Below are positions 1 to 64,000 of a DNA stretch of 64,000 nt, one piece after another. This stretch comes from Verrucomicrobiia bacterium (GTDB lineage Bacteria > Verrucomicrobiota > Verrucomicrobiia > Limisphaerales > DASXHY01), in the NCBI GenBank assembly GCA_035629175.1, contig DASPIL010000011.1, positions 1 through 64,000 of the forward strand. Reading direction: 5' to 3'. The notes below the pieces were generated by a model that made no database searches, was not told the DNA's origin, and worked only from the letters and a program-made list of their open reading frames with translations. How positions within the stretch are numbered: the first letter of the stretch is position 1; each line of letters begins with the position of its first letter. The position numbers and the translations under genes are program-made.

Positions 1-203
1 TGGCGCTTCTGTTGAAGAAAAAATCCATCTTGTTCACAACTCGGAAATTTCCCGGCGCGAAAGTTGTTCACATCGGCTGCGGCGAGCTGATCCAAAGGCT
101 TCCTCGCCGATATTGAATAACTTTCGGAACAGCTATAAGGGTGCTCTGATCCGTTCTACAGCGTGGCGTCATTTTCAGGTTTGAACGCTCCTCCTCTCCC
201 CAG

Positions 204-234
204 CCCTCTCCTCCGCTCCGAGCGGAAGAGAGGG
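204..234. repeat. Imperfect inverted repeat, REP-like hairpin
   Basis: CCCTCTC (204-210) pairs with GAGAGGG (228-234), and CCGCT (213-217) with AGCGG (221-225), leaving a 3-nt loop and 2-nt internal mismatches. The flanking pyrimidine-rich CTCCTCTCCCCAG is typical of the 'CCCTCTCC...GGAGAGGG' class of dispersed palindromes. On the minus strand it lies 3' of the GH31 gene and could stabilise or terminate that transcript. No T-tract supports a classical terminator. Confidence 0.5.
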
Positions 235-301
235 TGTTAAGAGTGCAGCTGAGCCTACGGCGACTCACACTTCTGTCCCGATACATCAACGGGCTTTGCT
301 G

Positions 302-327
302 ATTCGTGTGAATTCGTGTCCATTCGT
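302..327. repeat. Short dispersed repeat, TTCGTGT-CATTCGT type
   Basis: The sequence repeats ATTCGTGT twice and ends in CCATTCGT. It resembles the elements near 27441, 27681 and 27784 (TCCGTGT-CATCCGTGGTTA), with T in place of C at equivalent positions. Membership of the same family is an inference from visual similarity. Confidence 0.35.
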
Positions 328-362
328 CGTACTGCGCGCGGTTTCAACTAAATCGTTCCGGC

Positions 363-1955
363 TTAGTCGGTTCGTTCGAAAAAGCAAAGTTCGTCCAGTT
401 GAACTGGCACCGTGATCCGGGCCGGACCTTCGTGGCGTTTGCCATCCAACCCTTGCCACACCCCCGGAGGAAGAACCACTTGCCGTTCGCGTGCCCCCTT
501 CTCCAATACCGGCGCCACCAGAATGCGATCACCCAGGAGAAATTGATCTTTGATTCCTTCATAACCCTGATGCGGAAATGCATACTCCAGGGAGCGCACG
601 ATGGGCTCGCCCGTCGACGCTGATTGGCGCGCCAACTCGAGGATGAAGCTCTTGTGTTTTTCCCGCACCTCGACGGCTTTGCGAGCTGCCTTCAAGTGTG
701 TTGGATCCAGAACACGCCATGGAGCGACAGAGAATTGCATCATTGGCATCAAGGCATGGCACTGCGCAGAGCGCACCACCAGTTCCTGGTCGATCGTCGC
801 ACTCGATTGAAACGACTTATATTCGCCGCCGCCGATCATGTCGGGACAGCAAAACGGGTATCCCATAAGTCCCTCGAGCAGCATGTTCGGAACAAGCTTT
901 GGGAGATCGCTCCACGAATGATCCTTGTCACGCAGCCGCTCCGCCAGGGGCTGGCCACCCATCTTCCACATCGCGCGGTATTCATTGAGCGGATACGCGA
1001 GACCGATTCTGCCAAACAACTCAGAATGCGTGTTGGCCGAAACGGGCTGTGAAGCAACGGTCCCCTGGTAATACGAACTGTCGCCGCCGTCGAACTTGAA
1101 TCCATCCACCTTGTAAGCAGTTTGCAGATAATCGAGCTGCGAACGAAACCAGGCGACCGCCTGCGGGTTCGTGAAGTCGAGCAAGGCGCTCTCGCCATTC
1201 CACCATTTGACCAACGCAACGCCGCCCGTCGAACCCTTCAACAATAGATTGTTCGCGGCCAAATCCGCGTACGAATGAGAGTTGGTGTGCACGAACGGGC
1301 AGACCCAAAGCATCACCTTGAAGCCTTTCGCGTGCAGCGTGCGGATCATTCCCTTTGCATCGGGAAACTTGTTCTTTCGGAAATCCCATTGCCCGTAGTT
1401 CTGCTGCCAGTTGTCGTCAATCATCAGCACGCCAGGGGGGAAATCATTATCCAGGATGCCTTGGGAATATTTCAGAATGTCGGCCTGATTCTGATCGTAC
1501 ATCAACTCGATCCATGTGTTGTATTGTGGCGCTGAGAACAACAGTTCGTCGGGCATCTTCCCTGACGGCGGGAAATGATTACGGCTCGCGTAAAGATAAG
1601 CGTCGCGCAACGAATTACCGGCTCTGGCCTGAATCAGCTGCCCCCCCCTGCCCTCCACCACCATGCCGCGGGACGAAAGTTGAAACGAGAACGGGTCCTC
1701 TGACCAGACAACATCCCCCCGACTCGAGAGCAGCAGTGGCTGGCCCTGGTTCCCATACGTGTCGCCGCACAGGTCTGCCTCATACCCTTCCGCCAAGGGC
1801 ATGCGGTAGCCGTGTTCAATGACTCCGCCCCACCAGGACGTCTTGGTCTGAGCGGACACCACGACCCGCGATGCGTTGGTTGCCGGCGCAGAGTTCGCAG
1901 CGGCCGATCCCGTGGCCAGGGAGCAGGCGAGAAGAAGAATTAAGGATGATTTCAT
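363..1955 (-). CDS. Glycoside hydrolase family 31, MYORG/alpha-galactosidase-like
   Basis: An exported glycosidase of 530 residues. The start at 1955 is preferred because it gives MKSSLILLLACSLATGSAAA, a clean Sec signal peptide; an upstream frame extension adds an implausible leader. The family TIM barrel is visible from about residue 150. VDGFKFDGGD places the likely nucleophile at Asp289, and PDMIGGG places the likely acid/base at Asp372. The KFD-GG and PDMIGG motifs resemble the MYORG branch of GH31, which has alpha-galactosidase activity, more than classical alpha-glucosidases. It is the most downstream member of a minus-strand group with two exported proteins and a pseudopilin. Family assignment is firm; substrate is inferred. 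Confidence 0.85.
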   Translation of the reverse strand: MKSSLILLLACSLATGSAAANSAPATNASRVVVSAQTKTSWWGGVIEHGYRMPLAEGYEADLCGDTYGNQGQPLLLSSRGDVVWSEDPFSFQLSSRGMVVEGRGGQLIQARAGNSLRDAYLYASRNHFPPSGKMPDELLFSAPQYNTWIELMYDQNQADILKYSQGILDNDFPPGVLMIDDNWQQNYGQWDFRKNKFPDAKGMIRTLHAKGFKVMLWVCPFVHTNSHSYADLAANNLLLKGSTGGVALVKWWNGESALLDFTNPQAVAWFRSQLDYLQTAYKVDGFKFDGGDSSYYQGTVASQPVSANTHSELFGRIGLAYPLNEYRAMWKMGGQPLAERLRDKDHSWSDLPKLVPNMLLEGLMGYPFCCPDMIGGGEYKSFQSSATIDQELVVRSAQCHALMPMMQFSVAPWRVLDPTHLKAARKAVEVREKHKSFILELARQSASTGEPIVRSLEYAFPHQGYEGIKDQFLLGDRILVAPVLEKGARERQVVLPPGVWQGLDGKRHEGPARITVPVQLDELCFFERTD

Positions 1956-2029
1956 CGCAGTCGAGCAATCCGGGGGCGGGTCAGTGTGATAGCGGGCGCA
2001 GGCCAGGCCTGCGCCCACCAATCAATCAA

Positions 2030-3628
2030 TTACGGATGAAATAATCCGAAGAAACAATTTGTCGGCGCATGTGAAAACACGGAATTCAACGTGGACTGTC
2101 GCACAACGGCCAGGCGCCGCTGCCCTGCGATGTTCAGCCAGCCAGTTTCCTCCGCCGGAAGTGTCAGCCACTCGCCGTTTGCGAGGTCATTCTCGAGGCT
2201 TTCCGTGGCGTAGAGGCTCGCAAAGCCCAGGTCGGGCTGCGGCCACGTCAGCCAGTATTCCGCATCCGGCGGGTTGATGAAGATCCCCTGGGGATTCGAT
2301 GCCTTCCGCAGCCAGGTCGCCGCATCCAATTCATAGGGCGCGCCTGAAGATACAAAGTTATCGTCCAGCGCGGCTGCCGCACCCGTTATCTTGATCCGGC
2401 TGAATGTGGCCGATTGACCTATCCGCGATGTGTCGGTCGGTCGAACCCCAAAATAGGCAATCAGGTCGCCCTGGAAATGTGCCGCATCGGCTTCAGGAAT
2501 GGTGACGGTCGTGTTGGTGCCAGTTGGCGCCGATATCGTCACGTTGGTGTTGTTGTTAAAGGTCAGCGTCCACGTTCCGACAGGGCTCGATCCCGAGTCG
2601 AAGTCCGTCCAGCCAAGGAAGGTTTCCGCACTGGCACTATTGACCTTGTAACGGAAATTGGCCCTTCCTGTGCCGTCCGCATTCGCAGTGATGGTGAAGT
2701 ACGCCACGTGTGCCGAATCCCAATCCACCGAAACGCCATCAGGACTGCTCATTCCGTTCGCGGGAATGAGATACATCATCGCTTCGAATCCGCTTTGCGC
2801 AGCGCCAGGGAAATCGGCGACGGTAATTGCATACGACGTTGTGTTCGCAGCAGCCGTGGCCGTGTGCCAGGAATAACCGCTGTTCACGGTTCGAATCATC
2901 TGGCGTTGCCAGGCGTCGCCGGGTGCATTCGCAAAAACGCTCACGCCCGCAGGCGGCGCTTTGGCGATCGTGATTGCGGGCTGATTCGTATGCACCGAGG
3001 GCGGGGCGGTGAGTCTCACATTATCGATCCAATACTTGACGGTGTTCGTCAGGCTGCTGCCGCCATTGGAGATAAAGCCCACGACGACGCTGTCGTAGGT
3101 CATGGCAGGAATTCCTGAGAGGGTTCCATGAATGCGCTGCCATCCGTCGGTCGCCGCCAGCGTGGCGAAGCCCTGCACCTGCTGCCACCCGCCGTCCCCG
3201 CCATTGACATACAACCCAACGGCCCCGTAGCTCCCATCCAGCGCCGGCGACGAGTTTGTGACGTCCACCTTCACGAACACTTCGACATCGATGTAATCCC
3301 CCGAGGCGAATGACCCTGCGCCGTAAGCCACCTGCACGTCGTTCCAGCTATTGTTCCAGTTGGGATCCGAGGCGAGCGGCCAGTCAACCGTGACATACAT
3401 GGAACCGCTGCTGGCGTTCCCGTCGGCATCCTGCGCGGAGTCCCAGATTTCGTCGTGTCCCGTGACATACGTTCGCCAGTTTTCCCAAACGATTCCGCCG
3501 AGACCGAACTCGAAAGTGTTCACGAGCAGGTCGTCGGCGCGCGCTGCACCTGCCGAGCCGAGGAGAGCGAGGCCGCAGAAAATGGGAAGGACGGCTTTGG
3601 ATTGGGATCTGATGCGTTGAGCTTTCAT
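2030..3628 (-). CDS. Exported beta-sandwich protein, possible carbohydrate-binding module
   Basis: A 532-residue protein with an N-terminal signal peptide (AVLPIFCGLALLGSAGAARA, cleavage near residue 31). Residues about 35-210 look like a jelly-roll carbohydrate-binding module: they start LLVNTFEFG, have alternating aromatic strands, and close with YWIDNVRLTAPP, as in CBM4/9-like modules. The second half is another beta-rich region with many Asn/Thr strands and no catalytic motif. The last ~80 residues (ATWLRKASNPQG to the end) resemble the C-terminal beta domains common on exported proteins of this phylum. Its neighbours (GH31, a DUF4832 protein) suggest a polysaccharide-handling role. No enzyme activity can be assigned. 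Confidence 0.6.
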   Translation of the reverse strand: MKAQRIRSQSKAVLPIFCGLALLGSAGAARADDLLVNTFEFGLGGIVWENWRTYVTGHDEIWDSAQDADGNASSGSMYVTVDWPLASDPNWNNSWNDVQVAYGAGSFASGDYIDVEVFVKVDVTNSSPALDGSYGAVGLYVNGGDGGWQQVQGFATLAATDGWQRIHGTLSGIPAMTYDSVVVGFISNGGSSLTNTVKYWIDNVRLTAPPSVHTNQPAITIAKAPPAGVSVFANAPGDAWQRQMIRTVNSGYSWHTATAAANTTSYAITVADFPGAAQSGFEAMMYLIPANGMSSPDGVSVDWDSAHVAYFTITANADGTGRANFRYKVNSASAETFLGWTDFDSGSSPVGTWTLTFNNNTNVTISAPTGTNTTVTIPEADAAHFQGDLIAYFGVRPTDTSRIGQSATFSRIKITGAAAALDDNFVSSGAPYELDAATWLRKASNPQGIFINPPDAEYWLTWPQPDLGFASLYATESLENDLANGEWLTLPAEETGWLNIAGQRRLAVVRQSTLNSVFSHAPTNCFFGLFHP

Positions 3629-3664
3629 ATCATATGCACTCGATTTTGATGGGTTGATGGATGT

Positions 3665-5275
3665 TCACGGCGAGCTGACTACACGGTAAAAGCGCGTTGC
3701 TGCGAATGCTTCATCCATGACGCTCCAGTCCGGCGTCGTGGTGTTGGTCACAAAAAATCGAACCCAATCCGCCAGGTTGGTGCTGCCTTCAACGGCCCAT
3801 GGCCCGGGCGCAGCATCGCGGATGGCGAGTGCGAAGGCAGCATCGGAAAAGCTGCCGCGCAGGGACGGCTTGAACGGCCCCGATGTGACTGTGAACTGGC
3901 CCAGAGTCAGCCAGCCGGGAACATCAATGTCCTGCGCGTCATTTGCGAAGCGAAAGGGAACACCGTTGGTGAGCGGGTTCAGCACGCGCAGGAGAACCGT
4001 GTACGCGCCCGGTTGCAATCCATGATCCTCCCGGCTCCAGCTCCAAAGCGTGTTCGTCGCGGCCGGAAGGAGTGAAGAAAGTTTCCATGGTGTGTTCCAT
4101 GTTTGGACCAGCGCGTTACTGCTGTTCAGGAGGCCCAATTGCACTGGCCAGTCGTAGTAAAACGGCGCAACGCCGGCGTTTCGCAATTGCAGGTCGACAC
4201 GGATGCGACTGGAATCGATGACGTCCACCAGCACAGCGTTCGAGACATGCATCTCGTAACCCAGCCGCACACTTCCCGCTAACGCGAGCGTCTTCTGCGC
4301 ACCCGAGAACCCGGGCGAAAATGCGCGATGATTCAGCATCCAGGATGCGTGCGTGAGATCCACACAACGATCGAACTCCTGCCCGGCCGGAACACAGTTG
4401 GTCACGGCCGTGTTCCACATGCAGGGCTGGACCTCCGGCCGCACCTCGCCGCCGATCGGCTGGGTTCGCCACTTGTTCATTTCCCCTGCTGCCTTCAACA
4501 AACCGAGGAACATCCAGTTCGGCGGATCAACCGTTTCAAACGCAAAAGAGTCGTCATGGTATCCGATTTTTCGCGTTGAAGGATTCGTTCCAGCGGGACG
4601 GCGGACGACCAATCGGGTCTTCGTGAACGCCAGCTCAAATGCGTTCAGCACTTCATTCTCCACGGCAGTCGAAGCATACCAAGTCTCGTGCGGGTACGTG
4701 TGCCATTCGCCCCAGAACCCGAGCAACCCTGCTTTGACAAAGCCGACGCGGGGATCGCCATCATAACGTTCGCCAAGCGCGGCAATGAAATTCGTCAGGG
4801 CCGTGCGCAGCAGCGGGTTCTCGTAATCCGGCGACACACTTCGCCCGTTGTTGCCGTAATCCGAGTAACTGTGCGTTTCCAGGCCCGCATCCAACAGGTA
4901 CTGCGGCAACCCGGTGGATTTTCCCGGATAATCCACATAGACCCGGAATACTGTTTGATGCCCGCGGCCGGCCACAGCATTCAGCAAGGTCTCGAGACTG
5001 GACCAATTGAAGTTCGTGGGACCGCTCATCAAGTCACGCAACGAAACGTAATTCCACTCCATGCTATGCGGGAAGGTCGTGTAATTGCCCGAATAAGGCA
5101 TGAAGCCTTTCAGCGGATTGTTGGTTGGCGACGCGGAACGCCCGAGCGAATAGACATTGGTTCCGGCTGCTGAATCCAATGCGGGGCAAACCAGCGCCAG
5201 CGCGAAGGAAATGCAACGCGCAAAACGCTGAATCCTTGTGAAAGTAGTTTCGCGGGTGACGGCGGGATGATGCAT
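3665..5275 (-). CDS. Exported DUF4874/DUF4832 protein
   Basis: A 536-residue protein with a signal peptide ending near SAAGTNVYS. The stretch NPLKGFMPYSGNY, followed by a TIM-barrel-like region with the elements VFRVYVDYPG, GFVKAGLLGFWGEWH and a later RIGYHDDSF, is the hallmark of DUF4874. The following part (ASWMLNHRAFSPG onward, with VRLGYEMHVSNAVL) matches DUF4832, usually found directly after it. The pair is thought to be a secreted glycoside-hydrolase-like protein, but activity is unproven. The C-terminal ~80 residues (FKPSLRGSFSDAAFALAIRDAAPGPW) form a beta domain often appended to exported proteins here. Only 3 nt separate it from the upstream pseudopilin, so the two are likely cotranscribed. 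Confidence 0.75.
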   Translation of the reverse strand: MHHPAVTRETTFTRIQRFARCISFALALVCPALDSAAGTNVYSLGRSASPTNNPLKGFMPYSGNYTTFPHSMEWNYVSLRDLMSGPTNFNWSSLETLLNAVAGRGHQTVFRVYVDYPGKSTGLPQYLLDAGLETHSYSDYGNNGRSVSPDYENPLLRTALTNFIAALGERYDGDPRVGFVKAGLLGFWGEWHTYPHETWYASTAVENEVLNAFELAFTKTRLVVRRPAGTNPSTRKIGYHDDSFAFETVDPPNWMFLGLLKAAGEMNKWRTQPIGGEVRPEVQPCMWNTAVTNCVPAGQEFDRCVDLTHASWMLNHRAFSPGFSGAQKTLALAGSVRLGYEMHVSNAVLVDVIDSSRIRVDLQLRNAGVAPFYYDWPVQLGLLNSSNALVQTWNTPWKLSSLLPAATNTLWSWSREDHGLQPGAYTVLLRVLNPLTNGVPFRFANDAQDIDVPGWLTLGQFTVTSGPFKPSLRGSFSDAAFALAIRDAAPGPWAVEGSTNLADWVRFFVTNTTTPDWSVMDEAFAATRFYRVVSSP

Positions 5276-5278
5276 GGT

Positions 5279-6088
5279 CTATTTAGGCGCCGGAAGGGTG
5301 GATGGTGCAACCCAGTTGTTGTGCCAATCCAACGTCCAAAGCTGCTGCAGCTTGGTCGGACCCGCGTGGCCATCCGCGAACGCGACTTGAATGCCGCCGA
5401 CCAGTGCGGACGCATCCGTGATGTTCCTTGGCGCCGCCTTGGGCGAAACGCCGAAATGCCGGGCGACGCTGAATCTTCCCATAAACGTGTTGTTGCTACC
5501 GTTGTAGAGATCCTTCGCGGGCCCCTCGGTTTCCTGCGGCCATCCATCCACCCACACGGCATCCGCAAACACAGGGGTGCTCGACGGTTTGCGAACACCC
5601 GCTTCCGAAGAATATTTCCAACTATCCGACGCCCCGGGAATGACCGCGCCAGCCGAATAGCTTCCCGTGTAGAGCCAGCCGTTGTAGCCGTAGCTCCCTG
5701 TATAGGTGGTTCCAAACGGATTCCATTTCCACGTTTGGTCGGCAGCGCCAAAGGTGTATTGCGTGCTTAGAATGGTGCGCGTTGTGGCGGCGCTCGCTGA
5801 GGGGCAGACCCGAACTGCATTCACCTTCGCGTGGTAACTGAGCAGTATCGCCATCCAGAGATTCTGGTCGTAGGTGTATTGGAAGGATTTGTTGAAGTCG
5901 CCCAGATACATGCTGTGGGCCAGCCCCAGCTGCTTCACGTTATTGATGCATTGGACATCCTTCGCCTTAAGCTTGGCACGGGATAGCGCCGGCAACAGCA
6001 TTGCGGCCAAAATGGCAATGATCGCGATCACGACGAGCAATTCGATCAATGTGAATGCGCTCGCGGCGAGGTGTCTTCTTATTTTCAT
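5279..6088 (-). CDS. Type II secretion-like pseudopilin with C-terminal DG motif
   Basis: A 269-residue protein with a prepilin signal: a short basic leader ([11 protein letters not shown]), then [20 protein letters not shown] with Glu at position 5 of the mature protein, giving processing by prepilin peptidase and N-methylation of Phe. The C-terminal [17 protein letters not shown] segment is the DG-type motif seen in the very large pseudopilin families of Planctomycetes and Verrucomicrobia. These proteins are numerous and their individual roles are unknown; some are linked to uptake of macromolecules. It heads the minus-strand group that continues into the DUF4832 gene 3 nt downstream, and it is divergent from the sensor kinase gene. 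Confidence 0.85.
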
Positions 6089-6225
6089 GCTTGCGGCCCC
6101 TATGCGGGGAAGGTTCGGCGTGGGACGACAGTGTCATGAACGAAGCCGCCTTGAGTAGCTGCACAATGATGTAGCTGGAACAGCCTTGTCGGGGCTGGGA
6201 CGGAAACCTAGAGTGCAACATCAGA

Positions 6226-9200
6226 GTGCCGACGCCCGCCAATGAACAGCGATTCCATGTGTGGATCAACGCCCGCATAGTGCTCGTCGTGGCGTGGATT
6301 TGCTGTTGCGCCACGATCTGCGGCCAGCCTGCGCGACCGCTCGTCCCACCGCAGAACGAATTCATGGTGAAGGCCTGGTCCATGGCCGACGGACTTCCCC
6401 ATCCTTCGGTCACCGCGCTGGCACAGACTCGCGATGGCTACATCTGGATCGGCACCCTCGCGGGGTTGGTGCGGTTTGATGGAGTACGCTTCAAGGTTTA
6501 CACCCCGCAAAATTGTCCGGAACTGCCGCGAAGCCGCATCGGCCGGCTCTTTGAAGGCGCGGATGGCACGCTCTTCATCACCACGGAAAGAGGCGGCGGA
6601 TTGGTGGCCCTGCGTGGGGGCAAGTTCCAGCAACTGCTCGGTTCAGGAAACGAGCAGGATGAAATTGTGAGCGCCTTGAACGAAGGCTCGGGAAGCTCCC
6701 TGTTTGTCGCACGCTCGGGCGCGTTGTGGCGCTGGGCAGACGGGAGGCTCACGACCGTTTCCACCAACCGCGCCTTCTACCCGGTATCTCGGTCGCACGT
6801 TTGTGAAGACGGCCAGGGCAAAATCTGGATGGTCAGCGGCGCACACGAGTCGCGGCGGCTGCTTCGCTTCGATTCTGGCCACGTGGAACCAATCCTCCTC
6901 GAAGGGCCGCTTGCGGGAAGCCGCATCCAGGCAATTACCAAGGACGCGCACGGTCAAATCTGGCTGGGCACATCGAAGGGATTGGCTGCTTTGCGAGAAG
7001 GCCGCTTCGAGCGCATGGAACTGCCTGGGCCAGATTTGACAGCGAGCATCACACACCTCGCCCCCAGCCGGGATGGCGGGCTGTGGGTGTGCGGCGCGAA
7101 TTATTGGCAACAGAAATACCACAACGGCCGCTGGGTGGGCGCAACCAGCAGGATTCAAGGCGTGCAAACGTCGCTTGAACTTTTGGGGGAAGATCGATGG
7201 GGCAACCTATGTTTCGGAAAATATCCCGAGGGATTTGTCACCGTGTCGCCGGAAGGAACAGTCACGAAACTTGACCCGCGCAATGGCCTGCCCGGCACCA
7301 CTGTTTCATGTTATCTGGCCGATCGTGAAGGCAACGAGTGGCTGGGTTTGTTCGATGGCGGACTGGTCCGTTTGCAACCGCGCCGCTTCAGCATTTTAGG
7401 TGGACCCTTGCTCACAACTCCTGTCTATGCCGTCTGTGAAGATCCTGCCGGGGATATCTGGGTGGGCAGCAGTTTCGGCGGTGTTTACCGGTTTCAGGGC
7501 GCTGATGCGACGCGCTTCGGACCCGGCGATCTGCCGTTGACGGATGTGTGGTCGATCTTCGCTGACAGCCGATCCAACCTCTGGATCGGCACATCGTCCC
7601 ACGGCGTCTTTCAATTTCGGGGCGGCCGATTTGTTTCCATGTTCGACCGAAGTCGCATCTCGGATCGGGTGAACGCCATCCATGAAGATCGGCGCGGGCG
7701 AATCTGGTTTGGACATTGGGGCGGACTGGCGTGTTATGCCAATGGCGAGCTTGCCCGCGTGCCGATGCCGTGGTTTTCCGACGAATATGAAGTGGTGGCG
7801 ATCGCGGAGGATAAATTGGATCGACTGTGGCTGGGCACGAAAGGTGCCGGGCTCCTTTGCCTGCAGGACGGCAAGTTCACCTCCTACACCATGACGAACG
7901 GCCTTCCCAGCAACCTCGCGTGGTCTCTCTTTGTCGATCGTCATGACACGCTTTGGATCGGAACGGCGGATGGCGGGCTCAGTTGCTGGCGCGGCGGCAG
8001 GTTCGTGAACATCACAACGCGCGAGGGTCTCGCCGACAACACGGTTTGCCACATCCTTGAAGATTCGATGGGCCGCTTTTGGTTCAGCTCGCCGCACGGG
8101 GTGTTCTCCGCTCACCGATCAGTGCTCGAAGCGTTCGTCCGCGGCGAGAGGCCGGCAATTTCATGCACGCTGTATGGCCAATCCGATGGCATGCTGTCAG
8201 CCGCCTGTACATGCGCGTTCCAACCGTCCGGCTGCGTCACGCGCGACGGGCGGCTGTTATTTCCAACGCTCAAGGGCGTCGCCGTGGTGCGGCCGGATGC
8301 GATCGTTCCGCCTTCGCTTTCGCCGCCGGTGTTCATCGAAGAAGTGACGATCGGCGGAAAAGTGCATGCCGTGAACGGACCAGAAACGTTCACCACGACG
8401 CCAGGCCGATCCCGCCTTGAAATCCGTTACACAGCCGTCAACTTTTCCGCGCCGGAAAAAGTGCGATTCAAGTATCGAATGGAGGGACTCGACGCAGCAT
8501 GGGTCGACTATGGAACGAAACGCGTGGTCGACTATCCCTACCTGCCTCACGGGCGTTACCGGTTTCAAGTCCTGGCGAGCAACGATGACGGCTTATCGAC
8601 TCCGCAGATCGCAAGCATCGAACTGGTCGTTCCACCGCATTTCTGGGAAACGTGGTGGTTCATGGCGTCGCTTCTCCTCACCGGCGGGGTGGGCATTGCG
8701 CTGACGGCGAGACGCCTCGAAAAGACACAGGCGCAACGACGGCTGGAACGGCAGCAGCAGGCTCACCTGGTGGAACTCGAACGCGCCCGCATCGCGCGCG
8801 ATTTCCACGACGACATCGGATCATATCTCACCCACGTCATCGTGCTCAGCGAACTGGTCAAGAGTGATCAGGCGCGGGCCAAAGAGGTGGAGGCGCACGC
8901 GACGATGATCGGCAACACGGCACGGAAGGCGGTGCGCGGCCTCGGCACAATCATCTGGGCTGCCAATCCCAGAAACGACACGCTGGACAGCCTCGTGCAG
9001 TACATCAGCCAGTATTCGTATGACTTTTTTCAAGGCTCCCCCGTGTTGTGCCATTTGGACCTGCCACCCGAAGTCCCGGCATTGCCACTCACCGCCGAGG
9101 TGCGGCACAATCTTTTCATGGTAGTGAAAGAGGCGTTGCATAACATCCTCAAGCACGCCCACGCCTCAGAGGTGCGCTTGAGTTTGAACCTTTACGATGC

Positions 9201-9399
9201 CGGCCTGGAACTTCAGGTGAACGATGACGGCCGCGGTTTCAACGTTGATTCCGTTGCCGCCGGCCAGCGCAGCGGCCTTGGCAACATGCGCCATCGCATG
9301 CAAGCCATCGGCGCAATCCTTGCCATCCACAGCACGCCAGGCGCAGGCACGTCCATTCGCGTACGCTGGAAATATCCAAAACAAATCCCGCCGGTCTAA
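6226..9399 (+). CDS. Reg_prop/Y_Y_Y sensor histidine kinase
   Basis: A 1057-residue membrane sensor. After a probable signal/anchor (VLVVAWICCCATICG), residues ~45-700 carry repeated two-component beta-propeller units of the form W-IGT-GL-R-F. A Y_Y_Y domain follows at ~732-792 (RYTAVNFSAPEKVRFKYRMEGLD), then one membrane helix at ~810-830. The cytoplasmic part has a HisKA_3 dimerisation region with phospho-acceptor His861 (ARDFHDDIG), an N box (VVKEALHNILKHA) and G boxes (DDGRGF, GLGNMRHRM). It is a classical NarL-type kinase rather than a hybrid, because no receiver or AraC domain is attached. In related systems the propeller senses oligosaccharides, so regulation of the divergent glycosidase group is a reasonable inference. 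The GTG start at 6226 is uncertain; a second GTG lies at 6259. Confidence 0.88.
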   Translation: MPTPANEQRFHVWINARIVLVVAWICCCATICGQPARPLVPPQNEFMVKAWSMADGLPHPSVTALAQTRDGYIWIGTLAGLVRFDGVRFKVYTPQNCPELPRSRIGRLFEGADGTLFITTERGGGLVALRGGKFQQLLGSGNEQDEIVSALNEGSGSSLFVARSGALWRWADGRLTTVSTNRAFYPVSRSHVCEDGQGKIWMVSGAHESRRLLRFDSGHVEPILLEGPLAGSRIQAITKDAHGQIWLGTSKGLAALREGRFERMELPGPDLTASITHLAPSRDGGLWVCGANYWQQKYHNGRWVGATSRIQGVQTSLELLGEDRWGNLCFGKYPEGFVTVSPEGTVTKLDPRNGLPGTTVSCYLADREGNEWLGLFDGGLVRLQPRRFSILGGPLLTTPVYAVCEDPAGDIWVGSSFGGVYRFQGADATRFGPGDLPLTDVWSIFADSRSNLWIGTSSHGVFQFRGGRFVSMFDRSRISDRVNAIHEDRRGRIWFGHWGGLACYANGELARVPMPWFSDEYEVVAIAEDKLDRLWLGTKGAGLLCLQDGKFTSYTMTNGLPSNLAWSLFVDRHDTLWIGTADGGLSCWRGGRFVNITTREGLADNTVCHILEDSMGRFWFSSPHGVFSAHRSVLEAFVRGERPAISCTLYGQSDGMLSAACTCAFQPSGCVTRDGRLLFPTLKGVAVVRPDAIVPPSLSPPVFIEEVTIGGKVHAVNGPETFTTTPGRSRLEIRYTAVNFSAPEKVRFKYRMEGLDAAWVDYGTKRVVDYPYLPHGRYRFQVLASNDDGLSTPQIASIELVVPPHFWETWWFMASLLLTGGVGIALTARRLEKTQAQRRLERQQQAHLVELERARIARDFHDDIGSYLTHVIVLSELVKSDQARAKEVEAHATMIGNTARKAVRGLGTIIWAANPRNDTLDSLVQYISQYSYDFFQGSPVLCHLDLPPEVPALPLTAEVRHNLFMVVKEALHNILKHAHASEVRLSLNLYDAGLELQVNDDGRGFNVDSVAAGQRSGLGNMRHRMQAIGAILAIHSTPGAGTSIRVRWKYPKQIPPV

Positions 9400-9425
9400 C
9401 GCGAACATCGACGTGAGCTAACCAA

Positions 9426-10052
9426 ATGAGTACCCGAGTCGCCCTGGTGGAGGACAACAACGACCTCCGAAAGAGCATGAAAAGCCTGCTGCAGCGATCA
9501 CCTCCGCTGCGCGTTGTGGCCGATTATCCCGATGCGGAGTCAGCGCTGGCGGACATCGTCGAACAGAAACCGGACGTCGTGCTGATGGACGTGAAGCTGC
9601 CGAACATGGATGGAGTGGAATGTGTGCGGCAGCTTAAAACCATTCTGCCAACCGTGCTGGTTGTGATGTTGACGGTTCACGACGACAACGATTCGCTCTT
9701 CAATTCGATCCTGGCAGGCGCTGACGGTTTTCTGTTGAAGGACACGGTTCCATCGCGGCTCGTTGAAGCCATTGAAGAAGTGCGCAGTGGCGGCTCGCCC
9801 ATGACACCCCAGATCGCGCGCCGCATCGTTCAGCGGTTTCGCAAAAGCGACCCGGAACCCTCGGTTGTGGCGAACCTGACACCGCGCGAAATGGAAGTCC
9901 TGGAGCAACTGGCGCTTGGGAATCGCTACAAGGAAATCAGCGACAACCTGGGCATCAGCCTGGATGGAATTCGATTCCATATCCGTCACGTGTATAACAA
10001 GCTGCACGTTCATTCGCGGACGGAGGCAGTTTTGAAGTTCCTGAAACGGTAA
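9426..10052 (+). CDS. NarL/FixJ-family response regulator
   Basis: A 208-residue DNA-binding regulator and partner of the kinase 26 nt upstream. The receiver domain (1-~120) has the acidic pocket VEDN, phospho-acceptor Asp55 in VVLMDVKLP, Thr at VVMLTVHDD and Lys in FLLKDT. The LuxR-type helix-turn-helix occupies ~147-204 (LTPREMEVLEQLALG, then YKEISDNLGISLDGIRFHI). Pairing with a HisKA_3 kinase is the usual arrangement for this regulator class. Confidence 0.93.
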   Translation: MSTRVALVEDNNDLRKSMKSLLQRSPPLRVVADYPDAESALADIVEQKPDVVLMDVKLPNMDGVECVRQLKTILPTVLVVMLTVHDDNDSLFNSILAGADGFLLKDTVPSRLVEAIEEVRSGGSPMTPQIARRIVQRFRKSDPEPSVVANLTPREMEVLEQLALGNRYKEISDNLGISLDGIRFHIRHVYNKLHVHSRTEAVLKFLKR

Positions 10053-10076
10053 GTACCTTCGCACGAGATCGAGCAC

Positions 10077-10892
10077 ATGGCAGCAGATATTCATCAGCGT
10101 TTCCTGTCCCGGATTTCCTCCCTTGAGCAGGAGATGGGCGAGGAACTCTTCATATCAGGCCTGGTTGGTCCGTACCGGATTTTTCAACGGAAGAAAGGGC
10201 ACCGCCACGGAATCGATGATGCCACCACCGCATGGTATGCATTGCAGAAAACGCCCCCCGTGACGAGGACGCTCGATCTTGGCACGGGCGTTGGAACCGT
10301 CGGGCTCGCCGTCCTCTGGGGCCTCGGCGAAAGCGCGGAGTTAACGGGCGTTGAGGCGCAGGAGGTCAGTTACCGATTGCTGTGCGAGAACGTTGCGGGG
10401 AACGGGTTAGACCAGCGAGTCCGCGCCATGCACGGGGATCTACGGGAGCTGGAATTGGGCGAACGTTTTCCCCTGATCACCGGGAGTCCTCCCTATTTTC
10501 CAATCGGCAGCGGATCGGTGCCGGAGGATTCACAAAAGGCGCACGCGCGTTTTGAACTCCGGGGCGACGTAGGCGACTACGCGCGAGCCGCGCGGAGGCA
10601 CATTACGGACGACGGCTTGTTCGTATTCTGTTTTCCGTTCCAACAGAAAAGCAGGTGCATCAGCCTGGTAACTGGCGCGGGGTTCAGGCTGATATCGTTT
10701 CGCGATGTGATGCCAATGCAAAACAAGCCCGCACTGTTCTCATTGTATTGCGCTTCACTCAGCTTCAACGGACCAGTTACGGAGGAAAAGCCGCTGATCG
10801 TCGCTTATGAGGACGGGAAGAACACGCCCGAGATGATGGCAATCCAGGCGTCACGCGGATTCGGACCTGAGGGAACAAACGTGATTGGATAA
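10077..10892 (+). CDS. TrmN6-like SAM-dependent methyltransferase
   Basis: A 271-residue class I methyltransferase. The SAM-binding motif is TLDLGTGVGTVGLAV (near residue 63), followed by an acidic loop (LTGVEAQ). Motif IV reads GSPPYFP, close to the NPPY signature of N6-adenine methyltransferases. The upstream HRHGIDDATTAW segment is in the place of the TrmN6 (YfiC) segment just before motif I. It probably methylates A37 of tRNA1(Val) or a similar adenine target. It follows the regulator gene by 24 nt and ends 9 nt from the convergent beta-helix gene. The replacement of Asn by Ser in N-PPY is tolerated in some homologues but leaves the target uncertain. Confidence 0.65.
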   Translation: MAADIHQRFLSRISSLEQEMGEELFISGLVGPYRIFQRKKGHRHGIDDATTAWYALQKTPPVTRTLDLGTGVGTVGLAVLWGLGESAELTGVEAQEVSYRLLCENVAGNGLDQRVRAMHGDLRELELGERFPLITGSPPYFPIGSGSVPEDSQKAHARFELRGDVGDYARAARRHITDDGLFVFCFPFQQKSRCISLVTGAGFRLISFRDVMPMQNKPALFSLYCASLSFNGPVTEEKPLIVAYEDGKNTPEMMAIQASRGFGPEGTNVIG

Positions 10893-10901
10893 GCGGGGGC
10901 A

Positions 10902-12107
10902 TCATTGTGCAAAATTAGCCCATGGATTCGTCGTTCCAAGCCCTGAGCCGCCCGCATCACCAGAAATTGCGGCGCTGGCTGGCGGCGTCACAATCAAGCC
11001 GACCTGGTTCGTGGCTGCGATGACGTAATTGATCGTATTGGCCCCGGCGGTGTTTCCAAAGATGATGTTGCGGGTGCCATCCACCTTGATTCCGCGCTTG
11101 TTGCTGCGAACCACATTGCCTTCGATCCGGTTCACACCGCCGGTTGCGTGAATGCCGGCGCCGTCTGCAGTCCCGTCGCCGTTGCTGATGCAATTGTTGC
11201 CGCGGACGGTGGAGCCGGTGCTGACGACAATTCCCTCGCCCATGTTGTTTGCCGAGTGGCATCCTTCCAGCACCGCACCGCCGTTGAATCCGTTGGTACC
11301 GTTGGAGGTGGCCGAACACTCGCGGTAAATATTGCCGCCGCCCGTGAACCCGTGGGCATTGTTGCGGGCTGCTGAACAGTTTACAAAGATGTTGCCTCCG
11401 CTTCCAAAAAATCCCGAGCCCCCATTCGCGCTCGATGCGCTATCGCGAATCGTGCTGCCATCGTTGGAGATGCTGAACCCGTCGCTGCCATTGTTGCGCG
11501 CGGTCGAATCCGAAACGGTGCTGCCAATGTTGGCAAAGATCCCCCATTGGGCATTGGTCACCGCTGAACAGCTCTTCACAACAGAACCGAAACTTCCCGA
11601 TAACCCGCCTCGCCCGTTTGAAAGCAGATGAAGGTTCATGAAGTGCGCGCCGCTGGCGCCGAGAGCGTCGATTCCATCGCGATCCCAATAACGAATGATT
11701 CCGTTCCGAATAACAACGCTGCTCCGACCGTCGGTGATGAAAATACCATTCAGCGATCCCGGCACTCCAACCAGTGAAAAACCATTCAAGTCGAGGGACA
11801 CGCTGTCAGCGGTAATCGTGATGCCATTCGTTCCCGCGACGCCACTCAAGTTGGTCACCAGGTAATACGAACCCGAGGCGGCGATCACGAACGGCAGGGA
11901 CCCAATGGGCGTTCGCGATTCAATCTGGTCGAGGCTCTTCATCGTCGGCGCAGGTGCACCAGGCGGGGTGAGCGAACCCTGGGCGAAGGCGGTTGCGAGT
12001 TGGAATTCGAGAGCAAGGAGCAGCATCGAACAGAGTGAACGATGCAAAACGCGAAACCAGAGGCCCGCCATCGCATGCCGTGCGCCGCCTAAGTCTTTGA
12101 ATTTCAT
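10902..12107 (-). CDS. Exported right-handed beta-helix protein (copy 1)
   Basis: A 401-residue secreted protein. The start at 12107 gives a signal peptide (HRSLCSMLLLALEFQLATAFA). The mature N-terminus QGSLTPPGAPAPTMKSLDQIESRTPI is nearly identical to that of the next gene upstream. The rest is a run of Asn/Gly/Ser-rich rungs such as VVIRNGIIRYW, SVVKSCSAVTNAQWGI and STVRGNNCISNG, the pattern of PbH1 beta-helix repeats. No pectate-lyase calcium site or catalytic triad stands out. The start codon lies inside a short dispersed repeat. It is probably a surface or polysaccharide-associated protein; the paralogue lies 45 nt upstream. Confidence 0.75.
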   Translation of the reverse strand: MKFKDLGGARHAMAGLWFRVLHRSLCSMLLLALEFQLATAFAQGSLTPPGAPAPTMKSLDQIESRTPIGSLPFVIAASGSYYLVTNLSGVAGTNGITITADSVSLDLNGFSLVGVPGSLNGIFITDGRSSVVIRNGIIRYWDRDGIDALGASGAHFMNLHLLSNGRGGLSGSFGSVVKSCSAVTNAQWGIFANIGSTVSDSTARNNGSDGFSISNDGSTIRDSASSANGGSGFFGSGGNIFVNCSAARNNAHGFTGGGNIYRECSATSNGTNGFNGGAVLEGCHSANNMGEGIVVSTGSTVRGNNCISNGDGTADGAGIHATGGVNRIEGNVVRSNKRGIKVDGTRNIIFGNTAGANTINYVIAATNQVGLIVTPPASAAISGDAGGSGLGTTNPWANFAQ

Positions 12108-12131
12108 AAATCGTAAATCAACAATCATAAA
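12105..12131 (-). repeat. TTTACGATTTATGAAA-type element overlapping a start codon
   Basis: On the minus strand the sequence reads ATTTATGATTGTTGATTTACGATTTATG, and its final ATG is the start codon of the beta-helix gene. Read through in that frame it gives M-IVDLRF-M. Related copies lie at 13241-13264 and 22466-22489, each likewise ending in TTATGAAA or TGATGAAA. Confidence 0.6.
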
Positions 12132-12151
12132 TGGATCCTGGGATTTCGAGA

Positions 12152-13243
12152 TCAATACGAGACATTTGCCCACGGGTTGGTGCTGCCAACTCCGGAGCCG
12201 CCGGTGTCGCCTGAGATTGCCGCGCTATCCGGGGCGGCCGCAATCGGGCCAACTTTGTTGCCTGCCACGATGACGAAGTTCGTGGTGTTGCCGCTTGCGC
12301 TGTTGCGAATGATGAGGTTGCCGATTCCATCGGCGTCAATTCCCAGGTGATTGCCGGTGATATTGTTCCCTTCAATCCGGTTGTCCCCGCCCGTCGCGTG
12401 AATGCCCGCACCCGAATTATTGTAACAATTGTTTTGGACAATGCGGCAACTGTTTGTGACTTGGATTCCAGCCAATCCGTTGAACGAGACGGTGCAATCT
12501 ATGACAGTGCTGCCGACTGTCCCGAAAATCCCGGTCCCGGAATTGTTATAGGCCGTGCAGCGGCTGATTGTGCAAGCGGTGCTCGTTGAAATCCCATGTC
12601 CGCCGTTCAGTCTCGCTGTGGAATCGGTGACCGTGCACCCGCTGCTCGTGACGATTCCATCACCGCCGTTGCTATACGCGGAACAGCCATTAACCGTGAC
12701 ACCGATCGTGACGGAGATTCCATTGCCATTGTTTGCATAGGCGGTGCAGTGGTTGACGACGCTTCCCAATCCCGCGTAAATTCCACGCCCGCCATTTCCA
12801 GAAACGCGCAGCCGCTCCAACTGGCCGGCACGCCCCTCAAACAGATCCACGCCGTTGCCGCTCCAGCCACGCACCGTTCCGTTGCGCACCGCCACGTTGG
12901 TGCACGTCCCGCGGACAACGATCCCATCACCGGCGCCGCCAACGAGTGCAAAACCCATCAAATCAAGAGTCACATCCGCAACGCTGATCGTGATGCCGTT
13001 GGTAAACTTGCTCGAACCGGCCAGGTTTTCGGTGAGATAATACGATCCGCTGTTGGTGATCACGAACGGCAGCGAGGCTATCGGGGTCCGCGGCTCCACC
13101 TGGCCGAGCGACCTCATGGTCGGGACCGGCGCGCCCGGCGGCGTGAGCGAGCCTTGGGCGAAGCTCATTGAAAGCTGAACGTTCAGGCTTAATAGCAGCA
13201 ACAAAAAGCGGAAACATGTCGTCCCAAGCCGCGCACGTTTCAT
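12152..13243 (-). CDS. Exported right-handed beta-helix protein (copy 2)
   Basis: A 363-residue paralogue of the neighbouring downstream gene. The start at 13243 gives MKRARLGTTCFRF followed by a hydrophobic LLLLLSLNVQLSMSFA signal. The mature start QGSLTPPGAPVPTMRSLGQVEPRTPI aligns residue for residue with copy 1, as does the end (AAISGD-GGSG-G-TNPWAN). The middle is made of beta-helix rungs (VAVRNGTVRGW, GIYAGLGSVVNHCTAYANNG, TVTDSTARLNGGHGI). Copy 1 has about 40 more residues, which suggests gain or loss of rungs after duplication. Function is unknown; family members range from polysaccharide lyases to adhesins. Confidence 0.75.
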   Translation of the reverse strand: MKRARLGTTCFRFLLLLLSLNVQLSMSFAQGSLTPPGAPVPTMRSLGQVEPRTPIASLPFVITNSGSYYLTENLAGSSKFTNGITISVADVTLDLMGFALVGGAGDGIVVRGTCTNVAVRNGTVRGWSGNGVDLFEGRAGQLERLRVSGNGGRGIYAGLGSVVNHCTAYANNGNGISVTIGVTVNGCSAYSNGGDGIVTSSGCTVTDSTARLNGGHGISTSTACTISRCTAYNNSGTGIFGTVGSTVIDCTVSFNGLAGIQVTNSCRIVQNNCYNNSGAGIHATGGDNRIEGNNITGNHLGIDADGIGNLIIRNSASGNTTNFVIVAGNKVGPIAAAPDSAAISGDTGGSGVGSTNPWANVSY

Positions 13244-13275
13244 CAATCGTAAATCGTAAATCATGAATTTCATAG
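13241..13275 (-). repeat. Second TTTACGATTTACGATTGATGAAA element at a start codon
   Basis: On the minus strand the sequence reads ATGAAATTCATGATTTACG, then ATTTACGATTGATGAAACG. It holds two tandem TTTACGAT units, and its last ATG is the chosen start of beta-helix copy 2. Translated it gives FMIYDLRLMK, comparable to IYDLRFMK in the NosD tail. Confidence 0.6.
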
Positions 13276-13306
13276 ATGGTTGCGGATTCGCGTCTCGTGG
13301 CATTGA

Positions 13307-14182
13307 TCAAGGCGAAAGGGGCTTGACGGCTTCGACGCGAAAGTAGCGTTCAGACAGGGATGGCGTCAGAACAAGAGAGCGCGTCGTATTCATGCCCGGA
13401 TCGGGCGCGAACAACGCGGTCGCATCCACCCACGGCGTTCCCAGGCTCAAGTTTGTCCGGTAATCGATCTGGTAGTTGCGCGACTCCTTGCTTTTCCACG
13501 CGAGCGTGTTGGTCTCGGTGCCCGCGCCAAACAGTGCCAAATAGGATGTGATGCGCAAAAGGTCACCGGGATCGAGTGGATGAGTATCGGCCACATGTTC
13601 GCCTTGATCCGGGATGCCGTCGCCATCCGCGTCACTGGTTGCGGTGAACGCCGTGAGGGAATTGGTGTAACTCAGTTCCCATGCGTCAGTGATGCCATCA
13701 CCGTCCGAGTCGGCGCCCGGCTGGATGATATCCGTCCGGACAAGCGCAACCTTGTTGCTGAGGCTGATCCAGCCGCAGTTGGCGCTATAGATTTGGCCCG
13801 TGAGTACGCCCGTAGTCAGGTCCACTTTCGGTGCGCCGGATTCTTCAAAATTGATCCAGCCGATGTTGGCTCCGTACGCATAACCTCGCAAATTGCCGAG
13901 GCCATCGTGGTTCACCCCGAAGTCCGTCGCGGAATTATTCTGATAACGGATGCCGTTCGCGGGTGTTCCACCGCCGAGATGAATCCAGCCGACGTTTGCT
14001 CCCCAGACATAGCCTGAGCAGACGTATTCGCCGACGACTGCGCCATTGACGACGTCGCCCTGCGCGTTGAGCCAGCCAATGTTGGCCCCGTAGGCGTATT
14101 TTTCGGCGCTGTTTATTGTGGTGGCAGCGGCTCCCGATGAGATTGCGCAGAGGATCGCCAGGAAAGCCTGAATGAGTTTCAT
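13307..14182 (-). CDS. Exported GANIGW-repeat protein with Ca-binding linker
   Basis: A 291-residue protein. The start at 14182 gives the signal peptide MKLIQAFLAILCAISSGAAA. Four short repeats follow: YAYGANIGWLN, YVWGANVGWIH, YAYGANIGWIN and YSANCGWIS, spaced about 30-45 residues apart. Then comes an acidic DSDGDGITDAWE / DADGDGIPDQGE segment, typical of thrombospondin type 3-like calcium binding. The C-terminal ~75 residues (LAWKSKESRNYQIDYRTNL to YFRVEAV) form the beta domain often found at the end of exported proteins in this phylum. The repeat looks like a small beta-propeller or prism unit, but I know no function for it. It lies 63 nt upstream of the beta-helix pair on the same strand. 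Confidence 0.7.
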   Translation of the reverse strand: MKLIQAFLAILCAISSGAAATTINSAEKYAYGANIGWLNAQGDVVNGAVVGEYVCSGYVWGANVGWIHLGGGTPANGIRYQNNSATDFGVNHDGLGNLRGYAYGANIGWINFEESGAPKVDLTTGVLTGQIYSANCGWISLSNKVALVRTDIIQPGADSDGDGITDAWELSYTNSLTAFTATSDADGDGIPDQGEHVADTHPLDPGDLLRITSYLALFGAGTETNTLAWKSKESRNYQIDYRTNLSLGTPWVDATALFAPDPGMNTTRSLVLTPSLSERYFRVEAVKPLSP

Positions 14183-14514
14183 TGGATGACACCGAACATG
14201 TCCGATGCACCGGCTCCATTCAACCACGCAGTTTGAGGTGCACGCGCGGCCCGCCGGCTTCAGCGATGAGGCTGCGGTTGACGACGCCGGCGGGACTTCC
14301 GCTGGCTGCTTCGGGTTGCCCGATTCTGCAATCAACGCGAACGCCATCCAGTTTGCTCGTCTTGACCAACCACACCGGGACTGCAACGTTCGTCAAGCGG
14401 TCACCGGCCGATGGCAGCAATCTCCTCGGATCGAGGATCGTCGAGGAGCCGCATGAAACGTGAGGACCGAGGATGAAAACAACGACAACGAACAACGAAT
14501 AGGCTTAAAACACC
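14183..14514. other. Intergenic stretch between divergent genes
   Basis: About 330 nt separate the GANIGW-repeat gene (minus) from the SDR gene (plus), so both promoters should lie here. A 91-codon minus-strand frame covers 14220-14495, and its C-terminal half has a fairly protein-like composition, but it has no recognisable domain or ribosome-binding site. The CCTCGATCCTCG-like direct repeats around 14428-14470 are low-complexity. I do not call a gene. Confidence 0.4.
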
Positions 14515-15219
14515 ATGCCGAACCCAACTGCAAAAACCGTTTTGATAACTGGAGCAAACCGCGGCATTGGATTTGAAACCGCGCGGCAGCTTGCCAATCG
14601 CGGATTCCACGTCGTCATTGGCGCCCGTTCCGAGGACCAGGGCACGAAGGCTGTGCGCAAACTGGAACACGTTGGGAATGTGTCTTTCCTGCTCGTCGAC
14701 GTAAGCGAATCGGAGAGCATCGACGCTGCAGCCGCTCAATTCGCAGCCATCGGTTCACTCGACGTGCTCATCAACAATGCAGGAATTTATCCCGACGAAG
14801 GGATTTCGATCCTCAACATTTCACGCGCGCAGATCGCAAGCACACTTCAGACAAACACGCTCGGGGCGCTTGAAATGACCCAGGCTTTCGTGCCGTATCT
14901 CAAGCAATCACAGGGAGGACGGGTGATCAATGTTTCCAGCGCATACGGCCAGCTCGATGGAATGTCCTCCAAGGTGCCGGGCTACTGCCTTTCCAAGATG
15001 GCGCTGAATGGCGTCACGATCATGTTTGCCCAAGCATTAAAGGAGCATGGGATCGCGGTGAACTCCATGTGCCCCGGGTGGGTCAGAACGGACATGGGCG
15101 GATCATCTGCGCCCCGCTCGGTGGAGGAAGGCGCAGATACCGCAGTCTGGCTCGCGGCCGAAGCCGATCAAAACCTTACCGGCCGTTTCTTCAGGGATCG
15201 AAAGCCCATCGAGTGGTGA
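14515..15219 (+). CDS. Short-chain dehydrogenase/reductase
   Basis: A 234-residue classical SDR. The NAD(P)-binding motif is TGANRGIGFET near residue 12; Arg after the first turn and ARSEDQGTK suggest NADP(H). NNAG follows in the fourth strand. The catalytic Ser lies in NVSSAYG and the Tyr-x3-Lys pair in GYCLSKMAL. The PGWVRTDMGG motif after it is standard. It resembles carbonyl-reductase-like SDRs of broad substrate range. It ends 19 nt from the convergent DUF2249 gene and shows no link to the nos genes beyond proximity. Confidence 0.9.
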   Translation: MPNPTAKTVLITGANRGIGFETARQLANRGFHVVIGARSEDQGTKAVRKLEHVGNVSFLLVDVSESESIDAAAAQFAAIGSLDVLINNAGIYPDEGISILNISRAQIASTLQTNTLGALEMTQAFVPYLKQSQGGRVINVSSAYGQLDGMSSKVPGYCLSKMALNGVTIMFAQALKEHGIAVNSMCPGWVRTDMGGSSAPRSVEEGADTAVWLAAEADQNLTGRFFRDRKPIEW

Positions 15220-15237
15220 ACGGCCGCTGAAGCAACT

Positions 15238-15552
15238 TCAGTGGTTCCCGCAGCATTCGGTGGCCGGCAGCGCCGGATCCATCACAAGTTTCACCTTCGT
15301 GATCTTGACGCGGAATTCCGCCGGTCCCTTGACGAGATGCTCCCACGTGAACGCCTCAGGCCATTGCGCGGCGAATTGATAATACAGCGGCACCGGATCG
15401 TGATCGTTAAGCAGGATGAAGTGATCGCCGACGGGGAGGCCAAGCCACGTGCGAATGATCAAGCCATGCTTGATCGAGCAGGGAATCGGCCGCACATCCA
15501 TTACTTTATCAGGCCCAATGAGATTTTCCGTCGTGTTCATTTGTGAATTCAT
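15238..15552 (-). CDS. DUF2249 domain protein of the nos locus
   Basis: A small cytoplasmic protein (104 residues from 15552; an alternative start at 15540 gives 100). DVRPIPCSIKHGLI and LLNDHDPVPLYYQFAAQWPEAFTWE are the conserved parts of DUF2249, a TusA-like alpha/beta fold often encoded next to nitrogen-oxide reductases and hemerythrins. A CCGNH tail might bind metal. It is divergent from the nos operon, and the intergenic region carries two FNR/NNR-like boxes, so coregulation under oxygen limitation or nitric oxide is likely. Its molecular role is not established. Confidence 0.8.
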   Translation of the reverse strand: MNSQMNTTENLIGPDKVMDVRPIPCSIKHGLIIRTWLGLPVGDHFILLNDHDPVPLYYQFAAQWPEAFTWEHLVKGPAEFRVKITKVKLVMDPALPATECCGNH

Positions 15553-15588
15553 GTGCAGCCAAACTACGGCGGATTGATGTGCGCGGCT

Positions 15589-15602
15589 TTGACCCACATC
15601 AA
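15589..15602. promoter_or_regulatory. FNR/NNR-like box TTGAC-N4-ATCAA
   Basis: TTGAC-CCAC-ATCAA differs from the FNR/DNR consensus TTGAT-N4-ATCAA at one position. It lies in the divergent region between the DUF2249 gene and the nos operon. A class II site centred 41.5 nt upstream of transcription would start the nos transcript near 15637 and the DUF2249 transcript near 15554, either of which is plausible. Confidence 0.6.
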
Positions 15603-15634
15603 GGATCGCAGCTTCGGAACCGAAACCGATTACT

Positions 15635-15648
15635 TTGACTTACCTCAA
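15635..15648. promoter_or_regulatory. Second, weaker FNR/NNR-like box TTGAC-N4-CTCAA
   Basis: TTGAC-TTAC-CTCAA has two mismatches to TTGAT-N4-ATCAA and is centred 46 nt from the first box. It lies about 36 nt before the chosen GTG of the cytochrome gene. It could be a second activator site or a chance match. Confidence 0.4.
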
Positions 15649-15683
15649 GGTTGGTTCCTTCGCGCCAGCGTACTTTTGGCAGC

Positions 15684-16937
15684 GTGAAGACGAAATTTAT
15701 CCTGACACTCACAGTCGCGGCGGCGGTTCTACTCGCGGCCGTTACGGGATGCGATTCCTCGAACACCACCTCGAAGACATCGCCATCCGCGAAGCAGCTT
15801 GCCTCCGCTTTGAAGCCATCGGCCGCTGCGAAACCCACACTGATGGACGTCCCCGTGCCGCCGAAGCCCGCGGTTACCGCGGAACTTCTTGAGCATGGGA
15901 AGAAACTTTACGGCCAGAACTGCCTGGCCTGCCACGGCACGAAGGGTGACGGCAACGGCGACGCCGCGGCATTTCTCCTGCCGAAGCCACGTGATTTCGT
16001 GGACGCCAATTATCGTCTGCGCACCACAGCGACAGGGAAGCTGCCGACGGATGAAGATCTCTATCGTTCGGTTTCATTCGGCATGACCGGCACTCCGATG
16101 CCTGGATGGAAACATTTCCTGAGCGAGGACGAGCGCTGGGCAGTGGTGGAATACATCAAAACATTCTCACCTAAATTCTCGGACACGACTGAAGAGCGGC
16201 AGCCGGTGGTTGCGCTGAATGCTCCGCTGGCAAAATCGGAATCGATCCTTACCGAAGGCAGGGAGCTGTACAGCAAACTCGCGTGCATCACCTGCCACGG
16301 CGATACAGGGCGCGGCGATGGTTCCTCAGCCGCGAGCCTGCTTGATGACAAGCAGATGAAGATCAAGCCGCGCGATTTGACGAAGCCGTCCGGATTCAAG
16401 GCAGGATACGCCACAAAGGAAATTGTCCGGACCATCCTCACGGGTTTCAACGGCACACCCATGCTGGGTTTTCACGGAACCATCAGCGAAGCGGATGCGT
16501 GGAAGCTCGCTTACTACGTTGAAACGATGGCCAGGCCGACCCCGCCTTCAACAACGATCGTTCGCGCTTCCCAGAATTTTCTGGAACGCGAGCAACTCGG
16601 GGAGCCTGACGTGCGCATCAAGCTGACGGAGCGCGCGTGGAAGTTCGATCCCGCTGAGATCCGCGTGAAGAAGGGGCAGATCGTGGAAATCACGTTCGAG
16701 CCAACTGACAACGGCCTGGGCGTCGGCCATGGATTCGCGATCAGCAGCTACGACGAAGCTGTGTTTCTGAACGGCGTGATGGCAGGCACGCCGAAAACGG
16801 TGAAGTTCCGCGCGGATCGCGCGGGTCAATTCACATTCTACTGCGCGACCCAGTGCTCGACTGAAAAACTCCATCCCCTGATGAACGGCACGTTCATCGT
16901 TGAAGATGGTTCCAAGAAAACCGCCTCGCTCGAATAA
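15684..16937 (+). CDS. Dihaem cytochrome c-cupredoxin fusion lipoprotein (nos cluster)
   Basis: Predicted periplasmic lipoprotein of 417 residues. The GTG at 15684 is chosen because it yields MKTKFILTLTVAAAVLLAAVTGC, with Cys in a lipobox; a TTG at 15651 is an alternative. Two class I cytochrome c domains carry CLACH (80-84) and CITCH (201-205), with distal Met candidates in TGTPMPGW and GTPMLGF. The C-terminal ~110 residues are a cupredoxin: VGHGFAIS supplies a His, and CATQCSTEKLHPLM (387-400) resembles the CuA loop of COX2/NosZ but with Cys-x3-Cys-x5-His-x2-Met, two residues longer than usual. It leads the nos operon and probably carries electrons to NosZ. Whether the cupredoxin binds one or two coppers is unknown. 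Confidence 0.85.
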   Translation: MKTKFILTLTVAAAVLLAAVTGCDSSNTTSKTSPSAKQLASALKPSAAAKPTLMDVPVPPKPAVTAELLEHGKKLYGQNCLACHGTKGDGNGDAAAFLLPKPRDFVDANYRLRTTATGKLPTDEDLYRSVSFGMTGTPMPGWKHFLSEDERWAVVEYIKTFSPKFSDTTEERQPVVALNAPLAKSESILTEGRELYSKLACITCHGDTGRGDGSSAASLLDDKQMKIKPRDLTKPSGFKAGYATKEIVRTILTGFNGTPMLGFHGTISEADAWKLAYYVETMARPTPPSTTIVRASQNFLEREQLGEPDVRIKLTERAWKFDPAEIRVKKGQIVEITFEPTDNGLGVGHGFAISSYDEAVFLNGVMAGTPKTVKFRADRAGQFTFYCATQCSTEKLHPLMNGTFIVEDGSKKTASLE

Positions 16938-16955
16938 CTTCACAATTTTACGCAC

Positions 16956-18785
16956 ATGAAAGTTTCAATCCTCCTCCCGCTCCTCGCGCTCGCGCCGATG
17001 GCGTTCACTGGCTGCAACTCCGACACCACCGCGCGCCAGCAGAAAACCGCCGCGCAAAACGCGTCCGCCGCCCAACTCACGTATGTCGCGCCTGGCAAGC
17101 TGGACGACTATTACGCCATCCTGAGTGGCGGCCAGAGCGGAAGCGTATTTGTCTATGGCCTTCCTTCCTGCCGGTTCATCAAGGAGATACCGATCTTCGA
17201 ACCGCGTGCGGCGCTCGGATATGCCAACAATCCCGGATCCGAGACCTACAAGCGTCTCGCCGCCACGGGCCCGCTGTGGGGCGACACTCACCATCCCGTG
17301 CTCAGCCAGACCGGCGGGCGGTACGATGGCGACTGGCTTTGGATCAATGACAAGGCCAACGATCGCATTGCGAAGATTGACCTGCGCACATTCGAAGTGG
17401 CCGAGATCAAGGTTGTCCCGAACATCCAGGGTGCGCATGGCCTCGCTGCATATCTGCCCTCGTGCAAATACGTTTTCGTCAACGGCGAACTCGAAACCGA
17501 TCACGCTGGAAATTCCACCGAGGCCGAGAATTACCGTTCGCTCGTGGCGTTCCTCGATGCGCAGACGCTCGAAACCAAATTTCAGGTGAGCTTCGTGGGC
17601 AACGCGGACATCGCCAGCTCCGGCAAGGATGGGCGTTATGTGTTCGTCACGATGTACAACACCGAAAATGCCGTGTCCTCCGAAGGCATGATTGAGCGGG
17701 ATCGCGATGCCGTTGGCGCGATTGATGTGCCGCTCGCTGAAAAGGCTCTGGCTGACGGAAACTTCACAAAGATCAACGGCGTGCCGGTGATTGAATCGGA
17801 AAAAGTTCCCGGCGTGTTGACGCTGATCCCCGTGCCGAAGAATCCGCATGGCTGCAACGTCACACCCGACGGCAAATATGTTCTGGCGAGCGGCAAACTC
17901 TCACCCACGGTCACGATCATCGACACGAAGACGCTGAAGGTGATCGCCGAACCGGAAGTTGGCTTGGGGCCGCTGCACACCACGTTCGATGACCGCGGGA
18001 ACGCCTACACCTCGCTGTTCGTTGATTCCCAGATCGTGAAGTGGAATATCGCCAAGGCGATTCAGGGAGCGGACGATTACATCGTTGACCGCGTGGATGT
18101 TCATTACAACGTGGGCCACACGAAGGCGGCCGGCGCTGACACCAGCCATCCCAATGGAGACTGGCTGATTTCATTGAACAAGCTTAGCAAGGGCATGTTC
18201 CTTCCCGTGGGACCTGCGATGCCGGAATCGCAGGAACTCATCGACATTTCGGGAGACAAGATGCGCGTGGTGGCGGCCTTTCCGTCGCTGCCCGAACCCC
18301 ACGACGCCGTGATGGTTCACCGCAAAGTCCTCGAGGACAAGGTCGTTCAAACGCATCACCTGCAGGCAAATGCCGTGAAACTCGGAGAGGAGAAGGTCGT
18401 TCGCAATGGCAGCAAGGTGGATGTCTATATGACCTGCATCCGGTCGAAGTTCGTGCCGGAACAGTTTGAAGTTCACGAGGGCGACGAAGTCACGGTGCAT
18501 TTGACGAACGTGGAAACGGTTCGCGACATGACGCACGGCGTGGCGTTCTCGCGCATCGGCATCAACGTCGGCGTGGATCCCGGCCAGACCGTCGAAACCA
18601 CCTTCAAGGCGCCGAACCCCGGAACGTATTGGTATTACTGCACATGGTTCTGCTCCGCTCTGCATTTGGAAATGCGCGGACGGATGCTGGTGAAACCGCA
18701 GGGCGCCCAGCTCAACGAATATCTCGGGCCGCTCGCGAAGGAAGACAAGGCCCGCAGCGTGCAGAAGGAGAGTGCGTATGAATAA
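16956..18785 (+). CDS. nosZ: Nitrous oxide reductase, clade II (Sec type)
   Basis: A 609-residue periplasmic enzyme reducing N2O to N2. The N-terminus (MKVSILLPLLALAPMAFTGC) is a Sec/lipoprotein-like signal without twin arginines, as in clade II (atypical) NosZ. The seven CuZ histidines are visible in DTHHP (two), QGAHG, NPHGC, PLHTT, NVGHT and EPHDA, on a beta-propeller. The CuA site is complete at CTWFCSALHLEM (Cys562, Cys566, His570, Met573) in a C-terminal cupredoxin domain. It starts 18 nt after the cytochrome fusion gene and overlaps the next gene by 8 nt. All metal ligands are present, so the enzyme should be functional. Confidence 0.97.
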   Translation: MKVSILLPLLALAPMAFTGCNSDTTARQQKTAAQNASAAQLTYVAPGKLDDYYAILSGGQSGSVFVYGLPSCRFIKEIPIFEPRAALGYANNPGSETYKRLAATGPLWGDTHHPVLSQTGGRYDGDWLWINDKANDRIAKIDLRTFEVAEIKVVPNIQGAHGLAAYLPSCKYVFVNGELETDHAGNSTEAENYRSLVAFLDAQTLETKFQVSFVGNADIASSGKDGRYVFVTMYNTENAVSSEGMIERDRDAVGAIDVPLAEKALADGNFTKINGVPVIESEKVPGVLTLIPVPKNPHGCNVTPDGKYVLASGKLSPTVTIIDTKTLKVIAEPEVGLGPLHTTFDDRGNAYTSLFVDSQIVKWNIAKAIQGADDYIVDRVDVHYNVGHTKAAGADTSHPNGDWLISLNKLSKGMFLPVGPAMPESQELIDISGDKMRVVAAFPSLPEPHDAVMVHRKVLEDKVVQTHHLQANAVKLGEEKVVRNGSKVDVYMTCIRSKFVPEQFEVHEGDEVTVHLTNVETVRDMTHGVAFSRIGINVGVDPGQTVETTFKAPNPGTYWYYCTWFCSALHLEMRGRMLVKPQGAQLNEYLGPLAKEDKARSVQKESAYE

Positions 18786-19494
18786 CCGGGAACTCGTCCA
18801 GGCCAACCAAACGCCGCAGCCATCAAAGGCCGGCTGGCGCTCGCGAGTCCTCCCAATCGCGTTCACCGCCGTCGCAGCCGCGCTGCTGTTGTTCAGCCTT
18901 AAACTACCGTTGTGGCACATGCATCTCGAGGCGCCACAGTATCGGGACGAGGAAGCCCTGAACGTCGCCGTTTATCCGAACTTCTTTCGCGGCGACCTCA
19001 CGGAACTCGCGGTTCTGAACCAATACATCGGCGTCCATGTTCCTGAAACGCTCCCTCAGTTTGCATGGATGCCCGCCGCATTGATTGCGACAGCCGTGTT
19101 GGGAGTCATCGCGGCGTTCGCGGCGCGATCGATTCGCTCCCGCGCGTTGATCATCATTCCCGCAGCACTAAGCCTCGCGCTGGCGTTCGCTTCGGTGCAG
19201 GCGATGCAGCAGATCCGCGACATCGGCCATAAGCGCGACGCGAAGACTATCATGGCAGGCGTGAAGGATTTCACCCCGCCGTTCCTTGGCACCAGGAAGA
19301 TCGCGCAGTTCACGGTGACCTCGAACCTGAGCCTTGGCTCCTGGTTGATAGGCTCTGCGCTCGCACTGCAGTTCGGCGCTGCACGGTTGAGCCGCCTGCC
19401 CCGTCAGAAAAAGGCAGCAACCCCGAAGGTGAAACCGGCGATCAACCCCCCAGCTGATTCATTAGTGGCACCCGCGGCTTCCCACGTATCATGA
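18778..19494 (+). CDS. Nos-cluster membrane protein
   Basis: A 238-residue protein with about four membrane helices (near residues 24-43, 90-113, 118-138 and 178-198). The ATG at 18778 is chosen because AAGGAG lies 7 nt upstream, inside the end of nosZ. After the first helix comes HMHLEAPQYRDEEALNVAVYPN, then LTELAVLNQYIGV. This resembles a small family of membrane proteins near clade II nosZ that carry an APQYP...NHYIGM pattern; the usual His is Gln here. NosB of epsilonproteobacteria occupies the same position, but I cannot show homology. It overlaps the next gene by 4 nt. A role in electron supply or maturation is inferred from context only. Confidence 0.7.
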   Translation: MNNRELVQANQTPQPSKAGWRSRVLPIAFTAVAAALLLFSLKLPLWHMHLEAPQYRDEEALNVAVYPNFFRGDLTELAVLNQYIGVHVPETLPQFAWMPAALIATAVLGVIAAFAARSIRSRALIIIPAALSLALAFASVQAMQQIRDIGHKRDAKTIMAGVKDFTPPFLGTRKIAQFTVTSNLSLGSWLIGSALALQFGAARLSRLPRQKKAATPKVKPAINPPADSLVAPAASHVS

Positions 19495-21176
19495 AAGCCA
19501 CCCGCGTTCTCTTCATTTCTGGCCTCGTGCTGTTGCTGACGGTTTTCGTCATCGGCATTTACGTCGTGCCGAAGCTTCAATCCGGCAGCCCTGCCACGTC
19601 ACGCCAGAGCGATGCGTCACGCGTATCGCTGTCTGATGTGTATTTCGACGCGACTTACGCCACGCCGGAATACATCAAGCGGGTGAAGCTTGAGCCCTAT
19701 CTTCAGCAATGGCTCGGTCGCGCGCAGCCCTTCCTTCTCGGCGTGAACACGCACGTCGGCACCATCGCCGACCTGGACCTGCGCGGCAAAGTGGAGATTG
19801 AAGACAGCAACGGCGATCGCTACCCGTCGCTCGGAACGCCCGTGGTCCTGAGCGAACATCACAACATGTATCTTGTTGTGTTCCCCCTGCTGGACAATTC
19901 CGGTAAACCGATCTTTGCAGCCGAACGCGGACATTTCAAACTGCACGTGACGGGCGTCGGCAAGACGCCTGAACGGGTTTTCGAATGGAAACTGCCCGTC
20001 GCCGAAGCCGCACCAGCGCGCACGGTGGCGAGCACATTAATGCTGGTCCTGAGCGTTGTGGGCGCGCTGATGGTCATTCTCAGTCCGTGCGCCATTGAAC
20101 TGACGACCTACTACACGGGCATCATTGCAGGCATTGCGAGTTCCGCGGCGGCGGCCGAACAAAAGGCGGAGCGATCCGCCAGCGCAACACAGGCCGTTGC
20201 CTCTCCTGCGCCGGAGATCGCGCTGGCTGCGCATGCAGGCGCGGGTTCCGGGCGAAACTGGAAACTGACGTTGCAACAACCCGGGACTTCTGCATTGCCA
20301 TCCTCATCGCGCCCGCGCCGCATTCCGCCGGAAGTTCGCGGCCGCATCGTGCGCAACCTCATTGCGTTCGTGGCGGGCTTCACAGTCCTCTACATGGCCA
20401 GCGGTGCAACGGTGGCCATGGTTGCGACTGAACTCCTGGAAATGCAGGCGAAGCTGCAGGCGGGCGCGACCCTGGCAGACGTGTTCTGCGGAACAACTCC
20501 CGAAGCTGTCAGCACCGCGATTGCAAACGCCGCGGCCGCACCCGCCAATCCGCATGCGAATCACGGTCCAGGATTCGGCGGATGGACACGATACGCGAAC
20601 TGGCTGGGCGCTTCATTCCTCGTGTTCTTCGCGTTGAAGTCGGTGGGATTGCTGAAACGCGGCAGCCAATGCTTCGTCTGGCTGGCCAAGCTCGGACGCA
20701 AGTTCCGCACTGGAATTGCAGCGGTCGTGGGTTTGTTTTCCGCGAAACGCGCCGCGGTGATCCGCGCGCCAGCGATGAGCCTGCGCGATTCTGAAAATAT
20801 CACGCCCGCCAATTCGTTCTGCGCAGGGCTCGGCCTTTCCGTGAGCTGCCTCACCTGCATGGGCGGCGCGATTTTGTATCCCCTGCTAATTTTTGTCGGC
20901 ACATCGACATGGTATTGGGGCGCGTTGATCCTTGGCACCTATTCACTCGCGCTGGCTCTCCCGATGGCGGCGATTGCAATCGCAGTCGGCAACTGGAGCT
21001 GGCAGTTCATGCATCGTCCCTGGCTGACACGCGGCCTGCAATGGACGAGCGCAACAGTGATGATTGCGGTCGCGGTGCTGATCGTCTTCGATCGCACCCG
21101 GTTCATCAATTCCGTCGTGTTTACAATTCTATCGGCGTTCGGGACCAATCCCGAGCCGTCATTGGCGCAGATGTGA
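19491..21176 (+). CDS. CcdA/DsbD-like membrane protein of the nos cluster
   Basis: A 561-residue protein. An N-terminal helix (residues 6-27) is followed by a periplasmic domain (~30-180) with many beta strands, and then a polytopic part. ILSPCAIELTTYYTGIIAGIAS matches the Ser-Pro-Cys start of CcdA/DsbD transmembrane repeats, and NSFCAGLGLSVSCLTCMGG is the second-half counterpart. Other Cys residues occur in DVFCGTT and GSQCFVWL. A 60-residue Ala-rich linker separates the first two helix groups, longer than in ordinary CcdA. It may carry reducing equivalents or copper across the membrane for NosZ or cytochrome maturation. It shares 4 nt with the preceding gene and 1 nt with nosD, so it is firmly in the operon. 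Confidence 0.7.
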   Translation: MKATRVLFISGLVLLLTVFVIGIYVVPKLQSGSPATSRQSDASRVSLSDVYFDATYATPEYIKRVKLEPYLQQWLGRAQPFLLGVNTHVGTIADLDLRGKVEIEDSNGDRYPSLGTPVVLSEHHNMYLVVFPLLDNSGKPIFAAERGHFKLHVTGVGKTPERVFEWKLPVAEAAPARTVASTLMLVLSVVGALMVILSPCAIELTTYYTGIIAGIASSAAAAEQKAERSASATQAVASPAPEIALAAHAGAGSGRNWKLTLQQPGTSALPSSSRPRRIPPEVRGRIVRNLIAFVAGFTVLYMASGATVAMVATELLEMQAKLQAGATLADVFCGTTPEAVSTAIANAAAAPANPHANHGPGFGGWTRYANWLGASFLVFFALKSVGLLKRGSQCFVWLAKLGRKFRTGIAAVVGLFSAKRAAVIRAPAMSLRDSENITPANSFCAGLGLSVSCLTCMGGAILYPLLIFVGTSTWYWGALILGTYSLALALPMAAIAIAVGNWSWQFMHRPWLTRGLQWTSATVMIAVAVLIVFDRTRFINSVVFTILSAFGTNPEPSLAQM

Positions 21177-22543
21177 TGAACAGCAGCTCGCAATTTGAAA
21201 CCGAATCGCGTCGCTCCGACCGGCGCGTTCTCAATCACGATCACCGTCTCTGCAGTGCGGCCATCTGGTGTGCGCTTGGGCTTGCGGTGATCCTTCCCGC
21301 ACCGGCCGCCACATTCCACGCCACGGAGTCCATCGCCGCAGTTGTTTCAAAGGCCGACGATGGGGACACAATAATCGTCCACGGCCCTCGCGTCTTCAAC
21401 GAGCGCATTGTTCTCAACCACTCCATTCGCCTCGTTGGCAGCAATTCACCCACGATCGATGCGGAAGGCTTAGGAACACCGCTCACGATCGCCGCACGCA
21501 ATTGTGAAATCAGTGGACTGACAATACTCAACTCCGGCCGCGACCTGACCACGTTTGACTCGGGCATCATGATCACTGCAGCCGATGCGGTCGTGAGCCA
21601 GTGCCGCATCGAGAACGACGGGTTCGGAATTTACATCCGTGGCGTGAGTCATTGCCGCATAACGAACAATGACATCTCAGGCAGCGCCAAGGTGCCATCT
21701 GCCGCGCGCGGAAATGGAATCCACCTTTGGAAAACGCGGGGCAACGAACTGCTCAACAACACAATCCACCACAAACGCGATGGCATGTATCTGTCGTACG
21801 CGGACGCCAGCGTGATCGGCGGCAATCGCATTTACGACACGCGTTTCGGCATTCATTACATGTATTCGCATCAAAACCAGCTGCTCACGAACTCGCTCAT
21901 GCGCAATACCGTTGGCGCCACGCTGATGTTCAGCCGCGGCTCGCTCGTGCAGGGAAACCACGTTGCTGCCAATCGCCGTCACGGAATGATTTTCAAGCAG
22001 CTCGATACCTCGCGCATCGCGCACAATGTGATCGCCGGGCAGAACCGCGGATTGTTCATCCAACAGGCAACGCAGAACCGTTTTGAGGGAAACGTCATTG
22101 CGACGAATGACATCGGCGTTTATCTCAGCAACTGCTCAGAGCAGAACGTCTTTGTAGGCAACGCGTTCATCCGCAACAGCGACCAGGTCTGGCAGCCGCC
22201 GTTCGAAACCGAGCTGGGCCGGAAAGCCCCGAACGCGTTCTCCGAGAAAGGCCGTGGCAACTACTGGAGTGATTACACAGGCAGCGATCGCAATCACGAT
22301 GGCATCGGCGACACGGCGTATCATGAGACCGATGTGTTTGGATACATCGTGGATCGGAATCCCGAAGCGCGCGTTTTTGCACTGAGCCCCGCGGTCGCGC
22401 TGTTGCGCAAGGGAGAGGAACTGATGCCGTTGATGGATACAACAGGCGTGACGGATCTGGCGCCCATTTACGATCTACGGTTTATGAAACGTGATTGGGT
22501 GAACGGAGTGGCATCAGTTGGCACGAGAGACACAACGCGATGA
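21176..22543 (+). CDS. nosD: NosD copper-site assembly protein
   Basis: A 455-residue periplasmic beta-helix protein needed to build the CuZ site of NosZ. The ATG at 21176 overlaps the preceding stop (TGATG). The signal peptide lies near residues 24-45 (AAIWCALGLAVILPAPAAATF region). CASH/NosD features follow: DGDTIIVHGPRVFNERIVL, HLWKTRGNELLNNTIHHKRDGMYLSYAD, FGIHYMYSHQNQL and NYWSDYTGSDRNHDGIGDTAY. The last ~24 residues (IYDLRFMKRDWV onward) derive from a short dispersed repeat and are not part of the conserved protein. The gene overlaps nosF by 4 nt (ATGA). Confidence 0.93.
   Translation: MNSSSQFETESRRSDRRVLNHDHRLCSAAIWCALGLAVILPAPAATFHATESIAAVVSKADDGDTIIVHGPRVFNERIVLNHSIRLVGSNSPTIDAEGLGTPLTIAARNCEISGLTILNSGRDLTTFDSGIMITAADAVVSQCRIENDGFGIYIRGVSHCRITNNDISGSAKVPSAARGNGIHLWKTRGNELLNNTIHHKRDGMYLSYADASVIGGNRIYDTRFGIHYMYSHQNQLLTNSLMRNTVGATLMFSRGSLVQGNHVAANRRHGMIFKQLDTSRIAHNVIAGQNRGLFIQQATQNRFEGNVIATNDIGVYLSNCSEQNVFVGNAFIRNSDQVWQPPFETELGRKAPNAFSEKGRGNYWSDYTGSDRNHDGIGDTAYHETDVFGYIVDRNPEARVFALSPAVALLRKGEELMPLMDTTGVTDLAPIYDLRFMKRDWVNGVASVGTRDTTR
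22466..22489 (+). repeat. ATTTACGATCTACGGTTTATGAAA element at the 3' end of nosD
   Basis: This is the third copy of the element seen at two beta-helix gene starts, here on the plus strand and in frame within nosD, where it encodes IYDLRFMK. It sits after the last conserved NosD residues and extends the protein by about 24 residues. It again ends in TTTATGAAA. Confidence 0.6.
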
Positions 22544-23271
22544 CTCCTTACCTGCAGATCTCCGGGTTGACGAAGTGTTACGGCGCGAATCACGCGCTGG
22601 ATGGAATTGAGCTTAGTGTCGAAACGGGAGACGTGCTGGCTTTGCTTGGACCGAACGGCGCCGGAAAATCCACATTGTTCGGCTGTCTCCTCGGATTCAC
22701 GCGCCCGGCGCAGGGCGAACTGCGACTGAACGGAAGCGCGATCACCGCTGCTGAACGCTTGAATTTCGGATACGTGGCCGAGCGCGTGGCGGTGTATCCG
22801 CAACGGACGGTTCGAGAAAACGCGCAATTCTTTGCGGAACTCAAGGGCTATTCGGATTCCGAAGTTCAACGACAATTGACGCGAGTGGGCTTGTGCTCGG
22901 TGCAGGAGCGCCTGGCGCGCGCGCTCTCAAAAGGAATGCTTCAACGATTGGGTCTTGCCATCGCACTCTGCGGACGGCCGGAATTGCTTGTCCTCGATGA
23001 ACCGTTCAATGGCCTTGATCCAGCCTTGCTCGAAACGCTCCAGGAGATTATGCGCGAGGAGAACGAACGCGGCGCGACGCTGCTGATTTCGACGCATACA
23101 ATGTCGGCCGTTGAGCCGCTGGCAACACACGTGGCGATTCTACTGCAAGGCAGGCTGGCGAGCTCTGGAACCCTGGCGCAATTGAAGGCAGAGCATCCTG
23201 CGGCGGATTCACTCGAGGATATTTATCATCGAATCGCGCGCGCCAAACATTCGGCGGAGGTGCTGGTTTGA
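22540..23271 (+). CDS. nosF: NosF, ABC transporter ATPase of the nos system
   Basis: A 243-residue cytoplasmic ATPase that partners NosY and NosD in CuZ maturation, probably by driving sulfur or copper delivery. The start at 22540 forms an ATGA overlap with the nosD stop. Walker A is GPNGAGKST (near residue 38), the signature is LSKGMLQRLGLA and Walker B is LLVLDEPFNGLDP, followed by the switch His in STHT. Length and order match NosF of other denitrifiers. Confidence 0.93.
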   Translation: MTPYLQISGLTKCYGANHALDGIELSVETGDVLALLGPNGAGKSTLFGCLLGFTRPAQGELRLNGSAITAAERLNFGYVAERVAVYPQRTVRENAQFFAELKGYSDSEVQRQLTRVGLCSVQERLARALSKGMLQRLGLAIALCGRPELLVLDEPFNGLDPALLETLQEIMREENERGATLLISTHTMSAVEPLATHVAILLQGRLASSGTLAQLKAEHPAADSLEDIYHRIARAKHSAEVLV

Positions 23272-24278
23272 AAGCCGAGATCATCGCGAACGGCTCTGTG
23301 CACGCTGTTTCAGCAGAGCCCCATCCAGGAACACGCGGCGTCGAGCGCACTCCCGCATTGAAGCGTTGGCGCCACGCGCTGGGATTGCTGCGCCAGACAC
23401 GGATCATCGCTGCAAAAGAGTTCAGCGACCGCTTCCGCTCAGGCTGGGTCGTCGCGTGCGTGCTGGTCTGGCTCGGCGCGATCGGGTTGACCAGTTTCCT
23501 GGGGTTGATTCAAGTCGGCAGGATTGGAGTGCAGGGATACGAGCGCACCGTAATCAGCCTGCTCAACCTGGTTCAGTATCTTGTCCCGTTGCTCGGCCTG
23601 CTGCTGGGGCACGATCTGATGGTCAGCGAAAACGAGGAACGCACGTTGCGCCTGGTTCTTGCAGGCGGCGTCAGTCGTGCCCGGCTCTTGTTCGGGAAGT
23701 TCATCGGCGGCGTCCTGACGCTCGCCGTGCCGCTGGTTCTCGGCTTCGTGATTGCCGGCACAGCGATTGGATTCGCTGCCAGGGACAATGCCATTTCCCC
23801 TTTTCTGCATCTCGCGATTTCCGGCCTGATCCTCGGCGTAATCTTTCTCGGCACCGGCCTCGCGATTTCCACATTGAGCCGCACACGCGTCCAGGCGCTC
23901 GTGGCAGCGCTGCTCGTGTGGTGTTTCGTGGTGTTTGTCTTTGACCTGGTGGCGCTGGGAATCACCCTCTCAGCGCGCGCGCCCGCAGCCGCGGAGGAAA
24001 TCGACTTGCTCTGCGACACCACGCACGTGAACGCCGCGGCGGACATCCACGCCACCTTCGACAACGCGGGCGAAACCGCGCACCTTGCGGCTGTCCCCCA
24101 AAACCCGCCCTCGCTCGGCTGGCTCGCGCTTAATCCCGTTGATCTTTTTCGCGCTGTGAACCTTCCAGCGCAGCTGGGAGTGCACGTTCCTGCAACCACG
24201 ATTTTCTCAACCGTATTCCTTTGGCTTGCGCTGCCGTTCGCGCTGAGCTTCTGGAGATTCCATCGAACCGATTTATGA
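23268..24278 (+). CDS. nosY: NosY, ABC permease of the nos system
   Basis: A 336-residue membrane protein. The TTG at 23268 overlaps the nosF stop (TTGA), supporting this start, although it gives an N-terminal extension of ~45 residues before IIAAKEFSDRFRSGW, where NosY proteins usually begin. Six hydrophobic segments follow (VVACVLVWLGAIGLTSFLG; LLNLVQYLVPLLGLLLG; LTLAVPLVLGFVIAGTAIG; LHLAISGLILGVIFLGTGLAI; ALVAALLVWCFVVFVFDLVAL; a C-terminal one). ENEERTLRLVLAGGVSRARLL is the conserved cytoplasmic loop of this ABC-2 family. The unusual periplasmic loop at ~240-285 is family-typical. It overlaps the next gene by 4 nt. Confidence 0.9.
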   Translation: MKAEIIANGSVHAVSAEPHPGTRGVERTPALKRWRHALGLLRQTRIIAAKEFSDRFRSGWVVACVLVWLGAIGLTSFLGLIQVGRIGVQGYERTVISLLNLVQYLVPLLGLLLGHDLMVSENEERTLRLVLAGGVSRARLLFGKFIGGVLTLAVPLVLGFVIAGTAIGFAARDNAISPFLHLAISGLILGVIFLGTGLAISTLSRTRVQALVAALLVWCFVVFVFDLVALGITLSARAPAAAEEIDLLCDTTHVNAAADIHATFDNAGETAHLAAVPQNPPSLGWLALNPVDLFRAVNLPAQLGVHVPATTIFSTVFLWLALPFALSFWRFHRTDL

Positions 24279-25219
24279 AACCGAAAGTGATCCTGCCGAT
24301 TCTCGCCGCCGTGACGTTGTTTTCTGTTTTGAGTGTGGCGACGATTCACCGCCGCCAGCAGTCGAAGGCTGAACCTGTCGGCACCCAAACGTTTCACGTT
24401 CGCGGCCAGGTGCGCAGCGTGGATGTGGCCAACAAGGTCGTTCGCATTACGCACGAGGAGATTCCAGATTACATGCCCGCGATGACAATGCCGCTGAATG
24501 TGAAGGACGTTGGCGTGCTCGCGGGTCTCCAACCGGGTGACACGGTGATGTTCGACCTGGCTGTGACGGACGACGATTCGTGGATTGCGCGCATTGAGAA
24601 GGTGGCGGGAGACGAAGCGCAGCCAGCGCCCAAAATCCACTTCAAGGATCTCGAGATGGAGCGCGTGCAAGCCGGCGAACTGATGCCGGATTTCGAATTG
24701 GTGGATCAGGACGGAAAGAAGATTCACCTGAAAGATTTTCGCGGCAAAGCGGTGGTGCTGACGTTCATATACACGCGCTGTCCCCTGCCCAACTTCTGTC
24801 CGTTGATGTCGAAGAACCTCTCCGATCTTGAATCGCGCTTCAGCAAAGACTTTCCCGGGAAGTTTCAGCTGTTGAGCGTCAGCATGGACCCCGCGTTCGA
24901 CACCTCGGAGGTGCTAAAGAGCTACGCAGAGCGTTATGAAGCGGACACGAAGCATTGGAGCTTTGCGACTGGCACCGAGGAGCAAATCCAGTTTCTCGCG
25001 AGCCTGACGGGTTTAACCTATGAGTGGGAAAACGGGTTGATCTCACACGATCTGCGCACTGTGCTGATCGGGCCGGATGGAAGAATGGTGCAGGTCTGGA
25101 AGAGCAATGTGTGGACGCCGTATGAGGTGCATCGCTCGGTGGCCGAACTGCTTTCGCCGGGCAAGGGCAGCCTGACCGGCAAGGCAAACACCACAGCCCG
25201 CACGACGGCATCGAAGTGA
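24275..25219 (+). CDS. CusF-like domain fused to SCO1/SenC copper chaperone
   Basis: A 314-residue exported or anchored protein closing the nos operon. After an N-terminal helix (ILPILAAVTLFSVLSVAT), residues ~31-105 form a CusF/YdeI-like copper-binding beta barrel (GQVRSVDVANKVVRITHEEIPDYMPAMTMPLNV, with the Met pair of the family). A thioredoxin-fold SCO domain follows from ~125. Its metal site is Cys169-x5-Cys175 (RCPLPNFCPLMS) plus His258; classical SCO proteins have Cys-x3-Cys. The protein probably loads the CuA site of NosZ and stands in for NosL, which is absent. It starts inside nosY (ATGA overlap). Confidence 0.9.
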   Translation: MKPKVILPILAAVTLFSVLSVATIHRRQQSKAEPVGTQTFHVRGQVRSVDVANKVVRITHEEIPDYMPAMTMPLNVKDVGVLAGLQPGDTVMFDLAVTDDDSWIARIEKVAGDEAQPAPKIHFKDLEMERVQAGELMPDFELVDQDGKKIHLKDFRGKAVVLTFIYTRCPLPNFCPLMSKNLSDLESRFSKDFPGKFQLLSVSMDPAFDTSEVLKSYAERYEADTKHWSFATGTEEQIQFLASLTGLTYEWENGLISHDLRTVLIGPDGRMVQVWKSNVWTPYEVHRSVAELLSPGKGSLTGKANTTARTTASK

Positions 25220-25581
25220 TCCTGAAAATCTTGGTGGTGGTTTTCCTTCGAGGCCATCGCGACCTTTGCGTGAGGAAGGCTGGTTGGCCTTGGTTCGGCC
25301 CTTGCGGTTGTATGTTCCTGGCAGCGGAATCGTTCCATTTTGTGGGCGATCCTCGCCGGATTCCTGCCATGGATTTCAGGCTAAGCAACGAACGCGGAAG
25401 CCTTCCCCTGTCGTTGCACGTCGGAATAGAACGCGGCATGTCCAGTGTCGATCGAACCGCGGCCGGTTATGAGCGGCGCTCCTGTTGCGCGCGCGACCGC
25501 GTTTACCCAAGGACCAAAAGAGGATCGGCTTGCTTGCTTTCATGTAAAGCCCGGCTTCTATGATACTCAGCGCGTTGCGAG
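25220..25581. other. Intergenic stretch after the nos operon
   Basis: No convincing gene is seen; a 115-codon plus-strand frame overlapping the end of the SCO gene has no domain and an unlikely composition. GCCCGGC (near 25552) can pair with GCCGGGC (near 25583) around a long loop, next to the start of the following gene. I see no clear terminator for the nos operon. Confidence 0.4.
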
Positions 25582-27377
25582 ATGCCGGGCGCTTATGGTA
25601 ACAACGAAGGCGTGAAAGGAGTTCATTCCCCACGAGGCCGATTCTTTGACCGAGGATTTTTCCTGGCTCCGATACTTCTATGGGGCCTCGTGAATTCACC
25701 TGGGTTCGGGCAGAATCCGCCCGCGCTCACCGAAGTGCACAGCACATTCCAGTTGCAAGTCGAGGAATTCACCGCCATGCCGGGGAGCCCTGTTCCCGCC
25801 AGTGCACGGACCTGCTGGATGGACTTCGACAATGACGGGCGGCTGGATTTTTTCGCGTCGAGCCTGGAGTCCAGGTTGTTCAGAAACACAGGTGACGGGA
25901 CATTTTCCGAGGTCTTGCATAGGCACCCGTCTGCCTGGCAGGCCATTGCGGCGGGCGATTGGAACAGGGACGGCTGGATTGATTTCGTGACGGGCGACCA
26001 CGAGGTCCTCTTATTCCAAAACCTCGGGAATGGCTTATTTACGAACAGCGTTCTGATCTCTTCGCCGTTTGACCTGGAAGACGCTGCTTGGGGCGATTCG
26101 ACAACGACGGAGATCTGGATGTCTGGTACTGGGGTCCGGAATGGTTGAATACGAAAGGCATACGAGGCTATTGCGCAACGATGGCGGCCAGTTCACGGAT
26201 GCGAAGGTTCGACTGGAAAGCGTCTACGGTCGCGGTGTGTTTGCCGATTTTGATTGCGACGGCCGTTTGGACATCATCACCGCGGGTTTATCGAGCAATT
26301 ATGAGCCAACAATACTGGTCTATCGCAACATCGGCGCGGAAGGGTTTGCGCAACTATCCACTTCATTGCCCGGGCTTGCATATGCCATGGCGGGGGGTCA
26401 GCGTCGCTACTGGGGATATTGACAATGACGGCGATCCCGACCTGTTTCTTGCGGGAAGGGACAGTTACGGTGCGGTTCGCGCGGGGATTTTTCGAAATGA
26501 TGGATCCTTCATTTTTTCGGAGGTGCCAACCGCTTTGCCTGCGACAACGATGGTAGGAAGCTGGGGTGATTTCGATAGTGACGGCTGGCTCGACCTCGCA
26601 GTCAACACACCCTCTGCAGCAGCGACGAATAGCTCGATTTTCGTCTATCGGAACAACCGTGATGGAACCTTCGAGGACATTGGCGTTGAACTCCAGGCCC
26701 CGAGCAAACGCATGTTGCTGGAAGCTTGCACGTGGGCTGACTATGACGGCGATGGGGATCTCGATATCCTGTCCGACGACACTGGAACGATTTTTCGCAA
26801 CAACATGACGAGGTCGAACCGGCCACCGTCCGCGCCAGGTTCGTTAACGTCGTTGGTTCTTCCCACAGGGGAGGTGCTGTTGTCGTGGACAGGGGGTCTC
26901 GATCCCGAGACGGGCGGCTCGGGAGGACTTACCTACAATCTAAGAGTGGGGACAATGCGGGGAGGGATTGACGTGATCAGCCCGCATGCAGACCCTTTGA
27001 CTGGGCTGCGCCGCGTATCGGAATCTGGAACAGTGACATCGAACGTGTGGCCTTTATGTGGCTTGCCGCCGGGGACCTATTATTGGAGTGTGCAATCGAT
27101 TGATCCCGGATTTGTCGGTTCGAGCTTTGCTCACGAATCCGCATTCACTGTCACGCGGCAGCCCATTCAGTTAGGGGCTGCCGTTGAGGCTGGAACGTTC
27201 GTTCTGCGGTTCACGGATAACCCGGGCGCGAAATATTCCGTTTGGCATTCGGCCGACCTGGTTTCCTGGCAGTTCGGGGGGGACGTCGTCGAAACAGAAC
27301 CAGGGAAGTTCCATTTCAGCCGTGACGTCAGCGGAGGGCAGGGTTTTTTCCGAGTTACAGGCATGCCCGGACATTGA
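25582..27377 (+). pseudogene. FG-GAP/VCBS repeat protein broken by three frameshifts
   Basis: The region encodes an exported protein with FG-GAP/VCBS calcium-binding repeats (WMDFDNDGRLDFF, AAGDWNRDGWIDF, FADFDCDGRLDII, ATGDIDNDGDPDLF, WGDFDSDGWLDLA, WADYDGDGDLDIL) and an Fn3-like C-terminal part. The repeats are spread over three frames. A missing T near 26097-26098 (GATTCGAC where GATTTCGAC would give GDFDNDG), a missing base near 26155-26170 and an extra G in the G6 run at 26392-26397 would together restore one protein of about 600 residues. Two of the three lie in short homopolymers, so either recent decay or sequencing error is possible. The signal segment is FLAPILLWGLVNSPGFG. Confidence 0.8.
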
Positions 27378-27440
27378 TCGGCGCGTCTTCCGGCTTTTCT
27401 GCCGACAGAGTGCGCAGCGTTTCAGCGTTTGGTTTGAGAA

Positions 27441-27463
27441 TCCGTGTTCATCCGTGGTTAAAA
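27441..27463 (+). repeat. Dispersed repeat TCCGTGTTCATCCGTGGTTAAAA, copy 1
   Basis: This matches the copy at 27681 except for one substitution (TTC versus TCC at the centre). Internally it has the direct repeat TCCGTG. It lies just 3' of the broken FG-GAP gene. Confidence 0.65.
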
Positions 27464-27612
27464 GCCCTTCATCGTTGCGATTGGTGTCTTTGGTTCATGC
27501 GTGGTTTAATGCGAAACGCCTCACGCGGAGGTCGCGAAGGGCGCGGAGGGAAGGCTTTGAACAGGAGCACGCTGAGATAACGGAGAAGAGCGTGGGCGAT
27601 TGAAAATTGACC

Positions 27613-27660
27613 CGTCCCTTCGTCCCTTCGTCCTTTCGTCCTTTCGTCCTTTCGTCCTTG
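27613..27660 (+). repeat. Octamer tandem repeat, CGTCCTTT x6
   Basis: Six 8-nt units: two CGTCCCTT, three CGTCCTTT and one CGTCCTTG. The unit length is not a multiple of three, so it is unlikely to be a protein repeat. Such tracts change copy number by slippage. Confidence 0.85.
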
Positions 27661-27680
27661 GCCTTGGTCCTCGGTCTGCA

Positions 27681-27703
27681 TCCGTGTCCATCCGTGGTTA
27701 AAA
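27681..27703 (+). repeat. Dispersed repeat TCCGTGTCCATCCGTGGTTAAAA, copy 2
   Basis: Differs from the copy at 27441 by one base over 23 nt. It lies 20 nt after the octamer tandem repeat. Confidence 0.65.
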
Positions 27704-27783
27704 TTCCTCCTCAATTCGCGATAATTCGCGTCACTCGCGTAAACCCATTTTCCCCCCTTCCGTGTTGTTGCAGCTCTGCCGCG

Positions 27784-27804
27784 CTGTGTTCATCCGTGGT
27801 TAAA
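27784..27804 (+). repeat. Dispersed repeat CTGTGTTCATCCGTGGTTAAA, copy 3
   Basis: Matches copy 1 over the last 17-18 nt. It is the third copy within 365 nt, all in the same orientation. Confidence 0.6.
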
Positions 27805-27937
27805 GAGGCGCAGTGCGGTGGGTCCGGAACATTGGGACTGCAGATGCGCGATCCCCGCGATCCCCGCGGCATCCCCGGGGCTTTCGCCTTGACCTGTCCC
27901 GGGGGCTCATTACTGTGTGCGGCGTCAGGCGAACGTC

Positions 27938-28483
27938 ATGTTTGCGCGAATAACAACCCGGCTTTCCAGGATGGCAGTCATTCTCCTGGCCTGGATTCTC
28001 TTCCACCCGAAACGGCAGGCTGTTGTGGCCCGGGCCGCCTTTGGTGAAGTGTTCATCGTGCCCATGACTCGTGCCTGCAAACTGATGATTGGTAAACGCA
28101 CGGCGGAAAACAAAACGCGCATTGACGCAGGTTTTCTGCTGGAGCAGGAATCAGCACCGGAAACCAAGGTCCTCGCCCGAGCCGCGGGAGCGATGAAGCT
28201 CCTGAACCCGCGTCCGGATATACGTCTCGAGGCCCTATCGGAGCCGCTTTCCCAGACATCTGAATCTGTTCGCATCGCTCCCAAACCGCTCCCCTTTTAC
28301 GAGGGCCGCGGACGAATCGCCCTTCCAACGCGCGGCATCATCCGCGCGCGCTGCCGTCGGATCTCCGACACTACCGGAAGAGCGATCCTGTCCCAGGCAC
28401 CTGTTTCCCTTTGGGCGACGGGCCGGCTGCGGGGCTTGCACCAGCTTCATTGTCAGGATCGCGCCCCTTCCGCAGCATTCTGA
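27938..28483 (+). CDS. Possible hypothetical protein upstream of mreC
   Basis: A 181-codon frame starting ATG at 27938 with a hydrophobic N-terminus (MAVILLAWILFHP). Codon choice looks plausible for this genome and the frame ends 100 nt before mreC. I recognise no domain and see no ribosome-binding site. The Arg-rich C-terminus (RGIIRARCRRISDTTG) is unusual. It may be a real small gene, a gene remnant or a chance frame next to repeat-rich DNA. mreB, which usually precedes mreC, is not here. Confidence 0.3.
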   Translation: MFARITTRLSRMAVILLAWILFHPKRQAVVARAAFGEVFIVPMTRACKLMIGKRTAENKTRIDAGFLLEQESAPETKVLARAAGAMKLLNPRPDIRLEALSEPLSQTSESVRIAPKPLPFYEGRGRIALPTRGIIRARCRRISDTTGRAILSQAPVSLWATGRLRGLHQLHCQDRAPSAAF

Positions 28484-28583
28484 TTCCGCTCAGCTTCACC
28501 TTCATCTGACACGTTCCGCGGGTTGATCCGCATTCGTGCCGCGCCTGCCGCGGCTTGAGGCGCCCTTCCTGCGGCCATGAAAG

Positions 28584-29387
28584 ATGTTCAAGCGGCAGCA
28601 CTACATAGTCCTGGGAACGATGGTCGTGATGATTCTGGTTATCCTGAATCTCCCGGCCCGCACTGCCACACGCCTCAAAGTAGCCATCGGAAGTGTTTTT
28701 CTCCCCCTTTTCGGACTGGCCAGTTCGACCCATCAGGTGATTGAGAAAGCGAGCGACGCAGTCACGACGCGCCGTGAATTATTGCGTCAGAACGAAGCGT
28801 TGCGGCAGGAGAACCAACAATTGCGAACGCAGGCCTTGCAGGGGTCGGAGACGGCCCGCGAGAACGAGCGCCTGCGCCGGCTGATCGGCTGGCAGCAACA
28901 GAAGCGCTGGAACATGAAGCTCGCGCGCGTTGTTCTTCGCGATCCCGCCAACTGGTGGCGCACCGTGCAAATCGACCGCGGTTCGCGGGATGGCATGCGC
29001 CCCAACCTGCCTGTGCTCACGACAGACGGGCTCGTCGGCAGAATCTCTTCCGTTTCGGTTGATCGTTCGCAGGTGGCCATCCTCGGCGATCCCGGCTGCC
29101 GCGTTTCGGGTCAGATTGGCAATGACGCGGGTGACATGGGCGTCGTGGGCGTCGGGGGGCCGTTCGATGGTTCGCTGGTCGACATGTTCCATCTTTCGAA
29201 GAACGCCCACCTGAAATCGGGCCAGGAAGTGTTCACGAGCGGCATGGGTGGCATCTTTCCCAAGGGAATTCTCATCGGGCGGATTGTCGACGCGCGGCCT
29301 GTGGAGTTCGGCCTTTCCATGGAGGCACGCATTAAACTCGCCGCAAACATGAGTTCACTGGACGAAGTCTGGGTGCTGTTTCCTTGA
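28584..29387 (+). CDS. mreC: Rod shape-determining protein MreC
   Basis: A 267-residue inner-membrane protein linking the MreB cytoskeleton with the PBP2-RodA cell-wall synthase. One helix near residues 8-25 is followed by a coiled coil at ~66-106 (RRELLRQNEALRQENQQLR, ENERLRRLIGW). The beta-barrel MreC core follows, with RDPANWWRTVQIDRGSRDGM, TDGLVGRISSV, GPFDGSLVDM and GMGGIFPKGILIGRI. It is the first gene of the mreC-mreD-mrdA-rodA-rng operon. Confidence 0.95.
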   Translation: MFKRQHYIVLGTMVVMILVILNLPARTATRLKVAIGSVFLPLFGLASSTHQVIEKASDAVTTRRELLRQNEALRQENQQLRTQALQGSETARENERLRRLIGWQQQKRWNMKLARVVLRDPANWWRTVQIDRGSRDGMRPNLPVLTTDGLVGRISSVSVDRSQVAILGDPGCRVSGQIGNDAGDMGVVGVGGPFDGSLVDMFHLSKNAHLKSGQEVFTSGMGGIFPKGILIGRIVDARPVEFGLSMEARIKLAANMSSLDEVWVLFP

Positions 29388-29391
29388 ACCC

Positions 29392-29943
29392 ATGAACGCA
29401 ATTACTTCCATCCTGGTATTGCTGGCGGCGGCCCTTGCAGTGTTCTGGGAGTCGGCCTTCCAGGGCATTCGGCATCTTCTGGGCGCGCAAATCGACCTTC
29501 TTCCCGGGTTGATCGTTTATGCCAGCCTCTCGACGGGATTATTCACGACGAGCCTGACTGCCGTGACCGCCGGCCTTTTGTTTGATTCGCTTTCCGCGAA
29601 TCCGCTGGGTGTCACGGTGCTGCCGTTATTGCTCGTTGGGATTCTGATTCATTCACAGCGGGAACTGATTCTTCGAGACCAGGTTTTCGCCCAATTCATC
29701 CTGGGACTTGCGGCAAGCGCGATCGCTCCTCTGTTGACGCTGCTACTGATCCTGACACGCGGCGAACCGCCGCTGCTGGGATGGGGAAGTCTCTGGCAAT
29801 GGATTGTCCTGGCCGTGGGCGGCGCCATTGCGACGCCGATCTGGTTTCTGGCATTTGGATTGTTTGACCGCACGTTCAACTATCAGCGTGCTCGTGAAAC
29901 AACCTTCCGGGCCGATCGTGAAATCCGGAGGGGAAGGAAATGA
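29392..29943 (+). CDS. mreD: Rod shape-determining protein MreD
   Basis: A 183-residue membrane protein with about five helices, starting 4 nt after mreC. The family pattern of acidic residues between helices (QIDLLPGLIVYASLS, LTAVTAGLLFDSLSANPLGVTVLPLLLVG) is clear. It acts with MreC in the elongasome. Its end (RADREIRRGRK) is basic and cytoplasmic. Confidence 0.9.
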   Translation: MNAITSILVLLAAALAVFWESAFQGIRHLLGAQIDLLPGLIVYASLSTGLFTTSLTAVTAGLLFDSLSANPLGVTVLPLLLVGILIHSQRELILRDQVFAQFILGLAASAIAPLLTLLLILTRGEPPLLGWGSLWQWIVLAVGGAIATPIWFLAFGLFDRTFNYQRARETTFRADREIRRGRK

Positions 29944-29998
29944 GCGCTGCGGCATTTGTTAGGGCGGATGCTGAACTTTTCCGAAAGGCGTCACTCTC

Positions 29999-32029
29999 GT
30001 GTTGATCTTCGACCAACTTCGCCGAAACGACCCCGCATTGAGATTGCTTGCGCTCGGGATTTTCCTCGGCCTGGTCACTCTTGGCGCGGGCCTTTGGTGG
30101 GTTCAGATCGTGTCCTATCGCGACTATCAGGCGAATCTCGAGACGCAGGCGTTTCGCACGATTCGAATTCCCGCGGTGCGCGGGAAAATCATGGATCAAA
30201 ATGGCGCGACCCTCGCTGACAATGTTCCGACCTTCAACGTCAGCCTTTATCTGGAGGAATTGAAGGATCAATTCCGTGAGGAGTATGCAAGAATCCGTCC
30301 CCGCGAAGTTGTCACGAACAATCCGCCTGCATGGAAATTTTGGGCCAGCGGATCCCAAGTGCGAACGCAAGCGACCCGGTTGAAGCGTGATCAACTGGAC
30401 GTTCTTTATTGGGAAGCGCGCTTTCGGGTCGCCAGCAACGCAGTCGCAAAGATCAGCAGCGACCTCAACAAGCCGCTGTCGTTCAACCCCGCGACATTCA
30501 AGCGTCACTATCTCACGCGGCTTGCCCTGCCCTACCCTGTTGCTGAGCGCCTCACTCCGGCAGAGATCGCGCGCTTCGAGGAAAAGACATCGAGCACGCG
30601 CGGCGTCGATTTGGAAATCCAATCCACCCGGAATTACCCGCAAACCAACACTGCCGCGCATTTGCTGGGGCATCTTCGTCAAAGCGATGAATTGGACGAA
30701 GGCGAACCTTCGGTGTTCGATTATCGATTGCCGGATTTCCGGGGAGTTACGGGAGTCGAGTTTGCCTACGACTCTGAACTTCATGGGCGTGCCGGCGCGA
30801 AATCCGTTCTCGTCAACAACCTCGGATATCGCCAAACCGAAAACACGTGGTCGCCGGCTGAACCCGGGCGCGATGTCGTGATGACGCTTGACCTGCAGGT
30901 TCAACTCGCCGCCGAGCGCGCGCTCCAGAATGCCGCCGCTGCAAAACCAGTTCGCGGCGCCGCGGTCGTTATGGATGTCAACACTGGCGACATCCTGGCG
31001 ATGGCATCGGAGCCGTCGTTTGATCCAGGATTCTTCGTGAATCGACGCGCCTTTCCGCCCGGCTATTACAACCAGCTTCAAACCGTGAATGCCGAAAAGA
31101 ATCGGGCCACGCAGGAAAACTACAGGCCGGGATCGATCTTCAAGCCGATCGTCGCGCTCGCGTGCCTTGAAAGCGGTCTCGACCCTGATGACACCTACAA
31201 GGTGCAGCCTTACACGCGCAACGCCGGCCTGGGCGGGATCTTCGTGGGGCGCCGGGAGATCCGCGACACCGCACCGCCAGGCGATTACAATTTCCGCCGC
31301 GCCCTGATCCACTCCAGCAATGCCTACTTTATTCATTACGGATTGCGTGCGGGTGTGGATCGTATTGCAGAGATGGGACGCCGCCTGCATCTCGGCGAGC
31401 GATCCGAACTTGGAACGCGGCAGGAAATCAGCGGAACCTTCCCCGATCAGCGTCGGATCAGCCGGGGTTGGACCGATGGCGACACCGCCAACCTGTGCAT
31501 TGGCCAGGGCTACATTGACGTGACGCCGTTGCAGATGACGGTTGTCGCAAGCGCGCTGGCAAACGGCGGCAAGGTTTTGTGGCCCAGGCTCGTGGCCCGC
31601 GTTGACCCCTCTGCGTTCGATCCAACAAGCCAGCCTACAACGTTTCCTTCGGGGCGGGTGCGCGATCAGTTGAGTGTTCGCGCGAGCACGCTGCGGATTC
31701 TTGGCGAAGCCATGCTTGCGGACACTGAAGATCCTGAAGGCACTGCCTATCACGCATTTCGGAACTGGCAGCACCAAAAGGTAATGCGCGTGTGTGGCAA
31801 AACTGGAACGGCGCAAATTCAAAACGAGCGCAATCAAACGATTGGGCTCACGACATGGTTTCTCTCGTTCGCACCTTACGAGAACCCCCGCTACGCAGTT
31901 GTGGTAATGGTTGAAAACGGGTCGTCAGGTGGCGGCACATGCGCTCCCCTCGCCCGTCAAATTTACGACGCACTGGTCACGCGCGACCAATCCAGAACGC
32001 CACGCCAATCCGTTGCCCACGCAAACTGA
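29999..32029 (+). CDS. mrdA: Penicillin-binding protein 2
   Basis: A 676-residue transpeptidase of cell elongation. The start is GTG at 29999 (the next codon, TTG at 30002, is an alternative); membrane helix at ~16-36. The PBP dimer domain includes VRGKIMDQNGATLADN. The transpeptidase domain has Ser379-x-x-Lys382 (PGSIFKP), Ser439-Ser-Asn441 and Lys601-Thr-Gly (CGKTGTAQ). A long insert at ~85-200 resembles the head domain of other class B PBPs. It follows mreD by 55 nt and shares 1 nt with rodA. Confidence 0.95.
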   Translation: MLIFDQLRRNDPALRLLALGIFLGLVTLGAGLWWVQIVSYRDYQANLETQAFRTIRIPAVRGKIMDQNGATLADNVPTFNVSLYLEELKDQFREEYARIRPREVVTNNPPAWKFWASGSQVRTQATRLKRDQLDVLYWEARFRVASNAVAKISSDLNKPLSFNPATFKRHYLTRLALPYPVAERLTPAEIARFEEKTSSTRGVDLEIQSTRNYPQTNTAAHLLGHLRQSDELDEGEPSVFDYRLPDFRGVTGVEFAYDSELHGRAGAKSVLVNNLGYRQTENTWSPAEPGRDVVMTLDLQVQLAAERALQNAAAAKPVRGAAVVMDVNTGDILAMASEPSFDPGFFVNRRAFPPGYYNQLQTVNAEKNRATQENYRPGSIFKPIVALACLESGLDPDDTYKVQPYTRNAGLGGIFVGRREIRDTAPPGDYNFRRALIHSSNAYFIHYGLRAGVDRIAEMGRRLHLGERSELGTRQEISGTFPDQRRISRGWTDGDTANLCIGQGYIDVTPLQMTVVASALANGGKVLWPRLVARVDPSAFDPTSQPTTFPSGRVRDQLSVRASTLRILGEAMLADTEDPEGTAYHAFRNWQHQKVMRVCGKTGTAQIQNERNQTIGLTTWFLSFAPYENPRYAVVVMVENGSSGGGTCAPLARQIYDALVTRDQSRTPRQSVAHAN

Positions 32030-33243
32030 TGTTCGAAGCCGTCCTCAACGAAAGACAGGCACGGATCGAAAAGATCCAGCTGATCGCCATTGCTGGATTG
32101 ATGCTTCTCGGCGCTGCGTTCATTTACAGCGCGACGATGGTGAATGAATCGGCGCGCATCGCGCCATTGCTGCGCCAGACATGGTTTCGCCAGGTGATCT
32201 GGTATGGAATGGGAACCGCGGCGGCGATCGGCTGTTGCCTCATCGATTATCGCAGCCTGACCCGATGGGCGCTCGTGATTTACTGGGGATCCATACTGCT
32301 CCTGGTTGTAGTGCTGATTCCGGGAATCGGATCGACCCATGGATGGGGAGCACGGCGTTGGATCGACCTGGGATTCTTCAACCTGCAACCCAGCGAGGTT
32401 GCGAAGCTGGCGATGATCATGGCCATGGCGAGTTTCCTTAGCCGTCCTGCCGAAGAACTGAGGCAGGCGCGAAACTTCTGGAAGCCGATTGCGATGATTC
32501 TGCTGCCGTTCCTGTTGATCCTCAAGGAACCGGACCTTGGCTCGGCGATCGTGCTCTTCCCCACCGGATTCATGATGATGCTCTGCGCCGGCACGCCCAA
32601 GCGTTACCTGATCAAGCTGGTTGCCGGGATGGCGATCGCAGGATCGTTGTTGATTGTTGACGTGCTTTTCGCCCCTCCCGGCTGGTGGCAGATCCCGCTT
32701 GAGAATTATCAGAAGCAACGCCTGCTGGTTTATTTCGGCGCCGATTTCGCGCCTAAAGATGCAAGCCCGGCGGAGCGCGAAAAGGCGAGGCGGCTCCAGG
32801 CCGAGAAGTCGTATCAGGTCAAGCAGGCGTTGATTTCGGTCGGCACCGGCGGGCTGTGGGGCAAGGGCTGGCGTGAAGGCACCCAGACTTCGCTGGCATT
32901 TCTGCCGCCAGGCGCGGCGCATAATGATTTCATTTTCTCCGTGATTGCCGAGGAGAAAGGATTCGTCGGCAGCATATTGGTGCTGACGTTGTATGGAGCG
33001 GTTCTGTTCTCCGGAATCAGAATCGCCACCCAGGCTCGCGATCGCCTTGGGAAATTGCTGGCAGTGGGCGTTGTGACGCTGCTGTTCAGCCACGTGTTCG
33101 TGAATATCGGCATGAATATTCGCATTGTACCTGTAACGGGCATTCCACTGCCGCTGTTGTCTTACGGCGGGTCTTCAGTGCTTAGTTCGTTGATCGCCAT
33201 GGGCATGCTGCAAAACGTGTATATACACCGAAAGGGTTATTGA
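32029..33243 (+). CDS. rodA: Peptidoglycan glycosyltransferase RodA
   Basis: A 404-residue SEDS-family membrane protein polymerising glycan strands with PBP2. The ATG at 32029 overlaps the mrdA stop (TGATG), which decides the start. SEDS signatures are present: GARRWIDLGFFNLQPSEVAKLAMI, FLLILKEPDLGSAIVLFPTG, PPGAAHNDFIFSVIAEEKGFVG and the C-terminal GIPLPLLSYGGSSVLSSLIAMG. The periplasmic loop ~220-275 (ENYQKQRLLVYFGADF) is typical of RodA. Confidence 0.96.
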   Translation: MFEAVLNERQARIEKIQLIAIAGLMLLGAAFIYSATMVNESARIAPLLRQTWFRQVIWYGMGTAAAIGCCLIDYRSLTRWALVIYWGSILLLVVVLIPGIGSTHGWGARRWIDLGFFNLQPSEVAKLAMIMAMASFLSRPAEELRQARNFWKPIAMILLPFLLILKEPDLGSAIVLFPTGFMMMLCAGTPKRYLIKLVAGMAIAGSLLIVDVLFAPPGWWQIPLENYQKQRLLVYFGADFAPKDASPAEREKARRLQAEKSYQVKQALISVGTGGLWGKGWREGTQTSLAFLPPGAAHNDFIFSVIAEEKGFVGSILVLTLYGAVLFSGIRIATQARDRLGKLLAVGVVTLLFSHVFVNIGMNIRIVPVTGIPLPLLSYGGSSVLSSLIAMGMLQNVYIHRKGY

Positions 33244-33246
33244 ATT

Positions 33247-35211
33247 ATGAGTGAAAGGAACTTTTCCCGGCGGCGCCGCGGCGGAATGCGATTCCGCCCC
33301 AGCGGCGGCCTGGGACACACCTCGCAAAAACCCGACCGCGATGCGACAGAAGCGCGCGCCGAGGTCGTTGGTGGCGCGGGTGCGCAGGAAAAGGTTTTCG
33401 AGCGGCGCCACGCGCATGAGATTGATCGCGCGGAAAACATCGCTGCTGGATTGCCGCCGGAAGGACCGGCGCAGGAACCCGCGCGGACGGAGGAAAAACC
33501 AGCGGAGCCCGCGCGCGCCGCAGCTCCATCCGCACCACAGCCGAAGGAAGAGAAGTTCGAGCCCGTGACGATTTCCGAGAAACCCAAGGGCATTGTCGAT
33601 GCCATCCGCGTCGCGGCAACTTCGCTGGTGAAGAAGGTGCAGAAGCTCCTGAAGCCGGTGAAGAAGGTTCACAAGGAGGTCATCATCAATGCGGAAACCC
33701 TCGAGACGCGTGTGGCGGTTTCAGAAGATGGAAAACTCGAGGAGTTCAACATTGAGCGGACCACCGAAGAACGCCTGGTTGGAAGCATCTTCAAGGGCAA
33801 GGTGCGCAACCTTGAAGACGGGTTGAAAGCCGCGTTTGTCGACATTGGTTTTGAGAAGAACGCGTTTCTGCATTACTGGGACATTGTTCCAAACCAGTTC
33901 GACAGCGGCGTCGAAATTGTCGAGCGCGAAGGCCGCAAACGCGACAAGCCGAAGATCACGCAGAAGGATATCCCGCGCGTTTACCCGCCTGGCAGCGATA
34001 TCATTGTCCAGGTGACAAAGGGACCGATTGGAACGAAGGGTCCGCGCGTCACAACAAACCTCGTTTTGCCTGGACGCTATCTCGTCCTCCTGCCGAACTC
34101 CGACCAAAGCGGTATCTCGCGCAAGATCGAGAACCAGCAGGAACGCCAGCGCCTGAAGAAGATCCTGCGGGAACTTTCCATTCCAGACGGCATGGGAGTC
34201 ATCATGCGCACTGCGGGCGAAGGCCAGCAGAAGCGTTACTTCGTGCGCGACCTTGCCCTTCTCCTGGAGGAATGGCGCGGCGTGCAGGACCGAATCAAGA
34301 GCCAGCCGACCGCCACCTGTGTCTTCCAGGAACCCGACCTGATCGAGCGCACGGTTCGCGATTTCCTCACCGAAGACGTGGAACGCATCGTCGTTGATCA
34401 TCAGAAGGCCTACGATCGCATGCGCGAAATGATTTCCAAGATTTCGAAGCGTTCCGCAGCGAAGGTGAAGCTCTATGGCGATCCGCAGCCGATTTTCGAT
34501 CGGTTCAACATCAGCAAGCAACTCGAGAACGCATTCTCACGGCAGGTGCACCTCAAGAGCGGCGGATACATCGTCATCGACGAAACCGAGGCGCTCGTTG
34601 CGATCGACGTCAATACGGGACGGCACAAGGGCGGCAAGGATCAGGAAACGGCGATCCTCAAGGTGAACCTCGAAGCTGCGGATGAGATTTCGCGTCAACT
34701 GCGCCTGCGCAACATGGGCGGGTTAATCGTGCTGGATTTTATCGACATGAAATCGCGCCGCGACCAGCAGAACGTCTATCAGCGGATGAAGGAAGGGTTG
34801 CGCCGCGACAAGGCGAAGACCCATATCCTGCCGATCTCGCAGCTTGGCCTGATGGAAATGACGCGGCAGCGGCACAGCGAAAGCGTGCGCGCGGCGGTTT
34901 ACGACGATTGCCCCTACTGCAAAGGCCGCGGCAAGGTGAAGAGCTCGCTCACGATGAGCGTGGAGATTCAGCGCAAGCTGCAGGAAATCCTGAAGAAGCG
35001 CACCCGTGACGAGAACGACTTCCAGCTGCGAATCGTGGTGCATCCGACCGTGCTGGAGCGCCTGCGAACCGAAGACGAGAAGCACTTGATCGAGATGGAA
35101 AAGCGTTACTTCGGCAAACTCTCGTTCCGCGCGGACACGGGCATGCACGCCGAGCAGTTCAAGATCGTGAACGTTGCGAACAACGAGGAACTGGCGAGCG
35201 TGGGAAGCTAG
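33247..35211 (+). CDS. rng: Ribonuclease G/E family endoribonuclease
   Basis: A 654-residue RNase, 3 nt after rodA. Residues 1-~125 are a variable basic/Pro-Ala-rich extension. The S1 domain is at ~160-250 (RLVGSIFKGKVRNLEDGLKAAFVDIG). Catalytic Asp454 and Asp497 (ALVAIDVNTGR and LIVLDFIDM) bind Mg2+. The Zn-link CPYCKGRG has Cys555 and Cys558. Spacings between these residues (43 and 101) equal those of E. coli RNase E (303, 346, 404). It lacks the long C-terminal degradosome scaffold, so it is RNase G-like in size at that end. It processes rRNA and initiates mRNA decay. The link to mre genes is conserved in many bacteria. Confidence 0.94.
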   Translation: MSERNFSRRRRGGMRFRPSGGLGHTSQKPDRDATEARAEVVGGAGAQEKVFERRHAHEIDRAENIAAGLPPEGPAQEPARTEEKPAEPARAAAPSAPQPKEEKFEPVTISEKPKGIVDAIRVAATSLVKKVQKLLKPVKKVHKEVIINAETLETRVAVSEDGKLEEFNIERTTEERLVGSIFKGKVRNLEDGLKAAFVDIGFEKNAFLHYWDIVPNQFDSGVEIVEREGRKRDKPKITQKDIPRVYPPGSDIIVQVTKGPIGTKGPRVTTNLVLPGRYLVLLPNSDQSGISRKIENQQERQRLKKILRELSIPDGMGVIMRTAGEGQQKRYFVRDLALLLEEWRGVQDRIKSQPTATCVFQEPDLIERTVRDFLTEDVERIVVDHQKAYDRMREMISKISKRSAAKVKLYGDPQPIFDRFNISKQLENAFSRQVHLKSGGYIVIDETEALVAIDVNTGRHKGGKDQETAILKVNLEAADEISRQLRLRNMGGLIVLDFIDMKSRRDQQNVYQRMKEGLRRDKAKTHILPISQLGLMEMTRQRHSESVRAAVYDDCPYCKGRGKVKSSLTMSVEIQRKLQEILKKRTRDENDFQLRIVVHPTVLERLRTEDEKHLIEMEKRYFGKLSFRADTGMHAEQFKIVNVANNEELASVGS

Positions 35212-35227
35212 GAGTGTTGAAACATTG

Positions 35228-35260
35228 AAACGGCCGGGGCGCTGGCGTCCCGGCCGTTTT
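35228..35260. terminator. Rho-independent terminator between rng and the convergent gene
   Basis: AAACGGCCGGG pairs perfectly with CCCGGCCGTTT (11 bp) around a 10-11-nt loop, followed by T on the plus strand. It lies 16 nt after the rng stop and 22 nt after the convergent minus-strand stop, so it can serve both directions. Confidence 0.85.
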
Positions 35261-35282
35261 CATTACGATTGAAGAATTTCGA

Positions 35283-35744
35283 TTACTCGGTGCGTCGGAC
35301 GGCGACAAACCAACTGGTGGAGTCAGGCGCATTTCCGCCGAGCACGAGCATTTCTCCCTTGCTGATATTCTGCATCCGCTTGAGAACCGATTTACCCTGG
35401 CCGAACAGGCTGACCTCAAAATTTTCTTCATCGACCTGGCGGATCGAGATTTTGCATTTATCGCTGAGCACAACTTCCTTGGCGCCCTTCTCCGGGACCG
35501 ACGCATCGACTTTCCGCACCAGAAAGTAGTTCTTCCATTTCAGGTTCACCTTTGCGAGCCGTTCCCGAGTTTTCTCATCCACGGGTTTATGCTGCGGATC
35601 GGGCGAGCTTTCGGACATCGTCGCCCAAATCAACTGGGCTTCGAATTTGAAATCCCGGGCTTGCGCAGCGGCAGCGGACAGGACCAGAAGGAGCGACGCC
35701 ACCGCGGCGAGCAGAGAGACAGATGAACCGATTCGGAATCTCAT
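35283..35744 (-). CDS. Small exported protein of unknown function
   Basis: 153 residues with a signal peptide (SSVSLLAAVASLLLVLSAAAAQA). The start at 35744 is chosen because upstream codons add a leader with no signal features. The mature part begins RDFKFEAQLIWAT and contains LKWKNYFLVRKVDA, CKISIRQVDEENFEVSLFGQGK and SWFVAVRRTE, suggesting a small beta domain. I do not recognise a family. It is the last gene of the sigma/anti-sigma group, 37 nt after the anti-sigma gene, so it may be part of the response that group controls. Confidence 0.6.
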   Translation of the reverse strand: MRFRIGSSVSLLAAVASLLLVLSAAAAQARDFKFEAQLIWATMSESSPDPQHKPVDEKTRERLAKVNLKWKNYFLVRKVDASVPEKGAKEVVLSDKCKISIRQVDEENFEVSLFGQGKSVLKRMQNISKGEMLVLGGNAPDSTSWFVAVRRTE

Positions 35745-35781
35745 TGTGAAAAACTCTAGCAATGATGGTTGGATGCGCAAA

Positions 35782-36234
35782 CTACCTTTCAGCCGGGTAT
35801 GAAACCCAGACCAGCGTGGTGCCGCTGTCGTAATCCTGGTACGTGAACGCTTCAGAGTCGGCAACCGCCATTTCTGAATCAATTCCGTTGCCACGCGGGA
35901 ATGTCAGGATGCTGATGACAACCAGCACGGCGAACGCGCCGACTGGAACCAGCACGCGCCGGAAACGGTGAAACAACGAGGGGCGCTGAGGCGGCGCGGC
36001 CGGGAGGTCGCGTTCGATCTCCCTTTGAATTTTCGACCAATAGAATTCCCGTGATTCCGGCAGCTGAACATTCGCTTCCGTGCTTTTGAACGCCTGTCGT
36101 GTCTGGCGCAGTTCCTTCAGCAGCGCCGTCGCCTCCGCATCACGCGCCACCCAGGCCGAAATTTCGCGCGTTTCCGCCTCCGGCAGTTCGCCGTCAAGGA
36201 AAGCCTGCAGCTTCAGTTGTTGCTCGTCGTTCAT
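35782..36234 (-). CDS. Anti-sigma factor, zinc-less type
   Basis: 150 residues (start at 36234; an in-frame ATG at 36249 would add five). The cytoplasmic N-terminus MNDEQQLKLQAFLDGELPEAE matches the start of membrane anti-sigma factors but lacks the His-x3-Cys-x2-Cys zinc motif. One helix (VLVPVGAFAVLVVISILTF) is near residues 89-107. The C-terminal ~40 residues are periplasmic and acidic. It directly follows the ECF sigma gene, its probable target. Confidence 0.8.
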   Translation of the reverse strand: MNDEQQLKLQAFLDGELPEAETREISAWVARDAEATALLKELRQTRQAFKSTEANVQLPESREFYWSKIQREIERDLPAAPPQRPSLFHRFRRVLVPVGAFAVLVVISILTFPRGNGIDSEMAVADSEAFTYQDYDSGTTLVWVSYPAER

Positions 36235-36285
36235 ACTTCTCAAATCCATTCTGCGTCGTCACCGATACTTCAATTCCTGTGGGCG

Positions 36286-36879
36286 CTAATCGGCCCCTCT
36301 CAAATCCGCCAGCAAGGCCGCAAGTTTCCGCCGCGCGTAGAACAGCCTCGACATTACCGTGCCAATCGAACAATCCATCGTTTTGGCGATCTCTTTATAT
36401 TCCATTTCCTCAAACTCATGGAGGATCAGGACGGTTCGATGCTCGTAGGACAACTGGCTCATGGCCTTGTCGATCCTCTGCCGGAGTTCGCCGCGTTCGA
36501 GTCGTTCCGTCGGATTCACCGTCACGGCCGGCATCTGCCGTTCCACTCCGCCCGCTTCTTCATCCAGCAGCTCAATCGATTCCGCCCGCTGCCTCTTCTG
36601 TTTGCGCAACTGGTCAAGGCAAAGATTGATGACAATGCGCGTCATCCAGGTGGTGAAGCTCGACTCACCCTGGAACTGGTGGAGCCGCTGCCAGCCCTTC
36701 ACCCATGCTTCCTGAGAAAGATCCACCGCTTCTTCTTCGTTCCGCATCATGCTGTAGGCACGGGCGTAAATCTTGTCCCGATGCCGGAAAACCAATTCCT
36801 CGAAGGCGCTCGTGTCCCCCTTTTGGGCGAGGCGCACCAGGGCTGTGTCTTCAGCCGAGGAATAGTCTTTTTCAGCCAT
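36286..36879 (-). CDS. ECF sigma factor, RpoE-like
   Basis: A 197-residue sigma-70 family factor of the extracytoplasmic type. Region 2 is FEELVFRHRDKIYARAYSMMRNEEEAVDLSQEAWVKGWQRLHQF, with region 2.4 WMTRIVINLCLDQLRKQKR. Region 4 is QLSYEHRTVLILHEFEEMEYKEIAKTMDCSIGTVMSRLFYARRKL. It probably activates its own operon, sequestered by the membrane anti-sigma factor 51 nt downstream. The stimulus is unknown. Confidence 0.93.
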   Translation of the reverse strand: MAEKDYSSAEDTALVRLAQKGDTSAFEELVFRHRDKIYARAYSMMRNEEEAVDLSQEAWVKGWQRLHQFQGESSFTTWMTRIVINLCLDQLRKQKRQRAESIELLDEEAGGVERQMPAVTVNPTERLERGELRQRIDKAMSQLSYEHRTVLILHEFEEMEYKEIAKTMDCSIGTVMSRLFYARRKLAALLADLRGAD

Positions 36880-36915
36880 GGTTGGACGGAGAGTAATGGT
36901 GGACTATTCGATGCC

Positions 36916-37578
36916 TTACAGCTTGCCCTTCGTGCTGGGAAGCTGCCCGGCAATCCGGGGATCCCGCTGGCAGGCGAAATCCGCTGCTTTCGCAAATGCC
37001 TTGAACAGCGCCTCGACGATATGATGCGGTTCATCCCCGTAAAGCAGCTCCAAGTGCAGGTTGCAACGGGCTTCGTTGGCAAAGCCCTGGAAGAACTCCC
37101 GCGCGAGCCCAAACCTGAAAACACTGGACATATCCTGAGCACGATCCTTTTTCCTGACGGCGCGGGCTCCCCATTCATTCAATCCGCGCCAAACCAGGTA
37201 GGGACGCCCGCTGAAATCGATGACACAGCGAGCAAGGCATTCATCCATGGGTACAAAAGCCTCGGCCGTAAGGGGATTCCTGGGATCGAAGCCTGTGCCA
37301 TAGCGGCGCACACCTTTTTTGTCGCCGAGCGCCTTCACAAAGGCCTGGCCGAGAGCGATTCCACAATCCTCAACAGTATGATGCGCGTCGACTTCCAAGT
37401 CGCCCTTGCAGCGCAGCGTCAGGTCCATCACCGCGTGTTTCGCGAACAGGGTGAGCATGTGATCGAAGAAGGGAATGCCGGTGTCGATTGAACTCTGCCC
37501 CGAACCGTCGAGGTTCAGCCGCAGGGAAATCGCCGTTTCCTTCGTGACCCGCTTTAGGGTGGCCTGACGTTGCTTCAT
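36916..37578 (-). CDS. hisB: Imidazoleglycerol-phosphate dehydratase
   Basis: 220 residues catalysing the sixth step of histidine synthesis with Mn2+. Start at 37578 (MKQRQATLKR). Metal-binding and catalytic motifs are intact: FFDHMLTLFAKH, DAHHTVEDCGIALGQA and EPHHIVEALFKAFAKA. It is about 20 residues longer than usual, partly because of an insert (TGFDPRNPLTAEA) before the conserved VPMDE. No other his gene is in the window, so it is an isolated hisB in an ABC transporter/sigma factor operon. Confidence 0.93.
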   Translation of the reverse strand: MKQRQATLKRVTKETAISLRLNLDGSGQSSIDTGIPFFDHMLTLFAKHAVMDLTLRCKGDLEVDAHHTVEDCGIALGQAFVKALGDKKGVRRYGTGFDPRNPLTAEAFVPMDECLARCVIDFSGRPYLVWRGLNEWGARAVRKKDRAQDMSSVFRFGLAREFFQGFANEARCNLHLELLYGDEPHHIVEALFKAFAKAADFACQRDPRIAGQLPSTKGKL

Positions 37579-37637
37579 TCCGCGGGAGTAAAACAAACGC
37601 GGTTTCCAAAACAAAGCGGATTCAAACCACCGGGCAG

Positions 37638-38564
37638 CTATTGGTCGGCAGGTTGCGTCTGAAGTTGCTCGATGCGCTTCTGAATATTTTCGGGGTTCGG
37701 CGAGAAGCGTTTCATCAGATTGAGATAATGGATGGCCTCATCCAGCCGCTTTTCCTCCAATGCGGTCTTGAACATTCCGCCGAGGATGCGTTCCGCAAGA
37801 AAGTTGTTCGGTTCTTCCTTGCCCGTTTCAGTATCAAACCAACGCTGCATCGCAGCATGCCAGAGATTCCGCGCTTGGGCTGGATCCCTGCGGTTCTCGA
37901 GCTTAAGCCACGCGAGTTCGTTCAGCAGTTCGGGATTTCCTGGATTCCGGCGCAGGCCTTCGCGAAGAAATTGCTCAGCTTCATCCACTTTGTTGAGACG
38001 GCTCCGCAGCCAGTACGCCGCGACTGTGAAAGACTCGATGCTTTGGGGATTCAATTCCGCCGACAATTTCAACCATGGCAACATTTCGCGTTCCGCCCCC
38101 TTCTCGAGGTGAACGTGATCGGCGGCATGGAATTTTTGACGAAAACGACTGATCCAGTCGCTGGGCCCGGCCGCCGGTGATTCCGGTTCCGTGGCGGCAT
38201 GCTCAATTGCGTCCGCATGAGGCTCACCAGCATGGTCGTGATGTTCGTGCCCATCCCCTTCATGATGCTCATGACCGCCGTGGGCCTCGTGAACCACCCC
38301 TTCGCCCTGAGCTTCACCCGCCATGTGGTTTTCCTTCGGCCGCCCGCCGCCTTCGAATATCGACGGGTAATTTCCCCTGTGAAAATAGACGTCTGCCTTG
38401 GCAAAAATTTCATTGGCAAACAGCATGCGCCCTTCGCCCAGCAGCAAGGCCACGAAGCTTTCGGCTGCTGGCCCGGAACGGGACACCTCCCCCTTTCGTG
38501 CTATGAGCGTTGACAACGAAAAGCAGGCGATCAACAGCAAAACTAGAACAAGTTTGGATCGCAT
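37638..38564 (-). CDS. TPR protein with a His-rich segment
   Basis: A 308-residue anchored protein. The start at 38564 overlaps the permease stop by 1 nt. One N-terminal helix (KLVLVLLLIACFSLSTLIA) is followed by a periplasmic part. Residues 80-122 contain 12 His among acidic and Gly residues (HGGHEHHEGDGHEHHDHAGEPH), a likely metal-binding spacer. The C-terminal half is built of TPR-like helices (DEAEQFLREGLRRNPGNPELLNELAW, KTALEEKRLDEAIHYLNLMKRFSPNP). It is the third gene of an ABC transporter operon. Whether the transporter handles a metal is only a guess. Confidence 0.7.
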   Translation of the reverse strand: MRSKLVLVLLLIACFSLSTLIARKGEVSRSGPAAESFVALLLGEGRMLFANEIFAKADVYFHRGNYPSIFEGGGRPKENHMAGEAQGEGVVHEAHGGHEHHEGDGHEHHDHAGEPHADAIEHAATEPESPAAGPSDWISRFRQKFHAADHVHLEKGAEREMLPWLKLSAELNPQSIESFTVAAYWLRSRLNKVDEAEQFLREGLRRNPGNPELLNELAWLKLENRRDPAQARNLWHAAMQRWFDTETGKEEPNNFLAERILGGMFKTALEEKRLDEAIHYLNLMKRFSPNPENIQKRIEQLQTQPADQ

Positions 38565-39346
38565 CAAGCCTGGTTCAAGGGTCTGCGGCGGAAAGCCAGG
38601 CACGCACCAATCAGAAACACCGCTGTATAAAACCACCCGTAGAGAGTTGCCAGGACGATGTCCAGCCACGCGACGGGCGGCCAGTCATGAATGACGCGCG
38701 CGCGAAGGTCATAGAAATCGAGGTGCGGCAAGCCATAGTAAATCACGCTCACGATGGATGATACAGGTTCCTTCATGCGCATCGCCAGAGTGTTCAGGAA
38801 CGGTCCGATGAAGAGAATGCCGAGGGTGATGATGAACACCAGGGTTACATTAGCCGCGGGAGTGCTCATGACGATTGAGCCGAGCAAGGTCAGGGCAATC
38901 ACGATTCCGAGCATCTGCCAATGCATCCAAAGCGCTTGCACGTAATTGGCGAATGGAAAACCCGATTCGCGAGAGATGCTTACCAGTGCGAAAAAAATAT
39001 AGAGAACAAACAGCGCCATTCCCGCGGCAAGCCAGCAGCCCAGAAATTTGCCCAGCAACACCTGCGGCCGGCTGATTGGTTTTGCGAGCAGCGGGAATAT
39101 GGTGCGGCTCTCCCGCTCGGATGGAATCTGGCGCGCGGCGGTTGTGATCGCCACAACGAGCGCCGCGATCCAAATCAACATCAAACAGATTTCCTTGAGA
39201 TAACGCGCAATGCGGTCGTCATCGAAGAAACGCACCGATCCTGAAATCAATGTGATCAGGACAGTGAGGATGAAAAGAACATAGAAATCCTTGCGACGAA
39301 ACAGTTCCTTGATGGCGATTCCGGCGACAGCGATGATCTTGCTCAT
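38564..39346 (-). CDS. ABC-2 type transporter permease
   Basis: A 260-residue membrane protein with six hydrophobic segments, including YVLFILTVLITLISGSV, ICLMLIWIAALVVAITTAA, CWLAAGMALFVLYIFFALV, LGIVIALTLLGSIVM and VTLVFIITLGILFIGPFL. RQIPSERESRTIFPLLAKPISRPQVLLGKFLGCW is the cytoplasmic loop typical of ABC-2 permeases. It overlaps the ATPase gene by 4 nt. The substrate is unknown. Confidence 0.88.
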   Translation of the reverse strand: MSKIIAVAGIAIKELFRRKDFYVLFILTVLITLISGSVRFFDDDRIARYLKEICLMLIWIAALVVAITTAARQIPSERESRTIFPLLAKPISRPQVLLGKFLGCWLAAGMALFVLYIFFALVSISRESGFPFANYVQALWMHWQMLGIVIALTLLGSIVMSTPAANVTLVFIITLGILFIGPFLNTLAMRMKEPVSSIVSVIYYGLPHLDFYDLRARVIHDWPPVAWLDIVLATLYGWFYTAVFLIGACLAFRRRPLNQA

Positions 39347-40098
39347 AATTGCGCCTGAGGCTGGTAACCCACGATTTTCAGAAAAATCTGCTCGAGATTG
39401 GCCTGATGCTCTTGAATGAGGTCGGCGACCCGTCCTTCAACTTTCAATTCGCCCCGATGCAGGATCGCCACCCGATCGCAAACGGTTTCCACCTCGCCGA
39501 GTTCGTGAGAGGAAAAGAACACTGTTTTTCCCTCGTCCTTCAAACGCTGTATGATCTCGCGCACCTTCATGCGTCCGAGCGGATCGAGGCCGCTTGTAGG
39601 CTCGTCGAGCAGGAGCAGGTCAGGATTATTGATGAGCGCCTGCGCCAGCCCGGCCCGTTGCTGCATACCCTTTGAATACGTGCGGATGGGTCGCTTTCGG
39701 GCGTGGTCCAGGTCGACCAGCTTCAGGAGGCGGTTAATTCGCTGCTCGGTTTCAGCCGCTGGTATTTCGAAGATCTTTGCGTAAAACCGGAGGAGTTCTT
39801 CTGCAGTGAGAAACTTGTAGTAGTAGGTCAGCTCGGGAAGGTAACCGATTCGCTGGCGCGCGATGGGTTCCCGCACGTTGACATCGAAAAGATAAGCATT
39901 GCCCGCGCTCGGGTTTACATAGCCGAGCAGGACATTCATCGTGGTGGTTTTGCCCGCTCCGTTGGGCCCGAGGAAACCGAACACCTCGCCGGCATTCACA
40001 GTGAGGTTCAGGCCCTTGAGAGCCACCTTCGTCTCGTGTTTGATTTCGCGGCTCCGATACTCCACCCGCAAATTTTCTGTCTTGAGAATGGCATTCAT
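39343..40098 (-). CDS. ABC transporter ATP-binding protein
   Basis: A 251-residue ATPase with Walker A GPNGAGKTT, Q-loop in RIGYLPELTYYY, signature YSKGMQQRAGLAQAL, Walker B LLLLDEPTSGLDP and switch His in SSHELGE. Start at 40098 (MNAILKTENLRVEYRS). It resembles CcmA/GldA-type exporters working with ABC-2 permeases. It is the first gene of the minus-strand operon that continues through the permease, TPR protein, hisB and sigma factor. Confidence 0.92.
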   Translation of the reverse strand: MNAILKTENLRVEYRSREIKHETKVALKGLNLTVNAGEVFGFLGPNGAGKTTTMNVLLGYVNPSAGNAYLFDVNVREPIARQRIGYLPELTYYYKFLTAEELLRFYAKIFEIPAAETEQRINRLLKLVDLDHARKRPIRTYSKGMQQRAGLAQALINNPDLLLLDEPTSGLDPLGRMKVREIIQRLKDEGKTVFFSSHELGEVETVCDRVAILHRGELKVEGRVADLIQEHQANLEQIFLKIVGYQPQAQL

Positions 40099-40195
40099 AC
40101 ATTCAATCCCAACCGCCACCGGTCAACCTAAGATTCATAGGTCTGAGAGGATGCAGCGTGCAACCTTTATCGACGCGACACGGAAAACCGGGAGT

Positions 40196-40234
40196 GAAAA
40201 AGAAACAGCCCGAAGCGGGTGCTTCGGGCTGTTT
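40196..40234 (-). terminator. Rho-independent terminator after the pseudopilin gene
   Basis: AAACAGCCCGAAGC pairs with GCTTCGGGCTGTTT (14 bp) around a 4-nt loop. On the minus strand it is followed by CTTTTT. It lies 15 nt downstream of the pseudopilin stop codon. Confidence 0.92.
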
Positions 40235-40248
40235 GAGGAGAATTCAGA

Positions 40249-40635
40249 CTAGCTGCCGCCGCCACCGGATTCGGCCAGCGTGTGAGGATACTCTGCTGAC
40301 GTGTTCGAGCAGCTCGGGGCAACGTCCGCTGCTCCGACAGCATACGTGTCGGTTTTCGTCTTCGGACAGGTCGGGAACGAGCCAGCGGATCCGCGGCCCA
40401 TATACTTGGCCAGGTCAGTCTTGGCGAGAGTGGCGTTGTTGCCTTCTTCAAGCAACTGCTGCTGCTTCGCGCCGTCAATCTGGCGAAGATTGTTGATGCA
40501 GGCATTCTTCTGGGAGGTCGAGCGCGCGCGCACGAAGTTCGGGATCGCGATTGCAGCCAGGAGGCCGATGATCGCAACCACGATCATGATTTCCACCAGC
40601 GTGAAGCCGGCCTTGCGGGAGGTTTTAATTTTCAT
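40249..40635 (-). CDS. Small type IV pilin-like pseudopilin
   Basis: A 128-residue protein with a prepilin leader MKIKTSRKAG, then FTLVEIMIVVAIIGLLAAIAIPNFVRARS. The mature part has a Cys pair (INACINNL region Cys and FPTCPK, plus PSCSNT), which may form a disulfide. The GGGGS C-terminus is short. It is of the small PilA/GspG-like type common in Verrucomicrobia, lacks the DG motif of the larger pseudopilin in this window, and is monocistronic with its own terminator. Confidence 0.88.
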   Translation of the reverse strand: MKIKTSRKAGFTLVEIMIVVAIIGLLAAIAIPNFVRARSTSQKNACINNLRQIDGAKQQQLLEEGNNATLAKTDLAKYMGRGSAGSFPTCPKTKTDTYAVGAADVAPSCSNTSAEYPHTLAESGGGGS

Positions 40636-41093
40636 ACTACGTTGTTTACCTTTCGTTCGCGGCGTGAACTCGGCATCAGGCTGTTTATATCAGGACTGTT
40701 GGCGTTCACTTATTGCCTGCTGCCAACCGCACTTTCACTTTTAGCACAGTGGATGCCAAGCACCCGCTGCCTCTGTTTTCCAACACCAACCAACATCCGG
40801 AGTTTCAAAACCGCTAAAAATGGCCTGAATTCCGTTAGTCCCAAGGACGTTCCCCGTACATCGGAACCACGGTGTGTAGCAAATCAGGACACGACATTCC
40901 ATCTCCTATTCACATTTCTCAAGCGGAAATCTCTTAACCCGGAATTGACTGGCCAGCGAACCTCATTTGAAGGGCGTGAACAGGCGCAATTGACATTCCG
41001 CTTGCCCTCGGGCCGAACTTGAGAATTATTCGGCTGTGCTCCAGATCGAAGGACCCGTCCACGCCCGTGTGCCGCACGGAAACCTGTGCTTTT
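40636..41093. other. Intergenic stretch between divergent genes
   Basis: About 460 nt lie between the pseudopilin (minus) and the ligase-like gene (plus). The region has lower GC than its neighbours, with several AT-rich segments (for example CTGTTTATATCAGG near 40680), as expected for promoters. No frame has a recognisable domain. The ligase-like reading frame extends to a TTG at 41019, but the added residues do not look like protein. Confidence 0.4.
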
Positions 41094-42566
41094 ATGCTTG
41101 AGGAGGTGCGTCGCGACGAGTTGCCGGGCACTTCCAGCCCGGAGGGAAACGGCCGCGTTTCGCCTGCCTGCAAACTGGGTCAAGGGCTCCTCCTGGCATT
41201 TGCCGCGGGTTATCCGCTCGTCACGTGGTCAGGTTGGATTGCAAGCACCCACGCGAAGTCCTGGGTTCTCGCCGGATTCACCACGCTCATCGGGATATTG
41301 CTGCTGAATCATGTCTGGCGCGTCCCCTCCCCGAGGCTAGTATCGAAACGGATGCAATGGATACCCCTGGTTTGGGTTTTCCTAAGCGTGTATACGTGTT
41401 TCCTCCTCGGTCCCTCGTTGGACGCTTTCGGCTTCACATTCGTCACGTTCGTGTGGTCTCAGCTGGTGATTCGCCACTCAACTTGGGCGGGCAACCTTCC
41501 GAAAAGCGTTCTTCACCTGTTGCTTTGGTTTAGCGCGGTTGCCTGGGTTTGCACCTTTGCAACCAAATATCAATACGTGGCCCTCTCGGGGAATCATTAT
41601 GGCAAGACCGGCTTTGTATCCCTGGGCTGCTGCACCCTGGTCTTTGTTGCGGTGGTATTATGGTTCCGTCAGGTGTCCGACGTAAAAAGGGCCATGGTTT
41701 GGATGGTCAGGGGCGGCGCTGTTGCCTGCCTTCTTGGATTGTGGCAGTTCTTCGATCAAAAAGGTTTGGCGACGCGCCTTTTTCCCGACCTTTTGAAGGA
41801 TCCCCGATCGATGGGAACGTCGGGCCACGCCAATTGGTTTTCCACGTATTTGCTCCTGCTGTTTCCCCTCGCGACGTGCTGCTTCCTTTCAGTTCGACGG
41901 CCTCTCTGGCTTGCTGCCTGTGGATTGATCTATGCAAACATCCTCACGGCACAGACTCGTGGCGCCTGGGTCGCGCTTGCGTCGTTTTTGGTAATCGCGG
42001 TTTTCACACAGAAAGAATTTCGCAAACGGATGCTGCTGCTCGGCCTTGTGATGGCGCTTGTCACGGCGGCGCTTGCGCCTTTGCACAATTGGCAACTTCT
42101 GAAGCGGGCAAATTCGCTGAAAGACCAGGCTTCCCTGGCAGCAGCCGGGGCATCCCACGCGGGAACCGGGCGTCTGGGATTCTGGAAATACGCCGTCAAC
42201 CGTTTGCCCAGGCACGCGGTTATCGGATCGGGATTGGATACATATGCGGAGGTGGCACCCGCCGGCACCAAGGCCCCGAATACAAAAGCGCATTCCATTT
42301 ATTTCGAGTACGCGCTGTGTTTGGGTATTCCTGGGCTGGTCCTCTATCTCGGCTTTTTGTGGCGATGCGCAGGCGGGACCGCCCACTCGCTGCTTTCGTG
42401 GACGTTGAAAGCAACCATCGCAACCTATCTTGTGCAGGGAGTGTTCATTCACGACACCCTTCACTCGTGGCCGCTCGTTTGGCTGATTGCAGCCCTCGCT
42501 GTCGTGTTACGCAGGAATGACATTCCTACGGTCGATGCCCACAGTGTGCGCCCGCCGGGTTCGTGA
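41094..42566 (+). CDS. O-antigen ligase/polymerase-like membrane protein
   Basis: A 490-residue polytopic protein (about 12 helices). Wzy/WaaL family marks are GHANWFSTYLLLLFPLATCC, TAQTRGAWVALASF and, after the long periplasmic loop, GSGLDTYAEVAPAGTKAPNTKAHSIYFEYALCLGIPGLVLYLGF, where the His is essential in ligases. The ATG at 41094 is chosen; the ribosome-binding site is weak. It could polymerise or transfer a surface glycan. It stands alone, convergent with the DUF362 gene 8 nt away. Confidence 0.8.
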   Translation: MLEEVRRDELPGTSSPEGNGRVSPACKLGQGLLLAFAAGYPLVTWSGWIASTHAKSWVLAGFTTLIGILLLNHVWRVPSPRLVSKRMQWIPLVWVFLSVYTCFLLGPSLDAFGFTFVTFVWSQLVIRHSTWAGNLPKSVLHLLLWFSAVAWVCTFATKYQYVALSGNHYGKTGFVSLGCCTLVFVAVVLWFRQVSDVKRAMVWMVRGGAVACLLGLWQFFDQKGLATRLFPDLLKDPRSMGTSGHANWFSTYLLLLFPLATCCFLSVRRPLWLAACGLIYANILTAQTRGAWVALASFLVIAVFTQKEFRKRMLLLGLVMALVTAALAPLHNWQLLKRANSLKDQASLAAAGASHAGTGRLGFWKYAVNRLPRHAVIGSGLDTYAEVAPAGTKAPNTKAHSIYFEYALCLGIPGLVLYLGFLWRCAGGTAHSLLSWTLKATIATYLVQGVFIHDTLHSWPLVWLIAALAVVLRRNDIPTVDAHSVRPPGS

Positions 42567-42574
42567 CTTCCCGT

Positions 42575-43582
42575 TCAGGAACGCAAATTTTGCTGGGCAG
42601 CGATATGGGGCAACAGACGAAAGGGGCGGCGAACGGACTCAATGGATTCGCCCACTTGGGTGATCCGCGCCTCATCGATTGCAAATCCTTCCTTGCCTGC
42701 CATATGAAGGTGCTGAACACGCGCGGGGTCCACGTCCATAATCCGAGCGCAGGTCGCGTCTACAGCTGGCAAATCGGTGCCCATGACAATCACACCGGCA
42801 TCAACAGGATCGCCCATGATCGGCCCGTCCCCTTCCATTCCGACGATGCCGTCGACGATCGCCAGCTGCGGTCTTAGGTTCAAAGCAATATCGGCGATGC
42901 ATTCATTGAGGCCCGCCTGATGGAGCACATTCTTGGGCCAGCCATAATAGCTTCCTGGCATGACACCAAAAAGATTCTTCATGGACAATGTCACACCGGC
43001 CCAATGATGCGTCTTCATCTTTGGCATCGACACGATCCAATCCGTTTCTCGGAAGATGCGGGGGAACGCAAGACGCGGCAGGGTGGAAAATCGCGTGCGA
43101 TTTTTTACCAGCCAGGGATCCTGGTAATTCAGGTCAACGAATGCAGTGCGATCCGTGGCGAGGACTTCGCGCAGGCCGCTCTCTTCAAAGACGAGCAACG
43201 TATCCAGGCAATGTCCCGAGCCTTCCGCCACGATGACGGAGGCGGCACCCAGGCGTCGAAAAGCCGTCACAGCCGCGCGCACCAATGCTGGATGCGTGTT
43301 CACGTGCGGAGCCGAAGAATCGACTTCCACCAGGTTAGGCTTCAAAAGGATGCGTTTGTCTTTAACCGTTGCAGCATCAATCCCCAGTTCCAGCAAGCCT
43401 CGGACGATGAGCTTTTCCAGCGGGAGCAAATAATTCGATGCTTTGACGATCGCCACCGCGGACCGCCTGTGACGTTGCCATGTATGGAGAAGGCCTGCAC
43501 CGCTGAGGATTGCCGCACCGCCGAGCACGCCAGTTGTTAACCATTGCCTGCGTGTCATTTGATGGGAGCGATTGGCGTTCAT
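42575..43582 (-). CDS. Tat-exported DUF362 protein
   Basis: A 335-residue protein. The start at 43582 overlaps the upstream stop by 4 nt, and the N-terminus carries MTRRQWLTTGVLGGAAILSG, a twin-arginine signal. The DUF362 core is visible in ILLKPNLVEVDSSAPHVNTHPALVRA, VIVAEGSG, MPKMKTHHWAGVTLSMKNLFG and IVDGIVGMEGDGPIMGDPVDAG. No ferredoxin-type cysteine motifs are present, although other members have them. The function of DUF362 is not established. Coupling to a terpene-cyclase-fold gene is unusual. Confidence 0.8.
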   Translation of the reverse strand: MNANRSHQMTRRQWLTTGVLGGAAILSGAGLLHTWQRHRRSAVAIVKASNYLLPLEKLIVRGLLELGIDAATVKDKRILLKPNLVEVDSSAPHVNTHPALVRAAVTAFRRLGAASVIVAEGSGHCLDTLLVFEESGLREVLATDRTAFVDLNYQDPWLVKNRTRFSTLPRLAFPRIFRETDWIVSMPKMKTHHWAGVTLSMKNLFGVMPGSYYGWPKNVLHQAGLNECIADIALNLRPQLAIVDGIVGMEGDGPIMGDPVDAGVIVMGTDLPAVDATCARIMDVDPARVQHLHMAGKEGFAIDEARITQVGESIESVRRPFRLLPHIAAQQNLRS

Positions 43583-44469
43583 GCAGCAGGTCCTGAGAGA
43601 AGCGGATGTCCTTGCTTCGCGTGCAGTGCGCACTGAAGGAGGCAAAGGAGTACCATGTCGTATCCCCCAACCTCCGCCTCACGTTCGAGACACTCATCAA
43701 TCCACACGGGGGCCTCCTCAACAAGCTCGTCGGATGCCGTCAATCCAATGATTCCCCAGCCGAGGGAGAGCGGAGTACGAATCCGGCGAATGCTCTGATC
43801 CAAATAACGGACGCTGTTCGACAACGCGAAGGCCTCGCCGGCACGCGACAGGGCGGTCAGAGCCATGCCCGTGCTGTGCGGCATCGGCCGCAATTCCAAG
43901 CCGTAAACCGTGGTGTTCCCAAAATTCCAACCACCGCCGGACAGCTGTCGATTCAAAATCATCCGCCGCGCCTGAACACAACGGTCATCTGCGGTCCGTC
44001 CGCAGGCACCCAGGGCCAACAAGGAGAGAACGGTGGGCTCGATCCATGAGTGGGTACCATCCACCCATGGCCACCCCCGCAGCGAAGTGTCGTGACCAAT
44101 AGTCCGAGTACCACGACTTGGGTAATGCAAACCGTGCCATCGCAAAAGGAACTCCTGCGCCCCTGCCAGCGCTGAAGGCGCGTTTCCCTGCCGCTGCCAC
44201 GCCAGCATAGCAAGGGGCGTCGGCCATGCCGCCTCGGGAAATTCAGGGTTAATGGGGACACGGCCGTCGGGCAACTGCCGTTCTTGAAGCTGACGGCCGA
44301 TAGCCTCGAGTTGAGGCCGGAGAACCCTGCTGCCCCAGAACGCTACAATCAGCCAGGCTGCAACATCGGCACGAACGTTTCCATGACGCGAATGTCCTGC
44401 GTCAAAGTACTGGACGACCCGGCTCTCCAAGCGGGCGGAGACTTCGTTGCGCGATACCGTTTTTTCCAC
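43579..44469 (-). CDS. Prenyltransferase/squalene-cyclase-repeat protein
   Basis: A 296-residue soluble protein starting with GTG at 44469. Repeats of the alpha/alpha toroid are visible: RQLQERQLPDGRVPINPE, RWHGLHYPSRGTRTIGHD and ARRMILNRQLSGGGWNFGNTT, with the QW-like SGGGWNFG segment. It is half the length of squalene-hopene cyclases and I do not see their DXDD motif, so it may be a single-domain relative without cyclase activity. It is upstream of, and overlaps by 4 nt, the DUF362 gene. Their joint role is unknown. Confidence 0.6.
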   Translation of the reverse strand: MEKTVSRNEVSARLESRVVQYFDAGHSRHGNVRADVAAWLIVAFWGSRVLRPQLEAIGRQLQERQLPDGRVPINPEFPEAAWPTPLAMLAWQRQGNAPSALAGAQEFLLRWHGLHYPSRGTRTIGHDTSLRGWPWVDGTHSWIEPTVLSLLALGACGRTADDRCVQARRMILNRQLSGGGWNFGNTTVYGLELRPMPHSTGMALTALSRAGEAFALSNSVRYLDQSIRRIRTPLSLGWGIIGLTASDELVEEAPVWIDECLEREAEVGGYDMVLLCLLQCALHAKQGHPLLSGPAA

Positions 44470-44682
44470 AAAGACACTGCTGTAGCACGATAAAGGCCAT
44501 CCGCCGCGAGCCTTCGCCCCGCAGCGAATCGCTCGGATTTATCGGTTTGGGGTGGCTCGAGACGCCTTGCGGAAGACTTCTGCGAAAAAACTGCCGGTGA
44601 AATTTTACCGCCGGCGTCCGCCGCGCCGAGGCGAACCGCACCCTCCTCTTTCATTATCAGATTACTTGTCTATAGTGTCGCC

Positions 44683-46101
44683 ATGGAATGCCGCCTTCCT
44701 AGCATCAGTCTCGCCTTTTGCCTGCTGACTTTAATGTCACTAGCGCAGTGGCAGATGCTGGCTGCCGACACCCTGCACTGGAACACGAACAACAACCGGG
44801 TGAGTGCAGATATTGCCTCTGCCCCCCTGTTGCGCGCTTTGGAAGGTGTCTCGCATTTGACTGGGTGGCATGTGTTTCTGGAATCGAATGCCTCGCGAAA
44901 TGTATCGGCGAAATTCAGCGACCTTCCTTCCGGCGAAGCATTGCGCATCCTTCTCGGCAACTTGAACTTTGCCCTCGTTCCAGGAAGCAACTCTCCCGCG
45001 CGCCTGTATGTGTTTCACACCCTTCAACGAAACGCGACATTGCGGGTTCAACCCGGCGCGATCTCTGCAGCTTCGCAAAAATCCAAGCCCATCCTGAACG
45101 AGTTGGAACTTATCCTTCGGCCTGGCGCAAGCCTTGGTAATCTGCCATGCCTCGAAAACGCAAAGGTTTTGGGCCGCATTGATTCAATCAATGCCTATCG
45201 ACTTCAACTCAACGATGAAGCCTCTGCTCAGGCAGTCCGCGAGTGCCTGGCAAACCATCCCGATGTCGAGTCGATCGAGTCCAGCTACGCCATTGAACGC
45301 CCAGACGGAGCCCAACAACTGGCGCAGTCCGGCTCGGCCGATTTCGATCTGCAACTGAAGGAACCGACGGGCGACTGCGCACCCATCGTTGCCGTGCTCG
45401 ATACACGCGGGATGCAATCGGTGCCCAAGGAATACGCAAAGTTTCTTCTGCCCGGCCTCAGTGTCATCGACAGTGCGAATCGGGAAGGCGCGGCCGCACC
45501 CGTGTCCGCTGGCGAACTGACGCATGGACTGGCCATGGTCCACACCGTCCTTCAAAGCGTTCAAACGACGACATCGAGCGGCAGTTCCGGCGTTCGTGTC
45601 CTGCCGGTCGACATCTACGGCAACAACCCGACGACGAGCACATTCGACGTGGCCCGCGGAATTCAACAAGCCGTCAACAACGGCGCGAACATCATCAACA
45701 TGAGCCTTGGCAGCAATGGCGACAGCACCGTACTGCACAACCTCATCAAGAAGGCGTCAGATCAGGGCGTTGTCTTTTTTGGAGCTGCTGGAAATGAACC
45801 GGTAACCACCCCCGTATATCCCGCCGCGTATCCGGAAGTCGTTGCTGTCACTGCTGGCAACAGGGCCGGCCAGGTTGCGGACTATGCCAATCGTGGCGCC
45901 TTCGTCGACCTCATGACGCCAGGGACAACGGTCATTAGCCTGGACGGAAAATCCTATGTGATGAATGGGACGTCGGCTGCGACGGCATATGCGTCAGGCA
46001 TCGCAGCCGCCCTCGCTGACATGAACCGCAACTGCCCGCCTGGCGTGATCCCGACCATGAAGAGCAAGCTGGGAGTGACAAGTGTACCGCAAGCATACTA
46101 A
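44683..46101 (+). CDS. Exported subtilisin-family protease with STN-like domain
   Basis: 472 residues: a signal peptide (SISLAFCLLTLMSLAQWQMLA), then ~30-112 resembling an STN/secretin N-domain (ISADIASAPLL-type segment, LPSGEALRILLGNLNFALVPG), then ~140-205 resembling an inhibitor I9-like propeptide (YRLQLNDEASAQAVRECL, DVESIESSYAI). The S8 domain follows with Asp240 (VAVLDTRG), His281 (LTHGLAMVH), Asn371 (AAGNEP) and Ser431 (NGTSAATAYASG), so the triad is complete. It is upstream of hem genes by 9 nt. The catalytic domain is short and its C-terminus is trimmed. Role unknown; the STN assignment is tentative. Confidence 0.8.
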   Translation: MECRLPSISLAFCLLTLMSLAQWQMLAADTLHWNTNNNRVSADIASAPLLRALEGVSHLTGWHVFLESNASRNVSAKFSDLPSGEALRILLGNLNFALVPGSNSPARLYVFHTLQRNATLRVQPGAISAASQKSKPILNELELILRPGASLGNLPCLENAKVLGRIDSINAYRLQLNDEASAQAVRECLANHPDVESIESSYAIERPDGAQQLAQSGSADFDLQLKEPTGDCAPIVAVLDTRGMQSVPKEYAKFLLPGLSVIDSANREGAAAPVSAGELTHGLAMVHTVLQSVQTTTSSGSSGVRVLPVDIYGNNPTTSTFDVARGIQQAVNNGANIINMSLGSNGDSTVLHNLIKKASDQGVVFFGAAGNEPVTTPVYPAAYPEVVAVTAGNRAGQVADYANRGAFVDLMTPGTTVISLDGKSYVMNGTSAATAYASGIAAALADMNRNCPPGVIPTMKSKLGVTSVPQAY

Positions 46102-46110
46102 TTTCTTCAC

Positions 46111-46941
46111 GTGCCCTGGTTGACTGACCGACATTTTTTTCTTCTCGCTGTGATCGTTTACGGTTGCAGCATGCTCTACTCGATTTTTCTTTGGCGCCAC
46201 GGATTTCGCAAAGATGATCGAGTGAATTACTGCCTTCTCGCGGTGGCGTTCGCATTGCACACCACGGCAATGGTGCTGCGCGGATTCTCCTTCAATCGCT
46301 GTCCCGTCAACAACTTGTATGAGGCCATCACGTTTCTGAGCTGGACCATTGTGGCGAGCTACCTCGTGCTCGGCTTGTTCAGCCGCCTGCGGTTTGTGGG
46401 CGCGTTTGCATCGCCGATCCTGTTTGCCATCGGCGTGTTTGCCCTGATGCCGCCGCTCGACCAGGTGCGCGGGCCGGCTCCCAATTTCCACACCGACTGG
46501 GGCAGCATTCACGGCACGCTGATCCTGCTCTCCTGCGGCGCCTTTGGGTTGAGCGCGATCGCGGGAGCGATGTTTCTCACGCAGGAACACGATTTGAAGT
46601 ACCAAAAACAACGCGCGATGTTCTCGATGCTTCCTCCCATTCAACGGCTCGAGAGGGTGATGAACCGCCTCCTTGCGGCGGGCATCATTCTGCTCACCCT
46701 CGGACTCGCGTTTGCACCATTATTAATTCGCGAAGCCGAGGCGCAGGGCCGGGAATTTCGGGGGGACCCTATCCTCTACTATTCCGGATTCATCTGGGTG
46801 GTTTATTGCATTCTGTTCGTGTCGCGCTGGAAGTTCGGCCAGGTCGGCCGCCGCTTTGCATGGGGGCTCGTCGGCAGTTTCGCCTTTGTTCTGCTCACTT
46901 TCTGGGGTTTCATCCTGATCTCTCCGCTGCACACCCAATGA
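46111..46941 (+). CDS. HemX/CcsA-like membrane protein upstream of hemA
   Basis: A 276-residue protein with eight hydrophobic segments, starting with GTG at 46111. NLYEAITFLSWTIV and the HGTLILLSCGAFGLSAIAGAMFLTQEHDLK segment are characteristic of the CcsA/HemX family. Position directly before hemA favours HemX, which in Bacillus lowers glutamyl-tRNA reductase levels. It lacks the WWD tryptophan-rich motif of haem-handling CcsA proteins, which the second homologue in this window does have. It ends 16 nt before hemA. Confidence 0.8.
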   Translation: MPWLTDRHFFLLAVIVYGCSMLYSIFLWRHGFRKDDRVNYCLLAVAFALHTTAMVLRGFSFNRCPVNNLYEAITFLSWTIVASYLVLGLFSRLRFVGAFASPILFAIGVFALMPPLDQVRGPAPNFHTDWGSIHGTLILLSCGAFGLSAIAGAMFLTQEHDLKYQKQRAMFSMLPPIQRLERVMNRLLAAGIILLTLGLAFAPLLIREAEAQGREFRGDPILYYSGFIWVVYCILFVSRWKFGQVGRRFAWGLVGSFAFVLLTFWGFILISPLHTQ

Positions 46942-46957
46942 CTCGGTCCGCACGCTC

Positions 46958-48010
46958 ATGCCCATCGTTGTCATCGGTCTAAGTCATCGCTCCGCTCCCG
47001 TTGCCATACGGGAACGGTTTGCATTCGAGGACGCGCGCATCCCGGCCGTGCTCCGGCTGCTGCGGGACCAACAGATCGTCGACGAAGCGGTGATCCTGTC
47101 GACCTGCAACCGTGTTGAAATTTACGCGGCCACCCGGCAGCAGGCGGCCTCGACGTTCACCGAACTGCGAAACTTCCTGATGACCTGCCACGAATATCGG
47201 GATCCGTTGACGGACGAAATCTACGTCCTGGGCGAACCCGACAGCGTGCATCACCTCTTCCGTGTGGCGTGCGGGCTGGACTCGATGGTGCTCGGCGAAA
47301 CAGAAATCCTGGGCCAGTTGAAGAAGGCTTATGAGCTTTCGCTTCAGCATCAGCACACGGGCCCCCGTTTGAACAAGGCATTCCAACGGGCGTTCAACGT
47401 TGCGAAGCATGTGCGCACCGAAACCGCCATTCAACGCGGCAGCATTTCAGTCGCATCCGTTTCGGTTGAGCTCGCCGAAAAGATTTTTGAATCCCTCAAG
47501 GGTCGACAGGTAATGGTGATTGGCGCAGGCGACATGAGCGAAAAAACCGCGCGCGCCTTGCTATCCCGCGGCGCAACGGGGCTGGTGGTGGCAAACCGGT
47601 CACTCGAACGTGCCGCAATTCTCGCCCAGGAATTGGGCGGACGCGCGGTGCAGTTCGAAGATTGGGCCGCTGAATTTGAGAAAACTGACATCGCCATCAG
47701 CAGCACGTCCGCCCCGAATCATATTCTGGATCGCACGCGGCTCGCCCCGCTGATGAAGACGCGAAGAAACCGCCCGCTGCTGCTGATCGACATCGCTGTT
47801 CCGCGAGACATCGATCCCGAAGTCATTCTGATCCCAAACGTATATCTCTACAATGTCGATGACCTGCAAACCATAGCGGACGATTATCTCGCGCATCGGA
47901 GGGATGAAGTTGCGCGCTGTGAACAGATTATTCGCGACAAGGCCAGGCCCTTGCTGGAGCCGCCACCAGGTGGGGAAGGCAATCCGATGCGGCCCGCCTT
48001 CGGCCGTTGA
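46958..48010 (+). CDS. hemA: Glutamyl-tRNA reductase, short form
   Basis: A 350-residue enzyme making glutamate-1-semialdehyde for tetrapyrrole synthesis. The catalytic domain has SHRSAPVAIRE, LSTCNRVEIY (the catalytic Cys near residue 50) and ACGLDSMVLGETEILGQLK. The NADPH domain has VIGAGDMSEKTARALL and ANRS. It ends PPPGGEGNPMRPAFGR shortly after DDYLAHRRDEVARCEQI, so the usual C-terminal dimerisation domain (~70-100 residues) is missing. It overlaps hemC by 4 nt (TTGA), so the end seems natural rather than cut by a frameshift. Confidence 0.9.
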   Translation: MPIVVIGLSHRSAPVAIRERFAFEDARIPAVLRLLRDQQIVDEAVILSTCNRVEIYAATRQQAASTFTELRNFLMTCHEYRDPLTDEIYVLGEPDSVHHLFRVACGLDSMVLGETEILGQLKKAYELSLQHQHTGPRLNKAFQRAFNVAKHVRTETAIQRGSISVASVSVELAEKIFESLKGRQVMVIGAGDMSEKTARALLSRGATGLVVANRSLERAAILAQELGGRAVQFEDWAAEFEKTDIAISSTSAPNHILDRTRLAPLMKTRRNRPLLLIDIAVPRDIDPEVILIPNVYLYNVDDLQTIADDYLAHRRDEVARCEQIIRDKARPLLEPPPGGEGNPMRPAFGR

Positions 48011-49029
48011 TTTTCGTCGCGAACGCAGAGTTGCCGCGCTACTTTCCAGCACACTTGAATACGAATCGCACTCTCTTCATCGCGACGCGCGGCAGCGCAC
48101 TGGCATTGGCGCAGGCGAACATGATTCTTTCCCGTTGCCGCGCAGAATTTCCGCAGGGAAATTTTGAGTTGAGAATCATCAAGACCACGGGAGATAAACT
48201 TCAAACCGCCTCCCTCGCGCAGGAGAGTAAATCGCTTCCAAAGGGATTGTTCACCAAGGAACTCGAAGTCGCGTTGCTCGACGGTTCCGCAGACCTGGCG
48301 GTTCACAGTCTGAAGGATCTTCCCACGGAACTTCCCGCCGGGCTCAAGCTGGGAGCCGTTGGCGGAAAGCGGGAGGACGTCCGCGACGTGCTGCTCTACC
48401 GCGATGAGCGGATCGGCGCTAAACTGCGTGGTTTTCCGCCGCGCATGAACATCGCCGACCTCCCAACCGGCGCTACAATCGCCACGAGCAGCACGCGTCG
48501 CAAGGCGCAGTTGCTCGCTCAGAATTCGAACCTCAAGACGCCAGACATCCGCGGCAATGTCCTGACGCGCCTGCAGAAGCTCATGAATCAGCCTGAGCTC
48601 GACGGGACGGTTCTCGCGTTGGCGGGCATCACGCGGCTGCATTATCGCGTAACAGCAGAAGGATATTTGACGGGACCTGATGTCCCTGAGGGAATTCTCG
48701 CGACGGTTCTGGATCCTGAGGTGATGCTGCCCTGCGTGGGCCAGGGAGCGATTGGAATTGAATTGCGAAGCGATGATCCTGCCATATCAGAGCTCTGCGA
48801 TAAGTTGAATGATCTTCCCACGCTGCAAGCCGTCACCGCTGAGCGTGCATTCCTAGCGGCGATGGGCGGCGGATGTCAGAGCCCGGTCGGCGCATATGCG
48901 GAACGCGCAGGAGCCAATCTGAAAATGCGCGTTGCGTCATTCATCGGCGAAACGCGCCGCGCTGACGGCCAGGGCGCAGCGGACGAAGCTGCCGAGCTGG
49001 GCCAGCGACTCGCCGCCCAGCTTCGTTGA
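48007..49029 (+). CDS. hemC: Porphobilinogen deaminase
   Basis: 340 residues. The TTG at 48007 overlaps the hemA stop, although the conserved protein begins at TLFIATRGSALALAQAN (residue ~22), so a later start is possible. Conserved marks are GDKLQTASLAQ (with a two-residue change from the usual GD-I-D), FTKELEVALLDGSADLAVHSLKDLPTELP, TSSTRRKAQLL, and the dipyrromethane Cys in MGGGCQSPVGAYA. It ends 5 nt from the convergent ccsA gene. Confidence 0.93.
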   Translation: MIFVANAELPRYFPAHLNTNRTLFIATRGSALALAQANMILSRCRAEFPQGNFELRIIKTTGDKLQTASLAQESKSLPKGLFTKELEVALLDGSADLAVHSLKDLPTELPAGLKLGAVGGKREDVRDVLLYRDERIGAKLRGFPPRMNIADLPTGATIATSSTRRKAQLLAQNSNLKTPDIRGNVLTRLQKLMNQPELDGTVLALAGITRLHYRVTAEGYLTGPDVPEGILATVLDPEVMLPCVGQGAIGIELRSDDPAISELCDKLNDLPTLQAVTAERAFLAAMGGGCQSPVGAYAERAGANLKMRVASFIGETRRADGQGAADEAAELGQRLAAQLR

Positions 49030-49034
49030 TTTCC

Positions 49035-51032
49035 TCAACCGACCGCCGCAGCGGTTCGGTTCGATCCGTGCGGGTCGCCTGTTCCGGGAGGAGGCTGCCG
49101 ATTCTGGAAGCTCTTCCACATGTGCAGCGGCAACCCAGCCAGAATCATGATCGCGACCTGGCTGGCAGTGAAGAGCACCAGCCACTTGAAGGCCTCGTCC
49201 ATGAAGCCGTAGGAGTGAAGCCCGATACCCAGCATGTTGACGCCGAACCATGAGAACGACGTCACGACATTGCCGAAGATTGCAAGGTTCATGATACCGC
49301 GATCGCGCAGCAATCCGCCCCAACGTGCGTGCAGGACGATGGCGTTCCACAAGACGATCAGGAGGGCACCGTTTTCCTTTGGATCCCATCCCCAGAATCG
49401 GCCCCATGATTGATCCGCCCAGATGCCACCCAGGACGGTTCCGACAAAACTGAAGAATGTCGCAAAGCAGATGATAGCGTAGACCATTCGCGACAACGCT
49501 TTGCCGAGGTTTGTGTCCCCTGCCGCCGTCTTCTTCACACTTGTGGTGAGCAGTGGGGTGAAAATCCCGAGGACGATATACGCCAATGCCAATGCCCCTG
49601 CGACGAAGGTCGCCGAATATCCGATCGTGATTGTTACAACGTGGGTGGCGAGCCAGAAGTTCGTATCGAGAACCGCCACCAGCATTTTCATCGTATCGCC
49701 ATCCAGCGCCAGGTTGTGCGCAATCAGGAGCGTGATGAATCCGGTCAGCGCCGCGACGGCCGCGCCCAAGCCAATCCGGTAAATCCTTTCCAAAATCAGG
49801 CCGAGGAGACAGGCGGCCCAACCAATGAAGATGGCGGACGAGTAAAGATTCGTCACAGGTGGCCGGCCTTCCAGCACCATTCGGAAGATAATTCCGAAGG
49901 TGTGAACAACGAACGCCAGTCCTATCAAGTAGAATGCTGACCTTCGCAATGATTCTGACAAGGCAGGCAAGCTACCAAAGGTCAGGAGCGCGCCGCCCGC
50001 TAGCAGAAAGGCCACGATGTAGATGATGATTGCATGCAGAAACGCTTTCACCTGGTTGTAATAATACTCGGCGCGTGCCTTAGACACTTCCTTGCCGAAT
50101 TTGGGCGTAAGCCATTCGCGATACCCGGCGACCGCAGCGTTGAACGCTGCGGCATCTCCCTGGCCATAGCTGTCGGCCATCCGCGAGAAAAACGGAACGG
50201 CGGGATGAATCTGGTTTCCAGTTTGCAATGTGTCGAGCATCCCGACCCCGAGATTCACCCAGCCAGTTCGGTTGGTCTCGGGATTGAGTGGAGGCAGCAC
50301 CAGCGGCTCTGCAAGGTTTGCAATTGCATCGAAAGGACGAACCACCCGTGCGAAACGTTCCAGCGCCTCTCGATCCGGCGTCTCGCCTGATTGACGCGCG
50401 CGAAACGCAGCGACACCCGCTGGCAGCGCGCTTTGGAACTCGTCCACCAACGCGCCCAGACTTGCCGCTCCTTCAGGCTCGATGCTGTTCTTAAGCTTCT
50501 GGTAGAGAAAAACCGCGTTCGCCAGCTTGAGGATCTGCTTGTCGTACGTGCCCCGCTGCGCATCCTCCAATTTCGCGGCCTTCGTTGCCTGTGCTTCAAT
50601 CTCGCGCAGTGAAGGTTGAACTTCCGCAAATGTGTAATAGCGCAAGCCGGATTTTTCGATGCCTTTTTCCTCGAGTTTCAATTCGCTCAAGATCTCGGGA
50701 TGATGGATGAGAAAAATCGGACGCGTGTCCGCGAGTTCAGGCTTGAAAAGGACTTCCAACAGCCATTCGGTGGAGCGCAACTTCTCGGGGTGATGCCAAA
50801 ACTTCCAGCTCGGGACAAGCTCTAGCGGCACGTCGCCCGTGCTTCGCATCTGCAGCAATGAATTGCGCGCGACGGAATCGAAAGGTTGAATGCGTCCGTT
50901 CAAAAGAACAGGCAAGCGTCCGAACTCCCGCGTATGAAGCTCCCCATTTTTGCGGGGTTGGAACACGACCACGAGTTCGACCGTGAACAGAGCGAGAAAA
51001 AACCACGGAACAACTTTCAACAATCCTTTCAT
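49035..51032 (-). CDS. ccsA: Cytochrome c synthase subunit CcsA (System II)
   Basis: A 665-residue membrane protein of haem attachment. The first ~330 residues form a large N-terminal extension with one helix (VVPWFFLALFTVELVVVF) and a periplasmic helical domain. The rest has multiple helices and the haem-handling WWD motif (WADQSWGRFWGWDPKENGALL), plus histidines in VVHTFGIIFRMVLEGRPPV and ATHVVTITIGYS. It overlaps resB by 4 nt. It would mature the c-type cytochromes of the nos cluster, a functional inference. Confidence 0.92.
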   Translation of the reverse strand: MKGLLKVVPWFFLALFTVELVVVFQPRKNGELHTREFGRLPVLLNGRIQPFDSVARNSLLQMRSTGDVPLELVPSWKFWHHPEKLRSTEWLLEVLFKPELADTRPIFLIHHPEILSELKLEEKGIEKSGLRYYTFAEVQPSLREIEAQATKAAKLEDAQRGTYDKQILKLANAVFLYQKLKNSIEPEGAASLGALVDEFQSALPAGVAAFRARQSGETPDREALERFARVVRPFDAIANLAEPLVLPPLNPETNRTGWVNLGVGMLDTLQTGNQIHPAVPFFSRMADSYGQGDAAAFNAAVAGYREWLTPKFGKEVSKARAEYYYNQVKAFLHAIIIYIVAFLLAGGALLTFGSLPALSESLRRSAFYLIGLAFVVHTFGIIFRMVLEGRPPVTNLYSSAIFIGWAACLLGLILERIYRIGLGAAVAALTGFITLLIAHNLALDGDTMKMLVAVLDTNFWLATHVVTITIGYSATFVAGALALAYIVLGIFTPLLTTSVKKTAAGDTNLGKALSRMVYAIICFATFFSFVGTVLGGIWADQSWGRFWGWDPKENGALLIVLWNAIVLHARWGGLLRDRGIMNLAIFGNVVTSFSWFGVNMLGIGLHSYGFMDEAFKWLVLFTASQVAIMILAGLPLHMWKSFQNRQPPPGTGDPHGSNRTAAAVG

Positions 51033-52177
51033 GACTTCCTCCGTTTCGCTGCAAATCCGACCAGGTGAATTCCAAATTGCGAGGTCAACCCAAGCGAGAC
51101 CAATACGCAGGCGAGATAGGGCGTAAGCCAGCTCGGATTCCGCACGACCTGCAGGATGCTGCCCTTGTCGTCGGCATCGAAACTCGATTGATAGTACGTC
51201 TCACCCTTGTAGCGCAACGGCGTGTTCATCTTGATCAGCACCTGCCTGTCCTCACCTGTCTGCGGGTTCACCACGCGAACCATGCTCGAGTAGTTCTTTG
51301 CAATCGAAGTTCCCGGATAAAGGTCGTGATTGAACTCCACGAGGTGAATGTGGAACGGCTTGTAGAAGCGGCGCAGGCGCAGCTCCAGCAGAAAACGCTT
51401 TCCATCCAGCACCAGTTCCTGCGGATTTTTCAGGAACGCCGAAATGAGGTACGTGCCGGCCGAGCCTTTAGGGCCGATCACCTCGAACAAACCCGACGGC
51501 ATATCGCGCCGGTCCATGGCAGTCTCCTGCGGCAGCTCCTTCCAGAAGATTCCGGCGCCCACCCCGGCAGTTGCAGCAACCTGCTCATATCCTGCTTCCG
51601 CATTCTGCACGAGCGATGAGTTGGCGTAGTATTGTTTCAGCAACAGCCTGAAAGGAAGTTCTGACTGCGTGATTTCGCGATCAGAGCGCAATGCTCGCGC
51701 AGGCACGCTCACAATGCGATCGGCTGCAGGATCCGAAACATCGGTAATAGTAAGCTCGAATTCGCGCGAGGATTCAGAATAGTTTTTTGCCTCGCCTTCC
51801 CGCAGGTGCAGAATGCTTTCTTCCGCAAGAAAGTCCGTGAGAAACTGGCCGAGCAGCAGCAGGACGAGTCCGATGTGAATCAGCATGATGCCCACCTTCT
51901 TCCATCCGGCCTTGTAGTAGCGAAAATGCGAAGCGAAAAGATTGATGATCATCAATCCGCCCACCAGGTAGCCACCAGGGAAAATCGGGATTCGAAGATT
52001 CGATCCGCGGGGCTGCCATGTCACACAGAAGCTGCGAAAGAATTCGTTCTGGGCCTGATACAAACCAAGGTGCACCTGCGCGAGCGTTCCCCAAAAGATC
52101 AGGATGATCGCCAGAGCGAGCAGGACGACCGTTAATCGCAGCGAGGTAAAAAGGCGGTAGAGTCGGTCCAGGATCAT
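51029..52177 (-). CDS. resB: ResB/Ccs1 subunit of cytochrome c synthase
   Basis: A 382-residue membrane protein. N-terminal helices (LTVVLLALAIILIFWGTLAQV, YLVGGLMIINLFASHF, IGLVLLLLGQFLTDF) precede a large extracytoplasmic beta domain, ending in LTPYLACVLVSLGLTSQFGIHLVGF. YKPFHIHLVEFNHDLYPGT and YYQSSFDADDKGSILQVVRNPSW match Ccs1/ResB. It is overlapped by 4 nt on both sides, with the lipoprotein gene upstream and ccsA downstream. Confidence 0.9.
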   Translation of the reverse strand: MILDRLYRLFTSLRLTVVLLALAIILIFWGTLAQVHLGLYQAQNEFFRSFCVTWQPRGSNLRIPIFPGGYLVGGLMIINLFASHFRYYKAGWKKVGIMLIHIGLVLLLLGQFLTDFLAEESILHLREGEAKNYSESSREFELTITDVSDPAADRIVSVPARALRSDREITQSELPFRLLLKQYYANSSLVQNAEAGYEQVAATAGVGAGIFWKELPQETAMDRRDMPSGLFEVIGPKGSAGTYLISAFLKNPQELVLDGKRFLLELRLRRFYKPFHIHLVEFNHDLYPGTSIAKNYSSMVRVVNPQTGEDRQVLIKMNTPLRYKGETYYQSSFDADDKGSILQVVRNPSWLTPYLACVLVSLGLTSQFGIHLVGFAAKRRKS

Positions 52178-53337
52178 TGGTGTTTCGCGGATTGCACAAA
52201 TTTGATGAAGTTATCGCGTTGCGCCGAAACGAGATTCGCTTCGCCGGCAAGTTTGTAGAAGAAGGTTTGGCCGGGGCGCGGAACCATAATGCCGATCACT
52301 CGCGTTGGCTGGCCAGAAGCGGGATCAGTCCCCGATATCTCGATCGCGGTTCCCTTGCCCTCGGCGAGATCCATCTGGGTGCTTTGCTGCCGAATGTCGG
52401 CTTCCGCTGCTTCAGCAAGGCCGATCTGACGGCGCCACCGGTTAACGTTGGCCGCAAATCCCCCGCCTTCTCCCGCTGAAGCACTTACGTTCACGGCTGC
52501 CTGCGCGGTGCCGGAACCCGTGATTATGAATTTTCCGACGAGAAACTGGCCGCCTGCAACTTCCTTCCAATCTGCTGGCACCGTCCATTGGGGCTGCCCC
52601 TCACGGGAAATCGGACCCGCACTCGCCACTGCTGCGGCAGCACCCATGCCATCGATGGGCGGATGCGACGGCGGCAACATCCCTGCAGACGGCGCGGCCT
52701 CGAACCGCACCGACTTCATGAATTCCAACAACGCCGGCTTCTGCGATGCGACCAATGCATCGTCACCCGACATTTTATAAAACCAGGCACTGCCATCGCG
52801 GTGTTGAATAACTCCGATGACCCGCATCGGATCGCCGCTGCCAGGATTGGTTCCCGCAATGTCGTAAAGCTCGGCCGGTTCCCCTGCAACCTCGACCTTC
52901 TCCGCCGTCTTTTTCAACGCGTCCTCGGCAAGAGGTTCAAGGCTGACCTGCCCGCGCCATCGATTTACGTTGGCGACATCGCCCCCAGCGCCGCCTCCGA
53001 GCGGCATCACGCTGACGTCGGCTTGCTTGCCATCCTTTTCGATCTTGAAAGACGCAACCCGCATCGAACCGAGCGGAGCCTCGCTCCAGCCGGCCGGCGT
53101 CGTGAACGCAAGCTTCGGCCGATGCATCATACCCATGCCCATATCCATCCCGGCAGGCATGGTGGCACCCGGTTCCGGATGGCCAGGTGGCAAGGCTCCC
53201 GTGGGCACGGACGTGGAGGACTGCTTCGGAACGACGGTAACTGTTGCCTCGTCGCGGCCGCATCCCGCAAGGCAGGAGACTGCAATGGAGAGCGTTAAGA
53301 AAGGGGCAAGCGAACGGAGCTGTTGTTTTTGCTTCAT
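52174..53337 (-). CDS. Lipoprotein with duplicated domain and Met-rich linker
   Basis: 387 residues; start at 53337 (MKQKQQ). Lipobox LAGC places the lipid at Cys26. A linker around residues 55-75 reads MPAGMDMGMGMMH, resembling copper-binding Met motifs. Two copies of one domain follow. Copy A includes PAGWSEAPLGSMRVASFKI, ADVSVMPLGGGAGGDVANVNRWRGQVSLEP and MRVIGVIQHRDGSAWFYKMSGDDALVASQKPALLEFMKSVRF. Copy B repeats it as PADWKEVAGGQFLVGKFII, AAVNVSASAGEGGGFAANVNRWRRQIGLAE and TRVIGIMVPRPGQTFFYKLAGEANLVSAQRDNFIKFVQSAK. Function is unknown. It is the first gene before resB-ccsA. Confidence 0.75.
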   Translation of the reverse strand: MKQKQQLRSLAPFLTLSIAVSCLAGCGRDEATVTVVPKQSSTSVPTGALPPGHPEPGATMPAGMDMGMGMMHRPKLAFTTPAGWSEAPLGSMRVASFKIEKDGKQADVSVMPLGGGAGGDVANVNRWRGQVSLEPLAEDALKKTAEKVEVAGEPAELYDIAGTNPGSGDPMRVIGVIQHRDGSAWFYKMSGDDALVASQKPALLEFMKSVRFEAAPSAGMLPPSHPPIDGMGAAAAVASAGPISREGQPQWTVPADWKEVAGGQFLVGKFIITGSGTAQAAVNVSASAGEGGGFAANVNRWRRQIGLAEAAEADIRQQSTQMDLAEGKGTAIEISGTDPASGQPTRVIGIMVPRPGQTFFYKLAGEANLVSAQRDNFIKFVQSAKHQ

Positions 53338-53457
53338 GGGCTGCTGTTGTTGTCGCGGACACACTAGCGCGTGGCGCATTCGCCGCACGTCATTCTTTGC
53401 CAATTGCGGAACATCTGTTGCATACACCATAGCAAAATCCGCACAGGGTGAAAGCAG

Positions 53458-53485
53458 AAGCACGCCAGGAGATCCTGGCGTGCTT
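53458..53485 (-). terminator. Terminator hairpin downstream of rho
   Basis: AAGCACGCCAGGA pairs perfectly with TCCTGGCGTGCTT (13 bp, very short loop). It lies 26 nt after the rho stop on the minus strand, before the lipoprotein gene. The following CTGCTTTC is only weakly T-rich. Confidence 0.7.
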
Positions 53486-53511
53486 GCCCGGCCAAATTGC
53501 CTCGGAATCGC

Positions 53512-55026
53512 CTAACCGACACTCATCCCGAGCAAAAATTCAATATTGCTGCCCGTTTTCTTCAATTTGTTCAGCATGAGCTCCATCGCCTCGACCGGCG
53601 GAACTCCGGTCAGCGCCCGCCGAAGAATGACAACCTTGTTGTACTCGTCCGGGTGATACAGCAGCTCTTCCTTGCGCGTTCCAGAGCGTTCAATGTTAAT
53701 CGACGGAAAGATGCGCCGGTCGACAAGCGAACGATCCAGGTGGACTTCCATGTTTCCCGTGCCCTTGAACTCCTCGAAAATCACTTCATCCATGCGGGAC
53801 CCGGTGTCGACGAGGGCGGTGGCGATAATCGTCAGCGATCCGCCTTCCTCAATATTTCGCGCCGCGCCGAAAAAGCGCTTCGGCTTGTGCAGCGCGTTGG
53901 CATCCACACCGCCCGATAGAATCTTTCCCGAATGCGGCTGCACGGTGTTGTAGGCGCGCGCGAGGCGGGTGATTGAATCCAGCAGGATCACAACGTCGCG
54001 CTTGTGCTCGACCATGCGTTTCGCCTTCTCAATCACCATTTCCGCCACCTGCACATGCCGCTCCGGCGGTTCATCGAAGGTCGAGCTGATCACTTCGGCG
54101 CCACGACAGGAACGTTCCATGTCAGTAACTTCTTCAGGACGCTCATCGATCAGCAAAATGAAAAGATACGCTTCCGGGTTGTTCTTCAGGATGGCATTCG
54201 CAAGTTTCTGCATCAGCACGGTCTTGCCCGTGCGCGGCGGGGCGACGATGAGTCCGCGCGAACCTTTGCCGATCGGGCAGACAAGGTCCAGAACGCGGGT
54301 CGAGAGTTCGTCGGAAGCCGTTTCGAGAAGGAACCGCTTGTTCGGAAACAACGGCGTCAGGTTATCAAAATGCGTCTTGTCCTTGGCCTTCTCAGGGTCC
54401 TCCTGATCCACGCCTTCGACTTTGAGAAGAGCGAAAAAACGCTCCTTGTCCTTCGGCGGCCGGATCTGGCCAGCGATCAGGTTCCCTGTTTGCAGATCAA
54501 AGCGGCGAATCTGCGACGGCGAGACGTAGATGTCCTCAGGGCACGGCAAATAATTAAAACTCTGCGACCGCAAAAAACCAAAACCTTCCGGCAGAACCTC
54601 GAGAACCCCTTCGGAGAACAGCACGCCGGCGCGCTCAGCGTTCTTCTGCAGGATCTGGAATATGACCTCGTGCTTTCGCATCGTGCCGAAATTCTCAACC
54701 CCCAGCTCGCGGGCCATGTTGTTCAGATCTGTCATCGACATCGCCTGCAGCTTCGCGATGTGCAACGAAGTCGCGATATGATCCTTGCCGGTCCCCTGCC
54801 CCTCGGTCTTCCGTGACGGCGGCTCGACGGCTTCGGAATCGCTGGTCTCGATTGGACGAGTGGGCGGCTGGAGTTCCGCGGGAGCGGCCGGGGCGTCATG
54901 GACTTCCACTGCAGCAGGTGCGGTCACGGTCTCTGTCGCAGGCATTTCAGCAAACGTCGCCTGTTGTGGCGTTCGCGCCTTTGATGCGCGTGGAGCTCTT
55001 GGCTTCTTCGTACTGGCTCTAGGCAT
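53512..55026 (-). CDS. rho: Transcription termination factor Rho
   Basis: A 504-residue hexameric RNA helicase. The first ~85 residues are a Pro/Ala/Glu-rich extension. The Rho_N helix region is ~90-130, the cold-shock-like RNA-binding domain is ~135-205 ([19 protein letters not shown]) and the ATPase domain follows with Walker A PPRTGKT (263-269), [16 protein letters not shown] and [16 protein letters not shown]. The conserved C-terminal end is [22 protein letters not shown]. It has its own terminator. Confidence 0.97.
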
Positions 55027-55180
55027 AGGTCAAATCAAAATAAATTTCCAATTACTGAAAAAACAACAGGTGAAAACTGGGGCGTCACCAAAGCCCAGCG
55101 ACGATTGGAGGCTCTATCGATTAGATCAAATTGGAGTGACTGCCAACCGCGGGATTTGCACCGTAAGGTCCCGAATTTCG

Positions 55181-57343
55181 TCAATAAGGCAAGGGGAACC
55201 TTGCAGTGAGTTCGCGGACACGTTGGCGCACTTTGGTGATGGTGTCAACATTCTTGATGTCCATCAGGACCTCGCTGATCATGTCGGCAATCGCCGCCAT
55301 TTCCTGCTCCTTCATACCGCGCGTCGTGACCGCCGGCGTGCCCAGGCGAACGCCACTTGCCTGGAACGGGGATCGCGTTTCAAATGGAATGGTGTTCTTG
55401 TTGGTCGTGATTCCAGCCTCGTCGAGCGCGATCTGGCAATCCTTTCCAGTCAGGTTCTTGGCACCCACGTCAACAAGCATCAGATGGTTGTCGGTGCCGC
55501 CACTGATCAGGCGGAAACCGTTCTGCTTCATGCCTTCGGCCAGGGCCGCGGCATTGCGAACGATCTGTTTCTGGTATTCAACGAACGTTGGCTGCAACGC
55601 TTCCTGGAAACACACCGCCTTGGCGGCAATCACGTGCATCAATGGTCCGCCCTGGATTCCAGGGAAGGCCTGTGAGTCGATCTCCTTTGCGTACCGCTCG
55701 CGGCAAAGGATCAGTCCCCCACGCGGTCCCCGCAGAGTCTTGTGCGTTGTCGTCGTTACAAAATCGGCATGATCGATCGGGCTTGGATGAATACCCGCCG
55801 CCACCAAGCCCGCGATGTGCGCAATGTCAGCCAATAGCAGCGCCCCCACTTCACGGGCGATCTCGCCCATGCGCTTGAAATCAATGATCCGCGGATAAGC
55901 GCTGGCGCCGACAGTGATCATGCGCGGCTTGTGCTCACGAGCCATCCGGGCGAGCTGATCGTAATCGATGCGTTCATCCTCTTTGCGAACCCCATAGTGA
56001 ACGATTTCGAAAAACTTGCCTGAGAAGTTGGCTTTGTTTCCATGCGTCAGATGTCCTCCGTGGCTGAGGTCCATGGTCAACATCTTGTCGCCGGGCTTCA
56101 GCATCGCAAAGTAGACGGCCATATTTGCGCCCGATCCGGAATGCGGCTGGACGTTCGCGTGTTCGGCTCCGAACAACTGCCGTGCGCGATCGATTGCGAG
56201 CTGCTCAACCACGTCCACATTCTCACATCCCCCGTACCAGCGCTTCCGCGGATATCCTTCCGCATACTTGTTTGTCAGCACTGAACCCTGGGCTTCCATC
56301 ACCGCGGGACTTGTGAAGTTTTCGCTGGCAATCAGTTCGATGTTTTCCTGCTGCCGGACACGTTCGTGGTCGATGGCGCTGGCGATTTCGGGATCGACGG
56401 TTTTCAGTTTCAATTCGCGACGGATAAATGAGGTTTCCATTTTGCTGACGCGGCGCTCGTGACGGCCGCCTTCAAATTTTGATTCGAGAAACGTATCGAC
56501 GATCCGTTCCGCCATGTCAGTTGGCGTTGTCTTCGCCGCAATGCAGACAACATTGGCATCATTGTGCTGGCGTGTAACGGCTGCCGTCTGTTCGTCTGAA
56601 ACAAGGGCGGCACGAACACCCGGCACTTTGTTTGCCGCGATGCTCATGCCAATGCCGGTCGTGCAAATGAGAATGCCAAACTGCGCTCTCCCATTTGAAA
56701 CAGCCTGGCTGACTGCATGCGCGTAATCCGGGTAATCCGTGGAATCCTTTGAATGCGTTCCAAAATCAGCAACGCTCAAACCGCGCTGTTCCAAATGCTT
56801 CCGTACGGCCTCTTTCAAGTCGAATCCAGCATGGTCAGCCCCAATCGCAACAGCCACTCCCTTCCCATCGATCGGAGCGTGCCCGCCGTGCTCGATAAAC
56901 CGAAGCAGCGACACGATCCCCTGTTCAATTTGATCACGGCAATTCACGTAAACCTCATACGAACCGCCGATGGGATCGCTGATGTCCTTTTCAAACGTGT
57001 CGAGGGTTTCGTCGAATTCGCGAAGCAAAAACGTCTTCTCGGCCGCATTCGGATACAGGAGCATCACTGTGTCAACGTGGCTGTGGGTCATCCCGAAGAT
57101 ATAATCCGCCTGGTGCACCAACTCCGGCGTGAGCATCCGGCTGCGCTGGTTGGTGATGTCGATCCCAAGTTCCCTCGCGGCACGCACGGCATGGGCGCTG
57201 GGTGGCTGGCCTTCCATCGCCCCCAGGCCCGCCGACATCACGCGGTAACTGCCGCGTCCCTGGACCACGTGGCGAAAGATGCCTTCCGCCATTGGACTTC
57301 GGCAGACATTGCCCGTGCAAACAAAAAGAACCGTCTTCATCAA
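55181..57343 (-). CDS. Low-MW phosphatase-RpiB-GlyA triple fusion
   Basis: One uninterrupted 720-residue frame encodes three full-length enzymes. Residues 1-~152: low-molecular-weight phosphatase (P-loop Cys9-TGNVCRS, general acid Asp123 in SDPIGG). Residues ~161-298: ribose-5-phosphate isomerase B (GADHAG near 168-173, Cys227 in [13 protein letters not shown]). Residues ~302-720: serine hydroxymethyltransferase (419 residues; HSGSGAN, PLP-binding Lys535 in [14 protein letters not shown]). Linkers are only ~10 residues. The internal ATG at 56440 for the GlyA part has no visible ribosome-binding site. In Bacillus subtilis the order ywlE-rpiB-ywlG-glyA is conserved as separate genes. The phosphatase has Val where the arginine phosphatase YwlE has Thr11, so tyrosine-type specificity is more likely. 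Confidence 0.93.
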
Positions 57344-57394
57344 ATTCGTGGGGGTTGAAATTGGGTGCGGGAAGCAGAATCGTCAACGGCGAAA

Positions 57395-58495
57395 TCAAAG
57401 CCGCGACTGGCGCACCACAGCAAGTCCCTTTAGCAGGTCCAATGCCCTTGCGAGCGCGGGGTCGTTGACCACTGGGCGGTGTGGATTGGCGGAATTATTG
57501 TCGGATTGAGAGTTGCCCGGGCGCCCCGGCTGAGGAGTTTCCCCCGGCATTTCCGGCGCGTCGCTGCCACCCCCCCGGCGAATTCCGGCACGATGTTCGC
57601 GAACCAGTTCAGCCTCACCAAAACGCGTTCGCCGCGCTCCGGCCAATTGATTGGTGCCAACACCATTCGTCATCGCCCTCAAGCTGTCGGTGCGCGCGAC
57701 CGAAAAGGCGTCGGCATAATATACCCGCTCTTCTTCTGCCGAGACCGTGACATCGATATCCGGCTTCACGCCGTTTGTTCCAATAAGGGTTCCGTTCGCG
57801 AGCGAAACCGGGTCCGCAGCCAGTCGTAACGTGCTGCCGTCCCTGAGCGGGTAGTCACGCACGATGAAACCGTGCCCGGCAGTCCTGTTTCCAAGGATCA
57901 GTCCGGCCCCGGTGGAACGCAGCACCGCTGCCAATGCCTCAGCCGCCCCGGAGGTATTGCGATTCACCAGGATTGCGAGCGGCAGCTGAATGGTATCGGT
58001 CTTGGCCGTGGAGGAAACCACTTCATCCGACCACTTCAACAATGGCTGCGCACCCGGAATGAACAGTTCCGCGCTCTTCCCCGCTGCCTCGTAATCCGTC
58101 CCACTCGTGTAGCGAAGGTCTATGACCACGCCCGTGAGCTTGATGGAAGAACTGTGCTGCTGGATCACCTTTTGCAGACTGGCTGGCAGCATGGAACTCA
58201 CCGCGCCAATTCGCACATACGCGAGGTTGTCTTCAAAGACGCTCGAACGTGTAATGATTTCCGTTTCGGACGGCTGCGTGGCAGTGTTTGTGATCCACTG
58301 CGCGCGGGGGCTGAGTTCCGATACCAGCCCGCGGACTGCCGCGCGCTGCAACTCCGCATCATTCACGTTCGCGTTGGTGCGAATCAGCTGATACACCTCC
58401 GTAAAATCCGGCGCGTCGGCTGGCGCAGCACCTTTTGCAAGGGCCATTCCAGCCACGCAAAGGCAAATAAGAGAGGATATCCCGGTTCGTGTCAT
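57395..58495 (-). CDS. S41 peptidase-like protein with lost catalytic residues
   Basis: A 366-residue exported protein (signal peptide SSLICLCVAGMALA). The fold of C-terminal processing peptidases is visible: VVIDLRYTSGTDYEAAGKSAELFIPG, LPLAILVNRNTSGAAEALAAVL and LILGNRTAGHGF, then NGVKPDIDVTV. In active S41 enzymes the segments read N-x-x-S-A-S-A-x-E and T-x-G-K-G. Here Gly183 replaces the nucleophile Ser and His208 replaces the Lys base. It should be inactive as a protease and may bind peptides. No PDZ domain is evident between the N-terminus and the core. It lies 51 nt downstream of no gene on its strand until 58591. Confidence 0.7.
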   Translation of the reverse strand: MTRTGISSLICLCVAGMALAKGAAPADAPDFTEVYQLIRTNANVNDAELQRAAVRGLVSELSPRAQWITNTATQPSETEIITRSSVFEDNLAYVRIGAVSSMLPASLQKVIQQHSSSIKLTGVVIDLRYTSGTDYEAAGKSAELFIPGAQPLLKWSDEVVSSTAKTDTIQLPLAILVNRNTSGAAEALAAVLRSTGAGLILGNRTAGHGFIVRDYPLRDGSTLRLAADPVSLANGTLIGTNGVKPDIDVTVSAEEERVYYADAFSVARTDSLRAMTNGVGTNQLAGARRTRFGEAELVREHRAGIRRGGGSDAPEMPGETPQPGRPGNSQSDNNSANPHRPVVNDPALARALDLLKGLAVVRQSRL

Positions 58496-58590
58496 GACGC
58501 GCCCAAACTTGCGTTAGCGTAGTTTGAAAGTAAAGCGGGGAGGAACCGCGCCTGCGGCAGCAAAACCTCCCATCCCCATGGTTGCCGAAA

Positions 58591-59337
58591 TCATTGCGGG
58601 CGAGGGCTCGCGACGCCCTCGAGAAACTTTTTGCGGCAATCAGGGCAAACCCCGTGAGTCACCGATGTGCGGGAGTTTTGGGCGATGTAGCGTTCGATCT
58701 GCTCCCAGTATCCCTGGTCATTCCGCACCTTCTTGCACCACGCGCAGAACGGCAGCAACCCGTCCAGCAAGTCAATGTGCGTCGTGAGCTGCCTCGTCCG
58801 CCGCAGCGTAGCCATTGCATCCGTGCTTTCTCCAAGCAAAACCGCCAGCACGCTGAACGTCACTTGATGCACGGCATCGGGCTTGAGCAGGCCACAGAAC
58901 ATGCCAAGCACCTGCGCCGAGAGCTTCAACGGCCGGAACACACAGCTGCTTGCAACGTTGTTGAATTCAGTGTTGAAAAACGTCGAATCGTCCTGCCGCA
59001 AGGCGCGCGCGAAACTGCCTGACTTTATCTCCTGCTCCACGATCCGCCAGAGAGTCACCTGTTCGCTGGCGGGAATTACCAGCGCGGGTTCAAAACTGAA
59101 ATCTCCGGGATTTACCAGCCAGAATCCAAACGCGTGAAACAGCGCCAGCCCGCGGACATACTCGCCCGTTACATCCAGAATTCCGGCGGTATTTTCCTGC
59201 TCGTGCAGGTCCCGTCGAAAATGCTCCAGGGCAGCGAACAGCCCGAGCATCTCGCGATTTGCATCCAACGTTTTAAGACGCTCCAGGCCCGAGCGCATCA
59301 GGTCTGGATAAACAGATTGCGAATCGTCCCGTGTCAT
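58591..59337 (-). CDS. Signalling protein with C-terminal four-Cys domain
   Basis: A 248-residue cytoplasmic protein. The N-terminal ~190 residues look like a GAF-like sensory domain of unclear ligand (ENTAGILDVTGEYVRGLALFHAFGFWLV). The C-terminal LLPFCAWCKKVRNDQGYWEQIERYI, then VTHGVCPDCRKKFL, is a recurring four-cysteine (C-x2-C...C-x2-C) module found at the ends of bacterial response regulators and PAS/GAF proteins, likely a zinc ribbon. It overlaps the HDOD gene by 4 nt, so the two form a unit. Confidence 0.65.
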   Translation of the reverse strand: MTRDDSQSVYPDLMRSGLERLKTLDANREMLGLFAALEHFRRDLHEQENTAGILDVTGEYVRGLALFHAFGFWLVNPGDFSFEPALVIPASEQVTLWRIVEQEIKSGSFARALRQDDSTFFNTEFNNVASSCVFRPLKLSAQVLGMFCGLLKPDAVHQVTFSVLAVLLGESTDAMATLRRTRQLTTHIDLLDGLLPFCAWCKKVRNDQGYWEQIERYIAQNSRTSVTHGVCPDCRKKFLEGVASPRPQ

Positions 59338-60197
59338 TGCCGGACACTCCTCAGGAAGACATCCTCCACGGCCGCAATCTGCTCGTCGATCCTCGCGACA
59401 AGGGACGGCAGCAATCCAGTGTGAAAGCGGATTTTCTGGCAGGCCTTGGCATTCAACGGCGGGACAAAACGCTCTCCCGACGCGCCGATCTCCAGGGCGT
59501 GCACCACGTAATCGGCGAGATGGACCGTCGAAGCCAGCTCAACCGCAATCTGCGCCATGAACGGCTGATGATGACAACCCACGGCTTCAACCAGCGTTCC
59601 CGGGTAGCGCCATTCCTTCAGCAGGACGGCTGCGATTTGCTGGTGATCAAAACCGAGAACGCGCGTCTCAGCATCGCGCAGCAAAACTCGCTCGCGCCCG
59701 TGCAGCGAGAACACTTTCTCGGCCCACGCCGGGGCCTCGCACAGCAACACCAGGCGGCCGATGTCATGCAGCATTCCGGCAACGAAATACTTGTCCATCC
59801 CCGGCAATTTCAGCTCGCTCGCCAGCAATCGGGCCGCGACTCCCACCGCGAGTGAATGCCGCCAGAACGACTTCATGCTGAGCCCCTCGGCAGAAACGCC
59901 CGCAAACCGCTCCACCACGCTGGATACCAGGATCAAATCCTCGACCTGCTGCACGCCGATAAGGCTGATCGCTTCCGTGACCGTTCCCACCCGGCTGGAA
60001 AATCCATAGAACGAGCTGTTCGCCAGCCGAAGAAGCCGGGCGGTGAGATCCGGATCCTTCTCAATGGCATCTCCCACGGTCACGAGGTTCGACTGGGGCG
60101 AATTCATTGCCGCCTCGATCTCTTCCAAAACTGGCCCGTAGGAGCCCAGCGAAGAAGGAATGCCTGCAATCAAATCGGCGACGCTGGGGGAAGTCAT
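59334..60197 (-). CDS. HDOD domain signalling protein
   Basis: A 287-residue protein. LLRLANSSFYGFSSRVGTVTEAISLIGVQQVEDLIL and FWRHSLAVGVAARLLASE, with GMLHDIGRLVL, identify the HDOD output domain, related to HD phosphohydrolases. The HD motif is partly conserved (LHDIGRL), but HDOD proteins generally act as protein-interaction modules, often in motility, chemotaxis or stress signalling. Overlaps of 4 nt on both sides tie it to the Zn-ribbon protein and to a small upstream partner. Confidence 0.85.
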   Translation of the reverse strand: MTSPSVADLIAGIPSSLGSYGPVLEEIEAAMNSPQSNLVTVGDAIEKDPDLTARLLRLANSSFYGFSSRVGTVTEAISLIGVQQVEDLILVSSVVERFAGVSAEGLSMKSFWRHSLAVGVAARLLASELKLPGMDKYFVAGMLHDIGRLVLLCEAPAWAEKVFSLHGRERVLLRDAETRVLGFDHQQIAAVLLKEWRYPGTLVEAVGCHHQPFMAQIAVELASTVHLADYVVHALEIGASGERFVPPLNAKACQKIRFHTGLLPSLVARIDEQIAAVEDVFLRSVRQ

Positions 60198-60529
60198 TGC
60201 TGGGGAATCATTTTTCGGGCATAACGCTGCAGAAGAATACGGCTGAGTTCCGTGAAGACTGGATCGTTGTCAGTGTCCCAAAAACGCTCGTGAATCTGCT
60301 GGTTCAATTGCGCGAGAACATCCGGATCGACGCGGGCGAGCGGGTCCGCTTCCTCAACAGCGCGGGAGTTTTGCACCTCAACTTCGTCAATCCCCCACGC
60401 TTGCAGAATCCCAATCTGGCGCTCCGTCAGCGCGCAACCGGCAGGAATGAGCAGGAGATCGTGAACGTTTTTCACGTCCGTTACGACGATCATACCTTCC
60501 TGCAGATTTGCTGTTGGGACGCGTGGCAT
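60194..60529 (-). CDS. Small protein partner of the HDOD protein
   Basis: 111 residues, overlapping the HDOD gene by 4 nt. The first ~55 residues (LQEGMIVVTDVKNVHDLLLIPAGCALTERQIGILQAWGIDEVEV) resemble a small beta domain often found at the N-terminus of HDOD or HD-GYP proteins, here encoded separately. The rest is helical. It probably works in the same complex as the HDOD protein. This is inference from order and sequence pattern. Confidence 0.65.
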   Translation of the reverse strand: MPRVPTANLQEGMIVVTDVKNVHDLLLIPAGCALTERQIGILQAWGIDEVEVQNSRAVEEADPLARVDPDVLAQLNQQIHERFWDTDNDPVFTELSRILLQRYARKMIPQQ

Positions 60530-60673
60530 TCAGCGTTTCTTTCAAAACGCGCCCATCTCTTACGTCACCCGACACAGCAGATCAATTGAAAATCAGCATG
60601 GTAACTCGCGGCGGCAAATTCTTGCCCGAGGGAAACGAAGCCCCTCCGGAAGGCGCACCTGAACCTGAAGCGA

Positions 60674-61087
60674 TCAATCCGAACCGGCGCGCGAAACAGG
60701 TTGAACAATTCCAAAAACCTCCTGCAACTTTGCGGAGCTGGGCGGCTTGCCGAGGATGTCGAGCGCGCCCAATTCCATTGCTGCCTGGTGTTCCCTTTCC
60801 GCGAAGGAAGATGTCAGCATGACTACTGCAATGTTTCCAAAAGCCGGATGTTCCTTGAGCCATTGCAGGAATTCCAAGCCATTCATGTACGGCATGCGAA
60901 TATCCAGCAGAATCAGATAAGGCAGAGGATACGCCTCACGATCCCCAAATTGTTCCTTTCCTTGCAGGTAGTCGATCGCCTCCTGTCCATTCGTCGCATT
61001 GTGCATCGGAGCCGCGATGCCCGCCTGACGCAACGCGCGTTCCACCAGAAACACGTCGTTCTGATCATCCTCCACCAGTAAAACCAT
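60674..61087 (-). CDS. Single-domain response regulator, Rcp1-like
   Basis: A 137-residue receiver with no output domain. Start at 61087 (MVLLVEDDQND). The acidic pair and the phospho-acceptor Asp in LILLDIRMPYMNG are present, with Thr/Ser in VVMLTSS and Lys in ILGKPP. FLVERALRQAGI and QGKEQFGDREAYPLP are characteristic of Rcp1/CheY-like regulators that pair with phytochrome or hybrid kinases. It may act with the HDOD group 144 nt downstream, although spacing makes a common transcript uncertain. Confidence 0.9.
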   Translation of the reverse strand: MVLLVEDDQNDVFLVERALRQAGIAAPMHNATNGQEAIDYLQGKEQFGDREAYPLPYLILLDIRMPYMNGLEFLQWLKEHPAFGNIAVVMLTSSFAEREHQAAMELGALDILGKPPSSAKLQEVFGIVQPVSRAGSD

Positions 61088-61341
61088 AACAAACAAATTT
61101 ATTTGGGCTGCCCGCGGATCCGAAGTGCCAACGTCCGTGTCAACCTTGCGTCCTGCGGGTCTGCCTCAGTTCCTAAACTGCTGCCCCGCACACTAGACGA
61201 TTGAAGCCGTGATCGCAGTGGGGTTAAACCCGTTTTCGCTTTTGCGCTCGATGCAAGAAGATCCCCCAGTGGTCACTGGCAACGGATAATGCTACAGTCT
61301 CCGAGCAGCCCGGCTGCTTTAACAGCAACGAAAGGAAAAAT

Positions 61342-61665
61342 ATGGATACGCCGCTTGAAGGAATGAACGCAGGGAAAGCAGCTCTCGCGCGCGAACGCGT
61401 CACTGCTGATCTAAAAACCCTCGCCCGCGATGCCGAAGATTTGCTGAAAGCAACGGCAGGAGATCTGAGCGAGAAAGCCAAGGCCGCGCGCGCACGCCTC
61501 GGCGTGGCCCTGGAGCATGCAAAGGTGACCTGTGGCGAACTGCAGCAACAAACGCTCGCGGCCGCCAAGAAAACGGATGTGGTCATTCGCCAACACCCAT
61601 ACGAGACCATCGGCATAGCATTCGGTCTGGGCCTCCTCATTGGCGTCCTCGCGACGCGGAAGTAG
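61342..61665 (+). CDS. DUF883/ElaB-type ribosome-associated membrane protein
   Basis: A 107-residue protein. A long amphipathic Ala/Lys-rich helix (VTADLKTLARDAEDLLKATAGDLSEKAKAAR) is followed by VIRQHPYETIGIAFGLGLLIGVLATRK, the C-terminal membrane anchor of the YqjD/ElaB family. Members tether ribosomes to the inner membrane in stationary phase in E. coli. Preceded by GAAAGGAAAAAT, a fair ribosome-binding site, and by a region with no other gene. Confidence 0.9.
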   Translation: MDTPLEGMNAGKAALARERVTADLKTLARDAEDLLKATAGDLSEKAKAARARLGVALEHAKVTCGELQQQTLAAAKKTDVVIRQHPYETIGIAFGLGLLIGVLATRK

Positions 61666-61775
61666 CCGTCTTTCCGGCCACATCGGCAGAATATGCAAGC
61701 CGCGCTGGGTTGCTCGAAGCCCAGCGCCGGTCCGCTTGGCGTGCGGACATCAGCGCAGGAGGCGTTTCCCTGCCG

Positions 61776-62393
61776 TTACCCGCGTATTTTTTTGGCCAGT
61801 TCTGCCACGCGCTTGCCTTGTATGCGGCAGATCGTCAAATCTTCAGGTGCGGGCGCCAACTCACCTTTCGGACCCGCGATTGTCGTCGCGCCGTAAGGGG
61901 TTCCTCCCCTGGCCTCCGTGTGAATCATCCCGGGGCTCGAATACGGCACACCGACGATCACCATGCCCAGGTGAATTAACGGAATCATCATCGTGATGCA
62001 CGTGGTCTCCTGGCCGCCGTGCGTCGATGCTGTTGAAGTAAATACCCCCGCTGGCTTGCCTTCCATTGCGCCTGATAACCATAGGCTGGCAGTTCCATCG
62101 ATCAGCGCTTTCATCTGGGCGGTCATGTTCCCATAACGCGTCGGTGATCCGATCAAAAGTCCATCCGCATCGCGCAAGTCGTCCACCGTGCACACAGGAA
62201 TGCTCTTCTGTTCCTTCCAAACCTTGGATGAATACCCTTCGCCAGATTCGAGCTCCTTCTCAATGTGCGGGAATTCGGGCGCGCGCCGAAAGACCGCTTC
62301 AATGCCTGCAACAGACTTGACGCCTTCTTCCACGGCTCGGGCGAGTTGCAGTGTGTGGCCGTAGGCGCTGTGATAGACGATGAGGACTTTCAT
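61776..62393 (-). CDS. wrbA: NAD(P)H:quinone oxidoreductase, WrbA type
   Basis: A 205-residue flavoprotein that reduces quinones by two electrons. The flavodoxin-like FMN loop is YHSAYGHT, followed by GLLIGSPTRYGNMTAQMKALID and GVFTSTASTHGGQETTCITMMIPLIHLGMVIVGVPYS, all typical of WrbA. The C-terminus ARGGTPYGATTIAGPKGELAPAPEDL is conserved. It stands alone between the DUF883 gene and the SRAP gene. Confidence 0.94.
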   Translation of the reverse strand: MKVLIVYHSAYGHTLQLARAVEEGVKSVAGIEAVFRRAPEFPHIEKELESGEGYSSKVWKEQKSIPVCTVDDLRDADGLLIGSPTRYGNMTAQMKALIDGTASLWLSGAMEGKPAGVFTSTASTHGGQETTCITMMIPLIHLGMVIVGVPYSSPGMIHTEARGGTPYGATTIAGPKGELAPAPEDLTICRIQGKRVAELAKKIRG

Positions 62394-62593
62394 AGTTTTA
62401 GAGATTAAGGTCGCTATTGCTGGTGGTTCTCACTGCCAGGCGTCGATTGCCAGGCAAGTGCGGAAAGCCGAATCCTGACGCGTCGAGTGCGGAACGCAAG
62501 CACGGGACCCGGCATTCTTTATGGCGCTGACCTTCGTCCCATCCTCAGGGAAACGCAACCGACTAAACCACGGCGGCCACCCGGACCCCAACT

Positions 62594-63244
62594 TCAAAAA
62601 AGATCCCGCTGCTCAGGCGGCGAAAGGCAATCCTCATCGTCGTTGCGTACATTGTTCACCCGTGAACAAACCTCAACGGCTTTCAGTTCCAACCCGGCCG
62701 GCTCACCCAGCAGAGCGCCGATGTCCGAATCAGTCGCATCGAGCCATCGATCACATTCCGAGAGGCCAAGGATCAGCGGCATTCGGGAATGGATCGTCGC
62801 CATGAAGCTATTGGCTGCGGTGGTCAGCAGAACGAACGTCTCCCGGCCCGCCGATTGGTCCGACGGCTCGGCCCAAAGACCTGCAAAGTAGAACGGTTCC
62901 TCACTTTGCAGGCCAATGCGCATTGGCCGCTTCTCCGTTCTCGAACCACGCCACTCATAAAAGGCGTCCGCAGGAACCAGGCATCGCCTGGATCGGATCG
63001 CCGCACTGAAGATCGCCTTTTCGTGAAGTGACTCCGCCTGCGCGTTGATGATGGGAGCCTTGGACCAGGCTGGCCGGAAACCCCAGATCATTTGTGAAGC
63101 CTCCAGCTTGCCTCCGACAACCCTGACAACCGTACATTCCTGTGTCGGTGCGATATTGAACCTGGGAACAAAGTTCAGTTCGAGCGTTTCAAATCGCGAT
63201 TCGATCCGCAGCTGCTTCTTGGTCATCGAATACCGTCCGCACAT
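62594..63244 (-). CDS. SRAP domain protein (HMCES/YedK family)
   Basis: A 216-residue protein that caps abasic sites in single-stranded DNA by forming a thiazolidine with its N-terminal Cys. Cys2 (MCGRY) becomes the N-terminus after Met removal. The other conserved residues are PRFNIAPTQ, IINAQAES (Asn of the active site; usually NARAET), AFYEWRG (Glu) and IHSRMPLIL (His). Divergent from the CHRD gene with a 266-nt intergenic region between them. Confidence 0.93.
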   Translation of the reverse strand: MCGRYSMTKKQLRIESRFETLELNFVPRFNIAPTQECTVVRVVGGKLEASQMIWGFRPAWSKAPIINAQAESLHEKAIFSAAIRSRRCLVPADAFYEWRGSRTEKRPMRIGLQSEEPFYFAGLWAEPSDQSAGRETFVLLTTAANSFMATIHSRMPLILGLSECDRWLDATDSDIGALLGEPAGLELKAVEVCSRVNNVRNDDEDCLSPPEQRDLF

Positions 63245-63510
63245 GGCGGAAAGTTGCGACGGCTTCGGCGGTTGCGCAAGCGCGGGGTGACATGCGCCCG
63301 GACAGGAACGGGCATGGAAGGCGCCTTGCAGGAGGTCCTGTCAGGAAAAGCAAAATGATTTAAAAAAAAGCTGGAACCGATTTCCCCTTGGTGCATCATA
63401 CGGTCGTTCCAAAAGCAATCTTGCAGACGAAGCGCAGTCCGTGGCTTCCGTGTCCTGCGGTGATCAGAAGGGACAGGGAGCCTGAACTGAAAGTTAACCG
63501 AACGCAGTTT

Positions 63511-64000
63511 ATGAAGAAGACCCTACTTTCACTTTCGCTGGTCGGTTGCCTCATTTCCTCAGCACCCGCGGCCGTGTATCAATTCACCGCGCTGCTGACA
63601 GGAGGCAACGAAATTCCCGCCAACTCATCTCCTGGCGTCGGCTTCGCCCTCGTACATTATGATGACGTTGCCAGCACGATTGAGGTGCATGCGCTGTTTG
63701 CGGCCCTGCAGGGGACCACGACCGCAGCCCACATTCATGCGCCGACGGCGGCGCCCTTCAGCGGCACTGCTGGTGTCGCCACAACCACCCCGAGTTTTGC
63801 AGGCTTTCCTGCCGGGGTGACCAGCGGATCGTTTTCAAACACGCTGAGCTTGACCGCTTCAGGCACCTATAACCCTGCCTTCATCACGGCCAATGGCGGG
63901 ACAGTGGCTGGCGCTGAATCAGCATTGGTGGCGGCTTTGTTTGCCGGCCGTTCCTACTTCAACGTCCACACGACCGCGTATCCTGGTGGTGAAATTCGTG
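63511..64000 (+). CDS. Exported CHRD domain protein, cut by the window end
   Basis: The frame from ATG at 63511 stays open to the window end (163 codons). The signal peptide is KKTLLSLSLVGCLISSAPAAA-like (cleavage near residue 21). The CHRD domain is visible as LLTGGNEIPANSS, TTAAHIHAPTAAPFSG and FNVHTTAYPGGEIR, where the last part is the conserved motif near the domain end. In bacteria such proteins are secreted, often with a PEP-CTERM sorting signal, which would lie past this window. Function is unknown. Confidence 0.85.
   Translation, partial: MKKTLLSLSLVGCLISSAPAAVYQFTALLTGGNEIPANSSPGVGFALVHYDDVASTIEVHALFAALQGTTTAAHIHAPTAAPFSGTAGVATTTPSFAGFPAGVTSGSFSNTLSLTASGTYNPAFITANGGTVAGAESALVAALFAGRSYFNVHTTAYPGGEIR

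Follow-up and report, generated by a model that had tools for sequence, protein, structure and literature searches.

A dihaem cytochrome c-cupredoxin lipoprotein with an expanded CuA-type loop, linked to a separate lineage of NosZ in Verrucomicrobia

Analysis of a 64,000-nucleotide stretch of a Verrucomicrobiia bacterium genome (contig DASPIL010000011.1; hereafter the window) uncovered a gene, cytCup (15684..16937, + strand), which codes for a 417 aa predicted lipoprotein with the domain order cytochrome c, cytochrome c and CuA-like cupredoxin, and which lies immediately 5' of a gene for the N2O reductase NosZ. We propose that cytCup is probably a membrane-tethered haem-haem-CuA electron carrier dedicated to this neighboring NosZ. 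A more specific reading, to which we incline with less assurance, is that its cupredoxin holds a naturally occurring dinuclear CuA centre whose loop is expanded (Hx37Cx3Cx5Hx2M), and that this dihaem lipoprotein is the obligate donor of a separate lineage of lipoprotein NosZ enzymes via a CuA-to-CuA relay.

Domain architecture and conservation of cytCup

The cytCup open reading frame is complete, extending from a GTG start at 15684 to a stop codon at 16935-16937, and the same aligned residue (MKTR..) begins two of its homologs. The predicted signal peptide ends in a lipobox for signal peptidase II (VTG-C23; 15741..15752, + strand), with a small residue followed by Cys at this position in 10/10 homologs. 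Downstream, Pfam recognizes two cytochrome c domains and a Cupredoxin_1 domain (residues 309-408; 16608..16907, + strand). The haem-binding motifs C80-LA-CH84 of haem 1 (15921..15935) and C201-IT-CH205 of haem 2 (16284..16298), along with their respective candidate axial ligands Met139 (16098-16100) and Met260 (16461-16463), all on the + strand, are invariant in 10 sequences. The Pfam domains together with both CxxCH motifs bear out the dihaem cytochrome c-cupredoxin fusion that the first-pass annotation had read from this gene.

Profile and sequence searches recovered nine full-length homologs (60-69% identical), all from a single order; those with named records are Verrucomicrobia, one of them from subdivision 3. 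The haem and copper ligands are retained in all nine, including each of Cys387, Cys391, His397 and Met400, whose loss from relatives would have told against the metal site envisaged in the first-pass annotation, and the copper loop itself is conserved as C-[AS]-TQC-ST-[ED]-KLHPLM. Relative to the window copy, the homologs show dN of about 0.06-0.11 and dS >1 (NG86), indicating from the codon-level divergence that cytCup is under purifying selection; since the ligands are kept despite diverged synonymous sites, the loop is under selection rather than a product of chance or a sequencing or annotation artefact. Within the phylum the searches covered samples of 289 genomes and of 384 genomes (class), whereas beyond it the reach was coarse, viz., 84,980 species scanned once for a pair of short peptide patterns; hence, close relatives are likely to be absent elsewhere, distant ones being beyond the reach of that scan. 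Plasmid records matched only the dihaem part or NosZ/COX2, with no cytochrome-cupredoxin fusion found among them.

The N-terminal half is in itself a familiar unit: residues 65-285 match a dihaem cytochrome of known structure (6H5L chain B, E 1.4e-48), which like cytCup displays a dihaem module of about 220 residues. However, the cupredoxin is absent from 6H5L chain B and from the other dihaem matches in related genomes, and within the genomes and records searched the dihaem-CuA fusion is met only in the cytCup group. The module is widespread, and related genomes also join it to a haem domain resembling that of ethylbenzene dehydrogenase (in L008 and L010 as tested, and in L012 by sequence likeness); a further fusion joins it to subunit II of a cbb3-type oxidase.

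The predicted copper site of the cupredoxin domain

The copper loop reads C387-ATQ-C391-STEKL-H397-PL-M400 (16842..16883, + strand), exactly the Cys-x3-Cys-x5-His-x2-Met pattern given in the first-pass annotation, and is preceded by H349 in a GHGF motif (16728..16730, + strand). The latter residue, absent from the ligands named in that annotation, corresponds to the first ligand His and thus supplies the remaining CuA ligand. In an alignment of 36 CuA-type domains (10 cytCup, 14 NosZ and 12 COX2), the five side-chain CuA ligands, i.e., two His, two Cys and one Met, are the only invariant columns, with H349 conserved in 36/36. The spacing nonetheless departs from the canonical Hx34Cx3Cx3Hx2M of CuA (PMC6189053), being Hx37Cx3Cx5Hx2M in 10/10 cytCup sequences. 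In all 26 NosZ and COX2 domains of the alignment the second Cys is followed by x3 and then the His, and the difference holds in a broader set of 54 domains with the pattern C-x3-C-x(3-5)-H-x2-M from the fetched loci, wherein every cytCup (10) has x5 and every NosZ and COX2 (44) has x3. The claim that the loop is two residues longer than that of CuA is accordingly upheld in all the compared domains.

A structural model of the cupredoxin domain based on the 36-domain alignment (pLDDT 86.3, pTM 0.79) adopts the COX2/NosZ-like cupredoxin fold: the highest-ranking PDB matches are without exception NosZ, aligned through the CuA domain (rmsd about 1.5 Å, about 95 columns), and Thermus CuA variants come next. 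In this model, C387 is positioned directly after one strand and M400 before the next, as in CuA. The condition set in the first-pass annotation, that the four loop ligands be able to meet, is answered at the level of topology, which fits, and of conservation. The block with the long half of the copper loop is of moderate confidence (pLDDT about 77), and the model is not independent of the alignment, because the ligands were already in register in the alignment on which it was built. A full-length AlphaFold model built with 5 close homologs was poor (pLDDT 54) and was set aside. A tree of CuA-type domains resolves cytCup (99/97), NosZ (91/87) and COX2 (97/94) as three separate groups, so the cytCup domain is no recent copy of the CuA domain of the neighboring NosZ; a recent duplication of that kind was considered and rejected.

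Linkage with a separate NosZ lineage

In the window, cytCup is separated from nosZ (16956..18785, + strand) by 18 bp. The same three-domain protein was found beside nosZ in other genomes, as the first-pass annotation had suggested might be sought, with cytCup immediately 5' of nosZ in 9/9 loci where the contig extends far enough. This lineage of NosZ (at least 76% identity) is present in 11/320 genomes of the order, 10 of which code for cytCup. The eleventh (G513) has a contig that begins inside nosZ, and in one of the ten (G028) a contig break falls between cytCup and nosZ. Conversely, cytCup is absent from 12/12 examined Verrucomicrobia genomes with other NosZ enzymes, namely G347, G562 and G005 from the order and nine more from elsewhere in the class. 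Such strict genetic linkage is what one would expect of a dedicated NosZ donor, and it is this linkage that suggests an interaction of cytCup with NosZ.

The window NosZ is complete, with a canonical CuA loop (18639-18674) and all seven CuZ histidines when aligned to the enzyme of M. nauticus (PMC11573801). It scores 597.7 and 532.5 against 625, falling under both curated NosZ cut-offs. A tree of 18 NosZ sequences groups it with seven others as a single long-branched clade (100/100), which is sister to clade I plus the haloarchaeal enzymes and apart from clade II. A lipobox is present in NosZ as well as in cytCup; this NosZ is thus a Sec-dependent lipoprotein by prediction, though its sequence is closer to the TAT-type NosZ of clade I and haloarchaea.

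cytCup is the first gene of a conserved block, all on the + strand, in which nosZ is followed by genes for a 240 aa protein with hydrophobic stretches (18772..19494) and a 561 aa protein (19491..21176), neither assigned to a family, and then by nosD (21239..22543), a nosF-like ABC ATPase (22495..23271), a nosY-like ABC permease (23268..24278) and a CusF-Sco1 fusion (24221..25219) with a likely role in copper delivery. The 240 aa gene is conserved with cytCup-nosZ. The 561 aa protein, which has no Pfam match, is kept in the linked nos loci; its hydrophobic segments include two conserved motifs, LSPC and CLTC, reminiscent of thiol transporters of the CcdA/DsbD type. Genes for NosR, NosX or NosC-like proteins were not recognized in the operon, and NosL was not found in the genome; hence, copper would be delivered by something other than NosL, and the CusF-Sco1 fusion that closes the operon may replace it. 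Just upstream of cytCup, on the opposite strand, is a DUF2249 gene (15238-15597); two further genomes (L048 and L072) have a relative of it close to their nos block.

Proposed electron transfer route

The above observations would fit a route in which the alternative complex III, or a different cytochrome c reductase, takes electrons from menaquinol and passes them to both haems of cytCup; a dinuclear CuA-type centre in its C-terminal cupredoxin would receive them next and hand them on to the lipoprotein NosZ, first to its CuA and finally to CuZ. The copper centre would use the normal CuA ligand set, i.e., H349, C387, C391, H397, M400 and the backbone C=O of T389. With the stretch from C391 to H397 longer by two residues and that from H349 to C387 longer by three, the exposed loop would take on a different shape, which might serve docking or adjust the potential. 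The first-pass annotation had pictured cytCup as a self-contained electron wire, which now seems unlikely: no quinol-oxidizing part was recognized in cytCup or the nos operon, so an upstream cytochrome c reductase would still be needed, and genes for the alternative complex III (ActD, E 4.5e-66; an NrfD-like subunit; multihaem and monohaem subunits) are present in the genome. The genome also codes for a quinol NO reductase (L121:607-2949), and a search for a copper nitrite reductase returned no match besides NosZ itself, with NirK, the only nitrite reductase looked for, not found; the organism might therefore be a partial denitrifier that further reduces N2O derived from NO.

Type 1 copper sites usually have one Cys and an H-x4-M arrangement. 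The leading alternative for the centre in cytCup is a mononuclear one, with C387 or C391, H349, H397 and M400 binding a single copper (type 1, green or red) since the longer loop would no longer bracket two, even as the protein continued to carry electrons to NosZ. The loop length is indeed unlike that of every compared CuA, the domain has weak sequence similarity to nitrosocyanin and the cupredoxins of nitrite reductases, and type 1 loops swapped into a CuA scaffold yield mononuclear sites (PMC7480511). A literature search also found no natural CuA with Cys-x5-His, a weak negative given that motif notation varies, and dinuclear binding is therefore not assured. However, both Cys, the x3 spacing between them and the H-x2-M are all invariant in cytCup, setting it apart from the single-Cys, H-x4-M pattern seen, for example, in the CIPHEMNGM loop of the halocyanin-like protein whose gene adjoins haloarchaeal nosZ. 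Further, the nitrosocyanin matches end before the second Cys, His and Met of the loop, and the NCBIfam nitrosocyanin model (TIGR03096) yields 33.4 bits, far short of its cut-off of 142.85. On balance, a mononuclear site appears unlikely, and the dinuclear CuA is favored.

The remaining alternatives concern the role of the protein rather than its metal. A role of the cupredoxin in copper handling during NosZ assembly, as a metallochaperone or a redox partner in thiol reduction with the haems serving the same task, could be entertained given the lack of NosL in the genome and the proposed accessory role of PmoD, itself a CuA-type protein (PMC6189053). This is improbable because a CusF-Sco1 fusion is already available in the operon, two haems with invariant CxxCH motifs and candidate axial Met better fit electron transfer, and the fold and ligands of the cupredoxin are those of an electron-transfer centre. 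We give slightly less credence still to cytCup merely sharing the operon with nosZ while serving another acceptor or process, such as an oxidase, the quinol NO reductase or some other reaction. The fusions of the dihaem relatives to the ethylbenzene-dehydrogenase-like haem domain and the cbb3-type oxidase subunit II show this module in other redox settings, but cytCup is tightly linked with one NosZ lineage and lacking in genomes with other NosZ enzymes, and CuA oxidases occur in most of the related genomes, nearly all of which are without cytCup.

Comparison with known systems

The haem-haem-CuA carrier proposed here has several partial counterparts. The closest for the copper site is the CuA domain of NosZ (clade I, e.g., 1FWX, 1QNI, 6RL0), which shares its fold, five side-chain ligands, Cx3C and Hx2M, but differs in having x3 rather than x5 and H-x34-C rather than H-x37-C, in belonging to a separate clade from cytCup (99/97), and in being carried by a CuZ propeller instead of a dihaem cytochrome. 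Subunit II of the caa3-type cytochrome c oxidase likewise has haem c and CuA in one chain, whereas in cytCup the domain order is reversed, there are two haems and a lipid anchor replaces the membrane helices; the loop is x3 in COX2 as against x5 in cytCup. In the cytochrome c-NosZ of Wolinella succinogenes, a haem c feeds the CuA of NosZ, with the haem domain inside NosZ itself, in contrast to cytCup, which brings a second CuA-type domain in a separate protein. The Wolinella enzyme is credited to Simon 2004 in PMC11102522.

Cupredoxin genes adjoining nosZ are also known from Opitutus terrae and Luteitalea, wherein SCO and azurin genes are found upstream of a clade II nosZ, with either copper delivery or electron transfer being proposed as their role (PMC13122619); this is reminiscent of cytCup in placing a cupredoxin gene beside a verrucomicrobial nosZ, although the latter protein has a CuA-type domain with two haems in place of azurin and accompanies a different NosZ lineage. 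PmoD offers another natural CuA centre in a non-canonical arrangement, built between two monomers and without the loop motif (PMC6189053), whereas cytCup has all its ligands in one chain. In Haloferax larsenii a gene for a type 1 halocyanin-like lipoprotein lies directly 5' of nosZ (L116:272-793) in a parallel arrangement; its copper loop is of type 1 and unrelated, and the haloarchaeal protein, considered as a relative of cytCup, was rejected on that ground.

Implications

Because electron transfer is tuned by their length, CuA loops have been a subject of engineering (PMC7480511). An x5 loop that nature has conserved together with every ligand would show what evolution permits in this regard and furnish a ready protein for measurement. 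Our findings also suggest a route for feeding NosZ in those Verrucomicrobia in which the nos operon has no recognizable NosR, NosX, NosC or NosL. The NosZ lineage itself represents a third branch of the propeller-type enzyme beside clades I and II, with relevance to N2O sinks, and some uncultured Verrucomicrobia probably possess a dedicated electron feeder for the destruction of this greenhouse gas.

Follow-up and report, generated by a model that had tools for sequence, protein, structure and literature searches.

A dyad-less S41 protein from a Verrucomicrobiia bacterium, probably a non-proteolytic offshoot of the C-terminal processing proteases

C-terminal processing proteases (CTPs) belong to the S41 family, whose proteases, e.g., CtpA and Prc, are described as controlling cell-wall enzymes (PMC8764530). 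The PDZ domain, a named feature of the S41A group, binds the substrate in CtpB and Prc; in CtpA from Pseudomonas aeruginosa, the residues Ser302, Lys327 and Gln331 have been described, and His84, not Gln331, has been argued to be the third catalytic residue (PMC11021448). The contacts reported for the N-terminal dimerisation region (NDR) of CtpA comprise at least nine residues (Leu46, Phe49, Val52, Leu53, Val56, Leu69, Leu70, Ala73 and Met77), and its C-terminal dimerisation region (CDR) contains a leucine zipper built on Leu426 and Leu430 (PMC8764530). Besides these active enzymes, pseudoproteases are already known, and IRBP is a known non-catalytic S41 protein: this retinol-binding protein 3 (RBP3/IRBP; PDB codes 9frx, 4lur and 7jti) displays an S41-like fold, has lost the protease catalytic residues and fulfils another task outside the cytoplasm, the transport of retinoid and fatty acid (PMC11750400). 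PflC from Campylobacter jejuni, a periplasmic HtrA-related protein deprived of the triad, builds part of the flagellar motor, and its oligomerising tendency is suggested to have been exapted for a structural role (PMC12222027). The iRhoms, which are rhomboid pseudoproteases, regulate an active protease.

The protein discussed here is encoded in a window of 64,000 nucleotides, i.e., the whole stretch of DNA that was analysed (contig DASPIL010000011.1 of assembly GCA_035629175.1, order Limisphaerales), and its best structural and sequence matches are CtpA and CtpB. With these S41A proteins (PDB codes 8sxe, 7rpq, 9jr1 and 4c2c) it has in common the S41 core and, judging by the residue pattern, NDR-like helices and a CDR-like helix with two zipper leucines. 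It differs from them by the lack of the catalytic Ser, the catalytic Lys, His84 and the NPGG motif, by the absence of a PDZ domain within its class, and by a NEAELVR motif together with Asp134 and Arg193, which occur on the side of the dyad-less proteins (hereafter pseudo-CTPs). IRBP is a vertebrate protein made of repeated modules with known lipid ligands, whereas the window protein is bacterial, consists of a single module and stands closer to CtpA. PflC belongs to the HtrA and not to the S41 family, has another fold and other partners, and the medial disk is said to be absent from other Campylobacterota. The iRhoms are animal membrane proteins of unrelated fold.

In the 366-residue product of the window gene (Table 1), Peptidase_S41 (PF03572) is the single Pfam domain above cut-off (residues 91-249, E 4.8e-23), and the PDB entries matched by phmmer comprise the D1 protease, P. 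aeruginosa CtpA, CtpB, Prc, CPAF and IRBP. With the NCBIfam model TIGR00225 (prc) the protein scores 69.7 bits, below the curated cut-off of 218.6; where other members were scanned, the NCBIfam models that they match are likewise general ones for CTPs. A preliminary description, made from the letters of the DNA, had already recognized an S41-type protein, which is borne out by the Pfam domain and by a structural model closest to CtpA. As judged from its sequence, the protein is related to CTPs of the CtpA/CtpB type. It carries an export signal predicted from hydropathy, the N-terminus being hydrophobic in 94 of the 98 family members defined below versus 5 of 98 for a control stretch.

Table 1. 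Features of the pseudo-CTP gene, its product and the genes that follow it in the window.
Feature	Position	Strand	Basis
Dyad-less S41 (pseudo-CTP) coding sequence	57395..58495	minus	ATG start, 366 aa, ORF translation
Predicted export signal at the N-terminus, approximately residues 1-24 (inferred limit)	58424..58495	minus	helix 7-17 in model, N-terminal hydrophobicity
N-terminal helical region, residues 29-68, matching CtpA NDR	58292..58411	minus	phmmer to 8sxe, contacts, helices
Arg64, replacing CtpA His84	58304..58306	minus	DPHS in CTPs, SPRA in window protein
Short linker, residues 69-87, at the PDZ place of CTPs	58235..58291	minus	alignment spans
S41 core, residues 88-250	57746..58234	minus	PF03572 91-249, pLDDT 94-98
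Gly183, replacing catalytic Ser	57947..57949	minus	residue reading, phmmer, family alignment
His208, replacing catalytic Lys	57872..57874	minus	residue reading, phmmer, family alignment
RFGEAELVRE, window form of the family motif (commonest NEAELVR)	57596..57625	minus	member alignment
C-terminal helix NDPALARALDLLKGLAVV, matching CtpA CDR	57398..57466	minus	phmmer alignment reaching 8sxe end
Fused LMW phosphatase - RpiB - serine hydroxymethyltransferase (SHMT), 720 aa	55181..57343	minus	downstream, 51 bases after pseudo-CTP, Pfam domains
rho	53512..55026	minus	next gene after the fused ORF

Relatives of the window protein are widespread in the order. At 1e-5, 58 of 58 genomes match, the weaker matches including ordinary CTPs, 41 of which were read; these come from 40 genomes, G008 contributing two. 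At 1e-40, a profile built from 30 members retrieves 120 of 167 genomes of the order, distributed over 66 of 77 genera, with residues read in part of them; the other 47 genomes give no match to this profile at that threshold, and each matching genome contains one locus except G408. A scan of 84,980 species yields 118 encoding stretches, and the best 80 of these 118 are mostly titled Verrucomicrobia, subdivision 3, Limisphaerales or Pedosphaera. Six typical members (L056, L060, L093, L101, L102 and L106) lie on contigs titled Omnitrophota, Akkermansia, Klebsiella or Proteobacteria and, since they are nested among verrucomicrobial rows, probably belong to mislabelled metagenome bins. The 120 loci reduce to 100 unique members; once L118, from a second class, and L120, a real CTP, had been set aside, 98 members remained, the window protein included, of which 91 belong to the order and 7 to other orders of the class.

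Direct reading of the translation gives Ser182, Gly183, Gly207 and His208 at the sites of interest. In the phmmer alignment, TSGAAE of the window protein falls on TASASE and TAGHG on TFGKG of the D1 protease (PDB code 1fc7), and the same pairing is seen with P. aeruginosa CtpA (7rpq, 8sxe), so that the catalytic Ser is represented by Gly183 and the catalytic Lys by His208. The Ser-to-Gly and Lys-to-His changes of the preliminary description are thus confirmed, by this alignment and by the columns of the 41 CTPs. Using for CtpA the chain index of 8sxe with an inferred offset of 33, which agrees with Ser302 and Lys327, Ser302 corresponds to Gly183, Lys327 to His208, Gln331 to Val212 and His84 to Arg64, the His84 column being read from an alignment of N-termini only because the PDZ gap misplaces it in the joint alignment. 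In addition, the NPGG motif of the CTPs, which we take to be the oxyanion region, reads TSGT in the window protein, its second Gly being replaced.

These replacements are not peculiar to a single genome. The CTPs of the order keep the Ser in 41 of 41 sequences, the Lys in 40, NPGG in all 41, the Gln331 equivalent in 40 and the His84 equivalent in 38. By comparison, the 98 members contain no Ser at the catalytic Ser column, a single Lys at the Lys column (L011, which has Gly in place of Ser) and no His at the His84 equivalent, where 70 have Arg or Lys. When all 100 unique members are considered, the Ser column holds G 83, A 7, E 3, N 3, D 2, Q 1 and S 1, the only Ser being that of the ordinary CTP L120. 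The Lys column of the 98 members varies freely (Q 32, E 18, G 14, R 12, A 8, H 4, others 10). Sharing of the changes by relatives, proposed earlier as a check, therefore holds for the loss of Ser (98/98, and 43/43 in the second class) and fails for His, which recurs in 4 of 98. The earlier proposal of a pseudoprotease is accordingly supported at the level of sequence, the equivalents of Ser, Lys and His84 all being replaced and the loss of Ser being common to the relatives.

Ser182 could be envisaged as a shifted nucleophile, and an alignment placing it in the active site would have spoken for this; no such alignment was obtained, Ser182 facing a column that is Ala in every one of the 41 CTPs and being replaced or matched by R, S, A, T or G in most members, and this candidate was rejected. 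His208 was likewise rejected as a special catalytic His in view of its occurrence in 4 of 98 members. S41 members such as tricorn and CPAF rely on a His, a point in favour of the idea that peptide hydrolysis persists in the pseudo-CTPs with relocated catalytic residues. Migrated residues are also mentioned in a review on pseudoenzymes (PMC10211241), but the only invariant or nearly invariant Ser, Thr or Cys residues of the family are Thr181 and Thr205, at whose positions the CTPs likewise have S or T, and neither Ser182, NPGG nor His208 is conserved, which makes such a relocation very improbable. The one CTP-type sequence of the order that lacks the Lys, L180 (G008:C41), keeps the catalytic Ser and has Thr for Lys (FGTG); it sits on a long branch in an earlier tree, and S41 proteins may thus have been altered in a second way.

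The loss of the dyad extends beyond the class. A phylum-wide profile search at 1e-30 matches 10 of 288 genomes, and the matches besides the window genome are seven dyad-less proteins from other orders of the class (L112-L117 and L119), the CTP L120, and one protein of another class, L118. The latter lacks the dyad and retains a stretch resembling a PDZ domain (PDZ_2 at E 9e-5, which does not reach the cut-off of that model); it scores 132.9 bits with prc, again below cut-off, and 16 of 16 members of set A3 match this model at E up to 1e-5. Searching with L118 at 1e-12 gives matches in 243 of 387 genomes, many of which look CTP-like, with an identity of about 23-30%. Among the dyad-less proteins of the second class taken from the better matches (loci L181-L230), a selection that favoured L118 relatives, none of 43 has the catalytic Ser (G in 37), while the CTPs from second-class genomes retain S, K and Q in 20 of 20. 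Asp occupies the Lys column (208) in 38 of the 43 and Arg the Gln column (212) in 41, so that a new fixed pair is found at the dead site of this class. A span of PDZ length is kept in 34 of the 43 and absent in 9, and a His stands at the His84 place in at least five (L194, L196, L202, L208 and L214), which indicates that His84 was not lost everywhere.

A tree of 119 rows, built without the catalytic columns, contains one branch (SH-aLRT 99) separating 77 dyad-less proteins from 42 CTPs, in an unrooted topology where the long branches L217, L219, L221 and L222 are placed unsurely. The dyad-less rows comprise 27 of the 91 unique members of the order, the 7 from other orders and 43 of the 46 rows from second-class genomes; the CTP rows comprise 22 of the 42 of the first set and 20 from the second class, and the duplicates L227-L230 and the truncated L188, L216 and L220 were excluded. 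In the earlier tree, the 98 rows required two changes, the seven rows from other orders standing beside the CTPs on a weak branch (78), and the CTPs together with L120 formed one group (100). Since a single branch of the larger tree parts the dyad-less proteins from the CTPs, the loss of the dyad may predate the split of the two classes; the tree fits, but does not prove, a single loss at that stage. The PDZ domain would then have gone after the dyad, perhaps more than once.

The close pairs examined are under purifying selection, dN/dS (NG86) ranging from 0.064 to 0.333 in 11 pairs. At the same time, the pseudo-CTP core diverges more quickly than that of the CTPs encoded alongside it, which is the behaviour expected under relaxed constraint, with a mean core identity between genomes of 47% versus 72% for the CTPs (24 genomes). 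Some members have also lost pieces: L136 (G002:C174) is devoid of the N-terminal helices and of core strands around 211-246, and L129-L133 of genus g43 are devoid of the stretch around residues 152-173. Broken genes, suspected in this genus from split or partial matches, were rejected for the five loci read, in which the frames are continuous and the stretch 152-173 is missing. The fold seems to tolerate losses around the former active site. Faster divergence and the pieces lost in L131 and L136 are what a decaying relic without function would exhibit; yet the purifying selection largely contradicts decay, most loci among the matches listed have no inner stop, residues absent from the CTPs have become fixed, and the gene is present in 66 of 77 genera, so that such a relic is hardly credible. 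An S41 fold devoid of catalytic residues and apparently maintained by selection across relatives corresponds to what is understood as an S41 pseudoprotease.

The AlphaFold2 model, computed from 80 sequences, has a mean pLDDT of 85.9 and a pTM of 0.78, with values of 94-98 per ten-residue block between residues 81 and 260. Its best PDB matches, which are tied, are the Helicobacter pylori CtpA 9jr1 (Z 23.7, rmsd 5.4, 251 aligned) and the P. aeruginosa CtpA 8sxe (Z 23.4, rmsd 6.4, 252 aligned); the superposed model thereby lends support to the conservation of the fold put forward in the preliminary description. The structural matches listed include S41, ClpP and MenB-type folds, with no HtrA or other non-S41 fold near the top of the matches listed, a result that excludes none of them. 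IRBP modules are also present (4lur, Z 18.5, rmsd 4.5, 235 aligned; 7jti, Z 18.4, rmsd 3.1, 196 aligned) and, as they also occur among the sequence matches, the S41 cleft might have turned into a site that carries some ligand, small or lipidic, comparable to that of RBP3, which carries its ligands after losing the protease residues (PMC11750400). The class-specific Asp and Arg fixed at the old active site of the second class would suit a ligand site. However, the CTPs outmatch IRBP in both sequence and structure, and the old Lys position varies freely within the order, and a carrier function accordingly appears quite improbable.

The PDZ-bearing span measures 19-27 residues in the 98 members versus 90-104 in the 41 CTPs, and the Pfam scan of the window protein gives no PDZ match. 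Any binding of peptides, as suggested in the preliminary description, could thus only involve the groove of the S41 core. The helical regions that CtpA uses for its assembly have counterparts on both sides of this core. In the model, helices cover residues 31-41 and 46-60, although the N-terminal piece of the phmmer alignment with 8sxe is low-scoring. This alignment begins at Phe49, so that 8 of the 9 named NDR positions can be transferred; 7 of these 8 are hydrophobic (Ala counted) in 89-98 of the 98 members, compared with a baseline mean of 0.44 over residues 29-299, and the eighth, corresponding to CtpA Leu70, is non-hydrophobic in 96 of 98, so that dimerisation may differ or be lost. On the C-terminal side, Leu354 and Leu358 fall on CtpA Leu426 and Leu430 (with the same offset of 33) and are hydrophobic in 98 and 96 of the 98 members, respectively. 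The comparison of both regions bears on the residue pattern alone, and a conserved hydrophobic face is also found in helices that merely pack on a core, which counts against reading it as a sign of oligomers; the helices of Prc are described to wrap the core and do not oligomerise (PMC8764530).

The pseudo-CTPs have also gained conservation at sites not common to the CTPs, among others Asp134 (92%), Arg193 (95%), Leu297 (100%) and Arg299 (89%), which are located in the segment LDLRxxxGxDY, in the helix after Gly183 and in the NEAELVR motif. In this motif, Glu294 and Leu297 occur in 98 of 98 members, while among the 41 CTPs the Glu294 column has E in 17 sequences and the Leu297 column is a gap in 39.

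With most NDR contact positions hydrophobic in pseudo-CTPs and CTPs alike, the pseudo-CTP might enter mixed CtpA oligomers through the NDR and CDR as a regulatory subunit of an active CTP of the same cell, and dilute, block or direct proteolysis. An active partner would be available, given the catalytic residues kept in the CTPs read (Ser 41/41, Lys 40/41) and the S41 matches over the cut-off in 58 of 58 genomes, a count that mixes CTPs and pseudo-CTPs. According to the study on CtpA-LbcA structures, only one subunit per CtpA dimer is activated and the dimers act on each other (PMC11021448), an arrangement that a dead subunit could exploit. Against this, the CTP gene of the window genome lies on a different contig (G000 C58 versus C11 for the window), and within one genome the cores of the two proteins are on average 27% identical (24 genomes), so that common interfaces are not assured. 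A regulatory function, the other role suggested in the preliminary description, is conceivable, but in this particular form it is rather unlikely.

In the window, the pseudo-CTP gene is followed by a fused enzyme gene, which directly follows in 45 of 81 loci (window included). Of these fused-type neighbours, 37 are single ORFs of 716-751 aa, and 4 of the 8 shorter ones are cut by a contig end; the triple fusion consequently looks real and conserved in the order, and no paper on it was found, by title, in the open-licence literature. More generally, 89 of the 91 unique members of the order have room downstream, and in 54 of these an LMW phosphatase starts on the same strand at a distance of no more than 400 bases; on the upstream side, 82 have room, and PurD ends close to the gene in 22. 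The other orders show PurD just upstream in 4 of 7 and the phosphatase downstream in 0 of 6. In the second class, many loci are flanked by no more than roughly 1.5 kb. Here PurD immediately precedes the gene in 7 of 45 loci, and among the 43 with room downstream the phosphatase is found at up to 400 bases in 10 and at up to 3 kb in 28. The listed ORFs of L211 and L214, both from this class, give PurD, PurE, pseudo-CTP, Sua5/TsaC and LMW phosphatase, several frames overlapping or touching, the PurD of L214 being assigned by likeness and not by Pfam. Sua5/TsaC and the LMW phosphatase, which are two ORFs in L214, are joined in L211 (3639-4772) in one ORF of 377 aa, which is another fusion in the pseudo-CTP gene block. 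On the other side of the window gene, a 248-aa protein without Pfam match at 1e-5 is encoded between the pseudo-CTP and an HDOD protein (58591-59337, minus strand), and genes of the same three clusters occur upstream in the same order in L058 and L060.

A gene block partly common to both classes supports a common descent of the pseudo-CTP gene; for descent across the classes, this neighbourhood is part of the evidence, and only some of the members keep it. The block says little on function because the neighbours are housekeeping enzymes and the pseudo-CTP carries a predicted export signal. The gene context is thus more informative on shared ancestry, and perhaps on co-expression, than on what the protein does.

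Taken together, the loss of the nucleophile, the base and the NPGG loop, combined with purifying selection on the rest of the protein, makes a non-proteolytic role the best reading. The relatives read from two classes share the loss of Ser in the alignments and stand apart, in the larger tree, from the CTPs read from this phylum, and N- and C-terminal helical regions resembling the assembly regions of CtpA appear to be kept. The kept oligomer contacts and the new conserved surface point to an oligomeric scaffold or adaptor of the envelope as the most likely function. We estimate at roughly two chances in three that the window gene encodes an exported oligomeric protein which descends from the CTPs, is not proteolytic and serves for binding or as a scaffold, probably by holding or organising other molecules that it does not cleave. 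After export, the protein would dimerise through its N-terminal helices and form a higher oligomer through its C-terminal helix, both as in CtpA. The S41 cleft, with Asp134, Arg193 and the NEAELVR helix, would then grip a partner or ligand in the cell envelope and leave it uncut, so that the pseudo-CTP would act as a scaffold or adaptor.

A more ambitious and decidedly tentative proposal, unlikely as a whole, holds that the pseudo-CTP arose before the split of the classes and became a lasting component of the envelope, a non-catalytic partner or scaffold of a CtpA system, with a CTP made of two subunits, one active and one dead, and new residues at the dead site. If this were true, many genomes would hold the pseudo-CTP inside a growth-linked block (PurD, PurE, TsaC, LMW phosphatase, RpiB, GlyA), and the residues that different lineages fixed there, such as Asp for Lys and Arg for Gln in one class, would mark a repurposed binding site.

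To our knowledge, the envelope biology of this phylum has been little studied. No description of a dyad-less S41/CTP family, or of one spanning two classes of a bacterial phylum, was found in the open-licence literature, which is weak evidence of absence. A domain search alone would name the window protein a peptidase, but its place is in an ancient branch, non-catalytic by sequence, that has been retained widely. This branch offers a natural series, i.e., proteins with both PDZ and dyad, proteins with PDZ and without dyad, and proteins with neither, for probing what the CTP scaffold does minus cutting. Taken as analogies, PflC and RBP3/IRBP illustrate that the scaffold and carrier routes both occur in nature, and the pseudo-CTP would run parallel to them as a protease fold turned carrier or scaffold.
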